37,356 nucleotides of DNA. Source: a virus. Made by a program: the position numbers and the translations under genes. The notes beneath the pieces were generated by a model. The model did no database searches and was not told the DNA's origin. It was given only the letters and a program-made list of their open reading frames with translations. Of this stretch, positions 1 through 37,356 are shown in pieces. Position 1 is the stretch's first letter. Each line of letters starts with the position of its first letter. The stretch is taken from IMG/VR virus record IMGVR_UViG_3300021247_000261, positions 1 through 37,356 of that record, one strand, 5' to 3'.

Positions 1-71
1 CCGATGCAGCGCGCAAACTGATTTGCGTCCTCGATCATGGCGGCAGGGCAAGCAATGGTTACAAGCGGCAT
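1..71 (-). CDS. Partial phage protein, N-terminus only
   Basis: Only the first 23 codons lie in the window; the gene runs off the left edge. Its ATG at 71 shares one base with the TGA of the lectin-like gene (TGATG), so it is the next translationally coupled gene of the late operon. The start reads MPLVTIACPAAMIEDANQF, which resembles a small hypothetical protein I associate with the tail-tip end of alphaproteobacterial phages. No function can be assigned. Confidence 0.55.
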   Translation of the reverse strand, partial: MPLVTIACPAAMIEDANQFARCI

Positions 72-871
72 CAGTAAGCCCCCGTGCGTGAGTTCATCCA
101 GTTTTCACAGGCCGTCATTTGTGCGGCGGTCAGCAATGTCGGGGACCAGCGGAAAATCGCGCCGTTGAGATAGCCCTGAAATCTGCGGCCTGTCGGGGTG
201 ACGTAATCGCCAAGAGACATCTGCCCGGATCGGAAGTTGCCGCCGCCCGTGGTGCTGGCGTCCGTTGCCGCCTGAACGCCATTGGCGCGCAAAGTCAGGG
301 TGGGCCCGGCTAGGTCGGAAATGATCCCGTAGACAACCGGCGTATTCAACGACAGCGCCGTCGCCACAGACCTGCCCGTTGTAAGACCGGCATGATACAG
401 GCGCGTGTTTGTGCCAGCGGCCAGCGGTGCCTCCAAGGCGACAGCGGAAAATCCGTTATCCGGCATGTTGAAAACCGTGCCGCGCGCGGCGGGGTCTGCC
501 GCTTTTGTCAGGCCGACGATGGCTTCAAATTTGCCCACGGTCGGCGTGATCGTGTCGGACAGCAGGCAATCATCAAGGCCGTCGAAATATAGCCGCCGCC
601 GCGATCCGGTGATGACAAACGTGGGACGCGACAGCGCAACGGTCTGCCGCATGTGCAGCCCGTTGCCCGATTTGTCCTTCATCAGGCCAACGGGGTCATT
701 CGAGGCGGTAACGGGGATCGTCCCTGCGCTGTCCTGAAACAGAGTGGACATGTCCGACGGGTCATACCAGGCTGATGCGTAAAATGTGGAGACTACGCTG
801 CTAGGGCTAAATCCGCGTTGCGGTCCGAATGGCGATGCAAAGCCATCAAACGGGCTTGCAATATCACGCAT
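71..871 (-). CDS. LamG/concanavalin A-like tail-tip protein
   Basis: The 266-residue product is probably a virion surface or receptor-contact protein. Its middle (about 35-75) carries a WYDPSD...FQDSAGTIPVT...DKSGNG pattern that I know from phage proteins with a LamG or concanavalin A-like fold. The rest is rich in short beta-type segments, consistent with a jelly roll, and there is no enzymatic motif. I use ATG 871 (MRDIASPFDGF) rather than TTG 880, because the ATG overlaps the upstream stop codon at 864-866 as ATGCGTGA, an arrangement typical of coupled phage genes. It lies last but one in the visible late operon, after the tail hub, as tail fibre genes usually do. The exact ligand is unknown. 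Lectin-like fold is inference from sequence style; virion location is inference from position. Confidence 0.75.
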   Translation of the reverse strand: MRDIASPFDGFASPFGPQRGFSPSSVVSTFYASAWYDPSDMSTLFQDSAGTIPVTASNDPVGLMKDKSGNGLHMRQTVALSRPTFVITGSRRRLYFDGLDDCLLSDTITPTVGKFEAIVGLTKAADPAARGTVFNMPDNGFSAVALEAPLAAGTNTRLYHAGLTTGRSVATALSLNTPVVYGIISDLAGPTLTLRANGVQAATDASTTGGGNFRSGQMSLGDYVTPTGRRFQGYLNGAIFRWSPTLLTAAQMTACENWMNSRTGAY

Positions 872-1148
872 GGCTGACAAACACCGTCACGGGCGAATAA
901 GCATAGGCCCAGACACGATCACGGCCAGACAGCCCCGGCCAAATGTCAGACAGCAAAACGTTCTTTTCACCCTGACCAGGATTGTATCTCGCAGACCCCG
1001 CAAAGGTATTTGGCGCGGTTGTATCCGTCGTGGCTGAAACAAAGATATGCGTCCCGCCTTTGTTCTGAAAGCTGATTTGCGAAACATCAGCATCAGTCAA
1101 CTGTGTCCAAGCATTTGCGGGGATATTCAGATCGGTATTCTGAGCCAT
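864..1148 (-). CDS. Small virion-associated protein, tail-tip region
   Basis: A 94-residue protein with the pattern LT(D)ADVSQISFQNKG...HIFVSATT...PAGS-like loops and a C-terminal VTVFVSHA strand, predicted all-beta. Similar short proteins occur beside tail fibre genes of Rhodobacterales phages, from memory. The start at 1148 is fixed by a strong GGAGG six bases upstream of the ATG; an in-frame ATG at 1160 would bury that site. One copy of the 13-bp late promoter motif lies 29 bases upstream, so this gene probably opens a short transcript that also includes the lectin-like gene. No catalytic motif is visible. Confidence 0.8.
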   Translation of the reverse strand: MAQNTDLNIPANAWTQLTDADVSQISFQNKGGTHIFVSATTDTTAPNTFAGSARYNPGQGEKNVLLSDIWPGLSGRDRVWAYAYSPVTVFVSHA

Positions 1149-1177
1149 AACGGCCTCCATTCATTTAGGATTGCTAC

Positions 1178-1190
1178 GTTATACCATAAC
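1178..1190 (-). promoter_or_regulatory. Late promoter motif, copy 1
   Basis: The minus strand reads GTTATGGTATAAC. It contains an extended -10 form (TGG-TATAAC), and ATGACA lies 17 bases upstream as a fair -35 box. The same 13 bases recur at 11620-11632 and 16062-16074, each 23-29 bases from a well-supported start codon. The core is also an inverted repeat (GTTAT-GGT-ATAAC), so it could bind a dimeric activator. The gap 1149-1245 holds nothing else that I can recognise. Confidence 0.7.
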
Positions 1191-1245
1191 ATATGCTCTA
1201 TGTCATTATGCGCTTACTGGGTTAAGTCATGTGTGATTTTCTGCG

Positions 1246-1779
1246 TTATTTTACGCCAAAAACCCTGATTGACCCTGCGTCAAAACTTCCAGCAGTAACC
1301 CCAAACGTGATTGATGCTGTTGCCGTGGAATAACCAGGTCTGTTCATATAGTTAGTTGGGGTTGATAACAATGATGGTGGAGCGGCAGGGTTTTGCACGG
1401 ATGATTGTCCTGACAGTATTCCAGACGCAAGAGATACATCAAACAGACCATACCATGCGTTGACTGTGGTGGCCATCAATCCGCCAATGATAAGCGTAGA
1501 TGATTCAATATAAAGGCTTGCTGTTGAGCTGGACGAAACACCATCAACGTCAATCCTCAGGAATTTGTAAGGAGTTAGCACAAGCCCGCTCAGCGTTTGC
1601 GTCGCTCCGCTTGTGGTGGTTATCGTTCCAAGTAAGACAGTTGGTAGCATGTTTGCCGGAACCGATGCATCTGCCTCGGCAATCGACAGCGTGTTATCCC
1701 GCAGCGCCTGAATTGTCGCAGCAAACGGCTTTGCACCGACAGCGACTAGCGCGCTAGAGATTGATGTGTATGTCGTCAT
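1246..1779 (-). CDS. Hypothetical tail-associated protein
   Basis: A 177-residue protein starting MTTYTSISSALV with an early ALRDNTLSIAEAD segment. This N-terminal style (a short helix with RDN.L.IAE) is one I know from phage proteins near tail fibres; the remainder is Ser/Thr/Gly-rich and beta-like. It begins one base after the tail hub stop codon and has an AGGTGG ribosome site, so it belongs to the same transcript. It could be a tail fibre adaptor or a hub-associated protein, but nothing in the sequence decides between these. The end at 1246 is followed by the promoter-bearing gap before the next gene. Confidence 0.75.
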   Translation of the reverse strand: MTTYTSISSALVAVGAKPFAATIQALRDNTLSIAEADASVPANMLPTVLLGTITTTSGATQTLSGLVLTPYKFLRIDVDGVSSSSTASLYIESSTLIIGGLMATTVNAWYGLFDVSLASGILSGQSSVQNPAAPPSLLSTPTNYMNRPGYSTATASITFGVTAGSFDAGSIRVFGVK

Positions 1780-1780
1780 G

Positions 1781-3502
1781 TCAAATCCACCTGTAAGGCA
1801 TCACATTGCCTGCGCCGTCTGTTCCGTCTGCATCAACCCAGCATCCTGTATCCATAAGCGGGTTAGTGTCACCATCAGCAACCCATTCCCAAAGCAATCC
1901 GGCGCTTTCGTTATCCTCTGCCGTAAACTTATAGACCCCGCCTTGCGTCACTGTCTCGGCTGATGTGATAAGCCATGATCCGTTCTTTGTCGCGCCATAA
2001 ATATCAACATCAAGGAAGTGATTGACAAGCAAAACGTCGCCAGTCCACACAGATGAAATATCCTTGGCATCAAGGTTGAACGTGATCGCCTTTCGCACAT
2101 CACGAAACCGTTGCAGGTAGGCGTTGCCAAGCGTTGCGGCAATAACGCTTGTGTTTACCCATCTGCAAAAGATTTCTTTAACCTTGCTTTCGCCATATTG
2201 ACGCTCTTTATCAACGTCAATAATCGCTTCCCCATTAGAAAAGCTGAATTTGTCAGTCACGCTCAGTGTCGGGTTTCTAAGCCCATAATAGACATAGACC
2301 TGCGAAGCCCTGTCCTTTGGGTTTTCCTCAATCACAACGCTGTCAGCAATAAGGTTTGCATCTTCTGTCAGAGTTGCGGCGCTATAGTTTGGCCGTTGCG
2401 CGCGCAAAAGGATTTTCTGCACACGCTCATCCCACCATACGTTTGCAAGCCCTTGCTGGCACAATTCGCCTACAAGTTTTTGCACCTCAACCGGATCTGA
2501 TAGATACGCCGTGAACGTGTAAAGCGCGCGCCATTCGTTAAACTCAGCATCCCAATCAGCCTTGGTGATATAGCTTGTCGGGATTGCGCCCCACGTCGTC
2601 AACAGATCATAGATAATATCCGTAAACGGCTCCGACACATACGATACAACGCGCTGCACCTTGTCAAACTGGTTATGCGCCGATGCCGTTGTGTTAAGTT
2701 GCCCGCGCGTTACACCGCTAAAGGCAAGGTTGCTTCCTGATGTTGCAACGGAAGTGTAGGCCATGATCTCGGAATTAATCCGCACCCATCCAGTTGCGGG
2801 ATAATCAGTTATCACAGCGCCAGCTACATTAAATGATGTAGCACTATTGGTAATTCCAAGAGCAAGAGACCCAGCCGACAATGGCGGGCAAGTTACTTGT
2901 GTATCAGTTACCTTGCGGAGAATATCCTTAGCCGTGATTTGCACCGACGATCTAGCCGCATCGATCTTTTCAATCGAGTATTCGCGCTTAATCATGTCAG
3001 CCAAAGCATCGCCAAAATAGCCATCGTAAATCCGCAACACATAGCCAGTGTGATACGGATTGCGCGCAAGCCATTTAGTCCAGAATGATCCGCGATCCAT
3101 CGGATCATATGACCGCGACGAAATATAAGGATCAAACCCAATATCGTTATATGGGAAGTCCTTGATTGCCACCGTTGCAACAGCCCGAAGGCCAAGCGGT
3201 GATAGATCGGAATTGCCAGCCCCTACGTTGAGAACCGTTGGCGCAGTATCAACAGCCATCAGCGCCGGAATTGCGTTAGACGGCTGGAAAGCGCCAGCAT
3301 CGGATAGATATCTATTTGCCGCAGGATAGACAAACTGCATCACCACTTCATCTGTCAAATCAAGCGCGGCAAGATACTTGCAGCTTGCATCCGTGTTGAA
3401 GCACTTCTCGCCGGTAGCGAGGCATGGCGATGTGCCAAAAACACGGCTGCATAGCGGCTGCACAATTTCGACAACCTGCAAAGGCTCCCGCGCGAAGGTC
3501 AT
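1781..3502 (-). CDS. Tail hub/tip protein with N-terminal Cys4 motif
   Basis: The 573-residue protein sits where the tail hub or baseplate protein is normally encoded, two genes after the tape measure. Near its N-terminus it has four spaced cysteines (C18, C27, C34, C41) in the context PLCSRVFGTSPCLATGEKCF. This resembles the cysteine-rich domain of phage BR0599/DUF2163-type tail proteins and, in principle, the Fe-S-binding domain of lambda gpL. The central and C-terminal parts are beta-rich with FT..D.IYDLLT and YLQRFRD segments typical of hub-like proteins. Its start overlaps the preceding gene by four bases (ATGA). Metal binding is inferred from the cysteine spacing only. It probably contacts the tape measure and forms the tip that opens at infection. 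Confidence 0.75.
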   Translation of the reverse strand: MTFAREPLQVVEIVQPLCSRVFGTSPCLATGEKCFNTDASCKYLAALDLTDEVVMQFVYPAANRYLSDAGAFQPSNAIPALMAVDTAPTVLNVGAGNSDLSPLGLRAVATVAIKDFPYNDIGFDPYISSRSYDPMDRGSFWTKWLARNPYHTGYVLRIYDGYFGDALADMIKREYSIEKIDAARSSVQITAKDILRKVTDTQVTCPPLSAGSLALGITNSATSFNVAGAVITDYPATGWVRINSEIMAYTSVATSGSNLAFSGVTRGQLNTTASAHNQFDKVQRVVSYVSEPFTDIIYDLLTTWGAIPTSYITKADWDAEFNEWRALYTFTAYLSDPVEVQKLVGELCQQGLANVWWDERVQKILLRAQRPNYSAATLTEDANLIADSVVIEENPKDRASQVYVYYGLRNPTLSVTDKFSFSNGEAIIDVDKERQYGESKVKEIFCRWVNTSVIAATLGNAYLQRFRDVRKAITFNLDAKDISSVWTGDVLLVNHFLDVDIYGATKNGSWLITSAETVTQGGVYKFTAEDNESAGLLWEWVADGDTNPLMDTGCWVDADGTDGAGNVMPYRWI

Positions 3503-4293
3503 TCCAGTAGCCCCGTGATATTCAGAGTTACGGCCATTAGATCACGAACACCCATGTTTTCAGGCTGCGGCACTTCATCCGTCCAGCACCATGCTACGCT
3601 TTCCGGCATCCTAAGCGGGTTTTGGATAAAGCCAAATGGCGTTTGTGGGAGTGTCAGTGCAAATGTTGCCCAAGTGCTGCGCACCCATGCAGCGGTCAGG
3701 TTTTGCCACGGCATTTGCGTTCTGGAAGCCTGGCGCTGCACCGTGCGGCCAAGCCATTGCCCAGTCTCGCTGATGCTATGCCGCGTCTCGACAAGCCTGG
3801 ATAGCCCGATAGGCGTAATGCCAGCATAGATCGGGCGCTCCATTTGCATGGCAACACCAGCCCGAATAATTCCGATCTGTGCATCAGCAGATGCGCCAGT
3901 AATGGTTAGCTTGACCTCCCTGACTACATAGGCAACGCCGACATTATTAAACATCGCAGCGATTGCGCTATTGTCAGTCGGCGTGATCGTCGCCCGCGTT
4001 GTGTGCGCCCCACCTGCCGTGGCAGCGGTTGAAATTTCAACAGTGCATCCGGTAGTGCCTAGGTTGTGCGATGCGATGAATACGGTATCAACCGAAGCAT
4101 CAGCCGCCGTGACGATTACCCACGTCGCAGAAAGCGCACCACAGGCCCACTTCTGGAATGTGTAATCATTGGTCGCATAATCGCCATTTGTGCCTCCTGC
4201 GGTCACTGTGCCAGTGATCGGCGCATAGAGAATACGCGCATGGTTTAGCGGCATATTCGCCCCGACGGTATAGCCTGACGTTGATAGTGTCAT
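3499..4293 (-). CDS. Minor tail protein, distal-tail position
   Basis: A 264-residue protein between the tape measure and the hub, overlapping both neighbours by four bases (ATGA). This is the usual place of the distal tail protein or a functional equivalent such as lambda gpM. Sequence features are a beta-rich N-terminal half with FIASHNLGTTGCTVEIS and a Trp-rich C-terminal half (MPWQNLTAAWVRSTWATF, WCWTDEVPQPENMG). No enzymatic motif is visible. The assignment as distal tail protein rests on position and size, so minor tail protein is the safe name. Confidence 0.7.
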   Translation of the reverse strand: MTLSTSGYTVGANMPLNHARILYAPITGTVTAGGTNGDYATNDYTFQKWACGALSATWVIVTAADASVDTVFIASHNLGTTGCTVEISTAATAGGAHTTRATITPTDNSAIAAMFNNVGVAYVVREVKLTITGASADAQIGIIRAGVAMQMERPIYAGITPIGLSRLVETRHSISETGQWLGRTVQRQASRTQMPWQNLTAAWVRSTWATFALTLPQTPFGFIQNPLRMPESVAWCWTDEVPQPENMGVRDLMAVTLNITGLLE

Positions 4294-5906
4294 GATACCA
4301 CCGCCTGAATGTTCATGCCGTTTCGGCCTGCCTGATTGAGTTGCGTTGCGATCTGACGAATAATCCGCTCTCCAAATCCAAACGGATCATTCGAGATTGT
4401 GAAGTTTAGCGTCTGCGTCGGGCTTGCAGCGGCTTGCGTTGTGGTGCCAGCCCCAGCCGTTCCTGCGCTTGTTTTACTACCGCCCTTGATTGCATTGACC
4501 GCGCCCATGCCTGCCGCCAGAACCTTTGCAGCCGCCGCAAATTTGGCAAGCGGGTTCATTCCAGGCGTTGCCAATACCTGCGCATATGCCCGCCATGCGT
4601 TAATCAGCGCCTCGGCAGCGCCAAACGCCCTACCAAGTTTCAGCATCTTGTCATTGCCAGACGACATGGCATCAGCCATCGCTCCAAAGAAAGCGCCAGC
4701 CTTCTGTAGCCCATCGCCATAGCGATACACATCAATCGCGCTCATCTTGTCGGAGTGCTGTTGCTGCGCTTGCTCCATCATTGCGGCATATTCGGTTTGA
4801 GTGATAAGCCGCTGATCTAGAGCCGCGCGCAGGGTTTCTTGCTGCCGCGTATAGCTTTCTATCTGGAGTTGCTCTTGCGTCATGAGGCTGTTTTGCAGGG
4901 TTTCCAATTCACCTACGATAGGATTTGACCCACCTCCACCCCCACCGCCACCGCCGAAGCTCATGCCAAGATCAGCTGTGCCATTGCCAGCGCCAGAATA
5001 TCCAAGCGTGGCAGGCGGAGCATTGCCAACCTGTGCCGACCCCTTGGCCGATAGCGTTGCCATAGCAGCGGCTGCGCTTGCCAGCCTGCTTGCCAATGCG
5101 GCTGCATCACTTATAGCCCCAGACAGCCAACCCCCGCTAGGTGCGTTTGCCACAAGCGCAATTACGGCGTTTTTGGCATCAACAGTGCTTTTGACCATTC
5201 CGCCAATGGATGTTTTGATCTGATCTACCTTAGCGTTAAGTTGCGTCGTCGCATCACGCGCTCGTCTGTATCCATCGATCTGCGCATACAGCCCGCGCAA
5301 TGTTGCGTCAATTGCTTTGACTTGGCCGTTCAGTGATGCAAGTTGATATCTTGCAGCCCCTTCCATCTGTGCCTCTAGCGCTATGCGCTCGGCAATAAGA
5401 CGGTTTATTTCTTCAACTACCAAGACTTCCTTTTGGTCAATACCCATTGTTATTGCAGCAGCTTGAATGCGAAATGCCTCTGTGGCCTCTGTCAATTCCT
5501 TTGTTGCAGCCGTTAAGGCCGCAGCCTTTTCGCTCGTCCCACCAAATGCGGCCATCAGCATAGGCAATGCAATACCGGCAAGCAAACCAGCCGCAGCACC
5601 TACCGCACCAAATGCCAGACCCATATCAGGCAACTGAATTGCCAGCGCCTGCACAAAGTTGCCAGTCGCCATAGTTTGCTGGCCAACCTGCGAAAGCTGT
5701 TGCGCCATGCCGCGCATAGTGTTCGATGCACCATTTGCCGCAGGCGGAATTTTCTTAAATTTATCTCCAAGCCCAGATACCTTGAGGCCAGCGGCTTCAG
5801 CACCAGCAATCAGCTTGGCAAGATCGCCATTTGCAGCAGCAACGGCAGCTTTCAAATCCGTTGCATCGCCAGTGATTTTGATATTAAGCGCGCTCAGTTC
5901 GGTCAT
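4290..5906 (-). CDS. Tail tape measure protein
   Basis: The 538-residue product is helical and alanine-rich, with an N-terminal MTELSALNIKITGDATDLKAA start, a strongly hydrophobic segment (about residues 90-120: GLAFGAVGAAAGLLAGIALP) and long amphipathic helices after it. This is the layout of phage tape measure proteins, which set tail length and help DNA entry. A run of about nine glycines near residue 315 separates the two halves. At roughly 0.15 nm per residue it would give a tail of about 80 nm, which is short for a siphovirus. It overlaps the upstream chaperone gene by 23 bases and the downstream gene by four. No peptidoglycan-degrading domain is visible. Confidence 0.88.
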   Translation of the reverse strand: MTELSALNIKITGDATDLKAAVAAANGDLAKLIAGAEAAGLKVSGLGDKFKKIPPAANGASNTMRGMAQQLSQVGQQTMATGNFVQALAIQLPDMGLAFGAVGAAAGLLAGIALPMLMAAFGGTSEKAAALTAATKELTEATEAFRIQAAAITMGIDQKEVLVVEEINRLIAERIALEAQMEGAARYQLASLNGQVKAIDATLRGLYAQIDGYRRARDATTQLNAKVDQIKTSIGGMVKSTVDAKNAVIALVANAPSGGWLSGAISDAAALASRLASAAAAMATLSAKGSAQVGNAPPATLGYSGAGNGTADLGMSFGGGGGGGGGSNPIVGELETLQNSLMTQEQLQIESYTRQQETLRAALDQRLITQTEYAAMMEQAQQQHSDKMSAIDVYRYGDGLQKAGAFFGAMADAMSSGNDKMLKLGRAFGAAEALINAWRAYAQVLATPGMNPLAKFAAAAKVLAAGMGAVNAIKGGSKTSAGTAGAGTTTQAAASPTQTLNFTISNDPFGFGERIIRQIATQLNQAGRNGMNIQAVVS

Positions 5907-6078
5907 TCATCTTTTCCTTATGCATCCGACGCGCCTTATCCCATTCAGACTTTGTAAATCCGCCAGCAGTCGCCTTGCCGCTTGTCATTTCCTCAATCCT
6001 ACGGCTTTCGACAATCTTGGCGTCCAACTCTACCCACCAATCATAAACAGGTAATTGCCAAAACTCGCTAGGCTGCAT
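5884..6078 (-). CDS. Tail assembly chaperone, downstream (T-like) part
   Basis: The 64-residue frame starts MQPSEFWQLPVYDWW, matching the FW.L...(E/D)W pattern of the second half of tail assembly chaperones in phages and gene transfer agents. The frame stays open upstream of this ATG through 6079-6131 and reads WAAFERSAYQAARSW directly before MQPSEFW, which looks like real coding sequence. I therefore expect it to be made mainly as a -1 frameshift extension of the upstream gene (6129-6506), as with gpG/gpGT. An independently started product from 6078 is possible. It lies immediately before the tape measure, the conserved place for this pair. Confidence 0.75.
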   Translation of the reverse strand: MQPSEFWQLPVYDWWVELDAKIVESRRIEEMTSGKATAGGFTKSEWDKARRMHKEKMNDRTERA

Positions 6079-6128
6079 ATCCCAAGATCGGGCGGCTTGA
6101 TAGGCTGACCGCTCAAACGCCGCCCACG

Positions 6129-6506
6129 TTACTCCCCCGATTGTTCCTTACCCTCGTCAGGCTGCGTTTCCTCAGATCGCGGCGTTACGATCAAAGCCAG
6201 ATAGTCAGATGCAATTGATTTTCCGATCAATAGACCTGCATCAAACACCGATTCCTGAACATCCTTAAGCGTCACGGCTTCGCCCGCCGCTTTTGCTCCG
6301 ATGTGAATTATCATCGGGATATTATCGACGGTAAACGAAAACTTGGGATGATAGACTTGCCCAACCTGCGCCATCATTGCCTCAAGCGCGGCCTCACGGG
6401 CGATAGCAAGCGGATCTGCAACTATCTTGGCAATATCACGGGCTGCGCCGAAAGTTGCTGCCAACTCCAAACGCAACCCGCCAAATTCAGCCGTCATTGA
6501 CCGCAT
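6129..6506 (-). CDS. Tail assembly chaperone, upstream (G-like) part
   Basis: The 125-residue protein lies between tail tube and tape measure, where the first tail chaperone is encoded; it should keep the tape measure soluble while tube subunits assemble. ATG 6506 overlaps the tail tube stop as TGATG; an alternative start is ATG 6497 (MTAEFGGL), and FGGLRLEL is similar to the N-terminus of gene-transfer-agent tail chaperones. The acidic C-terminus (TQPDEGKEQSGE) ends at a TAA preceded by five consecutive G, a plausible slip site leading into the next frame. Confidence 0.72.
   Translation of the reverse strand: MRSMTAEFGGLRLELAATFGAARDIAKIVADPLAIAREAALEAMMAQVGQVYHPKFSFTVDNIPMIIHIGAKAAGEAVTLKDVQESVFDAGLLIGKSIASDYLALIVTPRSEETQPDEGKEQSGE
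6132..6140 (-). promoter_or_regulatory. Candidate -1 ribosomal frameshift site
   Basis: The minus strand reads TCG GGG GAG then the stop TAA of the first chaperone. A P-site GGG tRNA can slip back one base on the G5 run and continue in the frame of the 5884-6078 gene, giving one fused protein. The extension frame has no stop between here and 6078. The heptamer is not a canonical X-XXY-YYZ site, so efficiency is uncertain. Confidence 0.5.
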
Positions 6507-6892
6507 CAAACACCAGCCGCATAGGTGACAGATCCGCTCGACATGAACTCAGCCGTGAACTCCACAGCGCCATCATGTTCGCCAGTCTGTTCAAAGCTGG
6601 ACAGAAGGAAGGTGCCAGTCAGCGTTCCCGTGGTAGTCGGCAATTCCGTGACGATGGTTTTGCTGATGCCATTGAAGAATGCGTTGATAAGCACCTGATC
6701 CGACGAAATTCCACCGACGGTAATATCCACAGACCGAAGGCCAGGCGTGGTAAGCAAGGTGCGCCAGCCGCTATCGTCGTCCGTGGTCACGTCTACCAGA
6801 TCATTGGTGAGCGTGTATCCTTTGCTTTTGACGCCAACTAGGGTGACGCTATCCCATTTGATTTGCAGGTTTCTGCCGTTAGTGCCAGCCAT
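6506..6892 (-). CDS. Major tail tube protein, TP901-1/GTA-like
   Basis: A 128-residue protein beginning MAGTNGRNLQIKWD with the pattern DLVDVTTDDDSGWRTLL, LRSVDITVGGIS and LLSSFEQTGEHDGAVEFTAE. These are recognisable features of TP901-1-type major tail proteins, also used by gene transfer agents: a beta-sandwich that stacks as hexamers to form the tube. Length agrees with the family (about 130-140 residues). It follows the tail terminator module and precedes the chaperone pair, as expected. An AAGGA ribosome site precedes the ATG. Confidence 0.88.
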   Translation of the reverse strand: MAGTNGRNLQIKWDSVTLVGVKSKGYTLTNDLVDVTTDDDSGWRTLLTTPGLRSVDITVGGISSDQVLINAFFNGISKTIVTELPTTTGTLTGTFLLSSFEQTGEHDGAVEFTAEFMSSGSVTYAAGV

Positions 6893-6903
6893 GATTTCAA
6901 TCC

Positions 6904-7425
6904 TTACGCGCTACGGGCCAAGATGCCGATTTGATAGGTCGCCGCTGCGCCCGACGAGTTGGCGATCCGAAGAATGTCTGCGGTGCTGGCCGTGATTGTG
7001 CCAATGCCGCCAGTATCGCTGCACCCAAGGAAAACAAAACCACCTGGGCGAATTGGGCCAATGGTAGGGGTGGTGCCGCCAAGGAAGCCGACGAATGGGT
7101 TAGTTGCGCCGCCAATGGTCAGGTTGGTGGTATTTGCAGTCGCGCTGTTTTTCGGCGCATTGATAACCAGCAATCCAACCATTTTGACCATCGTCAACGT
7201 CGATCCGAAAGCCGAAGTCAGCACCCCAGCAAGGTCAAGATCATCGTTGGTGGCGGATGCTACGGTGCGCTCGTCAACCCATAGTTGGTTTGCCATGCCC
7301 GCCGATGTGCCATCGGTAAGGGAAATGGTTTGCTCGATGGACGGCGAGAACGTCGGCCCCCCAAAATCGTTTGATCCAGTTTCGGTGGCCCGCAGAAAGG
7401 CCATCATGCTAGAAGTCAGTGCCAT
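6904..7425 (-). CDS. Hypothetical virion protein between tail terminator and tube
   Basis: A 173-residue Gly/Thr/Ser/Ala-rich protein, predicted largely beta, with MALTSSMMAFLRATETGSND at the start and ILARSA at the end. I do not recognise the family. Its place between the tail terminator (7427-7837) and the tube (6506-6892) makes a structural role likely, either an extra tail tube or neck component or a surface decoration. The spacing is 1 base to the upstream gene and 11 to the downstream one. No signal peptide or membrane segment is visible. Confidence 0.7.
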   Translation of the reverse strand: MALTSSMMAFLRATETGSNDFGGPTFSPSIEQTISLTDGTSAGMANQLWVDERTVASATNDDLDLAGVLTSAFGSTLTMVKMVGLLVINAPKNSATANTTNLTIGGATNPFVGFLGGTTPTIGPIRPGGFVFLGCSDTGGIGTITASTADILRIANSSGAAATYQIGILARSA

Positions 7426-7426
7426 T

Positions 7427-7837
7427 TTAAGAGCCTCTCTGAATGGTCAATCTGTATCGCTGTATTCCGTGCTTTGTGACGCCATCAGGATCATCCATAG
7501 CCTCGGAAAACTCATGCAGGCAATCTATCACAGAATAGCCTGTTTTGGAAAGGGTTGCGCGATTTAGCCTATCATATGCCGCCTGCATGATTGTTTTGAC
7601 CTGGCTAAACCCTTCGGCGCGTGACCAGAAATGCACGGTTACAGTGATTTCAGCCCCAACCTGATCGTCTGTATCAAAAGCAACTGATGTATCATTGCCA
7701 ATCACGGCATATGGAAACGACGTAGCAGGTGCGCCCTCTGGCAAGAATGGCGCTGTATCGAATATCGATACGCTAGTGCCTAGATTGCCAGTCAGTCGGT
7801 CAAAGATTATCTGTTGCGCGACGTTTAGAAAGCTCAT
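7427..7837 (-). CDS. Tail terminator, DUF3168 family
   Basis: The 136-residue protein has the order typical for DUF3168 tail-completion proteins: an N-terminal helix (NVAQQIIFDRLTGN), then FPYAVIGNDTSV, then VTVHFWSRAEGFSQVKTIMQ and a C-terminal RYRLTIQ strand. These proteins cap the finished tail tube and bind the connector. Start overlaps the upstream stop by four bases (ATGA). It lies exactly between the HK97 gp10-like gene and the tube genes, which is its standard position. Confidence 0.88.
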   Translation of the reverse strand: MSFLNVAQQIIFDRLTGNLGTSVSIFDTAPFLPEGAPATSFPYAVIGNDTSVAFDTDDQVGAEITVTVHFWSRAEGFSQVKTIMQAAYDRLNRATLSKTGYSVIDCLHEFSEAMDDPDGVTKHGIQRYRLTIQRGS

Positions 7838-8277
7838 TTGACCATCGCCTCAATCCGTGTTTTCAATTCTTTCTCAATGCCGATCTTAGCCTTTTCAAAC
7901 GATGGCAACAGCCAAGGACGTGCGGACATGCGGCTTGTGCCAAACTCTAGCCATGCGCCATACTTCACCGCCGTGCCAACCTCGCCAGACAGGCTTGCTG
8001 CCGTTGGCATAATAACGCGCACTGATGAGGCAAGACGGCCTGTATCGGTCGCAGGATAAGCGCCTGGCGCTGATGCGCGGTGCGCCCTGCGTGGATTGTA
8101 TTTCTGATATACGCGCCCGCCACCGCCGCCTTGAATACCCTGAATGGCAAAGGCTTGAGTGTCCATTACCAGATCAGTAATCGTTTCAATCACCACAGCC
8201 TCGGCATCAGCGCCCAGCGCCTTTAGCTGCCCAAGCAGTTGCGCCATGCCATCAAGTTGCACACCGATCCTTGTCAC
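7834..8277 (-). CDS. HK97 gp10-like head-tail/tail completion protein
   Basis: I start this gene at GTG 8277, which overlaps the upstream stop (GTGA) and gives VTRIGVQLDGMAQLLGQLKAL, the usual N-terminal style of the HK97 gp10 family (147 residues). Downstream features are PRRAHRASAPGAYPATDTGRLASSV, then YGAWLEFGTSRMSARPWLLP, both hallmark motifs of the family. Longer in-frame starts up to 8304 would overlap the upstream gene needlessly. The protein takes part in joining head and tail. Confidence 0.88.
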   Translation of the reverse strand: MTRIGVQLDGMAQLLGQLKALGADAEAVVIETITDLVMDTQAFAIQGIQGGGGGRVYQKYNPRRAHRASAPGAYPATDTGRLASSVRVIMPTAASLSGEVGTAVKYGAWLEFGTSRMSARPWLLPSFEKAKIGIEKELKTRIEAMVK

Positions 8278-8618
8278 GATGCAGCCCCATCGCTCAGTCG
8301 CCAATCCAGCCAGGCGGACATGCCATCAGGATCAATAACGCCAAGCACAGCGTATTCCTTGCCATTGCAGATCACCCGTTGCGCCGCCGATGCACCAGCA
8401 AAATACCGCGTAACCATCTTGATGGTGTTCCCGGAAACCTGCCGCATAAAGCCCCACTTCTCAGACCCAGGCGCTGCGGTAATCATGGCGCGCGTGGCCG
8501 ATCCTGCAACAGTCCCCCACGATGCCGTAAACCCACCCTGCCCATCCGCAATGCGCGTCTTGGATTGAATGTCTACAACGTGGCGTAGGGCGCCAATGGG
8601 ATACTTTGCGCAGGTCAT
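8274..8618 (-). CDS. Head-tail adaptor (SPP1 gp16-like)
   Basis: The 114-residue protein has the signature of the phage head-tail joining family: IGALRHVVDIQSKTRIADGQ near the N-terminus, GGFTASWGTVAGS, then ISAA-like and a C-terminal DGMSAWLDWRL. In SPP1 and HK97 the homologue forms the lower ring of the connector that plugs DNA in the head. ATG 8618 overlaps the connector gene stop (8615) and its own end overlaps the gp10-like gene by four bases. Confidence 0.88.
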   Translation of the reverse strand: MTCAKYPIGALRHVVDIQSKTRIADGQGGFTASWGTVAGSATRAMITAAPGSEKWGFMRQVSGNTIKMVTRYFAGASAAQRVICNGKEYAVLGVIDPDGMSAWLDWRLSDGAAS

Positions 8619-9247
8619 TCAAACCCCATCTGGTCAAACCGACGATATGGGCCAAGCATGGCTTTTGATGCGGCGGGGATTTCGCACCCTTCGCGGCACT
8701 CATACATTGCGGCAACGTGCGTCTTGATTGCCTGCAAGATCGGATAAGGCACAGGCGACGTGCCGGACACATAGCGGATTGCTACGGCATCAACGCGGCG
8801 CAAATCAGACGGCCAAACCGACCCTTCATAAAGATAAACCCTGCCTGCATCAAAGCCATAATTCGCCGATGAAAACACCGCAGATGTATTGTCGCGCGCG
8901 TATGTCGTGATTGACGTAATTGACGCAACCGGACCAAATGGCAGATCGATCACATTTGGAGTTCCTTCAATAAAAGGAACCGAAACCACATGCACCCCAG
9001 GCCCAAGACGATCAAGCCGATCTGAATTGTATTGCGGAAAACCGTCCAGACGCAATTCAAGCATTTCCGCAACGATAGACCGCCTGCAATACTGTCTGAC
9101 AGCCTCAGTTGCGGCGTAGATAAATGCCTCAATCAGCGCATCATCTGCCGTGCCGTCGATATTGAGAAACGCCTTCATTTCCGCCACGGATACGGGCAGA
9201 CTTGCTGGCGGCGTAATGATTGAGACGGTGCGGCGGTTGTATGTCAT
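8615..9247 (-). CDS. Head-tail connector, HK97 gp6-like
   Basis: The start is ATG 9247 with an AGGGGG ribosome site; the longer in-frame ORF reaching 9424 only reads back through the hairpin and the previous gene. The 210-residue product begins MTYNRRTVSIITPPASLP, followed by VSVAEMKAFLNIDGTADDALIEAFIYAATEAV, the classical four-helix N-terminal domain of gp6/phiE125 gp8-type connectors. A C-terminal segment IRYVSGTSPVPYPILQAIKTHVA is also typical. It forms the ring under the portal. Confidence 0.88.
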   Translation of the reverse strand: MTYNRRTVSIITPPASLPVSVAEMKAFLNIDGTADDALIEAFIYAATEAVRQYCRRSIVAEMLELRLDGFPQYNSDRLDRLGPGVHVVSVPFIEGTPNVIDLPFGPVASITSITTYARDNTSAVFSSANYGFDAGRVYLYEGSVWPSDLRRVDAVAIRYVSGTSPVPYPILQAIKTHVAAMYECREGCEIPAASKAMLGPYRRFDQMGFE

Positions 9248-9260
9248 GCGGCCCCCTGCG

Positions 9261-9298
9261 CTTAGTGAAGGGGCGAGTTTCCCCGCCCCTCTGCTAAG
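9261..9298 (-). terminator. Strong hairpin between decoration and connector genes
   Basis: The arms are CTTAG...CTAAG outside and AGGGGCG...CGCCCCT inside, around an eight-base loop, starting one base after the stop of the 9300-9752 gene. There is no U-run after it on the minus strand, so it is more likely an attenuator or an mRNA 3-prime stabiliser that raises capsid and decoration mRNA over downstream genes than a full terminator. Confidence 0.5.
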
Positions 9299-9299
9299 A

Positions 9300-9752
9300 T
9301 CAGGTGGCAGCCGTTGCGGTGCCGACGATGGTATTGGGCCGCGACAGGCCAGACCGCGACCGACGGCCAAGCACATAGACAACAGCATCAGACAATGCCG
9401 TGCCAGTTGCAGATGCGCGGACATACCGCTTGCCGCCGATATAGCCCAGAACCGCAGTCAGCTTGTCGTCATCCGTGTCAACCGTGGTGGACGTGGTGAC
9501 GGTGCCGTTAACGGCATTGGTGGTAGCAACGTCGGTGAAAGACGCCGCAGTGGTCACATCAGCCTCTTGCAGCTTGATGGTGTAACCAGCAGCCGCGCCC
9601 GCGTCAGTGACGGTTGCGTTCAGAAAGGCAACATCCAGAGCGTCATAGCCCTGCATGTCGACAAGCGACGTGGTGACGGTAGAAGTGCCGCTCAGGGTCA
9701 GCTTGCCAAGCAGAACCCAAGAGGCGTCGTTAATAGTGTCGAATTTAGCCAT
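9300..9752 (-). CDS. Putative capsid decoration/virion protein
   Basis: A 150-residue Thr/Ala/Val-rich protein directly after the major capsid gene. Its start has the best ribosome site in the head operon (AAGGAGGG, seven bases before ATG), which predicts high expression. Features: MAKFDTINDASWVLLGKLTL, a KLQEADVTTAASFTDV segment and a KRYVRASATGT strand, consistent with a beta-sandwich. Proteins of this style and position in other phages are thought to decorate the head, from memory. The sequence itself does not prove the role. A stable hairpin follows its stop codon. Confidence 0.72.
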   Translation of the reverse strand: MAKFDTINDASWVLLGKLTLSGTSTVTTSLVDMQGYDALDVAFLNATVTDAGAAAGYTIKLQEADVTTAASFTDVATTNAVNGTVTTSTTVDTDDDKLTAVLGYIGGKRYVRASATGTALSDAVVYVLGRRSRSGLSRPNTIVGTATAAT

Positions 9753-9765
9753 GTTCTGACCCTCC

Positions 9766-10959
9766 TTAGGTCGATGCTTTGACGAGCTTGATTGCGTCGA
9801 AGCTGGTCACGTCGCCACCGGTGCGGCGGCGCAGGCGGAATACGGTGTAGGGATCTGCGGTGTAGGGGTCACGCAGAACCTGCAAGCCGATGCGGTCCAG
9901 AACGGTGTAACCGCGCCCAAAGTCGCCATAGGCAGCAATCAGGTTGTTGCCGGTGCCGATTGCCTGCATGTCATCGCAGAAGATCACGCGCTTGCCGAGC
10001 AACTGCATGGCGGTGTTGCCATCACGCAGCAGGGTCTGGCCGAAGTAGAAGTTGTCAGCCCCTTTCAGCTTCAGAACCGCGCCAAACGATGCGCGCTTCA
10101 TCAGCCAAACTGCCGATGCCTGGTAATCCTCTTTCAAGGACGACTGTGCATCAATCAGGCCATCAGCCGTGAACGTGGTAGCAGCACCGGAAACGACTTG
10201 CTCGATCTTGTCGCGCTCGTAAACGCCAGCCGATGCCCACGCCGAATAGGTCAGCAGACCGCGCGGCTTGCCAACGCCGTTGCCGGTGAAAAACGCGGTG
10301 TTTTCCGACCGAGCGATCTTGTCAGCACCTTTGCCTTGCAGCCAGTTTACCAGATCGAAATATGCATCTTCCAGCATATCTGCGGTGGCGTTCATCTTGG
10401 CCGTGATATCGTGGGTCACAATTTCTTTCTGGCCAACATCCGGCGTATCTTCGGTAGCAATTGCGCGCTCACCCGACCATTCCGCCGAACCTTCATCGTC
10501 GTCAATCAGGAACGTGCGCGACTTTGCGCCAGTCTGCTCGACATTTGCGACAAGGCGGATGGGCGACGTTTCAAACACGCGACCCACAACCGTTGCCGAC
10601 AGCTCCGGCATAACCAGATACCCGCCCTTGGGGTTGGTATCAGTGGACATTGCGCGGATTTCAAGCGTCTGCTTGCCTTCCTTGCGCGCAAACTCATTCA
10701 GATCATCACGCGCCTTGGTTTCGTCGGTTTTGCCGCCGTTGCCAATATCGCCACGTTGAATGACTGCCTCAAGCGCAGCGGCCTTGGCCTCCATTGCTTG
10801 CAGCTTTTCCATTGCCGACGTGACCTGTTCGGCCATTTTGTCGAACTTGGTTTCGTCCACAACGTCACGGTTTTTCACCGCCTCGACGTCAGACCGCAGA
10901 GCCGTGAACGCAGTGTTCACCCCCTCGATCAGACCCTTGATTTCATTCATGTCAGACAT
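9766..10959 (-). CDS. Major capsid protein, HK97 fold
   Basis: The 397-residue protein has the two-part layout of HK97 gp5. An N-terminal coiled-coil delta domain of about 100 residues (LRSDVEAVKNRDVV...AMEAKAAALEAVIQRGD) is followed by the capsid domain, with STDTNPKGGYLVMPELSATV, the E-loop region EGSAEWSGERAIATED, FFTGNGVGKPRGLL and a C-terminal YTVFRLRRRTGGDV. The protease encoded just upstream should remove the delta domain near residue 100. ATG 10959 overlaps the protease gene end by eight bases. Confidence 0.93.
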   Translation of the reverse strand: MSDMNEIKGLIEGVNTAFTALRSDVEAVKNRDVVDETKFDKMAEQVTSAMEKLQAMEAKAAALEAVIQRGDIGNGGKTDETKARDDLNEFARKEGKQTLEIRAMSTDTNPKGGYLVMPELSATVVGRVFETSPIRLVANVEQTGAKSRTFLIDDDEGSAEWSGERAIATEDTPDVGQKEIVTHDITAKMNATADMLEDAYFDLVNWLQGKGADKIARSENTAFFTGNGVGKPRGLLTYSAWASAGVYERDKIEQVVSGAATTFTADGLIDAQSSLKEDYQASAVWLMKRASFGAVLKLKGADNFYFGQTLLRDGNTAMQLLGKRVIFCDDMQAIGTGNNLIAAYGDFGRGYTVLDRIGLQVLRDPYTADPYTVFRLRRRTGGDVTSFDAIKLVKAST

Positions 10960-11596
10960 TTGTCAGACCTTTCAGGAGTTGTTGCAGTTGATTTTTCACC
11001 TCTGCCTCAGCGTCCCGCTGATCTGCAATATTCAGGCCCGAAGCGTCCCGCTTCTCAGCCCAAGCCTTCCATCCGTCGGCAGTGATGATCTTTGCATCCC
11101 ACCGAGAAAACCCTTGCTGCCGTAGCAGCGTTTCAAATGACCGCTCCGTCATTTGTGATTTGATATTGGTTACAGTTGCCGATTGGTCAGCCGGAAGCGT
11201 CACGAAAGACACCTCATACAGATCAACCTCTTTCAGCAGCCGCGTTCCGCCTTGCACAACCTCATCCGCAATCGTGCGAAAGCCAATCGACAGCCCATCA
11301 ATAGCGCCCATTGAAAGCAATTCGTATGCCTCCATGCCGCCTTCGGTTTTCATCGCCAGACGGCCTTGGACAAATAGCCCTTTTGCATCTTCGCGCGCAT
11401 CATCCCAAACGCCGATAGGTTCATCCATATCATGCTGCCACAGCATCTTTGGCTTGCGTTTGGCTAGAGACTTGGTGAAAGCGCCAGGCATGACGGTATC
11501 GCCATATGCATCTACGCCGCCAAACACCGACCCATACCCAGAAACGACGCCCTGCGCGTCTGCTTTCAGTTCAAGCGTGAGTGACTTAAATTCCAT
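10952..11596 (-). CDS. Prohead protease, HK97 family (S78)
   Basis: The 214-residue protein has the herpes/HK97 prohead protease pattern: VSGYGSVFGGVDAYGDTVMPGAF at the N-terminus, catalytic His55 in LWQHD, and Ser103 in GAIDGLSIGF, followed by LLKEVDLYEVSFVTLPAD. It should cleave the delta domain of the capsid protein and then itself. The C-terminal 60 residues are charged and helical, consistent with a scaffold-like tail. A copy of the 13-bp late promoter motif lies 23 bases before the start codon, so protease, capsid and decoration genes can have their own promoter. Confidence 0.9.
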   Translation of the reverse strand: MEFKSLTLELKADAQGVVSGYGSVFGGVDAYGDTVMPGAFTKSLAKRKPKMLWQHDMDEPIGVWDDAREDAKGLFVQGRLAMKTEGGMEAYELLSMGAIDGLSIGFRTIADEVVQGGTRLLKEVDLYEVSFVTLPADQSATVTNIKSQMTERSFETLLRQQGFSRWDAKIITADGWKAWAEKRDASGLNIADQRDAEAEVKNQLQQLLKGLTNV

Positions 11597-11619
11597 GCCG
11601 CGCCTCGTTGGTTTGCAAT

Positions 11620-11632
11620 GTTATACCATAAC
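11620..11632 (-). promoter_or_regulatory. Late promoter motif, copy 2
   Basis: Minus strand GTTATGGTATAAC, identical to the copies at 1178-1190 and 16062-16074. It lies in the 49-base gap between head morphogenesis and protease genes, which is otherwise unexplained. No good -35 box is seen here, which fits either an extended -10 promoter or a phage-specific activator site. Confidence 0.7.
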
Positions 11633-11645
11633 TTGAATGTCTGCG

Positions 11646-12464
11646 CTAGTGTTCACCAGACTTAGGCCACGGCCTGCCAACGCGGCGGTAAACCAATGCG
11701 CAACGGCAGTTAATCACGTTGCCCGCTGACCCATTCGGATCGCCAGGCCCTTTCAACAATTCAATAACGCCATTCTTGCTTGGCACTTCAAATAGCTGAT
11801 CTGGCCCGACTGTCACCTCATTCATTGCGCGGTGGTTAAACTCGTCCACAATGCCGTCACCTTCGCCAAAGTCGCGCGTTCTATGGTCAAAGACGCTGAT
11901 CCATCGCTTATTCATCGGCGCTACGGCTGTCTTTGCAACTTCTTCGCTGGCATACATTGCAGCAGTGTGAACCTCAGTTCGCGCGATGATATGCGCCCTA
12001 GTTCTGCTTAGTGCTGGTATTGTTTCGCGCATTGCCTTTGCGATTTGATCTACGTTAAGGCCATCTGCCACGCCTCGATAAATCGCGCGCATGATTTGAT
12101 CCCGCGTTGTCTCAATGATTTGCGTAATCTTGAACCCGCCAAACCGATTGATAAACTCGCGCATAACTTGCTCAAATAGCGTATCAGCATCAGCCTTTGT
12201 TTCCAGCTTGGCAAATGCTGACTTTTCTTGATCGACTGGAAAAACCGCACCAGTCAGAACGCTTTCACGCCACATGCGCACCATGACTGCACCAAGATCG
12301 CGCTGGGCCTCAATCGGAATTGAAACAGATCCGGTTGATAGCCATCGCACTATGCCAGCATCATAAACGGCAGGGAAAGCCTTAGCCAGACGCCTTTCGT
12401 TGCGGCGAATGACTTTGACCTGTGCCAACCATTGCGCGCGGGCAATCTCGCGGTCTGTCTGCAT
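11646..12464 (-). CDS. Head morphogenesis protein, Mu gpF/SPP1 gp7-like
   Basis: ATG 12464 overlaps the upstream stop (TAATG), giving 272 residues starting MQTDREIARAQW. The C-terminal half has the family motifs: AHIIARTEVHTAAMYASEE, then KRWISVFDHRTRDFGEGDG, and the terminal NCRCALVYRR. These proteins bind the portal and are carried in low copy in the head, where they help assembly or DNA release. It lies between fibre genes and protease; in most phages it directly follows the portal, so the two fibre genes look inserted. Confidence 0.85.
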   Translation of the reverse strand: MQTDREIARAQWLAQVKVIRRNERRLAKAFPAVYDAGIVRWLSTGSVSIPIEAQRDLGAVMVRMWRESVLTGAVFPVDQEKSAFAKLETKADADTLFEQVMREFINRFGGFKITQIIETTRDQIMRAIYRGVADGLNVDQIAKAMRETIPALSRTRAHIIARTEVHTAAMYASEEVAKTAVAPMNKRWISVFDHRTRDFGEGDGIVDEFNHRAMNEVTVGPDQLFEVPSKNGVIELLKGPGDPNGSAGNVINCRCALVYRRVGRPWPKSGEH

Positions 12465-13918
12465 TATTCCCAGCCGTAAACGGGTTGCCAAGTGAAGTTG
12501 ATAACCTGCGAAGCGGTGGCCGTGCCTGCAAGGAACTTGCCGACCAGCGCCACAAATTCGCCGGGGTTCACAAAGATCGGCGCATCCCCGAAATCAACCT
12601 TGATCGGCCCGAATTGCGGCTGTGCGCCAATGGCTGCACCAATGGGCCATGTCGCGATGCCAAGCGATACGCGGCGGGCTGCTTTGGCTGCGACGGCTTC
12701 ACCCGTTGCCAGAGATACCGCAGTATGCCCGAAGGCCAGCGAAAACTGGATAGTCGTAGCCGTGGTCGCCACAGCCGCGCCGAGGTTGACCAGATCGAGA
12801 ACGACACCGCGAATGACCAGCCTGCGCCCCTGCACGTTGGCTGTGCCTGCCGGGACCTGATAGCTGCCCCAGATGCCATCCGTAGCCGCTGCGACAGCCG
12901 CTGTGACCGATCCTTGCCCACCAAGACCGCCCGGAAGGTTTGCCGTAAGCGCGGTGTTGCTGGGGGCCGCTGCCGTTGGGTTCGTGCTGTTTGCGTAGGT
13001 CGCAAGGCTACCCATCGTGCCGCCAGACAGACCCTGATAGCTGCCATAGATGCGCTGCCCCATGATCGAAGGGCTTGTCGCCATGTTCGGCCCGCCAATG
13101 CTGATCGTGTAGTCATTCAGCACAAACGACAGCGCTGCACCCGCCGCACCGCCTGCAATCGCGTGACGGATAGCGAATGGCAGCGATGTTGACATATATG
13201 GCTGACCCTGACCAGCGGGCGTGTCAATGGTGCCGAACAAAACGCCATCAACCCAAAATTCCACAACACGCTCATGTGCAGAGATGATGAATTGGTATTT
13301 CTGGTTAATCGTATAAGGGAAATCAAACACCGACGTTGTGGTTTCCGCGCCGTTGTAGTTAGCAACACCAGACAATCCCGCTGCGGTCAGGCGGAAGAAA
13401 ACGCCATCGGTCGGCGCATATGGGTTGGCAGCGCCCGTGCGCGCCATGCCAAAATCAATGATCGTGTTCGTGGTCGGGCTGGCCGTGAACGATGCCTCCA
13501 TCTCGCAGTAAAGATGCGACGCGCCGATCAATGGGAATTCGGCATAGGACGCCATAGCAACGCCCGTGGTCGTGGTCGTGATGTTGGCCGAGTTCGTCGT
13601 CAAGCCAGATGCGGCCCACGTCAGCGCCATCGTTGTAGCGCGGGAAAGATGCTTGCCCGTGTTCTGGGCCGTGTAGTTGAATGTCTCGGTGTCAAACACC
13701 GTTTCCAGCGCCACACGCAGGCGGCTGTCGTCGTCAGTCTCGGGCGATGCCAGATAGACCGATCCGGTTTTCGACCCTGTGTCGTTTTCAGAGAACATGC
13801 GAACCGCGCCAACACTTGCTGGCGTCGATCCGGTCGGCAGCGTCACCTTGAGTTCGTTTGTAGTCGTGACTTCCGCCACATTGCCAGACGTGTTGCCTTC
13901 AATCCGAATACCAGCCAT
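12464..13918 (-). CDS. Beta-rich virion/fibre protein in the head module
   Basis: A 484-residue protein starting MAGIRIEGNTSGNVAEVTT. It is Thr/Ala/Gly-rich and seems to hold a lectin-like domain at about residues 90-275 (FFRLTAAGLSGVANYNG, IISAHERVVEFWVDGVLFG). A second beta domain runs to the end and contains the FGDAPIFVNPGEFVALV segment. I know similar proteins next to head or tail fibre genes in Rhodobacterales phages but cannot give a function. It follows the collagen-like gene without a gap (stop at 13919, start at 13918), so the two are probably partners. Confidence 0.75.
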   Translation of the reverse strand: MAGIRIEGNTSGNVAEVTTTNELKVTLPTGSTPASVGAVRMFSENDTGSKTGSVYLASPETDDDSRLRVALETVFDTETFNYTAQNTGKHLSRATTMALTWAASGLTTNSANITTTTTGVAMASYAEFPLIGASHLYCEMEASFTASPTTNTIIDFGMARTGAANPYAPTDGVFFRLTAAGLSGVANYNGAETTTSVFDFPYTINQKYQFIISAHERVVEFWVDGVLFGTIDTPAGQGQPYMSTSLPFAIRHAIAGGAAGAALSFVLNDYTISIGGPNMATSPSIMGQRIYGSYQGLSGGTMGSLATYANSTNPTAAAPSNTALTANLPGGLGGQGSVTAAVAAATDGIWGSYQVPAGTANVQGRRLVIRGVVLDLVNLGAAVATTATTIQFSLAFGHTAVSLATGEAVAAKAARRVSLGIATWPIGAAIGAQPQFGPIKVDFGDAPIFVNPGEFVALVGKFLAGTATASQVINFTWQPVYGWE

Positions 13919-14776
13919 TTATTCGCTCCATTCCCAGCGGCAGGCAACCTTGCCTCTCAGCCGCAATTCAGTTGACGCATATATATCAAAACCAGACCCT
14001 GCGGAAACAGTTGATGCCATCACGGCAACCCTACCAGCCAAGATCATTGCATGTTCGTATTCGCTGTGATCGTCGGATGCGCCTTGCACCCAGACCTTTA
14101 CGCTGTCACCAGATTGAATATTAGCCTGACCAGCAATCGTTGCTATGGCGGTGCTATCGCCGCTCAAGGCCGTGCCAAAATCAATTAGAGCCGATCCTCT
14201 TGCGGATCTGCGCAACGGCTCTGCATCGGTGATACCATATCCTGCAAGCGTGGTTGGTGTTCCGGTAATGTCTGCCCAGTCCGACGATCCGCCGCTTTGG
14301 CCGGATGCGCCGCCAAACAGAATATCCCCGCCCTTGCCATCCTTGCCGTCTTTGCCTTTGACGTATCCAGCGGTGATCTTGCGACCGTTTGACAGTTCAA
14401 TAATCAGGTATCCGGCGGCGCTTACATATGCGGTCGCAACGCCAACACCATCCTCACCATCTTGGCCGTCTTGCCCATCCTTGCCATCAGTGCCGTCTTT
14501 TCCGTCGCGGCCATCCTTACCGTCAATGCCATCCTTGCCATCAACACCATCACGGCCATTCATGCCGTTAACGCCGCGCGGGCCAATGTCGCCTTTCTCG
14601 GCAACAACTGGGCCAAGGTCAGCAATAATCCCGCCGTGCATCATGAATAGATTGCGGTCACGAATTTCAAACGTCGGGCTAAATGCCTGCAATGCCGCAC
14701 GATCTGCCGTTTTGGCAAATCGCTCGACTTCCTTCCGCGCTAGGGCTGCGATGATTGGCAGATCGTTAGGATGCAA
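13919..14776 (-). CDS. Collagen-like fibre protein with C-terminal trimer domain
   Basis: The 285-residue protein has three parts: a helical head (about 1-45), 17 consecutive Gly-X-Y triplets (residues 62-112, mostly GKD/GRD/GQD), and a C-terminal beta domain. The C-terminal domain (IDFGTALSGDSTAIATI, then HSEYEHAMILAG, GSGFDIYA and a final CRWEW) is similar to one I know from trimeric phage fibre tips. The likely start is TTG 14776, preceded by GAGGGA and overlapping the portal stop; no earlier ATG exists and the next Met is at residue 45. Triplets with K-D and R-D pairs can form a stable triple helix without hydroxyproline. Position beside the portal suggests a head fibre rather than a tail fibre; this is inference. 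Confidence 0.8.
   Translation of the reverse strand: MHPNDLPIIAALARKEVERFAKTADRAALQAFSPTFEIRDRNLFMMHGGIIADLGPVVAEKGDIGPRGVNGMNGRDGVDGKDGIDGKDGRDGKDGTDGKDGQDGQDGEDGVGVATAYVSAAGYLIIELSNGRKITAGYVKGKDGKDGKGGDILFGGASGQSGGSSDWADITGTPTTLAGYGITDAEPLRRSARGSALIDFGTALSGDSTAIATIAGQANIQSGDSVKVWVQGASDDHSEYEHAMILAGRVAVMASTVSAGSGFDIYASTELRLRGKVACRWEWSE
14441..14593 (-). repeat. Gly-X-Y coding repeat
   Basis: In-gene tandem 9-base-type repeats encode 17 collagen triplets of the fibre protein. The unit varies (GVD, GKD, GID, GRD, GTD, GQD, GED), so copy number may change by slippage or recombination without breaking the frame. Confidence 0.85.
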
Positions 14777-16034
14777 GATATTCCCTCACAATCTCAATCA
14801 TAGGATCAGGCACATGCTCGATTTGCTTAATCTCTGGTGATCCATAGCCAAGCAAGCCCATTGCTTTTGTCATGTCCTCTTTCATGGCTGCATCACCAAG
14901 AGGTTCATAGCCCATAGCCTCGCGCGCCTCGTCCACAGTCAGGACGCCAGCAGCAACGCCTTTCAGCATCCGATCATATAGGCGCGTTCTCAGCCCCTCA
15001 AGCGCGCCGATCTTGTCCATGTCAACTTGCAGCGACAAGCCTTGCCCATAATTCGGCAGCAGCCATGATCCAAATGACGACAGGAAGGAATTGAACATCG
15101 GCAACACGGTATCAGTGTAAAGCCGCTCTTTCGCCTGCTCCAGGTTGTTGAACGTGCTGGCGTCGTTATCAATCAGCGGCAGCGGAACGCCAAAAGCAGA
15201 CGCAATCAGCTTGGCGGCTTCCTTCTGCGTCGTGATAAAGTCCATATCCTTCGGGCTGGTATCCATTGCAACCCAGTCAGCACCAGCGGGCAAAACGGGG
15301 ATTTCCCCCGCGTTCATCTCGCCCTGAAACGCGCGCTTGAACCATTCTTTCAGACGCGCCACAACCTCGCCACCAGTATCGGCCGACAGCTTAATAAGGC
15401 CAGAAGGACGCGCGCTATTTTTCAGCAGGCTATAGTTCCACCGCATCCCTGCGTTATGCGTATCGGCTGCAATGCCAGCCGCCATCAACGGCGATTGACC
15501 GCGCCAGTAGTCAATCGGATTATACATCTTCATGAAAAACGCTTGGCTTTTTCCGCTGATCCGATCAACTGGAAATGTCAGCTTTGCGTTGTTTTGTTCA
15601 TAGATATAGGCAGATGGGACGCCGCCACGGCCTGGATCAACCTTGATATAAAGCGGGTTCAGGTTCCAAAGTTCTGTGATTTTGCCAGTCTCAGGATAGC
15701 GGACAATCGCCATTTCCCCCGTAATCAGGTAGTTCGTAAACGCCTCTGAAATGAACGTATCCCATCCCTGCGTCGGGTTTGGTTTTGCCAGAAGATCAAG
15801 CGCGGGGTGGCTATCAACAGGCTCGCCATTGGACGCGACCTCCAGCTTTAGATCGGAAACAGATCGCGTGATTTCAGCAATAGCGCGATAGATAACGACG
15901 TTAAGCTGATAGCCTTCTTCGACATAGGCAATGCGATTTGCCTGCCTGACCCATTGCGGGCCACCAGGCGAAAAGAACGCCGCCCCGACGGGATTTTCTT
16001 TGACTTCGATCTTGCGTGAGAAAGGCCAAGCCAT
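14766..16034 (-). CDS. Portal protein, HK97 family
   Basis: A 422-residue portal protein. Recognisable segments are VNVVIYRAIAEITRSVSDLKLEV, LLAKPNPTQGWDTFISEAF, YLITGEMAIVRYPETG, then FMKMYNPIDYWRGQSPLMAAG and SAFGVPLPLIDNDASTFNNLEQAKERLYTDTVLPM, all typical of the HK97/phage_portal family. It forms the dodecameric ring through which DNA is packaged. An AGGAG site precedes ATG 16034 and a late promoter motif lies 27 bases upstream, separating it from the terminase gene. Confidence 0.93.
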   Translation of the reverse strand: MAWPFSRKIEVKENPVGAAFFSPGGPQWVRQANRIAYVEEGYQLNVVIYRAIAEITRSVSDLKLEVASNGEPVDSHPALDLLAKPNPTQGWDTFISEAFTNYLITGEMAIVRYPETGKITELWNLNPLYIKVDPGRGGVPSAYIYEQNNAKLTFPVDRISGKSQAFFMKMYNPIDYWRGQSPLMAAGIAADTHNAGMRWNYSLLKNSARPSGLIKLSADTGGEVVARLKEWFKRAFQGEMNAGEIPVLPAGADWVAMDTSPKDMDFITTQKEAAKLIASAFGVPLPLIDNDASTFNNLEQAKERLYTDTVLPMFNSFLSSFGSWLLPNYGQGLSLQVDMDKIGALEGLRTRLYDRMLKGVAAGVLTVDEAREAMGYEPLGDAAMKEDMTKAMGLLGYGSPEIKQIEHVPDPMIEIVREYLAS

Positions 16035-16061
16035 CCGGCGCTCCTAATGTGTTTGCCGCAT

Positions 16062-16074
16062 GTTATACCATAAC
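16062..16074 (-). promoter_or_regulatory. Late promoter motif, copy 3
   Basis: Minus strand GTTATGGTATAAC in the 51-base gap between large terminase and portal, 27 bases before the portal ATG. Bases on the downstream side also agree partly with copy 2 (GCAAAC after 5-6 bases). It should start the main head transcript. Confidence 0.7.
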
Positions 16075-16085
16075 GGAGTAAAAGA

Positions 16086-17459
16086 CTACAGGACGTAGAA
16101 TTGCGCCGATGGTGCAGATAGCATATCAGCGATTGCATCCATCATGGGGTCAAGCTGGTCATCGTGGGCTGCATTTGGAAAGCCTGAGGCTTCGGCCAAA
16201 AACTCAGACAGCCAAGGCGCGTTTTCTGGCAGATAGACGTTTCCGCTTTCGATCATGGGCGCGGCATCATATGCGCGGGTGATCTTGTCGCGGTCGCGCT
16301 GTATCGGAATGACTGGGATGCCTTCGCGCTTGAGTGTCTGAATAAGCCCCGTGCCTGAAACCTTATCCTCTATCTTCATGGCGCGTAAAGGCGCTGGGCC
16401 TTGCTTGTGCTTTGCCCAAAATGCGCGGGCTTGAACAAGCAATTCTGGCGCTTCCCATTTTCCGCGTATCTGGTCGATCTTGTATGCCTGACCTGTCTTT
16501 GTCTTGCCCCATAGCTGGAAAACCGAATAGTCATTAGCCTGGCCCGTCTTTTGTGCGGTGTCAGCATAGATCGTGCGGTATTCGATATGCGGCAATGCGG
16601 TGTAGTATCTCCACCATGCATCCTTGAAAATTCCGCCTCCAATGGGCGATGGGCGTTGCATGTATTGTCCTGCGAACACATAGCTATTCGCGGCTTCCTT
16701 GCGCTTTAGATCGTCAACGGGGAATTGCTCAGGCCAGAAGGATTGCTCTTGTGCATCAAGTGCAGGGATGCAGACATGATCCCACTGTTCGCCATTTCCG
16801 CCTGATAGAAGCCATCCGGCCAAATCCTCCTCATGCAGTCGCTGCATGATAACAATGATCGGCGTATCAACGTTGTTTTTCCGGCTTTCCATTGTGACCT
16901 GAAACCATGATAGCACCTTGTCACGCATGATCTTGCTGTTTGCCTCGCCAGCCTTGTGCGGATCATCGATAATGATTGCCCCACCAAAGCCGTCGCGCAT
17001 TTTGCCAGCGCCGAAACCTGTAATCGTGCCATCCGCACCAGTGGAATAAACCACGCCGCCTTGATCGGTGCGAAAGTGATCTTTCGCGTTGCTATCGGTT
17101 CTGAGGTTTGGCGGGCCGAATACAGCGGCATACGCCTCATGCTGCATTATCGCGCGGGTTTCCCATGTATTCGCCGTTGCGAGTTCCTTGGAGTAGCTGG
17201 CATGGATAAACTCGGCATCAGGGAAAATACCCATGCACCATGCCATGAAATTCTTGACGGCGATTTCTGTTTTGCCAGATCTGGGCGGAATGTTGATAAT
17301 CAGCCGCTTTGACTTGCCGATTACCACGCGCTCTAGGGCATGGCAGATTGCCAAATGAAAAGGCGCGGCTTTCATTTCTGACCCGCGCCGCGCTTTGAAC
17401 ATGTATTGTGTAAACGCCAGCAGATCGGTTTGCAGCGTTGCGATCTGGTCAGGTGTCAC
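16086..17459 (-). CDS. terL: Terminase large subunit
   Basis: The 457-residue ATPase-nuclease cuts and packages DNA. The Walker A motif is PPRSGKT (about 58-64), the Walker B is AIIIDDP (D165-D166) and a C-motif-like IIVIMQRLHEEDL follows. The RNase H-like nuclease domain begins with IYADTAQKTGQANDYSV and ends with the conserved acidic DDQLD near residue 433. The start is GTG 17459, overlapping the upstream gene by 11 bases. The DNA-end strategy (cos or headful) cannot be read from this sequence alone. Confidence 0.93.
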   Translation of the reverse strand: MTPDQIATLQTDLLAFTQYMFKARRGSEMKAAPFHLAICHALERVVIGKSKRLIINIPPRSGKTEIAVKNFMAWCMGIFPDAEFIHASYSKELATANTWETRAIMQHEAYAAVFGPPNLRTDSNAKDHFRTDQGGVVYSTGADGTITGFGAGKMRDGFGGAIIIDDPHKAGEANSKIMRDKVLSWFQVTMESRKNNVDTPIIVIMQRLHEEDLAGWLLSGGNGEQWDHVCIPALDAQEQSFWPEQFPVDDLKRKEAANSYVFAGQYMQRPSPIGGGIFKDAWWRYYTALPHIEYRTIYADTAQKTGQANDYSVFQLWGKTKTGQAYKIDQIRGKWEAPELLVQARAFWAKHKQGPAPLRAMKIEDKVSGTGLIQTLKREGIPVIPIQRDRDKITRAYDAAPMIESGNVYLPENAPWLSEFLAEASGFPNAAHDDQLDPMMDAIADMLSAPSAQFYVL

Positions 17460-17835
17460 GGTGTTTGCGGTCCAATGCGGCGATGATTGCAGGCTGTTGA
17501 TTTATGTCCTTGCCGTTTGTCGTGTGATCGATTGCCTGCACTGGTGCGCCTAGGCCTCGCGTTTCGCTGTCGGTCAGCAGTTTCAGCATGGCGGCTTCCA
17601 CGAATTTATCCAAAACATCGTCAGTGCTGCACTCGACAAGTTTTGCCTCAACTGCGCTAAGGATACGCTCACGGATGCGCATTGCAGCTTCTGCGTTGCG
17701 AAGTTCAATCTTCTTTTGCTCTGATGTTTTCCCAATTGGGTTTGCACGATTTCCAGCCCCAAAGCGCGTATGCACTGGGGGTTTTCCTTTTCCTACTTCG
17801 TAATCTTTCTTACCCGTCATAAGGGAATTGACCAT
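17449..17835 (-). CDS. DUF5681-domain protein, small-terminase candidate
   Basis: A 128-residue protein directly before terL. Its N-terminus has the DUF5681 pattern (VGKGKPPVHTRFGAGNRANPIG). The rest is helical (AEAAMRIRERILSAVEAKL) and fits a small terminase subunit that binds the packaging site. Met1 at 17835 and Met6 at 17820 are both possible; neither has a clear ribosome site. It sits below a strong terminator hairpin (17850-17871), so its transcription must come from read-through or from a promoter that I do not see. Confidence 0.75.
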   Translation of the reverse strand: MVNSLMTGKKDYEVGKGKPPVHTRFGAGNRANPIGKTSEQKKIELRNAEAAMRIRERILSAVEAKLVECSTDDVLDKFVEAAMLKLLTDSETRGLGAPVQAIDHTTNGKDINQQPAIIAALDRKHRDT

Positions 17836-17849
17836 TTGGTTAAAATTTA

Positions 17850-17871
17850 GGGGCGGCTGTTACACCGCCCC
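17850..17871 (-). terminator. Rho-independent terminator upstream of the terminase genes
   Basis: Stem GGGGCGG/CCGCCCC with an eight-base loop, followed on the minus strand by TAAATTTTAA. It should end the transcript of the small regulatory genes 17879-19402. The left stem arm and loop include GCGGTGTAACA, which is repeated in the terminator at 27787-27817. Confidence 0.65.
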
Positions 17872-17878
17872 AATGATG

Positions 17879-18091
17879 TTACGAACGCACGTTCAGAACA
17901 ATGGTGCCATCGGTAACGCCGGACGGCGCCGCACAGGTCGGGTTGTTCCAGTAGAGAACGCGAGTGCCGTCTGCGGACATGACAGGCACGAATGCCGATA
18001 CGTCGCAGGCCGTCGCGGCCGCGCCTGCGGGGGCGTCTGCGAGTGCGGCGGATGCTGCCATGCTGAGTGCGATTGCGATGATGTATTTCAT
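17879..18091 (-). CDS. Small secreted protein with signal peptide
   Basis: The 70-residue protein starts MKYIIAIALSMAASAALADA, a clear Sec signal peptide with a probable cut after ALA-DA. The mature part is about 50 residues with two cysteines (ACDVSAF and NNPTCAAP) that could form a disulfide in the periplasm. ATG 18091 has GGAG eight bases before it. An export-directed protein next to the terminase genes is unusual; it may act on the cell envelope during infection (for example superinfection exclusion). I do not recognise the family. Confidence 0.75.
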   Translation of the reverse strand: MKYIIAIALSMAASAALADAPAGAAATACDVSAFVPVMSADGTRVLYWNNPTCAAPSGVTDGTIVLNVRS

Positions 18092-18372
18092 TGGTCGGTC
18101 TCCGAGATATGCGCATAGCCCAAGCGCGGGGATTGGGATGTAATGATAGCATGTTCGTCGTCATCCGCCAAGTGAGCAGGAAAGTCGATATTATGACTGA
18201 CGGTCATGATAAACCGTTCCTGCCAATTCTTGCGCCGGACAATGGCGGAAATGCGTTGCGGGGTTTCATCCAAGGCTTGCGCTACGTCTGCGCTTGTTTG
18301 CCCCCATCCGAGAGGATTGCAGTATCCCCAGATGCGATATGCGAGTGCTTGGCTTGCTGGTGATAGTGTCAT
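18088..18372 (-). CDS. Small helix-turn-helix protein
   Basis: The start ATG 18372 follows GGGAGG and overlaps the upstream gene end; the longer in-frame ORF to 18453 is not supported. The 94-residue product has a helix-turn-helix of the form SQALAYRIWGYCNPLGWGQT, SADVAQALDETPQRISAIVRRKNW, which resembles phage DNA-binding proteins with replicative or regulatory roles. The C-terminal 30 residues are acidic. It is one of a run of four or five small genes (18088-19402) that overlap end to start and so are made from a single transcript. Confidence 0.75.
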   Translation of the reverse strand: MTLSPASQALAYRIWGYCNPLGWGQTSADVAQALDETPQRISAIVRRKNWQERFIMTVSHNIDFPAHLADDDEHAIITSQSPRLGYAHISETDQ

Positions 18373-18662
18373 GTCAACCTCCCAATCTGAACGCCGGGAA
18401 TTGCAACCAGGCTGACGCGGTTGATGTGACCGTATTCCTCGCGGCGTTCCCAAGTCACTATGCCTTTGCGCTTGGGCTTTTCCGGTCGCGTAGCGGGGTT
18501 GAAGAACACAAGGCCACGGAATGGCAGGCTGTGGTCGCGGGCATAGGATTTGACGGTTGCGGCTTGGATGCCCATCTTGATTGCGGCTTCCTCTATTGAC
18601 ATTCCGGCATCAGAACATGCCTTGTAAATGTCGTATTTGCTGTTCGGGTTTTTCTCGGTCAT
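18369..18662 (-). CDS. Small helix-turn-helix protein
   Basis: A 97-residue protein. The N-terminal half holds a helix-turn-helix (YDIYKACSDAGMSIEEAAIKMGIQAATVKSYARDH) of the kind that binds DNA. The C-terminal half is basic (RPEKPKRKGIVTWERREEYGHI). The start overlaps the preceding stop by four bases (ATGA). The basic tail after the HTH suggests extended DNA contact. No paralogy to neighbours is obvious at the sequence level, although domain type is shared. Confidence 0.72.
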   Translation of the reverse strand: MTEKNPNSKYDIYKACSDAGMSIEEAAIKMGIQAATVKSYARDHSLPFRGLVFFNPATRPEKPKRKGIVTWERREEYGHINRVSLVAIPGVQIGRLT

Positions 18663-18919
18663 AGCGCGATCCGCCCTTCCTGCATCCGCTTGGCAATGGC
18701 TTTTCCCGATGCGGTCAGGGTGTAAACCATGATTTGATCTGCGTTGGCTGACACGCGGCGGCTGGCAAAGATTTTATGCCGCGTTCCTGCGTTCATGGAT
18801 CGGCGCGCATCTTCGTGTGACAGATCCGATCTGTTGGCAATGTCTGGGATAGTGTATTCCCGATCAAGCCCTTTGTGGCTGATCATGGCTTTGATTGCCG
18901 TCATGATGTTGCCATCCAT
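18659..18919 (-). CDS. Winged-helix-like protein
   Basis: The start at 18919 overlaps the upstream stop (TAATG), giving 86 residues: MDGNIMTAIKAMISHKG, then REYTIPDIANRSDLSHEDARRSM, then a two-strand wing ending YTLTASGKAIAKRM. This order (helix, helix-turn-helix, wing with TASGKA) is typical of a winged-helix fold. A longer in-frame ORF to 19045 overlaps the neighbouring gene and is rejected. It is likely a regulator or a DNA-binding accessory protein of replication. Confidence 0.72.
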   Translation of the reverse strand: MDGNIMTAIKAMISHKGLDREYTIPDIANRSDLSHEDARRSMNAGTRHKIFASRRVSANADQIMVYTLTASGKAIAKRMQEGRIAL

Positions 18920-19284
18920 TACCAAAACCTCTTGATGTTTTCCATTTGTGCAATGGCCTTTTCTGTAAGTGTCAAAGCGCAAGCGCCTGTTGCGGTGGAG
19001 TGCTCTGCGATAAGTCCAAGGGTTTTCATCGCCCCTGCAATCCATATTTTCTTTGCCAGCGGTGATTTTGCCAACATGGTTTTGCCATCGTCATAGCGTT
19101 GGCGGTTGGCTTCCATGTGGTCAAGCATGGCGATAACGTCATGGTTAAACCGCCGCATAATCGACCGAGCGCCTGGCACTGTGTAAGGGTCATGGTAGTG
19201 ATCGCCCTTGGTTTGACTTGGAACAAGGATTTCAGTCAAAGCGTTTCTCCCATTGGCAGTGAAAACAGTATGCCCGATCATCAT
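18919..19284 (-). CDS. Winged-helix-like protein
   Basis: 121 residues if started at ATG 19284, which would overlap the zinc-ribbon gene by 53 bases. An alternative is TTG 19239 with GGGAG six bases upstream and a TTGACTGA overlap with the preceding stop, giving 106 residues. The C-terminus (SPLAKKIWIAGAMKTLGLIAEHSTATGACALTLTEKAIAQM) resembles the C-terminal part of the 18659-18919 product, with an LTLTEKAIA segment matching LTASGKAIA, so the two may be distant paralogues. Function unknown; DNA binding is an inference. Confidence 0.7.
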   Translation of the reverse strand: MMIGHTVFTANGRNALTEILVPSQTKGDHYHDPYTVPGARSIMRRFNHDVIAMLDHMEANRQRYDDGKTMLAKSPLAKKIWIAGAMKTLGLIAEHSTATGACALTLTEKAIAQMENIKRFW

Positions 19285-19402
19285 ATATTTTGAGGCATCG
19301 CTGAGTTGCGTTTTTGCGCGTGTGACTGCACTTCGGGCAGATTGTCTTTTGTCCGCGCGTTGGCGGCATGATGCCTGCCAAGATCAGGTCTGTGTCTGTC
19401 AT
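19232..19402 (-). CDS. Small zinc-ribbon protein
   Basis: 56 residues from ATG 19402, eight bases after GGGAG; an earlier ATG at 19408 is too near the ribosome site. Cysteines are paired as CPKC (TICPKCSHTRKNATQRC) and CFHC (YCFHCQWEKRFD), a four-Cys zinc ribbon similar to the zinc-binding N-terminal domain of phage primases (ICPKCSHTRKN...YCFHC). It is the first gene of the leftward run and lies next to the putative origin and the PrimPol gene, so a role in priming or origin binding is plausible as a split-off primase zinc domain. Confidence 0.75.
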   Translation of the reverse strand: MTDTDLILAGIMPPTRGQKTICPKCSHTRKNATQRCLKIYDDRAYCFHCQWEKRFD

Positions 19403-19421
19403 GGTCATATCTCCCTGTCCA

Positions 19422-19434
19422 TGTAATGACACTA
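19422..19434. promoter_or_regulatory. Shared 13-bp control motif, copy A
   Basis: The plus strand reads TGTAATGACACTA. The same 13 bases occur at 28040-28052 in front of the rightward accessory operon. Here it lies about 20 bases upstream of the leftward zinc-ribbon gene. It probably binds a common regulator; the RHH protein at 27844-27984 is a candidate. Confidence 0.5.
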
Positions 19435-19484
19435 CCACATGCGCCGCGCCCGTCAACAGGTTTTTTCGTCAAAACATTAATGCC

Positions 19485-19750
19485 AGATTTATCCTGATTT
19501 ATGGTTTTCGCTAAGTCATTGAAACAAAACACAAAAAGCATTTATCCCATTTATCCCATTTATCCGGCGTTGCTAAGAGTAGGTAGTGGCCGTTCTTTGG
19601 GGGGGGGTAGGACAGGTAGGATGTGGTAGTAGTATATATATAAGATAAATCCCCCCCTCTATATATATACATACCTAACTACCTGTGTTTGCTGCACTTT
19701 TCTTGCCTGCATTTTTCCGGATTTGGTTTCCGATAAATGGGGATAAATGC
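19485..19750. other. Candidate replication origin with iterons
   Basis: Non-coding and AT-rich. Three perfect tandem copies of CATTTATCC lie at 19539-19547, 19548-19556 and 19557-19565. Another exact copy is inverted at 19741-19749, and one-mismatch forms lie at 19731-19739 and (ATTTATCC core) 19487-19494. Between them are a run of nine G (19599-19607), a run of seven C (19651-19657) and two TATATATATA tracts that can form an imperfect cruciform with outer arms AGGTAG/CTACCT (about 19612-19686). It borders the PrimPol gene. Iterons plus an easily melted hairpin next to a primase gene is the usual form of a phage origin. Confidence 0.6.
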
Positions 19751-19754
19751 CGGA

Positions 19755-22067
19755 TTAATCCTGCGGAGGTAGATACCACGCGATGCGCGGGCGTCCCTTC
19801 TGGCCTTCGTTCATGTTCCGGCTCATGACGCCGTGATCTGACGCCAGCGTATCCAGCACCTCGCCACGCTTGCGCGGCTCAAGGTTGCGGAACGCCGAAA
19901 CCAGATCGGACAGTTCCGCCATCGTGCGCCCCTTCAGCCCGCCGTTTCCGATTTCCACCAGAACGGCTTTGCAGGCGGCTTCAAACGGCCCATCACTCAT
20001 AGAACGACGCAGCGCCGATACAGTGGCCTTTGCGTAGTGGCGGGCGTAGTCTATCGCCCAAAGCAGCGAATGCCCGCTAACGGCGCTTTCATTGGCGCTG
20101 CGGGCCACAATAAGCGCCAACCTCTGCGCTATCTCTTTCGTGCGGCCAAACATAGCCTCCATCCCGAACCGCTCGACCTCATCCATTGATCGCAACATCT
20201 CGCGGTCAAAGTCGCGTAGGATCGTCTCGCACTCAGGAGCGAACGGCACCACTACGGGCGCGGGAGGAAACTCATGGTTTCCATCGCCTGGCAAACCACC
20301 ATTGCCATCCTGTGCGGCTGCGCACTCTTGCGCCCATGAGATCAGGCGCGGGCTTGGCGGAAGCACTTTGATCGGCCTGCCCTCTTGCCGCCCGATTGGG
20401 CTTTCGACAATAACAAAGCGCCCAAGAAAGCCGTCCTTGACGTATGCGCTCGAAAGCTGGCCGTAGAGCGTGCTTGGCGTCGTCATTGACATTAGGGTAA
20501 GGCTTGGCGATCTAACCACCTTGTCAAATTCGTCAGCCTGCTTTTTGGTCATCCCCATCTTGGAATATCCCTGCGGGCGAAGTGTGCTGTCCTGCCGACC
20601 AAATACTTCCATCAGGATTGTCTGAGCATCAACCTTGTGATGGTTTCCAGCGGCGCTGGCGGTCTGCAAAACGCGGCCCAATTCGTCAATGATTGTCAAA
20701 TGGCACGGCTGCTGCACCAATGCGGAAAACACCCCGCTTGCGCTTGTGTATCCACTAGGCCCGATCAGGCTTTCCAGCCCAGACGCCTCAAGAAGCTTTT
20801 CCAGCACCGTCTTGGAGTGTTCCTTTCCTGCGGCTGACACACCTACATTGACAAAATACAGGCCAGAGAAATTGCGCTGATCTGTCACCCATCGCCGCCC
20901 CATGACGACAGACCCAAACGCAAGCGCGGCCTGCACGGCAAACTGCGGCTGCGGCTTAGGGGCGGTTGTGGCATAGAAGTTAACCGCATCCTGCAACACG
21001 CCAGGGATTGAAAGTAGATGATCTGGCACGCCAGGCACTTCGGTTTCAGACACGGAAGTCTTGCGCCAAGACGCCGCAACCTTTGCGCCGTGGTTGATCG
21101 CCTCGGCGTCGTATGCGTGGTCAGGCTCGTTATCGATCTTGAGCAATAGAGCCGCGTCTTTGACGGCCTTCGTCACATCGCCCATGTGTTCATACTGGCA
21201 CCACAGATCAAACGCATCAAACGTGTGCGCCCCGTCAAACGGATCGCTTGCATGGTGACTGTATGCCTTGCCATCCTCAAACAGGACAACGCCAGCAAGC
21301 CCACTTGTGCTATTGGGGCTTAGGTATCTCTGTCGAGAAGTCGGCTTGTATCCGAACCTCTGCAATAGTTGGTCCATATCATGCGCGGCATTGAACGCCT
21401 CGATCACCGACCCTTTTTCGGATTGCGGCCTGATCTTGCGCGGCGGCTGAAACTCGCGTTGCGGCTTCCACGGGCAGGCATCCATCAGTTGCGGTCGAAA
21501 CCGATCCCACTCAGTCCAGATCGTCAGCAATGGCGCTGGAATGTCAGGCAAACCATCCCACACGCTTGCACCGGCCCATGTGTATGGATTGCCAGTGTCT
21601 GGATGAATAGACGGCGGTAGAACATCCTGCACCGCACCGGCCCGCAACTCGAATACAACTTCAGTCTTGCGCGGATCTGCTTGCGTCGGCCAACTGATCT
21701 TGTGTGTTGCAAGGGTAATGCCAGCCGGAACCTTGAACAATGCCTTGCCACGGTTCGGACGCCCCACAATGCGCGGCACGTTTGACATAATCGCATCATA
21801 GCTGATCCCGAGAGTATCAAAGATGATCCGCGTGTTTTCAACACTATCAATGTCAAGCGCAACCGTGCCAGATGCGGCGTGTAACAGCCCCATGTTGTGC
21901 GTCGGGTTGACGGTCCAGTAACGATCGGCATCGTCGCCCGTGCTGATGGCCTTTTCAGGCTGTTGCCATCCAAATGACGTTGGCGCTTTTGACCCTGCCG
22001 GAATTGTGACAAGGCTCCACCCGAGGCGTTCAACATACGCCCGCGCAATCTCTGCCGATGTTTTCAT
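19755..22067 (-). CDS. PrimPol-type primase fused to DUF3987-like helicase
   Basis: The 770-residue replication protein has two parts. Residues 1-200 form a bifunctional primase/polymerase domain with the catalytic acidic pair in VALDID (D72, D74) and the conserved VLPPSIHPDTGNPY motif (His154). Residues about 350-660 form a DUF3987-type ATPase with a Walker A-like GVSAAGKEHS (about 409-418) and Walker B TIIDE (D461, E462). A C-terminal winged-helix-like tail follows. It should make primers and unwind DNA at the nearby iteron region. Its ATG overlaps the stop of the small HTH gene (ATGA), so the two are co-translated. Fused PrimPol-helicases of this length are common in phages of alphaproteobacteria. 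Confidence 0.88.
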   Translation of the reverse strand: MKTSAEIARAYVERLGWSLVTIPAGSKAPTSFGWQQPEKAISTGDDADRYWTVNPTHNMGLLHAASGTVALDIDSVENTRIIFDTLGISYDAIMSNVPRIVGRPNRGKALFKVPAGITLATHKISWPTQADPRKTEVVFELRAGAVQDVLPPSIHPDTGNPYTWAGASVWDGLPDIPAPLLTIWTEWDRFRPQLMDACPWKPQREFQPPRKIRPQSEKGSVIEAFNAAHDMDQLLQRFGYKPTSRQRYLSPNSTSGLAGVVLFEDGKAYSHHASDPFDGAHTFDAFDLWCQYEHMGDVTKAVKDAALLLKIDNEPDHAYDAEAINHGAKVAASWRKTSVSETEVPGVPDHLLSIPGVLQDAVNFYATTAPKPQPQFAVQAALAFGSVVMGRRWVTDQRNFSGLYFVNVGVSAAGKEHSKTVLEKLLEASGLESLIGPSGYTSASGVFSALVQQPCHLTIIDELGRVLQTASAAGNHHKVDAQTILMEVFGRQDSTLRPQGYSKMGMTKKQADEFDKVVRSPSLTLMSMTTPSTLYGQLSSAYVKDGFLGRFVIVESPIGRQEGRPIKVLPPSPRLISWAQECAAAQDGNGGLPGDGNHEFPPAPVVVPFAPECETILRDFDREMLRSMDEVERFGMEAMFGRTKEIAQRLALIVARSANESAVSGHSLLWAIDYARHYAKATVSALRRSMSDGPFEAACKAVLVEIGNGGLKGRTMAELSDLVSAFRNLEPRKRGEVLDTLASDHGVMSRNMNEGQKGRPRIAWYLPPQD

Positions 22068-22243
22068 CCCAGTGCTTTCCCCGTCAGATAGTCGGACAGC
22101 TTTTGCATGATGTAGTAGGTTGGGTTCGGCTGTAGCCCATCCCTAATGCGGGCGATGGTAGATCGATGCACGCCCGTAGCCTCTGACACAATGTCAAGCC
22201 TGCGATCAGCCAAAGCGGCCTTTAGTTCCTCTATTGATAGCAT
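22064..22243 (-). CDS. XRE/Cro-like HTH regulator
   Basis: A 59-residue protein, MLSIEELKAALADRRLDIV..., with a single helix-turn-helix (LDIVSEATGVHRSTIARIRDG, then PTYYIMQKLSDYL), the size and form of a Cro-like repressor. ATG 22243 has an AGGGGC site. It is the first gene of the leftward primase transcript and lies beside the divergent control region, whose inverted repeat is a likely operator. It may balance the leftward and rightward early promoters. Confidence 0.85.
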   Translation of the reverse strand: MLSIEELKAALADRRLDIVSEATGVHRSTIARIRDGLQPNPTYYIMQKLSDYLTGKALG

Positions 22244-22270
22244 ATGTTGCCCCTGCGATGTATTTTGACG

Positions 22271-22305
22271 CTTGACAGTCGCATGTCGCGGCGCTTAGTG
22301 TCAAG
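22271..22305. promoter_or_regulatory. Divergent early promoter/operator region
   Basis: A perfect inverted repeat, CTTGACA (22271-22277) and TGTCAAG (22299-22305). Each arm supplies a TTGACA -35 box pointing inward, one per strand. On the plus strand the TTGACA at 22272 is 17 bases from a weak TTAGTG -10. A dimeric repressor at the repeat would control both the HTH-primase gene and the 22333 operon. Confidence 0.6.
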
Positions 22306-22332
22306 ACGTTGTGGTTGAAAATGGAGAATGCT

Positions 22333-22713
22333 ATGACTGACAACCTGTCAGCTTTGGCCCGTGATTGGCGTCTTGCCAAGCAAGCGGAAGCCAAGGCAAA
22401 CGCAGAACGGATCAAGATCGAGGAACAGCTTTCCGCCGCTCTTGATGTGCCGACCGAAGGAAGCAAAACCCACAAAATTGATGGATACAAGGTAACGCTC
22501 ACGCAACCCGTGACGCGCAAACTTGATCTTGATGTGTGGGAAAAGGTGAAAGGCGGATGCCCAGATGCGCTGCATCCGATCAAGACCAAGATTGAAGCTG
22601 ATGCGGCTGGAATGAAATGGCTGCAAGAAAACGATCCGCAAAGATGGAAGAGGATTGCTTCGGCGTTTGAAACCAAGCCTGGCAAGATCGGCGTCAAAGT
22701 GGAGGAATTGTGA
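22333..22713 (+). CDS. Hypothetical early phage protein
   Basis: I start at ATG 22333 because GGAG lies six bases upstream (22323-22326); in-frame TTG 22309 and ATG 22321 are upstream. The 126-residue protein has a charged N-terminal helix (DNLSALARDWRLAKQAEAKANAERIKIEEQL). The second part, KIDGYKVTLTQPVTRKLDLDVWEKV, then ENDPQRWKRIASAFETKPGKIGVKVEEL, resembles phage proteins often placed directly before the AAA ATPase of the recombination block. It likely assists that block. No enzymatic motif is visible. Confidence 0.8.
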   Translation: MTDNLSALARDWRLAKQAEAKANAERIKIEEQLSAALDVPTEGSKTHKIDGYKVTLTQPVTRKLDLDVWEKVKGGCPDALHPIKTKIEADAAGMKWLQENDPQRWKRIASAFETKPGKIGVKVEEL

Positions 22714-23469
22714 ATGGCTATTAACCTAAAGATGCTGTCAAAACCAAGCCGAGAGCGGCCAATGATTTTGACTATCTTTTCAGAGGCAGGATTGGGAAAA
22801 ACCACCTTGGCGGCGATGTTTCCGAAGCCCGTATTTATTCGCACCGAGGATGGAACGACGAGCCTGCAGGGCAACGATGACGTTGCGCTGTTTCCACTGG
22901 CAACATCGGTGCAGGATGTGTTTGACGCGATTGAGGCGCTTGCCACTCAGCCGCATGATTACAAGACCGTGGTTCTGGACAGCATCACGCAACTTGCTGA
23001 TATGATCGAGCGTGAGGTGGTCGCGGCTGACCCAAAGGCTAAAACCATTGTTGAGGCCGCTGGCGGCTTTGGTAAAGCCTACATTGTGGCGTCTGAAAAG
23101 CATCGCATGATCCGCGAATGGATCGGCGCACTTGCTTATGAGAAAGGCATGAACGTGGTTTTCATCGGTCATGCTGATGTGGAAAAAGTCCCATCGCCTG
23201 ACATGGATGAATTTAGCCGCTACACGGTGCGGATGCACAAGAAGGCGTTGCCGCATTACACTGATAACGTCGATTTGGTCGGGTTCATCCGCCTCAAGAC
23301 GTTTACGGTGACAAAAGGCGACAAGGTGCAAGCCAAGTCGACCGGAGAACGCGAGATCATTTGCTTCCCCGTCGCATCCAACGTCAGCAAAAACCGTTTC
23401 GGCATCTCGGAACCATTGCCGTTTACGTTTGACGGCGGCAACCCGTTCTATCAATTCGCAGCGAAGTAA
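22714..23469 (+). CDS. RecA-like/AAA_24 ATPase, Sak4-type recombinase candidate
   Basis: A 251-residue ATPase. Walker A is SEAGLGKTT (residues 23-31), Walker B is VVLD (86-89), and a FIGHADVEKV segment follows where RecA-fold proteins have their sensor. This is the phage nucleotide-binding/AAA_24 family, which includes Sak4-like annealing proteins. It is flanked by a DUF669 protein and a Cas4/RecB-like nuclease, the usual partners. It starts directly after the stop of the previous gene with a GGAGG site. Its role is probably strand annealing or DNA-end processing in phage recombination. Confidence 0.85.
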   Translation: MAINLKMLSKPSRERPMILTIFSEAGLGKTTLAAMFPKPVFIRTEDGTTSLQGNDDVALFPLATSVQDVFDAIEALATQPHDYKTVVLDSITQLADMIEREVVAADPKAKTIVEAAGGFGKAYIVASEKHRMIREWIGALAYEKGMNVVFIGHADVEKVPSPDMDEFSRYTVRMHKKALPHYTDNVDLVGFIRLKTFTVTKGDKVQAKSTGEREIICFPVASNVSKNRFGISEPLPFTFDGGNPFYQFAAK

Positions 23470-23483
23470 GAGAGGAATACACC

Positions 23484-23948
23484 ATGCAATTCAACAACTT
23501 TGACGCAAATACCGTTGATCCGAATGTGGCATACGAGCCGCTTCCGGCTGGATGGTATAAGGCCGTTATCGCGGCATCAGAAGAAAAGCCGACCAAGAAC
23601 CAGCTTGGCAGCTACCTGCAACTTGAATTGCAGGTGATTGAAGGCCCACATCAAGGAAAAAAACTGACGGATCGTCTGAACCTAAACAACCCGAACCAGA
23701 CGGCCAGCGAGATTGCATATCGCACCCTGTCTGCCATTTGCCATGCTGTCGGGTTTATGACGCCGCGCCAGTCGTCTGACCTGCATGACAAGCCGCTGAT
23801 GGTCAAGGTTGCGGTAAAGCCTGCTGATGCGCAGTATTCTGCCAGCAATGAGGTGAAAGGCTATGAGGTAGCTGGAAAGCCTTCTACCAATCCTGGCGCG
23901 CAAGAACAGCATGCCGCGAAGTCGTCAACACCGCCATGGAAGCGCTAA
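23484..23948 (+). CDS. DUF669 protein, ssDNA-binding candidate
   Basis: A 154-residue protein with the DUF669 pattern: a start (MQFNNFDANTVDP), YEPLPAGWYKAVIAASEEKPTK, GSYLQLELQVIEGPHQGKKL, then LNLNNPNQTASEIAYRTLSAICHAVG. DUF669 proteins are small and OB-fold-like, and accompany Sak4-type ATPases, probably as single-strand binding proteins. The C-terminus is disordered and ends STPPWKR; bacterial SSB tails also end with a proline-rich segment, but here the terminal residues are basic, not acidic. A hairpin terminator follows. Confidence 0.82.
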   Translation: MQFNNFDANTVDPNVAYEPLPAGWYKAVIAASEEKPTKNQLGSYLQLELQVIEGPHQGKKLTDRLNLNNPNQTASEIAYRTLSAICHAVGFMTPRQSSDLHDKPLMVKVAVKPADAQYSASNEVKGYEVAGKPSTNPGAQEQHAAKSSTPPWKR

Positions 23949-23960
23949 TCTATTTTTTGA

Positions 23961-23985
23961 TGGGGCGAGAGATCGCCCCATTTTG
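23961..23985 (+). terminator. Intrinsic terminator
   Basis: Perfect 8-bp stem TGGGGCGA (23961-23968) and TCGCCCCA (23973-23980) with a GAGA loop, followed by TTTTGC. On the other strand the stem is followed by TCAAAAAATAG, so it is stronger on plus. It lies between the DUF669 gene and the nuclease gene and should reduce expression of downstream genes. Confidence 0.7.
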
Positions 23986-24005
23986 CAAATGGATGGGAAA
24001 ACGCT

Positions 24006-24941
24006 ATGGATCTGACAAATCACATCATGCCGCCAACGGTGCGGAAAATCTATGAACACTATAAGGCAAATCGCAAAAGCGCTCACCGTCAACACCTTGG
24101 CGGTAGCCAGATTGGCAATGAGTGCAGCCGCGCGTTGTGGTATCAATTCCGGCATATGGCGTCACCGTCTTTTGATGGTCGCGTGTTGCGGTTGTTTGAA
24201 ACTGGCGACCGCGAAGAAAGCCGCATTGTTGAAAACTTGCGCGCCGTTGGAGTGACGGTTTGGGATCGTGACCCTGAGACGGGACGGCAAATCAGCTATA
24301 CCGCGCACGGCGGGCATTTTGCTTTGAGCCTTGATGGCGTCGGGGAAGGATTTGAGGAAAGCGGCCAGCCGCACACGCTCGAGTTCAAAACCATGTCGGA
24401 GAAGAATTTCCGTGATTGCGAAAAGAAAGGCGTCCAGAAGTCAAAGCCGATCTATTGGGCGCAATGCCAGATCGGGATGCATTTGGCTGGGCTTGATCGG
24501 TGCGCTTTCATCGCTGTGAACAAAAACACCGATGAGATTTACATGGAACGGATCAAGGCAGATCCAGCGGAAGGCATGAGCCTTATTGCGAAAGCAGGTC
24601 AGATCATTTTTGCCGAAGCGCCACCATCAAAAATCAATGATGATCCGTCATTCTTTCTATGTCGTTTTTGCGAGTATCGCATCATTTGCCACGAGGACAA
24701 ACTACCGGAAGTAAACTGCCGCACTTGCGCCAATGTGACACCAGAAAAAGATGGCACATGGTCATGCCGCATCAAGTCTGAATTGTTCACTTGTGACGAT
24801 CACCTATTCAATCCACATGCCATGCCGTGGCAAATCAATGATGCTGGCGATGATTGGATTGAGTATGTCACAGCAGATGGTGAAGTGATCAGAAACCACA
24901 AAAACAGCGCGCACTTGAAATCATTGGAGGCTCCGTTTTGA
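24006..24941 (+). CDS. PD-(D/E)XK nuclease, Cas4/RecB-like, with Fe-S cysteines
   Basis: A 311-residue exonuclease of the Cas4/AddB type. Catalytic motifs are D110 (LSLDGVG), E126-F-K128 (LEFKTM) and the Q-motif Q153 (YWAQCQIGMH). One cysteine is near the N-terminus (C40 in GNECSRALWY) and three follow the core (C219-x2-C222-x5-C228), the arrangement that holds a 4Fe-4S cluster in Cas4 and AddB. A second cysteine set near the C-terminus (about 238-263: CRTC, SC, TC) may bind zinc. It would resect DNA ends for the Sak4-type ATPase. The start follows GGGA. Confidence 0.85.
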   Translation: MDLTNHIMPPTVRKIYEHYKANRKSAHRQHLGGSQIGNECSRALWYQFRHMASPSFDGRVLRLFETGDREESRIVENLRAVGVTVWDRDPETGRQISYTAHGGHFALSLDGVGEGFEESGQPHTLEFKTMSEKNFRDCEKKGVQKSKPIYWAQCQIGMHLAGLDRCAFIAVNKNTDEIYMERIKADPAEGMSLIAKAGQIIFAEAPPSKINDDPSFFLCRFCEYRIICHEDKLPEVNCRTCANVTPEKDGTWSCRIKSELFTCDDHLFNPHAMPWQINDAGDDWIEYVTADGEVIRNHKNSAHLKSLEAPF

Positions 24942-26575
24942 CAATCCAACTCCGCGATTATCAAACCGCAGCTATTGATGGATTGTATAGTTACTGGGCA
25001 GACAAGCGCGGTGACAATCCTTTGATTGTAGCCCCAACTGGGGCGGGAAAAAGCCTTATCATTGCCAGCCTTGTCAAAGATGCTTGCGAGTATCCAGGCA
25101 CTCGGATCATGATCTTGAGCCATGTTAAGGAGTTGCTTGAACAGAACGCCAAGGAATTGCTTGAACTCTATCCGCAGGCAGATTTTGGTTTTTACTCTGC
25201 AAGCATTGGCCAAAAGCGACTGGATAAGCAGATCACGTTTGCAGGTATTCAATCTGTTTGGGAAAAGGCGCCTGCGATGATACCACCTCCTGATCTGGTG
25301 TTGATCGACGAGGCGCATATGCTGCCAAAAAAGACGACAACGCGATACGGGAAATTCATTGCCGATCTAAAGCAATGCAATCCGCTTGTTAAAATTGTAG
25401 GCCTGACTGCCACGCCATATCGTCTTGATAGCGGGTATCTGCACAAAGGCGAAGGCGCTATTTTTGACGGCATCGCATATGATATTCCGGTATCAATGCT
25501 GATGGATAAAGGCCACCTTGCGCCCGTTATCAGCAAAGGTGGTGCGCGTAAGATTGACCTGACTAACGTTCATATGCGCGGTGGTGAGTTTATTGAAAGC
25601 GAACTTGCGACGGCTGCAAGTGATCCTGAATTGGTCAAGGCGACAGTTGCAGAGATTGTTGAATTAGGGGCGGATCGCAAGTGCTGGCTTATCTTTGCAA
25701 GTGGCGTCAAGCATGCCGAGATGCTGAAAGATCAATTTGAAACACACGGCATTACATGCGCCGTTGTAACTGGTGCGGATGATACAAAAGACAGAGATCG
25801 TAAGATCAATGATTTCAAAGCTGGGCGGTTGCGGTGTTTGCTCAATGTGAACGTGCTTACAACTGGCTTTAACGTCCCTGCCGTTGATCTTGTGGCGCTT
25901 GTTAGGGCTACTGCATCAACTGGTCTATACGTTCAGATGGTAGGTCGCGGCACACGCAATAGCGCAGGCAAGACAAACTGCCTTGTGCTTGATTATGGCG
26001 AGAACGTAGCAAGGCATGGGTTCATTGATGCAGTAAAACCGACGATCAAGGGGGCAGGCACTGGTGGCGATGCGCCCAGCAAGGAATGCCCAAACTGCCA
26101 GACGATCTGCCATGCGGCTATTCGCGTTTGCCCAGAGTGTGGCCATCAATTCCCGCCACCAGAGGCAAACCACGGAACGCGCGCATATGATGGTGCGATG
26201 TTATCCAGCCAGGTTGTGCCTGAATGGTGGGATGTGCAGGACGTGACTTATCAAAAGTGGGTCAAGGAAGGAAAGCCGGACAGCATCCGCGTAACATATC
26301 ATTGTGGGCTTAATCAGCGCGTTAGCGAATGGCTATGCCCAGATCATGGCGGATATGCTGCAAGCCGTTATGAGGCCCGCAAGGCTGCGCTGTTCAGTGG
26401 CGCGCGCACCACAGAAGAAGCAATGCAGGAATGTCAATGGTGGGCCAAGCCAAGTCGGATCAAGGTCAAGCCTGATGGTAAGTTTCACCAGATCGTGCAG
26501 CTTGACTACAAGCCGAAAGACCCAGAGAAAATAGAAGTTTTTGCGGGATTTGACGATGACGACATTCCCTTCTGA
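24938..26575 (+). CDS. SF2 DEAD/DEAH helicase with zinc-ribbon insert
   Basis: A 545-residue helicase. Motif I is APTGAGKS (32-39), motif II DEAH (124-127), motif III TATP (157-160), and motif VI QMVGRGTR (333-340). After the RecA2 lobe a four-cysteine zinc ribbon occurs (C384, C387, C398, C401). The C-terminal 130 residues are Trp-rich (WWDVQDVTYQKW, QCQWWAKP) and end in acidic FDDDDIPF, similar to the tail of an SSB-interacting protein. ATG 24938 overlaps the nuclease stop by four bases. It probably works with the nuclease in DNA-end processing or in replication restart. Confidence 0.9.
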   Translation: MTIQLRDYQTAAIDGLYSYWADKRGDNPLIVAPTGAGKSLIIASLVKDACEYPGTRIMILSHVKELLEQNAKELLELYPQADFGFYSASIGQKRLDKQITFAGIQSVWEKAPAMIPPPDLVLIDEAHMLPKKTTTRYGKFIADLKQCNPLVKIVGLTATPYRLDSGYLHKGEGAIFDGIAYDIPVSMLMDKGHLAPVISKGGARKIDLTNVHMRGGEFIESELATAASDPELVKATVAEIVELGADRKCWLIFASGVKHAEMLKDQFETHGITCAVVTGADDTKDRDRKINDFKAGRLRCLLNVNVLTTGFNVPAVDLVALVRATASTGLYVQMVGRGTRNSAGKTNCLVLDYGENVARHGFIDAVKPTIKGAGTGGDAPSKECPNCQTICHAAIRVCPECGHQFPPPEANHGTRAYDGAMLSSQVVPEWWDVQDVTYQKWVKEGKPDSIRVTYHCGLNQRVSEWLCPDHGGYAASRYEARKAALFSGARTTEEAMQECQWWAKPSRIKVKPDGKFHQIVQLDYKPKDPEKIEVFAGFDDDDIPF

Positions 26576-26900
26576 ACACGATGAACAAACTGGTTTTGTC
26601 ACTTGGTTTCGCGCCAAGTGGCCGCGCGTGTTGATCTATGCCATTCCAAACGGTGAACATCGCGCGATCAGCACGGCCAAAAAGCTAAAGGCAGAGGGCG
26701 TTGTTAGCGGAATGCCTGATCTTCATGTGCCTGAATGGCATTTATGGATCGAGATGAAGCGCACAAAAGGCGGCAGGCTATCACCAGAACAGAAAGAAAT
26801 GATCCGTTATCTTGAAATCATTGGGCAGCGCGTGATTGTAGGATATGGGGCTGCTGATGCATCGCGTCAGATTTTGGAAATGTTGCCCCCGACGGTCTGA
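26556..26900 (+). CDS. VRR-NUC nuclease
   Basis: The 114-residue protein is a minimal VRR-NUC domain: E8/Q11 at the N-terminus, IPNGEHR (30-36), GVVSGMPDLHVPEWHLWIEMKR with catalytic D55, E66 and K68 (PD...ExK), and the helical SPEQKEMIRYLE. Phage stand-alone VRR-NUC enzymes act on branched DNA, for example Holliday junctions. ATG 26556 overlaps the helicase end by 20 bases in another frame. Together with the helicase and nuclease it completes a recombination set. Confidence 0.9.
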   Translation: MTTFPSEHDEQTGFVTWFRAKWPRVLIYAIPNGEHRAISTAKKLKAEGVVSGMPDLHVPEWHLWIEMKRTKGGRLSPEQKEMIRYLEIIGQRVIVGYGAADASRQILEMLPPTV

Positions 26901-26930
26901 AATGTAGCGCATTTGGTTAGCGCCGGGGGC
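26885..26930. terminator. Possible structure between convergent genes
   Basis: Arms GCCCCCG (26885-26891) and CGGGGGC (26924-26930) enclose a smaller AAATG/CATTT hairpin (26900-26914). It sits where rightward VRR-NUC and leftward methyltransferase transcripts meet. There is no U-run, so termination is uncertain. Confidence 0.35.
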
Positions 26931-26964
26931 TGTCTGTATAACCGAAATTCCCGTGTTTAGCCTT

Positions 26965-27774
26965 TCATAATTGCGCGATACCGTCGCGTGTCGGTTTGGC
27001 TGAGTGCCGAATAGATTGCAAAATCGCATTCCCGATCAATTCTGGAATCTGAGGGATTACGGCGTTTCCGAGGGCTTTTAATCTGCGTTTGTCCATCCCA
27101 ACGGAAACCCCATTGCCATCTCGTAAAGGGGCGCTACGTTCTGCCACGCGACACCAGCCATCAATGCTTCCGTCGAAAGCGACGGTGAATGTCGCAAACG
27201 AGCAGCTAGAAATGCCGATGTTCTCGACAAATCTTTGTGGTCTCGTGCGTTTGGGGTAGGCAACAATCCAGACACGCTCTCGGCGATGGGGAGCGCCAAT
27301 GGCTGAAGCCGGTATGCAGTGCCATTCTGCATCATACCCGATCTCGGCCAATTCTCCGAGAACTCGGCCAAACCACCGCCCTGGTTGCTCGCTTGGGCCA
27401 GCAAGCAGTGCTGCGACGTTCTCCACGATGACGAATTGCGGTCGTAGTTCGCCAACCAGACGGATGATTTCAGACCAGAGGCCAGACCGGGTTCCTTCGC
27501 CCATTCCAGCCTGCTTTCCGGCAACGCTAAGGTCTTGGCACGGGAATCCGCCCGTGACGACATCAACGGCAATTCCGTCTCGTGCCAAAACGTCTGCTGT
27601 GAGGGTTCTAACGTCATGGTATTGCGGAACCTCCGGCCAATGTTTTTTCAGGACGCGGCGGGGGAATTCCTCAATCTCGCAGAACGCCACGGTCTCAAAG
27701 CCGCCCGTCCGTTCCAGGCCGAGAGAGAAGCCGCCGATGCCGGAGAAAAGATCGAGGACGCGCAGTTTTTTCAT
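26965..27774 (-). CDS. dcm: DNA cytosine-C5 methyltransferase
   Basis: A complete 269-residue C5 methyltransferase. Motif I is LDLFSGIGGFSLGLE (7-21), motif IV GGFPCQDLS with catalytic Cys79, motif VI VENV (117-120), motif VIII APHRRERVW (161-169), and motif X ALGNAVIPQI (234-243). The target-recognition region (about 175-228) is very short. No matching restriction enzyme is encoded, so it is an orphan modification enzyme, probably for protection against host restriction. It is the only leftward gene amid the rightward early block except for the RHH gene. AGGTG precedes ATG 27774. Its other frame carries a second recognisable protein (27078-27617). Confidence 0.93.
   Translation of the reverse strand: MKKLRVLDLFSGIGGFSLGLERTGGFETVAFCEIEEFPRRVLKKHWPEVPQYHDVRTLTADVLARDGIAVDVVTGGFPCQDLSVAGKQAGMGEGTRSGLWSEIIRLVGELRPQFVIVENVAALLAGPSEQPGRWFGRVLGELAEIGYDAEWHCIPASAIGAPHRRERVWIVAYPKRTRPQRFVENIGISSCSFATFTVAFDGSIDGWCRVAERSAPLRDGNGVSVGMDKRRLKALGNAVIPQIPELIGNAILQSIRHSAKPTRDGIAQL
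27078..27617 (-). CDS. Overlapping frame: SSWRTSQ/WPRSGM-type phage protein
   Basis: A 179-codon open frame inside the C5 methyltransferase gene, same strand, other frame. The product reads DRNSSSWRTSQ, AEFSENWPRSGMMQNGTAYRL, SGLLPTPNARDHKD and, close to its end, MAMGFPLGWT. I know this motif order from a widespread phage protein family that is often annotated next to C5 methyltransferase genes. WPRSGMMQNGTAYRL shares its bases with IGYDAEWHCIPASAI of the enzyme, and GFPLGW with GVSVGM. ATG 27617 follows GGAGG at 12 bases, somewhat far. Either real dual coding or a frame shadow of a conserved enzyme is possible. Confidence 0.45.
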   Translation of the reverse strand: MTLEPSQQTFWHETELPLMSSRADSRAKTLALPESRLEWAKEPGLASGLKSSVWLANYDRNSSSWRTSQHCLLAQASNQGGGLAEFSENWPRSGMMQNGTAYRLQPLALPIAESVSGLLPTPNARDHKDLSRTSAFLAARLRHSPSLSTEALMAGVAWQNVAPLYEMAMGFPLGWTNAD

Positions 27775-27786
27775 TCATACACCTAA

Positions 27787-27817
27787 GAAAAACCCCTGCG
27801 ATTGTTACACCGCAGTG
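27787..27817 (-). terminator. Terminator of the RHH gene
   Basis: On the minus strand a CTGCG/CGCAG stem with flanking C/G pairs is followed by GGGTTTTTC. It ends the leftward RHH transcript just before the methyltransferase gene. GCGGTGTAACA in this hairpin is also found in the terminator at 17850-17871. Confidence 0.6.
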
Positions 27818-27843
27818 GAGTTGGCCGGATCGTGGAAGATCGA

Positions 27844-27984
27844 TCAACGGCTGGGAGAAATCAGCGCATCAAGCTGCGCGCGGATCAAGCTGGCAAGGTC
27901 AATACCACGGTCAGCCGCAAGCGCCTTGTAAGCCGCTAGCGCATCCTTGCTTAGTCTGATCTGGAATACTGCGTTCTTGGTCAT
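27844..27984 (-). CDS. Ribbon-helix-helix (CopG/Arc-like) repressor
   Basis: A 46-residue protein: a beta strand (TKNAVFQIRLSKD), then two helices (DALAAYKALAADRG and DLASLIRAQLDALI), the exact size and shape of a minimal RHH DNA-binding protein. RHH proteins act as dimers on short inverted repeats. A 9-bp inverted repeat at 27987-28013 starts three bases upstream of the ATG, so autoregulation is likely. It is transcribed away from the accessory operon that starts at 28088, the usual layout of a repressor controlling a divergent promoter. A terminator follows its stop codon. Confidence 0.85.
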   Translation of the reverse strand: MTKNAVFQIRLSKDALAAYKALAADRGIDLASLIRAQLDALISPSR

Positions 27985-27986
27985 GC

Positions 27987-28013
27987 CATGACATTACCGC
28001 GCAAAATGTCATG
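27987..28013. promoter_or_regulatory. Inverted-repeat operator for the RHH repressor
   Basis: CATGACATT (27987-27995) and AATGTCATG (28005-28013), perfect 9-bp arms around nine bases. On the minus strand TTGCGT and TAATGT (17 apart) overlap the arms and could be the -35 and -10 of the RHH gene, with the -10 only six bases from its ATG, which suggests a leaderless mRNA. Confidence 0.6.
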
Positions 28014-28039
28014 ACGCAAGCGCAAATAGTGCTTGCATG

Positions 28040-28052
28040 TGTAATGACACTA
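28040..28052. promoter_or_regulatory. Shared 13-bp control motif, copy B
   Basis: TGTAATGACACTA, identical to 19422-19434. Both copies are followed, three bases later, by CATG. This copy lies between the RHH operator and the first accessory gene (28088). TTGCAT at 28034-28039 is a possible -35 box of the rightward promoter, with the motif in its spacer. Confidence 0.5.
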
Positions 28053-28087
28053 GGGCATGGTGTGGGAACAAGAACGGGAGACCTGAC

Positions 28088-28213
28088 ATGACAAACCAAG
28101 AAATCCGCGCATACAATGCCAAGCGTTTTGCTGAAGAACGTAAGCGCGATGCTGAGCTGCTTGCTGCATATCAGCGCGAATGTGAGGCTTCGTGGAAAAA
28201 TGTAGAACATTAA
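28088..28213 (+). CDS. Small helical hypothetical protein
   Basis: A 41-residue protein, MTNQEIRAYNAKRFAEERKR..., almost wholly one amphipathic, charged helix. Its leader GGGAGACCTGAC is nearly repeated before the next gene (28229), which suggests that both were produced by duplication of an expression unit or that the leader is a conserved ribosome site. First gene of the rightward accessory operon. Function unknown. Confidence 0.65.
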   Translation: MTNQEIRAYNAKRFAEERKRDAELLAAYQRECEASWKNVEH

Positions 28214-28228
28214 ACAGGAGACCTGACA

Positions 28229-28477
28229 ATGCTCTACTTCACACGCACGGTTGATCTGCCTGACGGATCGGAAGTCGAGGTTAAGTTTACCGCAGACGAT
28301 GACGGCAATATGGACTTTGACGGCGAGAGCGGATTGCCGGAAGGACCTATTGAGGATTTCGCATTGGACGCCGCATGGGATTGGTGGCACAGCGAAGGAT
28401 GGAATGAAGCATTGCAGGCCGAAGCCGATGATGCCGCAGATGCAAAATATGAACGCATGAGGGAGGAACGGGAATGA
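28229..28477 (+). CDS. Small acidic hypothetical protein
   Basis: An 82-residue, strongly acidic protein. A beta-like first part, MLYFTRTVDLPDGSEVEVKFTADDDGN, is followed by a Trp-containing helix (DFALDAAWDWWHSEGWNEAL) and an acidic end. Strong net negative charge and small size are features of DNA-mimic or anti-restriction proteins, but this is not evidence of such a role. GGAG site at a good distance. The stop overlaps the next start (ATGA). Confidence 0.75.
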   Translation: MLYFTRTVDLPDGSEVEVKFTADDDGNMDFDGESGLPEGPIEDFALDAAWDWWHSEGWNEALQAEADDAADAKYERMREERE

Positions 28478-28644
28478 CAGAACATCTTTCCTGCGATCAG
28501 TGCGGCGATGATCTGGCACAACTGCGCGAGATTGACCTGGACGGATGGACCGCCAACTTGATCGTATGCCGCATTTGCTTTGAGGCTGACGACAAAGAAA
28601 ACGACTTCATGGATTTGAAATTGGCACAGGAGGCCATCGAATGA
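28474..28644 (+). CDS. Small zinc-ribbon protein
   Basis: 56 residues with two Cys pairs (CDQCGDD... and CRICFEAD), a compact zinc ribbon. ATGA overlaps on both sides tie it to the neighbours. The acidic C-terminal helix (DDKENDFMDLKLAQEAIE) follows. No family name can be given; phage zinc ribbons of this size often bind nucleic acid or a host protein. Confidence 0.72.
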   Translation: MTEHLSCDQCGDDLAQLREIDLDGWTANLIVCRICFEADDKENDFMDLKLAQEAIE

Positions 28645-29264
28645 CCAATATCATCGACAGCAACGACATCTTCGACATCAGCGATGATGACGATGGCCCG
28701 AAAGAGTCTCTTACCGCTACCACTACCAGCGAACCCGACGCCAAGATTGAGTTTCACGTCCAGATGCGCGACTGGACGCTGCGCGACATGGAAATTCTGA
28801 TCGTTGAAGCAGCGGCAAAGCAAATTGTCGGGCGCGTGAACCGGCCGAACGACCTATCAAAGCAGATCGAGGCCCGCGTGCGTGAGTTGCTGGTGGCGAA
28901 GGCAGATGAACGCCTTGCGCTGGTGACGGCTGAAATTATCGACCAGCCGGTGACGCCTGCATTTGGCGACAAAAAGCCCGTCACGATGCGGGAAATGATC
29001 GGCCTCTATGGCCGCAAATACCTGACGCAGACCGTTGGCCGTGATGGCGCGCCATCGTCTAGCCATTACGACGCCAAGACGACGCGCATGGCCTATCTGG
29101 TCGAGCGCGCTTTGGACACAAAGTTCAAGCGGGAGATTGAAGCGGCGACAAACGCTGCAATCTCCGAAATTCAAAAGATGATCCGCGAACAACATCTCAA
29201 ATTGCTTAGCGCCGAGAAGGCGCGAGTTCGGGCTGCGATTGACAAGGAGGTTGATGTCAAATGA
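28641..29264 (+). CDS. Hypothetical early protein
   Basis: A 207-residue protein with an acidic, low-complexity N-terminus (DIFDISDDDDGPKESLTATTTSE). A mainly helical body follows (IEARVRELLVAKADERLALVTAEIIDQPVTPAFGDKK, and VTMREMIGLYGRKYLTQTVGRDG) with a long C-terminal coiled helix. I do not recognise the family. It is the largest protein of the first half of the accessory operon and, from length and helix content, may be a structural or regulatory factor that binds another phage protein. Confidence 0.75.
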   Translation: MTNIIDSNDIFDISDDDDGPKESLTATTTSEPDAKIEFHVQMRDWTLRDMEILIVEAAAKQIVGRVNRPNDLSKQIEARVRELLVAKADERLALVTAEIIDQPVTPAFGDKKPVTMREMIGLYGRKYLTQTVGRDGAPSSSHYDAKTTRMAYLVERALDTKFKREIEAATNAAISEIQKMIREQHLKLLSAEKARVRAAIDKEVDVK

Positions 29265-29500
29265 CCGATCCCCACATCCAGATGGGCCGCAAACTCGCAG
29301 CCGCCCGTGATGCACTCGGGCCGACCATCGCACCGCGCGATCTGACCCGCTTCGACCGCGTGGGCCGCGTCAATGACGAGTGGTCCGACTTCGACGCTGA
29401 TTTCAAATTCTGGCCGCTGTTCTGCGCCCTTGCATTGGGCGCAGTGATCGGCCTGGCCCTGTATTGGGCGATTTCCACCTACATCATGGGGGCGAATTGA
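29261..29500 (+). CDS. Small single-span membrane protein
   Basis: 79 residues. The N-terminal half is soluble and charged (MGRKLAAARDALGPTIAPRDLTRFDRVGRVNDEW). The C-terminal third is one clear membrane helix, FCALALGAVIGLALYWAIST. The topology probably puts the charged part in the cytoplasm. It could tether a phage function at the membrane or block superinfection; the sequence does not decide. ATGA with the previous gene, TGATG with the next. Confidence 0.72.
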   Translation: MTDPHIQMGRKLAAARDALGPTIAPRDLTRFDRVGRVNDEWSDFDADFKFWPLFCALALGAVIGLALYWAISTYIMGAN

Positions 29501-29955
29501 TGACCGACGATCTGAAAGCGCGGCTGCGCGGCATGGACGGCGACAGCATGAGCATTAAGACGCTAGACGAAGCCGCCGACCGCATCGAAGCCCTCGAACT
29601 CGCCCTGACCCAATCCCGCGCCGAAACCGCTGCGGTGATTGAGCGGGCGGCGGAAGTATCAGACCGAATAGCGAAGGGAGAGATTACGTCAGATGTGACA
29701 CGGAACGGGAAACCAGTAACGCGGATCAGCCCGGCAATGCACCAACACGCTGTAGAAACGGCTGGAATTTATGTGTCTGGACAAATCCGCGCCCTCGCCA
29801 CCCCAGACCAAACCGCCGCGCTGGACGCTGTGCGGGCAGCCGAGCGGGAACAGATCGCGGCTATGGTTAAAAGCTACGGTGAAGGGTCCAGCAGACCGCA
29901 ATGCAAGCATGATTGCGAAGCACTTGCCGCCGCCATCAAAGGAGCCAAAGCATGA
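29500..29955 (+). CDS. Hypothetical coiled-coil protein
   Basis: 151 residues from ATG 29500 (TGATG overlap). An earlier TTG in the same frame at 29464 is rejected because it reads through the membrane segment of the preceding gene. The first part is a coiled coil (TLDEAADRIEALELALTQSRAETAAVIERAAEV), of a style frequent in phage proteins with a IDEAADRIEALE repeat. The C-terminus has CKHDCEALAAAIKGA. No enzyme motif is seen. Confidence 0.75.
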   Translation: MTDDLKARLRGMDGDSMSIKTLDEAADRIEALELALTQSRAETAAVIERAAEVSDRIAKGEITSDVTRNGKPVTRISPAMHQHAVETAGIYVSGQIRALATPDQTAALDAVRAAEREQIAAMVKSYGEGSSRPQCKHDCEALAAAIKGAKA

Positions 29956-30188
29956 CCGCGAAATATAACGGTGGGCCTGCGTTTCCAACAGAGCCTCGTG
30001 GAATAGTTTATGGGGATGCGTATGACGGCATGACCATGCGCGATTGGTTCGCTGGGCAGGCTACAGATAGCGACATCAAGGAGTTGATGCGTATTTACGA
30101 TTCCGCAGGCCGCATCACTGACCAATACAGAACCCGCGAACAGGCAAGATATGCCTTTGCTGACCTGATGCTGGAGGCTCGCAAATGA
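29952..30188 (+). CDS. Small conserved-type phage protein
   Basis: A 78-residue protein with GGPAFPTEPRGIVYGDAYDGMTMRDWFAGQA, a pattern that I know from small phage proteins in many hosts (GGPAFP...GMTLRDYFAA). The C-terminus is a helix (YDSAGRITDQYRTREQARYAFADLML). Function unknown. The in-frame extension upstream of 29952 has no support. Overlaps on both sides are ATGA. Confidence 0.78.
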   Translation: MTAKYNGGPAFPTEPRGIVYGDAYDGMTMRDWFAGQATDSDIKELMRIYDSAGRITDQYRTREQARYAFADLMLEARK

Positions 30189-30493
30189 CCGCGCCGGAAC
30201 TGAAACACTGCCCGTTTTGCGGTGGAACCTTTCAGGTAGCAATGCGAGACGTAATGCTTTGCTTGGATTGTTATGCCAGCGGTCCACAGAACGAGGATCG
30301 CAAGGCCGCATGGAATACCCGCTTCGACCTGCACGACGCCACGGAGCGCAAGCTGGCGAAGGCGGTGGAGGCGCTGCGGAATATCGCTGTCGTAGGGTTT
30401 TCTAGCGACCCTAGCGTAAATGGTGCGATTGCAAAACAGACTGTGCTTCAGGCCCGCGCCGTGCTGGCCGAGATTGAGAAAGGCTGGCTGTGA
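30185..30493 (+). CDS. Lar-like restriction alleviation protein
   Basis: The 102-residue protein has the Lar-family N-terminus: LKHCPFCGGTFQV, then MLCLDCYASGPQNEDRKAAWNTR, so two Cys pairs and the conserved AWNTR. Lar proteins weaken type I restriction of the host. The second half is a helix (ERKLAKAVEALRNIAVVGF) common in phage accessory proteins with fused Lar domains. Two orphan DNA methyltransferases in the same phage point to the same selection pressure. Confidence 0.8.
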   Translation: MTAPELKHCPFCGGTFQVAMRDVMLCLDCYASGPQNEDRKAAWNTRFDLHDATERKLAKAVEALRNIAVVGFSSDPSVNGAIAKQTVLQARAVLAEIEKGWL

Positions 30494-30678
30494 TGGGCCT
30501 CAGAGAGACAAGCATCCATGTCGTCGCCAGCGGCACTGTCGTGGGTAAGGGGCTGGATGGTTCAGACATGATCGTCACGGATGAAAGTGCCGTATTTGAC
30601 GGCACCAGCGCAAATATGTGGGTCACGCAGCGCGTCTATGACCTGTTGAAATCTCAACCAAAGGGTGAACAGAAATGA
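30493..30678 (+). CDS. Small hypothetical protein
   Basis: 61 residues from ATG 30493 (TGATG overlap); GTG 30490 is one codon earlier. It is beta-like (TSIHVVASGTVVGKGLDGSDMIVTDES) with a short helix at the end. No known motif. It is placed in the coupled run and was probably gained with its neighbours. Confidence 0.65.
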   Translation: MGLRETSIHVVASGTVVGKGLDGSDMIVTDESAVFDGTSANMWVTQRVYDLLKSQPKGEQK

Positions 30679-31574
30679 GCGATAACGATCTTATCCGGCG
30701 CGGCGAAGCTATCCGAATGGTTAACCTATATGTGAAGTCGTTGCGGCATGTGACGTTGGCAGATCAGACGATTGAGGCCATCGCCGCCCTGCCCGCCGTT
30801 GCCGCCGCTCTCCCCGCCGTTGCCGCCAGCCTGCCATCTACTGTTGCCGCACGGTGGCGCGCGAACGGTCAGCCTGACCCTCACGGAACGCGCTACGATT
30901 GCGAACGAGCGGCACTTTCCATGGGGGACATGAGCGACGACGAACTTGCGAACCGCGTGTTTATGGCGAACCGCACTGACCCAGATCTGATTATCTGGCA
31001 AACCGCCGCCAAAGATCGCATCCGCTGGCTGTCCCGCGCGCTGGAGAGTGCGGCTGCCGCCAGCCAGCCCGCCGATCCTGTGCGGGTGACGGTCAAGCCG
31101 CTGATCTACACGTTCCATGATCGCGGCAACTATGGCGTCTGCATCGGTGGCCGTTGGCATGGGTGGGTAATGGTCCGCCATCCTGACGGGCATTGGGTCA
31201 GCGACCACCTTTCAGGTCAGGTTGATCCCGCACAGTCTGGTGACAACAGCATCCTCGCCGCCATCGACGTGCAGCCCGACCCCCGTGACGCGCAACGCCG
31301 CGACTTGGAGAAGGTGATCCGCAACCAGCGCGCAGAATTGAAGCGCCTGCAAAGCGTGGAAAAGGCGCATCGGGCTTACGTCAACCGCGTCATTAAGGAG
31401 CGCAAGAGTGACCCCCGTGACGCGCAGATCGCAGCACTGGTGGAGGCGCTGGCGCTTGCTGCGAACAGGCTGCAACGCTGCGCTGTCGATTATGATACGG
31501 GCAGCCGTGAGTTTATCGAAACATCAGAATGGGCGAAGGAAGCCATTGCCGCCGTGAAAGGCGGTGACGCATGA
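30675..31574 (+). CDS. Modular hypothetical protein with Ala-Pro repeat
   Basis: A 299-residue protein made of parts. The N-terminal segment is DNDLIRRGEAIRMV. A repeat LPAVAAALPAVAASLPS follows near residue 39-55, coded by a short direct DNA repeat. Then comes a segment about 140-185 (VKPLIYTFHDRGNYGVCIGGRWHGWVMVRHPDGHWV), similar to phage proteins that begin VKPLVWE. The C-terminal half is a coiled helix (LEKVIRNQRAELKRLQSVEKAHRAYVNRVI). The mix suggests fusion of domains from different phage genes. Function unknown. Confidence 0.72.
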   Translation: MSDNDLIRRGEAIRMVNLYVKSLRHVTLADQTIEAIAALPAVAAALPAVAASLPSTVAARWRANGQPDPHGTRYDCERAALSMGDMSDDELANRVFMANRTDPDLIIWQTAAKDRIRWLSRALESAAAASQPADPVRVTVKPLIYTFHDRGNYGVCIGGRWHGWVMVRHPDGHWVSDHLSGQVDPAQSGDNSILAAIDVQPDPRDAQRRDLEKVIRNQRAELKRLQSVEKAHRAYVNRVIKERKSDPRDAQIAALVEALALAANRLQRCAVDYDTGSREFIETSEWAKEAIAAVKGGDA

Positions 31575-31585
31575 GCGCCCTCACA
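31556..31585 (+). repeat. 30-bp direct repeat, copy 1
   Basis: A perfect 30-base repeat spanning the end of one gene and the start of the next (…GGCGGTGACGCATGAGCGC…). Copy 2 is at 31855-31884. Each copy codes for KGGDA-stop in one frame and MSALT in the next. Confidence 0.9.
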
Positions 31586-31873
31586 ATAGACGCAATGATT
31601 TTCGGGCTGGCCTATCTGAACGGGCCTAAATCAACACTATCATTCGGTGGCGAAGGCGCGGAAATGGAAATTACACCCCGCGCCCGTGAGGCGCTGAACT
31701 GCCTAATCAACTGCGGCTTTGCTGAGACTATGCCGAAAACCGATCAAATCATCGGGCGAGAGTTTTATCGCGGCCTGAGATCTCTAGGACCAGAGGCAAA
31801 GGCTGCGGGGATAGACCCGTTTGACCGTAAAAACGCTTGGCCCACCTTTGTAGCGAAAGGCGGTGACGCATGA
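31571..31873 (+). CDS. Small hypothetical protein
   Basis: 100 residues, MSALTIDAMIFGLAYLNGPKS, then ITPRAREALNCLINCGFAETMPKTDQI. It lies exactly between the two copies of the 30-bp repeat, and both its start (MSALT) and its end (AKGGDA) are made by them. This looks like a cassette that was added or may be lost by recombination between the repeats; deletion would fuse the neighbours at the same start. Function unknown. Confidence 0.72.
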   Translation: MSALTIDAMIFGLAYLNGPKSTLSFGGEGAEMEITPRAREALNCLINCGFAETMPKTDQIIGREFYRGLRSLGPEAKAAGIDPFDRKNAWPTFVAKGGDA

Positions 31874-31884
31874 GCGCCCTCACA
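31855..31884 (+). repeat. 30-bp direct repeat, copy 2
   Basis: Second copy of the gene-junction repeat, 299 bases from copy 1. See the entry at 31556. Confidence 0.9.
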
Positions 31885-32184
31885 CGGCTGGCCGAGAAGG
31901 TGGAGGCGGGGGAATGGGACCAACCTGTTGCGTGGAAGGTATTCGGCATCGGACAGACGGGACGAGCGGAACGCGCCTACAACGGCTCACTCGATGCCGC
32001 GAAGGCGCTGCATGAGGCGGTGCTGCCTGGGTGGATCGGCAGTTTTGCGACCGATGGATTTGCGCGGGTTGCCAAGGGTGGGAACGTTCTCACGGTGATG
32101 CAGTCAGCACACATTGACGGCCTTCCCGCCCGTGCCTGGTTGCTTGCGATCCTGCGCGCTTTGTCTGCGGGGGAATTGCCATGA
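31870..32184 (+). CDS. Phage accessory protein with LHEAVLPGW motif
   Basis: 104 residues: ALTRLAEKVEAGEWDQP, then YNGSLDAAKALHEAVLPGWIGSF, ending RAWLLAILRALSAGELP. This pattern (AEKVEAG..., SLDAA..LHEAVLPGW, ARAWLLAILRAL) is common among small proteins of phages infecting alphaproteobacteria, from memory. Function unknown. Its start is carried by copy 2 of the 30-bp repeat. Confidence 0.78.
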   Translation: MSALTRLAEKVEAGEWDQPVAWKVFGIGQTGRAERAYNGSLDAAKALHEAVLPGWIGSFATDGFARVAKGGNVLTVMQSAHIDGLPARAWLLAILRALSAGELP

Positions 32185-32600
32185 CAGACGCACCCCAAGA
32201 AATCGAATGGCCGGATGAAATCTGGGCAGAGGATCGCCAAGACAGTCACTACGGCCTCTATCGGCTATCGGTGTTCGCGACGGTCAATGAACCGCTGGAG
32301 CACGCCAAATACGTCCATCACAAGTTTCACGACAGCCTGCAAAAATACCATGACACGATGATTGCAAGTCTGCGGGCTGAACTGGTCGAAATGCACTTGG
32401 CCACAGCCCGCATTTCCGAACTGGAAACCCTGCTGGCGCGCTGTCTGGTGATGGACATCCACTCAGCCGAGGAAGCGGCAGACGCGCTTGGCGGGCTTGG
32501 CCGCGTGTTCGATCTGGTCACGGCATACCGCGAGGCAAACCCGCTGCCCGCGCATGATCTGGAATCCGCCACTGGCATTGATGGGGACGTAGCATTTTGA
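32181..32600 (+). CDS. Hypothetical coiled-coil protein
   Basis: 139 residues. N-terminal IEWPDEIWAEDRQDSHYGLY, similar to phage proteins that contain PDEIWA; a Tyr/His-rich segment (YVHHKFHDSLQKYHDTM); then a coiled helix (LRAELVEMHLATARISELETLLARCL). ATGA overlaps upstream, TTGA downstream. No function can be assigned. Confidence 0.72.
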   Translation: MTDAPQEIEWPDEIWAEDRQDSHYGLYRLSVFATVNEPLEHAKYVHHKFHDSLQKYHDTMIASLRAELVEMHLATARISELETLLARCLVMDIHSAEEAADALGGLGRVFDLVTAYREANPLPAHDLESATGIDGDVAF

Positions 32601-32869
32601 CCAGAGCAAATACACGGCGCTGTTCGTCATGCCGCTGGTGGGATCGCAGCAACAATTTCCGCGCGCAGGATCGTGACTGGGGGCTGTGCCATTTTTGGGG
32701 CGGCAGATCAGGCCACCGGATTCTAAACGGTTTCATCGACTATAGCTACGGCCACGAACCGCGTGGGTCCGATACCTGCGATTGGCACAACGCCGATCCA
32801 TCCAAGAAGGAAGCCGCGCACCTCGACGGGAAAATGCCAGAAATGAAGTGCGAAGGGGAATTGCCATGA
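32597..32869 (+). CDS. Small Cys/Trp-rich protein
   Basis: 90 residues from TTG 32597, which overlaps the previous stop (TTGA); there is no in-frame ATG before the far end. Cysteine/tryptophan clusters (RCSSCRWWD, LCHFWGG, CDWHNAD) suggest a zinc-binding module. The family is not known to me, but CSSCRWWD...GxCHxW is a recurrent phage motif. It may bind nucleic acid. Confidence 0.68.
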   Translation: MTRANTRRCSSCRWWDRSNNFRAQDRDWGLCHFWGGRSGHRILNGFIDYSYGHEPRGSDTCDWHNADPSKKEAAHLDGKMPEMKCEGELP

Positions 32870-33015
32870 CCGCGCCACGTCATTGCTGGATCTGCCTGCG
32901 CACAGAACCACATTGACCCGACTGCAATTACATGGCAGAGTGTCGGAAAGCGGTGGCGGACCTGACCGAACGCCACCGCATCCTAATCATAACGCAGGGA
33001 GATGCGCATGACTGA
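32866..33015 (+). pseudogene. Small Cys-rich gene with in-frame TGA
   Basis: ATG 32866 (ATGA overlap) starts MTAPRHCWICLRTEPH and stops at TGA 32914-32916. The same frame then continues PDCNYMAECRKAVADLTERHR... to TGA 33013-33015. CWIC before the stop and CNYMAEC after it together look like one four-Cys zinc finger, so an originally continuous gene of about 49 codons seems to have been cut by a nonsense change. Read-through cannot be excluded. Confidence 0.5.
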
Positions 33016-33064
33016 GAATAATCATACATCGGAGAACGTGATGGGGCAAGCGCGATGGGCCTGA
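33008..33064 (+). CDS. Possible leader peptide before the helicase gene
   Basis: An 18-codon ORF, MTENNHTSENVMGQARWA, with AGGGA at a proper distance from its ATG. Its stop (33062-33064) lies just inside the helicase start (ATG 33055). It may serve translational coupling rather than make a functional peptide. Confidence 0.4.
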   Translation: MTENNHTSENVMGQARWA

Positions 33065-35019
33065 CTGAATACCGTGATTTCATTGCAGGACGTGCGCCTG
33101 CATCGCAGCGATTTGGATTTGACCCGCATCCGATTAACCAAGCAGCAAAGACACACCAGGCAAACGTCCTGAATTTTGCGCTAAACCGTGGCAAGTCTGC
33201 GGCGTTTCTCGACACTGGACTTGGTAAGTCGTTTATTGAATTGGAGTTTGCGCGGCAGTGCGCAGAAGAAACTGGCAAGCCTTCGCTGATCCTGACCCCG
33301 CTTGCCGTTGCTGCCCAGATGGTGCGAGAAGGCCAGAAGTTTGGCATTGATGCGCGTCAAATCCGCGAACAGCATGAAGTTGGCGCTGGCGTTATGGTGG
33401 CAAACTACGAACGGCTTTCCAAGCTTGATCCTGCATCATTTGGCGCTGTGATCTTGGATGAAAGCAGCATCCTGAAAAGCTACGCTAGCAAAACGCGCGT
33501 CATGTTGCAGGATGCGTTTATTGACACGCCTTACAAGCTGGCAGCAACTGCAACGCCAAGCCCGAATGACCATACCGAACTCGGAAACCATGCTGAGTTT
33601 CTTGGCATCATGCGGCAGCAGGAAATGATGTCAAAGTGGTTTATTAATGACACCGCAACCGCTTCGCAAGAATGGCGCTTGAAAGGCCATGCAACTGGTG
33701 ACTTCTGGGCTTTTGTCGCGTCATGGTCGCGGTGCGCTACACTTCCTTCCGATCTTGGCGGCGATGATACTGGATACGTTTTGCCCGCCATTGATCTGCA
33801 CATGCATACAGTTGCTGCTGACCGCATGGAAAACATCGGGCAAGGTATGCTGTTTCGCATCCCTGAAATGTCCGCCACTAGCTTTCATGAGGAAAAGCGG
33901 CTGACTATCAAGCATCGGTGCGAATTGGCCATTTCTATTGTATTTTCAGATTTTCGTAATAAACTGGCAGAAATTGGCAGCGGAGATAGCACATGCCTTG
34001 GAAGCCAGAATATGCAGCCGCAAGGCGGAAACGATACCAAGCTGATCCAGCGGAACGAGAGCGAAGAAAGTCTCAAGGCAGGACGCCAGAAGAAAACGCC
34101 GCATACATGCGAGAATATTACGTTGCAAACCCAGAAAAGTTTGCCAACACAAAAGAGCGCAGGGACAGAAACAACGCCGCCAGAAGGGCAAAATACGCCA
34201 GTGATCCTGAGTATGCAGCAAGAATGCGCGCCAGCGCAAACAGCCGCGATCCAGCGTCAAAAAGAAACGGTCGCCTTAAGTCAACATACGGGATCACCCA
34301 AGATGACTATGAGCGAATGCTTTCAGATCAGGGACGCGCTTGCGCAATTTGTGGCGCAGCCCACGAGGATAGGCGCGGGAAAATCCTGCACGTCGATCAT
34401 TGCCACAGAACTGGAAAGGTCAGGCAACTCTTATGCACAAGCTGCAATACGGCTCTCGGCAAGATGCGAGACGATACAGACAGGCTTAGATCAGCTATCG
34501 AATACTTGGAGCGCCATAAAGGCTGACCCATGGCTTGTGTTTTGCGAGACGAACGAGGAGCAAGACTTTTTGGAAACGGCGTTCGGGTCAATGGCCTTTT
34601 CAGTGCGTGGGTCAGATGATCCAGATGAAAAAGAGCGCAGAATTCTTGCATGGTGTGATGGGGAGCGCCCTGTGCTGATTAGCAAAACCAAGATTGTAGG
34701 TTTTGGCATGAACTTCCAACATTGCCGGAACGTCCTATTTGCATCTGTGAACTTTAGCTACGAAGCCTTTTATCAAGGCGTAAGACGTGTTTGGAGATTT
34801 GGTCAGGGCAAAACTGTAAATGTGCATGTAGTTCTTGCTGACACCGAGGCGTCGATCTGGAACATTATCAACGTCAAATCTGACAAGCACGATGAAATGA
34901 AACGCGCCATGGCCGATGCTATGCGGTCATTGCAATCTGAAACATCAACCCGCGTCAAATATGAACGCCCGCTGGATTTGGCATTTCCGGCATGGATCAA
35001 ATCGGAGAAAGCAGCATGA
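33055..35019 (+). CDS. SNF2-like helicase, interrupted by an HNH gene
   Basis: The 654-codon frame has SF2/SNF2-type motifs: Walker A DTGLGKS (53-59), motif II LDESS (134-138), motif III TATPSPND (165-172), and a C-terminal lobe with ISKTKIVGFGMNFQH and motif VI QGVRRVWRFGQ (574-584). Residues about 297-489 do not match this fold: they are Gln/Thr/Ser-rich and are the other-frame reading of an HNH endonuclease gene (33993-34526). Joining ...CELAISIV to ADPWLVFCETNEEQ gives the sequence expected for an uninterrupted enzyme. The frame remains open across the insert, so the product could be a helicase with a 193-residue linker, or nonfunctional, or restored by an unknown process. It overlaps the next gene by four bases. 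Confidence 0.8.
   Translation: MGLTEYRDFIAGRAPASQRFGFDPHPINQAAKTHQANVLNFALNRGKSAAFLDTGLGKSFIELEFARQCAEETGKPSLILTPLAVAAQMVREGQKFGIDARQIREQHEVGAGVMVANYERLSKLDPASFGAVILDESSILKSYASKTRVMLQDAFIDTPYKLAATATPSPNDHTELGNHAEFLGIMRQQEMMSKWFINDTATASQEWRLKGHATGDFWAFVASWSRCATLPSDLGGDDTGYVLPAIDLHMHTVAADRMENIGQGMLFRIPEMSATSFHEEKRLTIKHRCELAISIVFSDFRNKLAEIGSGDSTCLGSQNMQPQGGNDTKLIQRNESEESLKAGRQKKTPHTCENITLQTQKSLPTQKSAGTETTPPEGQNTPVILSMQQECAPAQTAAIQRQKETVALSQHTGSPKMTMSECFQIRDALAQFVAQPTRIGAGKSCTSIIATELERSGNSYAQAAIRLSARCETIQTGLDQLSNTWSAIKADPWLVFCETNEEQDFLETAFGSMAFSVRGSDDPDEKERRILAWCDGERPVLISKTKIVGFGMNFQHCRNVLFASVNFSYEAFYQGVRRVWRFGQGKTVNVHVVLADTEASIWNIINVKSDKHDEMKRAMADAMRSLQSETSTRVKYERPLDLAFPAWIKSEKAA
33993..34526 (+). 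CDS. HNH endonuclease, recombination endonuclease VII type
   Basis: A 177-residue endonuclease nested in the helicase gene in another frame. Residues 1-90 are basic and repeat-like, with three similar blocks ending (Y/E)A..R(R/M)..., probably the DNA-binding part. The HNH part has C117-x2-C120 (CAIC), VDHCHRTGKVR (D135, H136, H138), then LLCTSCNTALG with C148-x2-C151 and N152. This is the endonuclease VII-like HNH family, often mobile. GCGGAG eight bases before ATG 33993 allows separate translation. The stop codon lies exactly where the helicase homology resumes. It is probably a homing endonuclease. Confidence 0.88.
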   Translation: MPWKPEYAAARRKRYQADPAERERRKSQGRTPEENAAYMREYYVANPEKFANTKERRDRNNAARRAKYASDPEYAARMRASANSRDPASKRNGRLKSTYGITQDDYERMLSDQGRACAICGAAHEDRRGKILHVDHCHRTGKVRQLLCTSCNTALGKMRDDTDRLRSAIEYLERHKG

Positions 35020-36005
35020 AACAACCTGAGTATCAAGGCGCGGGATGGGCAATCCACAATAGCGATTGCATTGAGGGAATGTGGGCTATGCCAGAACATT
35101 CCGTTGATTGTTCGGTGTTCAGTCCGCCGTTTGGGGACCTTTTTGTGTATTCAGACAGCGAGCGTGACCTTGGCAATGCCGGAACTGGTCAGGCGTTTAT
35201 CAATCAATACTCTTTCTTTGCCGAGGCACTGACCCGCGTGATGAAGCCGGGGCGGATGACGTGCGTTCACTGCACTGACCTGCCGATGCGCAAGGGGCGG
35301 GATGGGGCGATTGGCCTGCAAGATTTTTCTGGAGACCTAATCAAAGCGCATACCGCCGCAGGCATGATCTATCACGGGCGTGTGACGATCTGGAAAGACC
35401 CTGTGGTGGAAATGCAGCGCACGAAAGCATTGGGCCTGCTGTATAAGCAGATCCGCAAGGATAGCACTATGAACCGCGTCGGGATGCCTGACTATATGCT
35501 GTTTTTCCGCGCGCCTGGTGACAATCCTGACCGCGTAGAACACTGCGCGCCGGGTGACGAAAAGGAACGTGTGCGGATTGCAAAGGCATGGCTGACTGAA
35601 ATGCACCGCCATGGCCTAGCATCAAATGTGCCAGATGATGCGATGATTGCGGAACTGATCAAACATGCCGAGTTTGACGTTTACGAGTGGCAAAAACTTG
35701 CATCGCCTGTGTGGATGAATATCCAGCAAGGCAATGTGCTAAACCGCATGAAGGGAACGAACGACGAGCGCCACGTTTGCCCGCTGCAACTCGATACCAT
35801 TGAGAACTGCATGCGGCTTTACAGCAAGCCCGGCGATGTGATTATGGACCCGTTCAACGGCATCGGCTCGACAGGCTATCAGGCGGTCAAGATGTTCCGC
35901 CGCTATCTTGGGTTTGAGTTGAAACCTGAGTATGCAAAGCAGGCTGACAAAAACCTGAAAGAGGCAGAAGCATCGGTTGGCGATTTGTTTGCGGTGGCGT
36001 CATGA
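35016..36005 (+). CDS. DNA N4-cytosine/N6-adenine methyltransferase
   Basis: 329 residues from ATG 35016, which overlaps the helicase stop (ATGA) and follows GGAGAA; an in-frame ATG at 34992 is less likely. Motif IV is SPPF (36-39) near the N-terminus and the AdoMet-binding motif I is DPFNGIGSTG (278-287) near the C-terminus, so it belongs to the beta-class order of amino-methyltransferases; SPP(F/Y) can be N4-C or N6-A. The long middle (about 110-250) is the target-recognition region. No partner nuclease is present, so the enzyme probably protects the phage genome. Its position directly after a SNF2-like helicase is common in phages of this type. Confidence 0.88.
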   Translation: MKQPEYQGAGWAIHNSDCIEGMWAMPEHSVDCSVFSPPFGDLFVYSDSERDLGNAGTGQAFINQYSFFAEALTRVMKPGRMTCVHCTDLPMRKGRDGAIGLQDFSGDLIKAHTAAGMIYHGRVTIWKDPVVEMQRTKALGLLYKQIRKDSTMNRVGMPDYMLFFRAPGDNPDRVEHCAPGDEKERVRIAKAWLTEMHRHGLASNVPDDAMIAELIKHAEFDVYEWQKLASPVWMNIQQGNVLNRMKGTNDERHVCPLQLDTIENCMRLYSKPGDVIMDPFNGIGSTGYQAVKMFRRYLGFELKPEYAKQADKNLKEAEASVGDLFAVAS

Positions 36006-36271
36006 AAAGCATCATCATCTGCCTTCTCGCCACCCAAGCAAATGCCGACTGCTATCCGCGCACTGATCTGATTGCCGCGCTGTCGGATCGGTATGGCGAG
36101 GCGCAACTTGTCCGCGCTATGGAAGATCGCGGCGGCATGGTTGAGGTGTATGTATCGCAGGGCGGAACGTGGACGATGGTAGTCGTTCCGCCTGTCACGG
36201 GTGAAATGCAGGCTTGCATTGTCGCAACAGGATCAAGCTGGATGATGGTTCCGCAAGGGGAGTTGAATTAA
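36002..36271 (+). CDS. Small secreted protein
   Basis: 89 residues starting MKSIIICLLATQANADCYPR, a short signal peptide with a likely cut at ANA-DC. The mature part has DLIAALSDRYGEAQLVRAMEDRGGMVEVYVSQ, then GTWTMVVVPP, CIVATGSSWM, a pattern that I know from small periplasmic proteins of Rhodobacteraceae and their phages. Last gene of the rightward transcript; its TAA overlaps the stop of the convergent spanin gene (36268-36271). Confidence 0.8.
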   Translation: MKSIIICLLATQANADCYPRTDLIAALSDRYGEAQLVRAMEDRGGMVEVYVSQGGTWTMVVVPPVTGEMQACIVATGSSWMMVPQGELN

Positions 36272-36465
36272 CCACACGCCGCGTCGATCTGGCGGATCAG
36301 CCGCGCGCCCGTGACCAGCGATTGCGGCCCGCCATCATCCGCCAGAGCCGCCGCATGTTGCGTCCGCGTCGCATCGGTCCCGTCGCATATCGCATCAGGA
36401 CTTGCCCCGCTCATGCAGCCAGCGATGGGCAGCGTCAGGATCATTGCCAAGAGTATCCGCATCAT
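36268..36465 (-). CDS. Outer-membrane spanin lipoprotein (Rz1-like)
   Basis: 65 residues from ATG 36465 (AAGGA six bases upstream); ATG 36462 is next. MMRILLAMILTLPIAGCMSG is a lipoprotein signal with lipobox LPIAGC. The mature protein is short and Ala-rich (CMSGASPDAICDG...RQIDAACG), consistent with an outer-membrane spanin. It overlaps the upstream inner-membrane spanin candidate by 71 bases in another frame, the classical Rz/Rz1 arrangement. Spanins fuse inner and outer membranes in the last step of lysis. Confidence 0.78.
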   Translation of the reverse strand: MMRILLAMILTLPIAGCMSGASPDAICDGTDATRTQHAAALADDGGPQSLVTGARLIRQIDAACG

Positions 36466-36625
36466 CGATCTTCCTTCGTGTTTTCGCATACCGTTCAGCC
36501 GCCGCCAGAGCCGTTTCCTGCCGCGCCTGACGCTTTGCCAGCCCCCACACAGCCAGAAACGCCAGAACGGCTGCAAAGGCCCATCCAGCGGCCTTGCGGA
36601 TGGGGGCGAGGATTAGTGTCAGCAT
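36395..36625 (-). CDS. Inner-membrane spanin (Rz-like)
   Basis: 76 residues with one N-terminal membrane helix (AAGWAFAAVLAFLAVWGLA) and a periplasmic coiled coil (KRQARQETALAAAERYAKTRRKIDDADTL), the expected topology of an i-spanin. GAGGTG precedes ATG 36625. Its end overlaps the Rz1-like gene in a different frame. The location behind holin and endolysin completes a lysis cassette. Confidence 0.78.
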   Translation of the reverse strand: MLTLILAPIRKAAGWAFAAVLAFLAVWGLAKRQARQETALAAAERYAKTRRKIDDADTLGNDPDAAHRWLHERGKS

Positions 36626-36629
36626 TGTG

Positions 36630-36755
36630 TCACCTCGTCTTTTGTGGCATATTTTGCGCGTTCCCGTCCGTTGGCCCGTGGCGGGTTAGCAAGTCCCGCG
36701 CGTGGGGGTCACCGTCTGGGTTCCAATCTGGATAGGCTAACGGGCCGCCAATCAC
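36630..36755 (-). CDS. Small ORF in the lysis cassette
   Basis: A 41-residue ORF from GTG 36755, overlapping the holin stop (GTGA): VIGGPLAYPDWNPDGDPHAR, then DLLTRHGPTDGNAQ. It fills the only gap in the lysis cassette and ends a few bases before the spanin start, so it may couple translation. The sequence is not repetitive. No family is recognised. Confidence 0.45.
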   Translation of the reverse strand: MIGGPLAYPDWNPDGDPHARDLLTRHGPTDGNAQNMPQKTR

Positions 36756-36934
36756 TTCTTCCCCCACTTGGCGAACACAGCGCCAGTGAACAGCGCCGAA
36801 CCAGCGAGGCCAACAGCGGCGGTTTCTAGGCTGATCTGGATCACCTGCGCCGTCGCGTCGTAGGTGACACCCGGCAGCGTCCCGAGGATGGGCGCGATGA
36901 AATACAGCGCAAGGCGGATATAGACGGGGTTCAT
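36752..36934 (-). CDS. Holin-like small membrane protein
   Basis: 60 residues: MNPVYIRLALYFIAPILGTL (membrane segment 1), a short loop with PGVTYDATAQVIQISLE, then AAVGLAGSALFTGAVFAKWG (segment 2) and a basic KK end. Two-span holins have this layout and size. ATGA overlap with the endolysin gene. It should permeabilise the inner membrane at the time of lysis. Confidence 0.78.
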   Translation of the reverse strand: MNPVYIRLALYFIAPILGTLPGVTYDATAQVIQISLETAAVGLAGSALFTGAVFAKWGKK

Positions 36935-37356
36935 CGTTTGGCTCCTTTCAGGATTGCCATGATCGCCGCGAACAGCGCGGCCAGAAATGACGGCTTTGAC
37001 ACGACAGGCGCGACGTGTTCGGTTTTCGGGGTTTCGGTAACATCAACCTGCGTTGGCGGCAGTTTCGGGGCTGGCGCTGTCGCCAAGGCCTTGCCGAACT
37101 CAATCGCATAGCCCGCGATCAGATCGGCCTTGTCCGTGCCATTGACCACGCGCCGAGCGTTGCGGAAATCATCGGGCAGGTAATCGTCCAGCTTCTTGCC
37201 GGTGAACCACCCCTCAGAGCAGCCGCGCACAAGGATACGCGCCGCAACCGTGGGATTCAGCGCCGCGTCAGGATTGCCGATCAGATCCAGCCCCAACTTG
37301 TCACCGGCCTTGGCATAGTTCGCCCGCCCCGTGATCTGGACATAGCCGCGACCACG
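36931..37356 (-). CDS. Endolysin, GH19-type (C-terminal part), with C-terminal hydrophobic tail
   Basis: The gene runs off the right edge; 141 codons are present. The visible start, RGRGYVQITGRANYAKAGDK, is a GH19 chitinase/lysozyme motif (GRG..QITGR.NY), followed by PDAALNPTVAARILVRGCSEGWFTGKKL. The enzyme would cut peptidoglycan. After the catalytic part comes a Pro-rich linker (APAPKLPPTQVDVTETPKT) and a hydrophobic segment SFLAALFAAIMAILKG with basic end. A C-terminal membrane segment is unusual for an endolysin. Confidence 0.85.
   Translation of the reverse strand, partial: RGRGYVQITGRANYAKAGDKLGLDLIGNPDAALNPTVAARILVRGCSEGWFTGKKLDDYLPDDFRNARRVVNGTDKADLIAGYAIEFGKALATAPAPKLPPTQVDVTETPKTEHVAPVVSKPSFLAALFAAIMAILKGAKR

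Follow-up and report, generated by a model that had tools for sequence, protein, structure and literature searches.

The mob genes that split the genes of phages (for example, mobE in the nrdA gene of Aeh1) are homing genes that interrupt their hosts without being spliced out, leaving the reading frame of the host gene broken. In 2025, Arsenault, Gosselin and Gogarten described HNH endonucleases that are inserted out of frame within host genes whose own frames stay open; the hosts were a methylase (ShiLan) and gp60 of phage Pacc40 (PMC11855218). Their report dealt with a few mycobacteriophage cases, and left open both the manner in which the endonuclease is produced and the question of whether the open frame is maintained (PMC11855218). 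Homing endonucleases that carry the catalytic motif of Endonuclease VII (DHHRN) are also known, as exemplified by F-CphI (PMC6083498).

The locus considered here lies on the plus strand of a viral contig 37,356 bases long (the ‘window’, meaning the whole stretch of DNA that was analysed). Its host gene (positions 33055 to 35019) encodes an SNF2-like superfamily II helicase of 654 residues, identified as such by its two RecA lobes and retained helicase motifs, and its end is overlapped by a neighbouring DNA methyltransferase gene (34992 to 36005, plus strand) that is fused with the helicase into one gene in some relatives. Between RecA lobes 1 and 2 lies an insert (33943 to 34521) that is flanked, in a domain search, by an SNF2-related match at residues 111-201 and a Helicase_C match at residues 491-583. 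Nested in the insert is a gene for an Endonuclease VII-type HNH protein of 177 residues (33993 to 34526), relative to which the helicase is read in the +1 frame; the ORF matches Endonuclease_7 (PF02945) with an E value of 2.7e-27, above the curated cut-off, conserves the CxxC, DH and CxxCN residues of Endonuclease VII, and has Hpy99I and T4 endonuclease VII among its solved relatives. An original prediction, made from the letters of the window alone, had described helicase motifs on both sides of the segment, an HNH ORF within it in a frame other than that of the helicase, a stop codon overlapping the resumed helicase residues A-D-P-W, a helicase frame free of stops where the third frame has them, and little sequence to spare around the HNH gene. 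All of these hold: the HNH stop codon, TGA (34524 to 34526), is formed from the host codons GCT GAC (the A-D of A-D-P-W), the helicase frame contains no stops across the insert as against nine in the third frame, and only about 50 bases of the insert fall outside the HNH ORF. The borders that it gave also stand, to within about 15 nucleotides, when the gene is aligned to uninterrupted helicases (L005-L008, L010 and that of phage Pan4), which place the insert in the linker that joins the RecA lobes. The reading that we favour, with a probability of about 0.8, is that of an overprinted, unspliced homing-type element within a helicase gene.

Searches by helicase, by HNH protein and in cultured phage records yielded 26 distinct helicase-embedded cases (Gordonia phage Squiddly is one of them; the near-identical Malisha was not counted separately). 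Eleven of these (L064, L066, L068, L069, L072, L073, L130, L206, L208, L209 and L283) occupy a second site, immediately upstream of motif V, where the empty relatives L338 and L342 carry the sequence KRCLCDMPRFRTTGCGHGADGPRRLISK. Two additional cases place an Endonuclease VII gene out of frame within a terminase intein, the intein frame being open throughout: Gordonia phage Nordenberg (L200, NC_055777.1; HNH gene at 1386-1847; E values of 1.9e-11 for the intein and 3.8e-21 for Endonuclease VII) and Mycobacterium phage Nozo (L201, MG925353.1; HNH gene at about 2465-2923; E values of 3e-12 and 9.8e-18, respectively). At the position occupied in Nordenberg, Vivi2 and similar Gordonia phages also give a match. 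In the database records of Squiddly, Malisha, Nordenberg and Nozo the host gene alone is annotated at the locus, and it is in this way that gene annotation misses such endonucleases; an Endonuclease VII-like ORF in Microbacterium phage LimaBean (L203, OQ938583.1, positions 40115-40624 of the record) likewise has no gene annotated. When contigs of bacterial genomes were scanned using the HNH alignment, no relative could be confirmed, and plasmids gave only partial matches. The HNH tree is poorly resolved, with insertion sites and free-standing genes intermixed. This mixing, together with the separate position of the intein pair (100/98) and the grouping of L220 with a free-standing gene (95/83), points to several acquisitions of the element. 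One pair of carriers, L073 and L074 (on the same contigs as L210 and L211), has an in-frame TAA downstream of the insert, at about position 3635 in L073 (SF*GLYQA, where relatives have SYE or SFE), so the host gene may not be intact in every carrier; the stop could represent a pseudogene, an error or recoding.

Comparison with the empty allele L005 shows that more than the insert itself has been exchanged. The two sequences are 88% identical up to position 33929 and 86% identical again from 34840, while lobe 2 between those points is only 47-64% alike and instead resembles the lobe 2 of other insert carriers. This contrast indicates that the tract from 33930 to 34839 (plus strand), comprising the insert and about 320 bp of lobe 2, was acquired, and that the foreign DNA extends beyond the insert, since the downstream part of lobe 2 was replaced along with it. 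Such a pattern is evidence of recombination and is consistent with homing accompanied by co-conversion, the HNH protein being its presumed cause. An Endonuclease_7 match was absent from the three empty relatives that were searched for it (L005, L006 and L007), and the presence of the element among related phages is patchy, which corresponds, at the level of recombination, to the mobility of ShiLan-kind elements. No target-site duplication was evident at the insert in the window, where the two junctions share no 8-mer. At site B, a direct repeat of short length, TGTATTTGC, is present at each insert end in L130 and L209 only, and could be either the trace of a target site or shared microhomology. 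The carriers examined (the window, L003, L004, L009 and L047) also share a lobe 2 type, LISK..I.GFGMNFQ, in place of the VTKPKLAGFGVNWQ of empty alleles; one might speculate that the former is perhaps a target resistant to cleavage.

Selection was compared among the window, L003, L004, L009 and L058. The HNH gene has evolved under purifying selection (pN of 0.12-0.28, against pS of 0.64-0.88), as have both halves of the helicase (dN/dS of 0.05-0.24 where computable). When the HNH DNA is instead read in the host frame, pN is about equal to or above pS, a nearly neutral pattern from which the linker sequence would appear to be free apart from the exclusion of stops. Read that way, the insert becomes a linker of about 190 residues that is polar (36% S, T, N and Q, versus 19% in the flanks) and predicted to be disordered. 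An AlphaFold2 model built from a 28-row alignment has two confident RecA lobes, for which Foldseek returns SNF2-family motors, and an insert that is predicted to be disordered except for a short helix at residues 419-433, with pLDDT under 50 at residues 311-413 and 436-478; from the single sequence the pLDDT was 36.

One challenge to this picture is that the helicase frame might be open by chance or through codon composition, and that the insertion merely disrupts the helicase. Other long spurious ORFs are present in the window, and because synonymous recoding gives a probability of about 0.05-0.12 for an open +1 frame in the window alone, the case made by this single locus is a weak one. The argument rests on repetition, the frame being open in 28/28 cases. 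Over these (26 in helicases and two in terminase inteins), no stops were observed in the host frame while synonymous recoding predicts 78, and the other shifted frame contains 269 against 292 expected, in line with expectation (78, 269 and 292 being sums of per-case rows); in the AT-rich L209 and L073 alone, 7.8 and 9.6 host-frame stops would be expected. Among free-standing relatives the corresponding frame is stop-free in 2/98, and in 0/60 of those with at least 100 matched codons. The phase of the open frame also follows the host: in L214 and L220, where the helicase is read in the +2 frame of the HNH gene, it is the +2 frame that is open and the +1 frame that contains five stops in each. 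Embedding was judged by the flanking helicase halves as well, to avoid circularity, and every locus that was fetched by its HNH and flanked by both halves was among the open cases; related loci bearing host-frame stops, which the original prediction had named as the finding that would count against it, were looked for and none was present among these, nor was any embedded locus with a closed host frame met with among the loci fetched by HNH. The cases share ancestry, and so the 28 do not amount to 28 independent trials, and the log10 P of -40 obtained by summing over them exaggerates the strength of the evidence. Nevertheless, with purifying selection still acting on lobe 2, downstream of the insert, we regard chance as an extremely improbable account; it is rejected on the set rather than on the window alone, and on these comparative grounds the openness of the host frame across relatives is not fortuitous.

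The remaining alternatives accept the insert but differ on how it is expressed, or on what it encodes. Introns are frequent homes of homing endonucleases, and the insert might be an undescribed, self-splicing intron-like RNA, the helicase then being made without a linker and its open frame being incidental. A new type of intron could escape Rfam, in which no intron family matched in silico (groups I and II having been rejected on that result); but just 50 or so bases lie beyond the HNH ORF, and the host phase is open in every case, those in the +2 phase included, although splicing would make an open frame unnecessary, all of which makes this possibility quite improbable. An intein within the helicase was rejected as well, there being neither a domain match nor a constraint on the host frame; an intein splicing domain was found only in the terminases L200 and L201. 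It is still harder to credit that the gene is functionally split, with an N-terminal half that terminates within the insert or is cleaved, a separately made lobe 2, and the HNH gene nested between them. The window does have a GTG in the helicase frame about 10 nucleotides past the HNH stop at which such a restart might occur, but this codon is not conserved, being ATT or another codon in relatives, and a split gene does not require an open frame across the insert. The nested protein might also be a phage resolvase or repair nuclease, rather than a homing endonuclease, that moves by ordinary recombination only. T4 endonuclease VII, one of its solved relatives, is a Holliday junction resolvase, and the replaced tract could have moved passively. 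Against this, the gene is patchily present, at two helicase sites, in two phases and in two inteins, the nearest empty relatives lack Endonuclease_7, and the study of F-CphI assigned putative homing and restriction enzymes to a clade apart from the resolvases (PMC6083498); we therefore judge a resolvase to be unlikely.

Candidate signals for starting the nested gene can be named. A Shine-Dalgarno site, GGAG (33982 to 33985, plus strand), lies 7 nucleotides before the HNH ATG in the window and at the same position in L003 and L004. Upstream of it, TAAACT (33960 to 33965, plus strand) is the remnant of a leader element, TGnTAAAYTGGCA, that is found 6 nucleotides before the start in other elements and may act as a promoter. 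Six elements lacking a Shine-Dalgarno site (L198, L065, L072, L130, L209 and L283) have TGnTAAAYT 6 nucleotides before the start. L064 has TTGACA-17-TAAATT-6-ATG (without TGn; about 2964-2998) directly before its nested HNH gene, with a consensus -35 and a -10 placed as in leaderless genes, and a free-standing relative, L060, has TTGTCT-17-TAAAAT-6-ATG (with TGn). As background, an extended -10 at 4-9 nucleotides before an ATG occurs at a frequency of 0.5%, and a four-base Shine-Dalgarno site at 8%. A scan of viral contigs with the leader pattern gave three matches: the L072 contig (already in the set); L283, which thereby added a nested case to the set; and L285, with the same leader and start. 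From its sequence and placement we infer that the TGnTAAAYT leader is a promoter of the leaderless type; its retention in nested copies could alternatively reflect conservation of a host-frame peptide, FxxKLA, but this would not account for L060. A fusion by frameshifting of the helicase N-terminal half to the HNH protein was ruled out, because a TAG (33987 to 33989, plus strand) stands in the HNH frame directly before its start.

The central claim of the original prediction is thus the reading best supported by the comparative sequence data: the HNH gene would have arrived by a homing-type insertion and be translated by internal initiation, and the helicase, its frame kept open, would carry about 190 residues as a linker. 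On this reading, we infer that both products are translated, that splicing does not occur, and that the HNH protein cleaves and homes. A mobile Endonuclease VII-type homing element would enter a phage helicase at the loop joining its two motor lobes and stay there without being spliced. The endonuclease would have a start codon to itself and be read out of frame with the helicase, using a Shine-Dalgarno site here and an apparent leaderless promoter of its own in some relatives, and would terminate at a stop made of host sequence. The helicase frame would continue through the insert, giving a helicase with a disordered linker, and selection on the helicase would purge insert variants with a host-frame stop, while hardly constraining what the linker contains. 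Presumably, the endonuclease cuts empty alleles, and repair of the cut then copies it in along with part of lobe 2. More generally, we lean, if only slightly, towards the view that ‘overprinting’ constitutes a third, splicing-free route by which a homing gene can reside inside a host gene, besides introns and inteins: the cassette would carry the signals for its own initiation (a Shine-Dalgarno site or a leaderless promoter that is portable), end in host codons, stay open in whichever shifted frame the host uses, and have been gained on several occasions, both at two sites in helicases and in terminase inteins. Many phages show the pattern, and with a phase-switched control (L214 and L220), matched free-standing relatives and named candidate start signals, the invasion of genes by overprinting, free of splicing, becomes directly testable.

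The original prediction had held that no example of this exact form was known. That no longer stands, as the ShiLan domain and Pacc40 gp60 have been published (PMC11855218), albeit with other HNH families and with selection for the open frame untested there. The kind is thus already known, and the present case is a widespread Endonuclease VII variant of it; in the literature searched, no earlier description was found of an Endonuclease VII version, of its two sites in helicases, of a second phase, of such start signals or of comparable statistical evidence. The terminase intein cases may already be covered by a preprint on actinobacteriophage inteins of non-canonical architecture (10.1101/2025.01.02.630785) that is cited in PMC11855218.

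The helicase cases share with ShiLan an endonuclease that is out of the host frame, a stop-free host frame, the lack of an intron or intein signature (L200 and L201, in contrast, lie in inteins), a patchy distribution and, by its description, a host read in the +1 frame of the HNH gene. ShiLan differs in that its HNH domain has two flanking zinc fingers, lies in a methylase and starts at a GTG with no ribosome binding site found, leaderless initiation having been proposed, whereas here an Endonuclease VII-type gene lies in a helicase and has an ATG with a Shine-Dalgarno site, its relatives occupy two sites in two phases, and the open frame was evaluated statistically. Pacc40 gp60 (L367, NC_011287.1, Mycobacterium phage Pacc40), which is annotated as the large subunit of an anaerobic ribonucleoside reductase, likewise hides an out-of-frame HNH gene, in the same type of helicase-methylase gene and in the same phase, but the HNH is of another family by sequence and sits at a third helicase position (before GYDLPP). 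F-CphI has the Endonuclease VII catalytic motif in common with the nested protein and is known as a homing endonuclease, a role that is predicted here, but its gene is a separate ORF (ORF177 of cyanophage S-PM2) and is not overprinted on another (PMC6083498). With inteins the element shares a host frame that passes through the insert and the carriage of a homing endonuclease (a putative one here); the helicase insert has no splicing domain, whereas in the terminases a true intein is present with the Endonuclease VII gene out of frame inside it. Finally, mobE in nrdA of Aeh1 and, on the favoured reading, the nested gene described here are alike in being unspliced homing genes that interrupt a gene of a phage, and differ in that the host frame is broken in the former and open in the latter.
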